A DNA stretch of 6,313 bases from Nitrospinae bacterium RIFCSPLOWO2_12_FULL_45_22 (GTDB taxonomy: Bacteria; 2-12-FULL-45-22). The stretch is taken from assembly GCA_001803565.1 (NCBI GenBank), contig MHDQ01000298.1, positions 1-6,313 on the forward strand, in the 5' to 3' direction. Of this stretch, positions 1 through 6,313 are shown piece by piece; the first letter of the stretch is position 1, and each line of letters starts with the position of its first letter. A program made the translations under genes and the position numbers. The notes under the pieces were generated by a model. The model worked only from the letters and a program-made list of their open reading frames with translations, was not told the origin of the DNA and searched no databases.

Positions 1-62
1 CAAGCCTTTTTTCCTCGAAGTCGCGAATCATATTCTCCGATCATTTCTCTCTTTCTTCGCAT
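1..62 (-). CDS. possible N-terminal fragment of a divergent gene running off the left edge
   Basis: Reading the minus strand from ATG at 62-60 gives an open frame to the window edge, beginning MRRKREMIGEYDSRLRGKKA. A second in-frame ATG lies at 44-42, preceded by a weak purine-rich stretch (AAGAGAG). The basic, charged composition would suit the start of a small DNA-binding regulator, which is also what one might expect divergent from a catabolic operon. Only about 20 residues are visible, so no family can be named. The plus strand is also open here for short stretches, and the Shine-Dalgarno support is poor. This may be non-coding. Confidence 0.2.
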   Translation of the reverse strand, partial: MRRKREMIGEYDSRLRGKKA

Positions 63-221
63 CTTGCGCCGTAACAGTTCAGGTTCTTTGTCATGAGGTT
101 TGCGTCATGTCATTGCAGGCAGGGCCAGGAGAAAAAATTTCATGATGGTTGTCACCAGGAATCGGTATTAGCAGAAAAATAGGTTTAGGATGAATGATAT
201 ATTACGGTAAAATAAAAAAAC

Positions 222-250
222 TTGATTTTTGAATAATTAACTCATAGTAT
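222..250 (+). promoter_or_regulatory. candidate sigma-70 type promoter for the radical SAM / ACAD pair
   Basis: TTGATT (222-227) and TAGTAT (245-250) match 4 of 6 bases of the -35 and -10 consensus each, with an ideal 17-bp spacer, in an AT-rich stretch. Transcription would begin near 257, leaving a leader of about 60 nt before the ATG at 317. This is the best-spaced pair seen upstream of the gene, but AT-rich DNA gives such matches readily. Confidence 0.4.
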
Positions 251-253
251 GAG
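241..253. promoter_or_regulatory. perfect 13-bp palindrome overlapping the -10, candidate operator
   Basis: CTCATA-G-TATGAG is a perfect dyad covering the predicted -10 hexamer. The half-site TATGAG recurs at 267-272, inside a second small dyad TCAT-GAT-ATGA (261-271). The two TATGAG copies start 19 bp apart, about two helical turns. A repressor binding here would block the promoter. The regulator is not identified. Confidence 0.35.
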
Positions 254-316
254 GTCTTGTTCATGATATGAGTATGCCATCAATTATGTCAGATCTTTTT
301 TTAGGAGGCCTGAAAA

Positions 317-2116
317 ATGACAAAAATATTATTCACCACCCCATGTCAGCCATATCCAACACAATTCGAGAACGATTCTCTGACTGATGTTGCTTCCCAG
401 AGGCTCTGTAAAGGTCAAGATATATTCACCTTAAGGGGCCATGTCCATTGCTATGGATTACACCTTATTGCCCAAAATATATCCCAGCCATCTATACTCC
501 TGGAATATCCCTCCTGGGACTATTTTGAAAAAGAAGTAAGGAAGGGATATGATTTTGTAGGAATAAGCTTTTTCCAGACCTGTACAGACATGGTTTTAGA
601 TATGTGCAAGATAATACGAAGAGTGGCCCCGGAAACCAAGATAGTCCTGGGCCATTATGGTGCATTAACCTTTAATGCCGCATTTCCGGAAGATTACAAG
701 AAAGAGCATGCCGATTATGTCTGCATCGGAGAAGGGATTAAATTTTTCCGGACGCTTTTGGGCGAACCCTTAGATTCACCTATAAGCCAAAGTTATCTCC
801 CTCGGTGTGGTGATAACTTACCCTGGTTAGATAGGCATCCGGGAGGAAATAATTCCTTTGTGATTGCCGGACTGGGCTGCCCGAGTGGGTGTGATTTCTG
901 TGCCACCACGGAGATGCATGCCAATGAGAGAATAATGCTCTATCCGCCGGATAAGGTCTTTGAAGAGATAAAACGGATATACCGGTCTTTCCCCAATACT
1001 GTTCAGGTTACCGTATACGATGAAGACTTTCTCAAGTATACCGAAGAGGTGAGGGAACTTGGGAGACTTGTCCAGGAAGATAGCGAATTTGGCTTAAGAA
1101 AAATCAACTGGTTTGCCTTAAGCAGTATCGAGTCTTTGAATCAATACGATTGGGATGAGCTGGCCCTTACGGGATTCGGGGGTACCTTTATTGGAATAGA
1201 GTCCAAATTCGCTCCGACTAGCGGTTATCAGAAGCGGACCGGTGATGCCAAAGAAACTATCGAAGAACTCCAGAAACGGGGTATAACCTGTCTGGGTGGG
1301 TTGATGCTGGGTTTTGATTTCCATGACCGGATAAATATTCACGAGGATATTAACTACTACATTTCCCTGGGCCTCGTCTCACACCAAATAAGCAGGGTCT
1401 CACCCCTACCTGGGACCCCTCTCTGGTATCGGCTAAAAGAAGAAAACCGCTTATTTGATATCCCCTGGGTAGATCAGAATTTTTATGGTGGAGGGATGAA
1501 GTATAAGAATTTTGAGCCCCACGAGGTAGAGGCCCTTGTCCTGGAATCATTAAAAAAGTACTATCAGACCTGGGGCCCCTCCCTCATGCGCCAATTCAGA
1601 GTGGATCTCAATGGATACGAATATTGCCATGCATCATCTCATCGGTTACTCAGGGAAGAAAGGGCAGAAAGGCATAAGGAATCGTGTGAGCGGTTATATC
1701 CCCTCCTGAGAGCAAGTGAACACTTTGCCCCGAACGGTATTGTCCGGCGGAAGATCAGGCAACTTGCGGAGCGATATACCAAAAACTTCGGTACACCCGC
1801 TCCTTCGCAAGAAATTATGTCGTACTATGTCTTGCTCAAGGCATTCCAGGCAAAAATCCGGGAAGGCATAGACCCCATCAACCGTCACCCCAAACAAGAA
1901 CCCTTCAAGATATATAGATATGACAAGAATAATGGCCAATCCGAACCACCATATAAGGTCTTGTACCCCAACAAAGATTATGGCTATGAGTTTTACCGGG
2001 ACTGGAGAGGAATCAAAGAGCAAGGGTTTACTAAAGTCCTGGATTACATTGATAAGATTCTGGCGCCCGATAAGGCAGCAAAGACAACTACCTCCATGGA
2101 TGTCAGGTGCAGATAA
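317..2116 (+). CDS. B12-binding-type radical SAM protein, substrate unknown
   Basis: This 599-residue protein has the layout of class B (cobalamin-type) radical SAM enzymes. Residues about 45-155 resemble the Rossmann-like B12-binding domain: HCYGLHLIA, then DFVGISFFQT (79-88), IVLGHYGAL (109-117) and DYVCIGEG (133-140). The radical SAM barrel spans about 181-385. It has the 4Fe-4S motif CxxxCxxC at C188, C192 and C195 within GLGCPSGCDFCATT, then YDEDF (234-238), FGGTFIGIESK (287-297), GGLMLGFDF (327-335) and SPLPGTPLW (362-370), all recurrent in this superfamily. The last 210 residues are a mostly charged domain I do not recognise. The canonical cobalamin lower-ligand motif DxHxxG is not visible, so cobalamin, if bound, may be held without a protein His. 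Known relatives perform radical methylations, ring contractions and C-C bond chemistry. The start is fixed by AGGAGG 8 nt upstream. It is probably co-transcribed with the acyl-CoA dehydrogenase 84 bp downstream. The family call is firm; the reaction is unknown. Confidence 0.92.
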   Translation: MTKILFTTPCQPYPTQFENDSLTDVASQRLCKGQDIFTLRGHVHCYGLHLIAQNISQPSILLEYPSWDYFEKEVRKGYDFVGISFFQTCTDMVLDMCKIIRRVAPETKIVLGHYGALTFNAAFPEDYKKEHADYVCIGEGIKFFRTLLGEPLDSPISQSYLPRCGDNLPWLDRHPGGNNSFVIAGLGCPSGCDFCATTEMHANERIMLYPPDKVFEEIKRIYRSFPNTVQVTVYDEDFLKYTEEVRELGRLVQEDSEFGLRKINWFALSSIESLNQYDWDELALTGFGGTFIGIESKFAPTSGYQKRTGDAKETIEELQKRGITCLGGLMLGFDFHDRINIHEDINYYISLGLVSHQISRVSPLPGTPLWYRLKEENRLFDIPWVDQNFYGGGMKYKNFEPHEVEALVLESLKKYYQTWGPSLMRQFRVDLNGYEYCHASSHRLLREERAERHKESCERLYPLLRASEHFAPNGIVRRKIRQLAERYTKNFGTPAPSQEIMSYYVLLKAFQAKIREGIDPINRHPKQEPFKIYRYDKNNGQSEPPYKVLYPNKDYGYEFYRDWRGIKEQGFTKVLDYIDKILAPDKAAKTTTSMDVRCR

Positions 2117-2200
2117 AGACATCCCCAAATATATTCATATTACCATTATGCAGGAACTTATCTTAAACTCTCGGATGAGACAGATAAAAGGAGAATAAAA

Positions 2201-3343
2201 ATGCTAAATTTTGCCTTCACTGATGAGCAAGAACTTTTCCGGAAGTCCGTAAGGAAGTTTGCCCAGACAGAGCTGGCCCCAGGCTATTTGGAACGGGCAA
2301 AGAGTGATGAATTCCCCTGGAAAATAGTAGAGATGATGAAGAGGCAGGGGCTCTTTGCTATAAACCTTGACCCAAAATATGGCGGCCAGGGGGCAGATCA
2401 TGTAACGACTGGTATTGCCATAGAGGAGATAGCCAGGGCCGATTTTAATGCTGTTTTCTGTATCGGCGTAGGGGGCCCGTTAGAAAAATTTGGTACCGAG
2501 GAACAGAGGCAAGAATGGTTAACCAGGATGGGCCGAGGGGAATGTTTCATAGGAATAGCCCTCACGGAACCCGATTGTGGCTCAGATGCGGCTGCCATCA
2601 GAACCACTGCGGTAAGGGACGGAGATGACTATATTATCAATGGGGAAAAGAGCTCTATTTCCGGCGTTACCTGGATGCATGCCTACTATTTATATGCTAA
2701 AACTGATCCGAAAGCCGGTGCCAGAGGTGTAAGCTGTTTCATCCTCCCCAAGGATATGCCCGGAGTGACTGCCTCCCGGTTCCGTGATCTGGGCTGTCGC
2801 CCCATAGGTCGCGGGACATTGGCCCTGGAAGATGTACGGCTGCCGGTGAAGAATCTGATAGGGAAAGAAGGGATGGGTTTTAAGATGGTTATGGGAGAAT
2901 TTGACTTTATTCGGGTCTTCATCGCCTTACAATGCCTTGGGGCGGCCCAGGCCTCCCTGGAAGAAGCCATTACTTACGCCAAGGAAAGGCATGCCTTTGG
3001 CCGACCCATTGCCAGGTTTGAAGGGGTCTCTTTTCCTATTGCTGAACACTATACCCTGTTGGAAGCCGCTAAGCTCCTTTGCTACAAAGCCCTATGGCTA
3101 AGGGATCAGAATCTCCCCCACACCAAAGAGGCGGCCATGGTTAAATGGTGGGCACCCAGGCTATCAGTAGATATTATTCACAATTGCCTCCTTATCCACG
3201 GCCATTCGGGTTATTCTGATGAATTTCCTCTAGAGCAACGATTACGGGATGTCATTGGATTTCAGATCGCTGATGGAACTGCCCAGATCCAAAAGATTGT
3301 GGTAGCCAGGGAGATCATTGGCCGTGATTATCTCCCTTATTGA
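2201..3343 (+). CDS. acyl-CoA dehydrogenase family flavoprotein (Asp at the usual catalytic Glu position)
   Basis: At 380 residues this is the usual length of a tetrameric FAD-dependent acyl-CoA dehydrogenase, which introduces an alpha-beta double bond into acyl-CoA and passes electrons to ETF. The N-terminal helical domain (about 1-115) begins FAFTDEQELFRKSVRKFA. The beta domain carries IALTEPDCGSDAA (119-131) and the flavin-contacting region around INGEKSSISG (146-155). The C-terminal helical domain has KERHAFGRPI (261-270), the segment that contacts FAD of the neighbouring subunit, and IADGTAQIQKIVVAREI (356-372). In MCAD-type enzymes this last segment reads YEGTxxIQ, with Glu as the base. 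Here Asp358 takes that place. The alternative base position used by isovaleryl-CoA dehydrogenase aligns by eye to Ile237, so it does not compensate. Asp may indicate a non-standard substrate, as in some ACAD subfamilies. Start: AAGGAG at 2188-2193, 7 nt before the ATG. It follows the radical SAM gene, likely in one transcript. Confidence 0.95.
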   Translation: MLNFAFTDEQELFRKSVRKFAQTELAPGYLERAKSDEFPWKIVEMMKRQGLFAINLDPKYGGQGADHVTTGIAIEEIARADFNAVFCIGVGGPLEKFGTEEQRQEWLTRMGRGECFIGIALTEPDCGSDAAAIRTTAVRDGDDYIINGEKSSISGVTWMHAYYLYAKTDPKAGARGVSCFILPKDMPGVTASRFRDLGCRPIGRGTLALEDVRLPVKNLIGKEGMGFKMVMGEFDFIRVFIALQCLGAAQASLEEAITYAKERHAFGRPIARFEGVSFPIAEHYTLLEAAKLLCYKALWLRDQNLPHTKEAAMVKWWAPRLSVDIIHNCLLIHGHSGYSDEFPLEQRLRDVIGFQIADGTAQIQKIVVAREIIGRDYLPY

Positions 3344-3378
3344 CTTTATCAATCCTCCTTTTTATGCGGCGCGTAACT

Positions 3379-3389
3379 TGACATTGTCA
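3379..3389. promoter_or_regulatory. small perfect dyad TGACA-T-TGTCA containing a -35-like TTGACA
   Basis: TTGACA (3378-3383) is a full -35 consensus match and overlaps the perfect dyad TGACATTGTCA. The best -10 at 17-18 bp spacing is weak (TCATAT 3401 or CATATT 3402). A TGTCA half-site recurs at 3399-3403 and 3439-3443. It could be a regulatory site or promoter for transcription into the structured element and the small membrane protein gene. Support is limited to the motif itself. Confidence 0.2.
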
Positions 3390-3470
3390 CATTTGCCATG
3401 TCATATTGTGCTAAAATAATTTGGGTGTGGCTATTCTTTGTCATAACGCCTATATAATATAATTTGTAGC

Positions 3471-3488
3471 AGTCGAGCTTGCTCGACT
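3471..3488. repeat. perfect palindrome 1 of the structured element
   Basis: AGTCGAGC-TT-GCTCGACT is a perfect 8-bp stem with a 2-nt centre. Its core GAGCTTGCTC (3475-3484) is the exact reverse complement of the core of the next palindrome. A short GTAG/CTAC pair (3466-3469 with 3513-3516) encloses both. Confidence 0.75.
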
Positions 3489-3494
3489 TTATTT

Positions 3495-3510
3495 GCAGAG
3501 CAAGCTCTGC
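3495..3510. repeat. perfect palindrome 2 of the structured element
   Basis: GCAGAGC-AA-GCTCTGC is a perfect 7-bp stem with a 2-nt centre, starting 6 nt after palindrome 1. Its core GAGCAAGCTC (3498-3507) can pair with 3475-3484 of palindrome 1 over 10 bp. The block can therefore fold as two small hairpins or as one larger one. Confidence 0.75.
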
Positions 3511-3518
3511 CACTACCC

Positions 3519-3548
3519 TGCCTGTGCCGGAGTCACGGCAAGCAGGCA
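3519..3548. repeat. GC-rich stem-loop, third hairpin of the element
   Basis: TGCCTG (3519-3524) pairs with CAGGCA (3543-3548) and TGCCG (3525-3529) with CGGCA (3536-3540). A 2-nt bulge (AG) and a 6-nt loop complete an 11-bp stem. It is followed by TTGATAATGG rather than a T-run, so it is not a standard intrinsic terminator. It looks like a REP-type hairpin unit. Confidence 0.65.
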
Positions 3549-3610
3549 TTGATAATGGATTTCTGACCGAAAATAGCCATACCCAAGTTTGGTTATTGAT
3601 TTAACCTGGA

Positions 3611-3639
3611 TTGATCACCTGGTCAAACCGGGCTAGAAG
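3611..3639 (+). promoter_or_regulatory. weak candidate promoter/operator before the small membrane protein gene
   Basis: TTGATC (3611-3616) and TAGAAG (3634-3639) are spaced by 17 bp and each match 4 of 6 consensus bases. The -35 lies in an imperfect dyad, TTGATCAC-CTGGTCAA (3611-3626), in which TTGA and TCAA form the outer arms. The arm spacing (8 bp) is wider than in an FNR box. A regulator site is possible but unproven. Confidence 0.2.
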
Positions 3640-3674
3640 TATAGGCTCTATTTACCTAATAGGGGAGGGCAATT

Positions 3675-3941
3675 ATGGAAGCTTTCCAGGCTGTGGAATT
3701 GGCGGTGCCTTTATGGCAACTAGCCGGGTTTGTAGCGTTAACTACCTTCTTTATGCTGTTCCATAAAACCAAGTTATGTTTGATTACCTCCTATTTATTT
3801 TCCTTTTACTGGGGCCTAATCTATAACGAAAGTACCATTTCTACCTTATTAGATGGTTCTTCTTTCACCCTGATGGTATATCTGGCATGCGGGTTGGCCT
3901 TCGTGTTCCTGGTTATTATAGCATGGATGACCACTGATTAA
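3675..3941 (+). CDS. small three-helix membrane protein of unknown function
   Basis: This 88-residue protein is almost entirely hydrophobic. Three membrane segments are apparent: about 12-29, 34-50 and 64-85. The basic turn HKTK (30-33) between the first two and the acidic loop around NESTISTLLDG (51-61) suggest, by the positive-inside rule, an outside N-terminus and an inside C-terminus. There is no signal peptide cleavage site, cofactor motif or CxxC pair; Cys35 and Cys72 are isolated. The gene is supported by a strong Shine-Dalgarno (GGGAGG 3663-3668, 6 nt before the ATG) and by a composition that only makes sense as a membrane protein. It lies just downstream of the structured element and converges on the dehydratase gene with 8 bp between stops. 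I do not recognise a named family and propose no function. Confidence 0.75.
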   Translation: MEAFQAVELAVPLWQLAGFVALTTFFMLFHKTKLCLITSYLFSFYWGLIYNESTISTLLDGSSFTLMVYLACGLAFVFLVIIAWMTTD

Positions 3942-3954
3942 GCGATAGCTTATC
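3936..3954. terminator. dyad spanning both convergent stop codons
   Basis: TAAGC-GATA-GCTTA (3939-3952) is a perfect 5-bp stem with a 4-nt loop. The outer GA/TC (3936-3937 and 3953-3954) can pair if one T is bulged. The plus-strand TAA (3939-3941) and the minus-strand TAA (3950-3952) form the mirrored ends. It may act as a weak bidirectional terminator, but the stem is short and has no proper T-tract on either side. Confidence 0.25.
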
Positions 3955-5086
3955 TGGTAGCTCCCCGGGTCGGCAATTGCACTATGGCAGTCCCTAAGGC
4001 TGTCACTTCGTTACGTTGATTCTCGCACCGAATCTCACACTCTACTAGATACTCCTGCCCCTGGGTATGTTTTTGCCTCACCCTTCCTTTACACCACTGG
4101 GTATCCCCTTCGATATTATGACGCCGGACCTGGATATTTAGGCGCTTCAGCCAGCCATCATCCCCCATCCAATTAGTTACCAGGTGCCCGAGCCAGGATA
4201 TGCGCTGCGGACCATAGTCATACAATCCAGGTACTCCCACCCGAATGGCCATATCATCGTCATAATGGACACTTTCTGGGACATCGGGCACATTAAGCCG
4301 GTTGCGAATCGGGGTACTTGGGTGGCGCTTCAAATAGGAGTAGCGGATTTCATTGGCCCACATAAAAGGTTCATTACCCCATCCAATCTTGAAGGCTACT
4401 ATATCGCTGACCGTTAGGGGCCCCTTAACTACCAGGGTAAGTTCTTCACCAGGCTGAACATCTTCCCAATAGCGGGGGGGTGCCCCACGGATCTCTTCTC
4501 TTTCAATGGCAGCCCAGATAACTTCTAATTCTTCATCGTTATAGACATGCTTTGTTATCCCATAGTACTTACCTTTCTCGCGGGCTGCATCCCTTTCATG
4601 CCGGATAGTTTGGGTAAAGAGCTCAGCTACTATCTCTCCTTTCTGGTTCCTATATACCTGACGCATAATCTGCAAAAAACTCCTGCCGGCAAACTCACTA
4701 TGGGTTTTTTCTATAAGCTCATGCAGTTGACCAGTAACGCTAATGCGATCATTGAGCCGCACAGGCTTATGGAAATGCCAATCAGTACCGGAATGCATAC
4801 CATGGACTCCTGGTAGGCCCATACGCCCGGCCATCATTGTTGTAGAAAAAAGCCACGTCGGTGGGGCAATGAGGCCACCATAGAGGGTCTTCCTGGCATA
4901 TTCTTCATCGCGCCACAGGGGATTCAGGTCACCTATGGCATCAGCCCAGTGTCTAATAGCATCTTTGGTAGCTACTTCATTGAATTGCCGGCGGGCGGGA
5001 TATTCTATCCCTTTCTCGCCTAATAATTCCTGGATCATTTCCTCAGTTATCTTAGTCTCAGTACCTCGCCTCTTGGCCTCTTTCAT
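3950..5086 (-). CDS. MaoC/FAS1-like acyl-CoA dehydratase, two hotdog domains
   Basis: This 378-residue protein reads as two tandem hotdog folds, the usual size for MaoC-type (R)-specific enoyl-CoA hydratases with an N-terminal FAS1-like dehydratase domain. The N-terminal domain (about 30-165) carries IGDLNPLWRDEEYA (51-64) and LYGGLIAPPTWLF (68-80), hallmarks of the MaoC_dehydrat_N type. In it the catalytic DxNPxH is changed to D53-L-N55-P-L-W58. The C-terminal domain (about 205-372) starts RYWEDVQPGEEL and keeps a possible active-site His in VHYDDDMA (H274, D276), but the preceding DxNP is not recognisable. QRISWLGHLVTNWMGDDGWL (294-313) matches the helix region that follows in these proteins. 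The likely role is reversible hydration of an enoyl-CoA in a beta-oxidation-like pathway. The start is fixed by GGGAGG (5099-5094), 7 nt upstream. It lies 15 bp after the racemase-like gene, so the two are almost certainly one operon. The family call is good; the substrate is unknown. Confidence 0.88.
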   Translation of the reverse strand: MKEAKRRGTETKITEEMIQELLGEKGIEYPARRQFNEVATKDAIRHWADAIGDLNPLWRDEEYARKTLYGGLIAPPTWLFSTTMMAGRMGLPGVHGMHSGTDWHFHKPVRLNDRISVTGQLHELIEKTHSEFAGRSFLQIMRQVYRNQKGEIVAELFTQTIRHERDAAREKGKYYGITKHVYNDEELEVIWAAIEREEIRGAPPRYWEDVQPGEELTLVVKGPLTVSDIVAFKIGWGNEPFMWANEIRYSYLKRHPSTPIRNRLNVPDVPESVHYDDDMAIRVGVPGLYDYGPQRISWLGHLVTNWMGDDGWLKRLNIQVRRHNIEGDTQWCKGRVRQKHTQGQEYLVECEIRCENQRNEVTALGTAIVQLPTRGATR

Positions 5087-5101
5087 AGAATAGCCTCCCT
5101 A

Positions 5102-6301
5102 TTATCTCCGCATTATTGCCCCAGCTTTTTCTAGTTCTTCCATCTGCGCTTTATTGTATCCTAGTTGCAGCAATATCTCCTCAGTATTTTGCCCCAATAC
5201 CGGGGCCAAGGAACGGACCTGTCCCGGTGTTCCAGATAGTTTAATCGGAATGCCCACCTGCCTTACCGTACCTACTTCCGGCTCGTCCAGCTCCAGGAGC
5301 ATCTTTCGCTGGATGATTTGTGGGTCAGTAAAGACCTCATTCAAATCATAAACCGGTGCTACACAAATATCTTTCTCCTTAAACTCCGCAAACCATTCAT
5401 CCCGGGTCCTGGTGCGAAAAGCCTCCCGGAGAAAAGCAAATATCTCTTCGCGCTTCTGGCTAGTATCGTGCTGATGAGGAATATAATCTTCACGCCCTAA
5501 AGCCCGGCAGAGATTAGCCCATAGGTGGGGTTCTGCACAGGCAATAGTGATATATTTCCCATCCTTAGCCTCATAAACACTAAAGAAGGGGAAGGCACCA
5601 TTCAGCATCATCTCTCCTCGCCTGGGTACGTTACCGGTGAGGAAATAATCGGCGGCTAAGTTAGTCATAAGGGCCACCACACCGTCGGTCATAGACATAT
5701 CAATATATTGCCCTTTGCCGGTCTTCTGCCTGGCCATAAGGGCAATCAATATGGCAATAGTAGAGAATAGCGAGCCGCCGGCCCAGTCTGCCACAAAGTT
5801 CAAGGGAATGACCGGTGGGCCACCAGCCTGCCCTATCAGCCCTAATGCCCCACCGATGGAGATATAATTAGCATCATGCCCAGGTAATTTGCTATAAGGG
5901 CCATCCTGACCATAGCCGGAAATAGAGCAATAGATAATCCCCGGATTTATGGCCTTCATCGTATCATAATCAACTCCCAGGCGCTTAACCACGCCGGGCC
6001 GGAAACCTTCTATTATCACATCGCTCTTCTCGGCCAGTTTATAAAATATCTGGCGGGCATCCGGGTGCTTTAAGTTTAGAGCTATGCTCTTCTTGTTCCG
6101 GTTTATGGCGCGGAAAGCCGCCTTTTTCCGGGCATCTTCGCCAGTAGGCGAGATACTGGAGCCGAAGATAGTAGTGCCAGGTTTTGGTGGCTCATCAATC
6201 TTTGTTACCTCAGCCCCCATATCCCCTAAGATCATAGTAGTAAAGGCCGCAATCCCTACCCGAGATAAATCCAGTATCCTGATGCCTTCCAAGGCCAACA
6301 T
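5102..6301 (-). CDS. CaiB/BaiF family protein, alpha-methylacyl-CoA racemase-like
   Basis: The protein has 399 residues and is complete at both ends: the ATG at 6301 is preceded by GGAGGG 6 nt upstream, at the window edge. The N-terminus, LEGIRILDLSRVGIAAFTTM, and ILGDMGAEVTKIDEP (24-38) are typical family III CoA-transferase/racemase CoA-binding segments. NRNKKSIALNLKHPDAR (67-83) and SDVIIEGFRPGV (93-104) follow. LPGHDANYISIGGALGLIG (139-157) and PLNFVADWAGG (166-176) match alpha-methylacyl-CoA racemase. From memory, the M. tuberculosis racemase uses H126, D156 and E241. H142, D172 and E257 (in ACAEPHLW) fall here at the same spacings of 30 and 85. This favours C2 epimerisation of 2-methylacyl-CoA over CoA transfer, although the Asp alone is shared with CoA transferases, which remain the alternative. 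It is the first gene of the minus-strand pair with the MaoC dehydratase; its promoter lies outside the window. Confidence 0.9.
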   Translation of the reverse strand: MLALEGIRILDLSRVGIAAFTTMILGDMGAEVTKIDEPPKPGTTIFGSSISPTGEDARKKAAFRAINRNKKSIALNLKHPDARQIFYKLAEKSDVIIEGFRPGVVKRLGVDYDTMKAINPGIIYCSISGYGQDGPYSKLPGHDANYISIGGALGLIGQAGGPPVIPLNFVADWAGGSLFSTIAILIALMARQKTGKGQYIDMSMTDGVVALMTNLAADYFLTGNVPRRGEMMLNGAFPFFSVYEAKDGKYITIACAEPHLWANLCRALGREDYIPHQHDTSQKREEIFAFLREAFRTRTRDEWFAEFKEKDICVAPVYDLNEVFTDPQIIQRKMLLELDEPEVGTVRQVGIPIKLSGTPGQVRSLAPVLGQNTEEILLQLGYNKAQMEELEKAGAIMRR

Positions 6302-6313
6302 CTCTATCCCTCC

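Follow-up and report, generated by a model that had tools for sequence, protein, structure and literature searches.

A probable ISKra4-derived MITE enclosing a pair of GTAG-tagged REP palindromes in the genome of a Nitrospinae bacterium

The window, which here means the whole analysed stretch of 6,313 bp from contig MHDQ01000298.1 of Nitrospinae bacterium RIFCSPLOWO2_12_FULL_45_22, carries an unannotated palindromic element whose neighbouring genes encode a radical SAM/B12 protein, an acyl-CoA dehydrogenase, a MaoC-like protein and a CoA-transferase. Downstream of the element, at 3675-3941, lies a hydrophobic 88-aa frame that could be assigned to no known family. An earlier note, made from the sequence alone, had described the element as 172 bp (3418-3589) with 29-base arms matching at 23 positions and three internal hairpins, two of them perfect.

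The structural part of this description was borne out. The arms at 3418-3446 and 3561-3589 pair at 23 of 29 positions and constitute the only inverted pair of 29-mers in the whole window that scores at least 20 at a distance of up to 250 bp, in comparison to a maximum of 21/29 in 12 dinucleotide shuffles of the entire window. Both hairpins 1 (AGTCGAGC-TT-GCTCGACT) and 2 (GCAGAGC-AA-GCTCTGC) are perfect and hairpin 3 (CCTGCCTGTGCC..GGCAAGCAGG) is imperfect. The minimum-energy fold fuses the two perfect hairpins into a single long stem closed by GTAG/CTAC. The predicted RNA fold of 3418-3589 has an energy of -74.3 kcal/mol versus -42.5 +/- 4.0 for shuffled sequences (z -8.05; 0 of 200 shuffles equal).

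The host genome (3.67 Mb in 321 contigs, 85% complete) was searched with positions 3400-3600 as the query and gave 77 blast matches. With up to 2 mismatches allowed, GGTGTGGCTATTNTNNGTCA, the sequence of the element's end, was present at 63 sites, compared to 1 for the reversed-pattern control; numerous genomic copies with conserved arms, proposed in the earlier note as the mark of a mobile repeat, were thus found. At one mismatch the same end sequence was absent from 97 of 97 other genomes.

Approximately 65 ends (up to 3 mismatches) and 20 two-ended copies of 106 to 344 bp were examined in the host genome. Target duplication was assayed by comparing the left and right flanks, with the partners permuted 2000 times. 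The 9-bp flanks of the 20 two-ended copies were identical at 134 of 180 positions versus 89.9 +/- 6.3 after permutation (z 7.0; 0/2000). The z value was 4.7 for 8 bp and 2.5 for 10 bp, and no signal was obtained for 7 or 11 bp. The duplication was complete (9/9) in six copies and comprised 7-9 of 9 positions in 12 of the 20. The many copies with terminal inverted repeats (TIRs) and no transposase gene are therefore accompanied by a target site duplication of fixed length (9 bp), as in miniature inverted-repeat transposable elements (MITEs); this duplication is lost at the window copy, which has no clean repeat (only 4/9). When the flanks of 19 two-ended copies were joined, 12 insertions interrupted no frame longer than 84 codons and 7 crossed frames of 277-533 codons.

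Reading outward from either end, the target consensus is AAATNATTT. Since this consensus is itself palindromic, the arms reach 5 bases past each end of the element, and the outermost 5 bases of each 29-base arm are target DNA. The coordinates given in the earlier note consequently did not stand: the element proper runs from GGG at 3423 to CCC at 3584, giving a length of 162 bp. The features of the window copy are as follows.

3414-3422, no strand: left target sequence AAATAATTT, which fits the consensus in the target comparison
3423-3446, plus strand: left TIR GGGTGTGGCTATTCTTTGTCATAA, a left end common to about 30 copies
3447-3465, plus strand: left subterminal AT-rich segment, common to type-I copies
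3466-3488, plus strand: REP A, a GTAG tag and the perfect palindrome AGTCGAGCTTGCTCGACT, with 45 genomic sites; terminator-like
3495-3516, minus strand: REP B, GTAGTGGCAGAGCTTGCTCTGC, inverted, forming with REP A a pair bounded by GTAG..CTAC
3517-3549, plus strand: third hairpin CCTGCCTGTGCCGGAGTCACGGCAAGCAGGCAT, from another dispersed repeat, directly after CTAC
3550-3560, minus strand: right subterminal segment
3561-3584, minus strand: right TIR, GGGTATGGCTATTTTCGGTCAGAA on the minus strand, matching the ISKra4-side end in L051
3585-3593, no strand: right flank AAGTTTGGT, 4/9 against the left target, no clean copy

The ends were next traced to a transposase family. At one contig end of the host genome (C10:8846, locus L051) a perfect TIR is present, and the stop codon of a transposase frame lies 4 bases inside it. 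This frame of 247 aa runs off the contig end and represents the C-terminal part of the protein; it matched NF033572, the NCBIfam model of the ISKra4 transposase, with E 8.8e-60 and 203 bits, the cut-off being 205 and the protein truncated. In the host genome, at 85% completeness and 321 contigs, a full ISKra4 copy was not found, the contig-end fragment being the only one. An exact TIR-pattern scan of a contig collection of 84,980 species, each represented by a single genome, returned 8 loci, 6 of which represent a stretch conserved in Vibrionales and Shewanella; L091 had no partner end, and the single TIR match in viral contigs had no partner end either. The only insertion sequence (IS) among the 8 loci, L094 of the Chloroflexi MAG Centralia_MAG_208, is a complete element of 1,575 bp, whose ends GGGTGCGGCTATTTTGAGACA and GGGTGTGGCTATTTTGAGTCA are near-identical to those of the MITE. 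It encodes an intact ISKra4 transposase of 487 aa that exceeds the curated cut-off and shares 34% identity with the C10 fragment, and it is flanked on both sides by the 9-bp duplication AAACCAATT. A protein scan of the same collection with the partial C10 transposase gave no relative.

The host genome and the Chloroflexi MAG, which are distant from each other, therefore agree in transposase family, ends, duplication length and target type. The MITE has ends in common with an IS of the ISKra4 family, and the DDE transposase with matching ends that the earlier note had proposed to look for was found, both in the host genome and in L094. Judged by these sequence matches, an ISKra4-family transposase probably mobilises the MITE. 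The 344-bp copy L052 had been regarded by eye as an ISKra4 deletion derivative retaining the transposase N-terminus; it was left out as evidence of parentage because neither BLASTP nor HMM search supported this. A tyrosine recombinase was also considered as the mobiliser and dropped, its fragment being present in one copy only. In that copy (L048, 1564-1761, G000:C127) the left MITE/IS end is followed by a 52-aa tyrosine recombinase fragment (NCBIfam XerA, E 0.0023).

The copies hardly vary in the 24 bases at the left and the 23 bases at the right, and each has one of several palindrome pairs as its interior. The type I interior contains TCGAGC/CAGAGC, with a variant having a longer second hairpin, and the type II interior contains GTAACTC..GAGTTAC with junctions of its own. 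Copy L036 carries GGCCGAT..CCCCCCTAC, and L032 and L044 carry GGAGACC/GGAAGGC. Type II palindromes are dispersed over 25 sites in the host genome; those of the GGAGACC type were found there only inside MITE copies, and a dispersed REP family is therefore not demonstrated for every cargo. Because the type I and type II junctions differ, at least two cargo acquisitions are needed, and there were probably more than two.

The third hairpin of the window copy, with CTAC to its left and the right subterminal segment to its right, belongs to a repeat, CCTGCCTGTGCC..GGCA, with 23 genomic occurrences by exact pattern, some of them overlapping. A related hairpin is found at the same place in L002, L003, L005 and L008, where the right end is lost; we infer that this site is a recombination point, which would fit the loss. 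In another copy (L011, 1504-1783, G000:C40) an insertion of ~140 bp with a CGTC-tagged palindrome, CGTCATTCCGGGCTTGACCCGG.., interrupts the second REP hairpin and forms a third level of nesting.

The inner 52 bases of the window element consist of two inverted GTAG-tagged palindromes. REP A was found at 45 sites in the host genome (control 0), of which ~15, about one third, are inside MITE copies and the remainder outside, and an intact REP pair free of the MITE is present at C165. The inner module is thus composed of short, dispersed, GTAG-tagged palindromes in inverted pairs, as are GTAG REPs and BIMEs. G039, a genome from a different family, holds this REP pair 19 times (79-93% identity), often arranged as BIME-type tandem arrays (L066-L080); MITE ends are absent from G039. 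That the palindrome family is common to such distant lineages suggests horizontal spread or convergence.

Four REP-associated tyrosine transposases (RAYTs) in the host genome scored above the NF047646 cut-off, so the TnpA_REP-type transposase envisaged in the earlier note is present as well, and three of the four are flanked by GTAG/GTAA-tagged palindromes. A RAYT with exactly the TCGAGC/CAGAGC REPs at its sides was not found. The closest candidate, at C141, has GTAGTGGCAGGTCTCCTGACCTGCCACTA to one side and ..CCCAGCACTACC to the other (tagged palindrome GTAGTGGCAGGTC..); it has the GTAGTGGCAG tag and the stem start in common with the MITE REPs, and its palindrome differs. The GTAACTC and CAACCC..GGGTTG palindromes flanking the C37 RAYT are also the cargo of type-II MITE copies. 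Two RAYT genes from unrelated genomes, L101 (G000:C282) and L097 (G039:C109), are flanked by inverted repeats starting with GGGTCAGG/GGGTCAGA and not by REPs; they resemble the TIR-flanked RAYTs described previously (PMC3733652).

All these data are very probably explained by a non-autonomous MITE of 162 bp, with ISKra4 ends, that encloses a dispersed REP pair. The choice offered in the earlier note between a MITE and a REP/BIME-like repeat is resolved as both, a DDE-type MITE around a GTAG-tagged REP pair. The inner REP dimer with its GTAG tags and the RAYTs in the genome could also be read as a pure REP/BIME (REPIN) moved entire by a RAYT, in which the outer arms would belong to the REP structure. 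This is very improbable, since the outer arms generate target duplications of 9 bp and correspond to the ends of an ISKra4 element, whereas transposition of the IS200/IS605 type yields no larger target duplication (PMC2817692). Moreover, REP pairs exist without the arms and arms exist with unrelated interiors. Just as improbable is the alternative put forward in the earlier note, a large multibranched RNA, here considered as a structured cis-regulator or sRNA. The predicted fold is indeed very stable (z -8) and a terminator-like hairpin with a T-rich tail is present at 3471-3488, but dozens of copies lie at unrelated loci with target duplications. RNAalifold with 15 copies gave a covariation term of 0.14, about zero, and the compensatory changes in the arms anticipated for a conserved RNA amounted to one both-sided change among these copies. 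The Rfam search gave nothing above chance level, and the interiors are replaced wholesale between copies, so that the inner hairpins differ by replacement and not by alignable covariation. The RNA proposal was accordingly left unsupported.

A secondary role, compatible with the ISKra4-MITE explanation, would be co-option of the MITE, with the REP hairpins as a predicted terminator or attenuator for the membrane-protein gene at 3675-3941. The element lies 90 bp upstream of this gene, a promoter-like TTGACA-18-CATATT is located immediately to its left and the terminator-like hairpin is inside it. Promoter and terminator scans were, however, near the shuffled expectation (3 versus 1.2 and 1 versus 0.6), and none of the related genomes searched carries the element; such a role is improbable.

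For the MITE with its REP cargo the following history may be proposed. The ISKra4 transposase, a DDE enzyme of Mutator-like type, would cut at GGG..CCC and insert the element at AAATNATTT-like sites, and insertion would generate the observed 9-bp duplication at the observed 24-bp TIR ends, which are common to the ISKra4 IS. Outside the MITE the REP family was probably dispersed by a RAYT. Type-I copies, judging from their common junctions, appear to have been amplified with the REP cargo already in place. The pattern of different palindrome pairs between the same ends means that a REP pair entered the shell, or was exchanged in it, on more than one occasion. A later insertion behind CTAC may have given the window copy its third, likewise dispersed, palindrome, and the right copy of the target may have decayed or been replaced. 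It is also conceivable, though rather doubtful, that palindrome pairs in the MITE are put in or swapped again and again by a RAYT/REP system cutting at the GTAG/CTAC tags and that the DDE transposase then spreads the cargo.

The ISKra4 family, p-MULT 4 of Guerillot et al. 2014 (PMC3942029), shares with the MITE the IS-type TIRs, the 9-bp duplication and the transposase family. Some of its members insert upstream of sigma-A promoters (PMC3942029); unlike these, the MITE shows no outward promoter preference, and a preference for insertion upstream of sigma-70-type promoters was not seen at the 65 ends. MITEs derived from DDE IS elements, such as MITEAba12 (PMC6382973), are likewise short non-autonomous copies with IS-type TIRs, but the interior of the window MITE is a REP pair and not an IS remnant. 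Likeness to GTAG REPs, BIMEs and REPINs (PMC2817692, PMC3733652, PMC3116915) extends to the GTAG tag, the short palindrome, the 2-base loop and the inverted pairs, and likeness to REP/RAYT systems to the tandem arrays, here in G039, and to RAYT genes beside tagged palindromes in the host genome; the difference is that the REP pair of the window element lies between DDE-type terminal repeats and has been spread together with them. The 'MITEtron', a MITE within a group I intron (PMC4853749), similarly joins two unrelated mobile elements and is widespread in one genome, but the window element combines a MITE with a REP pair instead of an intron. Each component is already of a known kind; what is modestly new is the repeated loading of REP pairs into a MITE shell. 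A literature search of limited coverage, which leaves novelty unproven, returned no paper on ISKra4-derived MITEs or on DDE MITEs that contain REP pairs.

Within 162 bases and with no gene, the element thus combines small mobile DNA of two unrelated kinds. An unannotated palindromic repeat of a poorly sampled bacterial lineage is now tied to a definite transposase family, and REP pairs are shown to travel inside a DDE-type MITE. If a RAYT does swap palindrome pairs within this fixed shell, the MITE would be a vehicle for new REP families and the exchange a route for their origin and spread.
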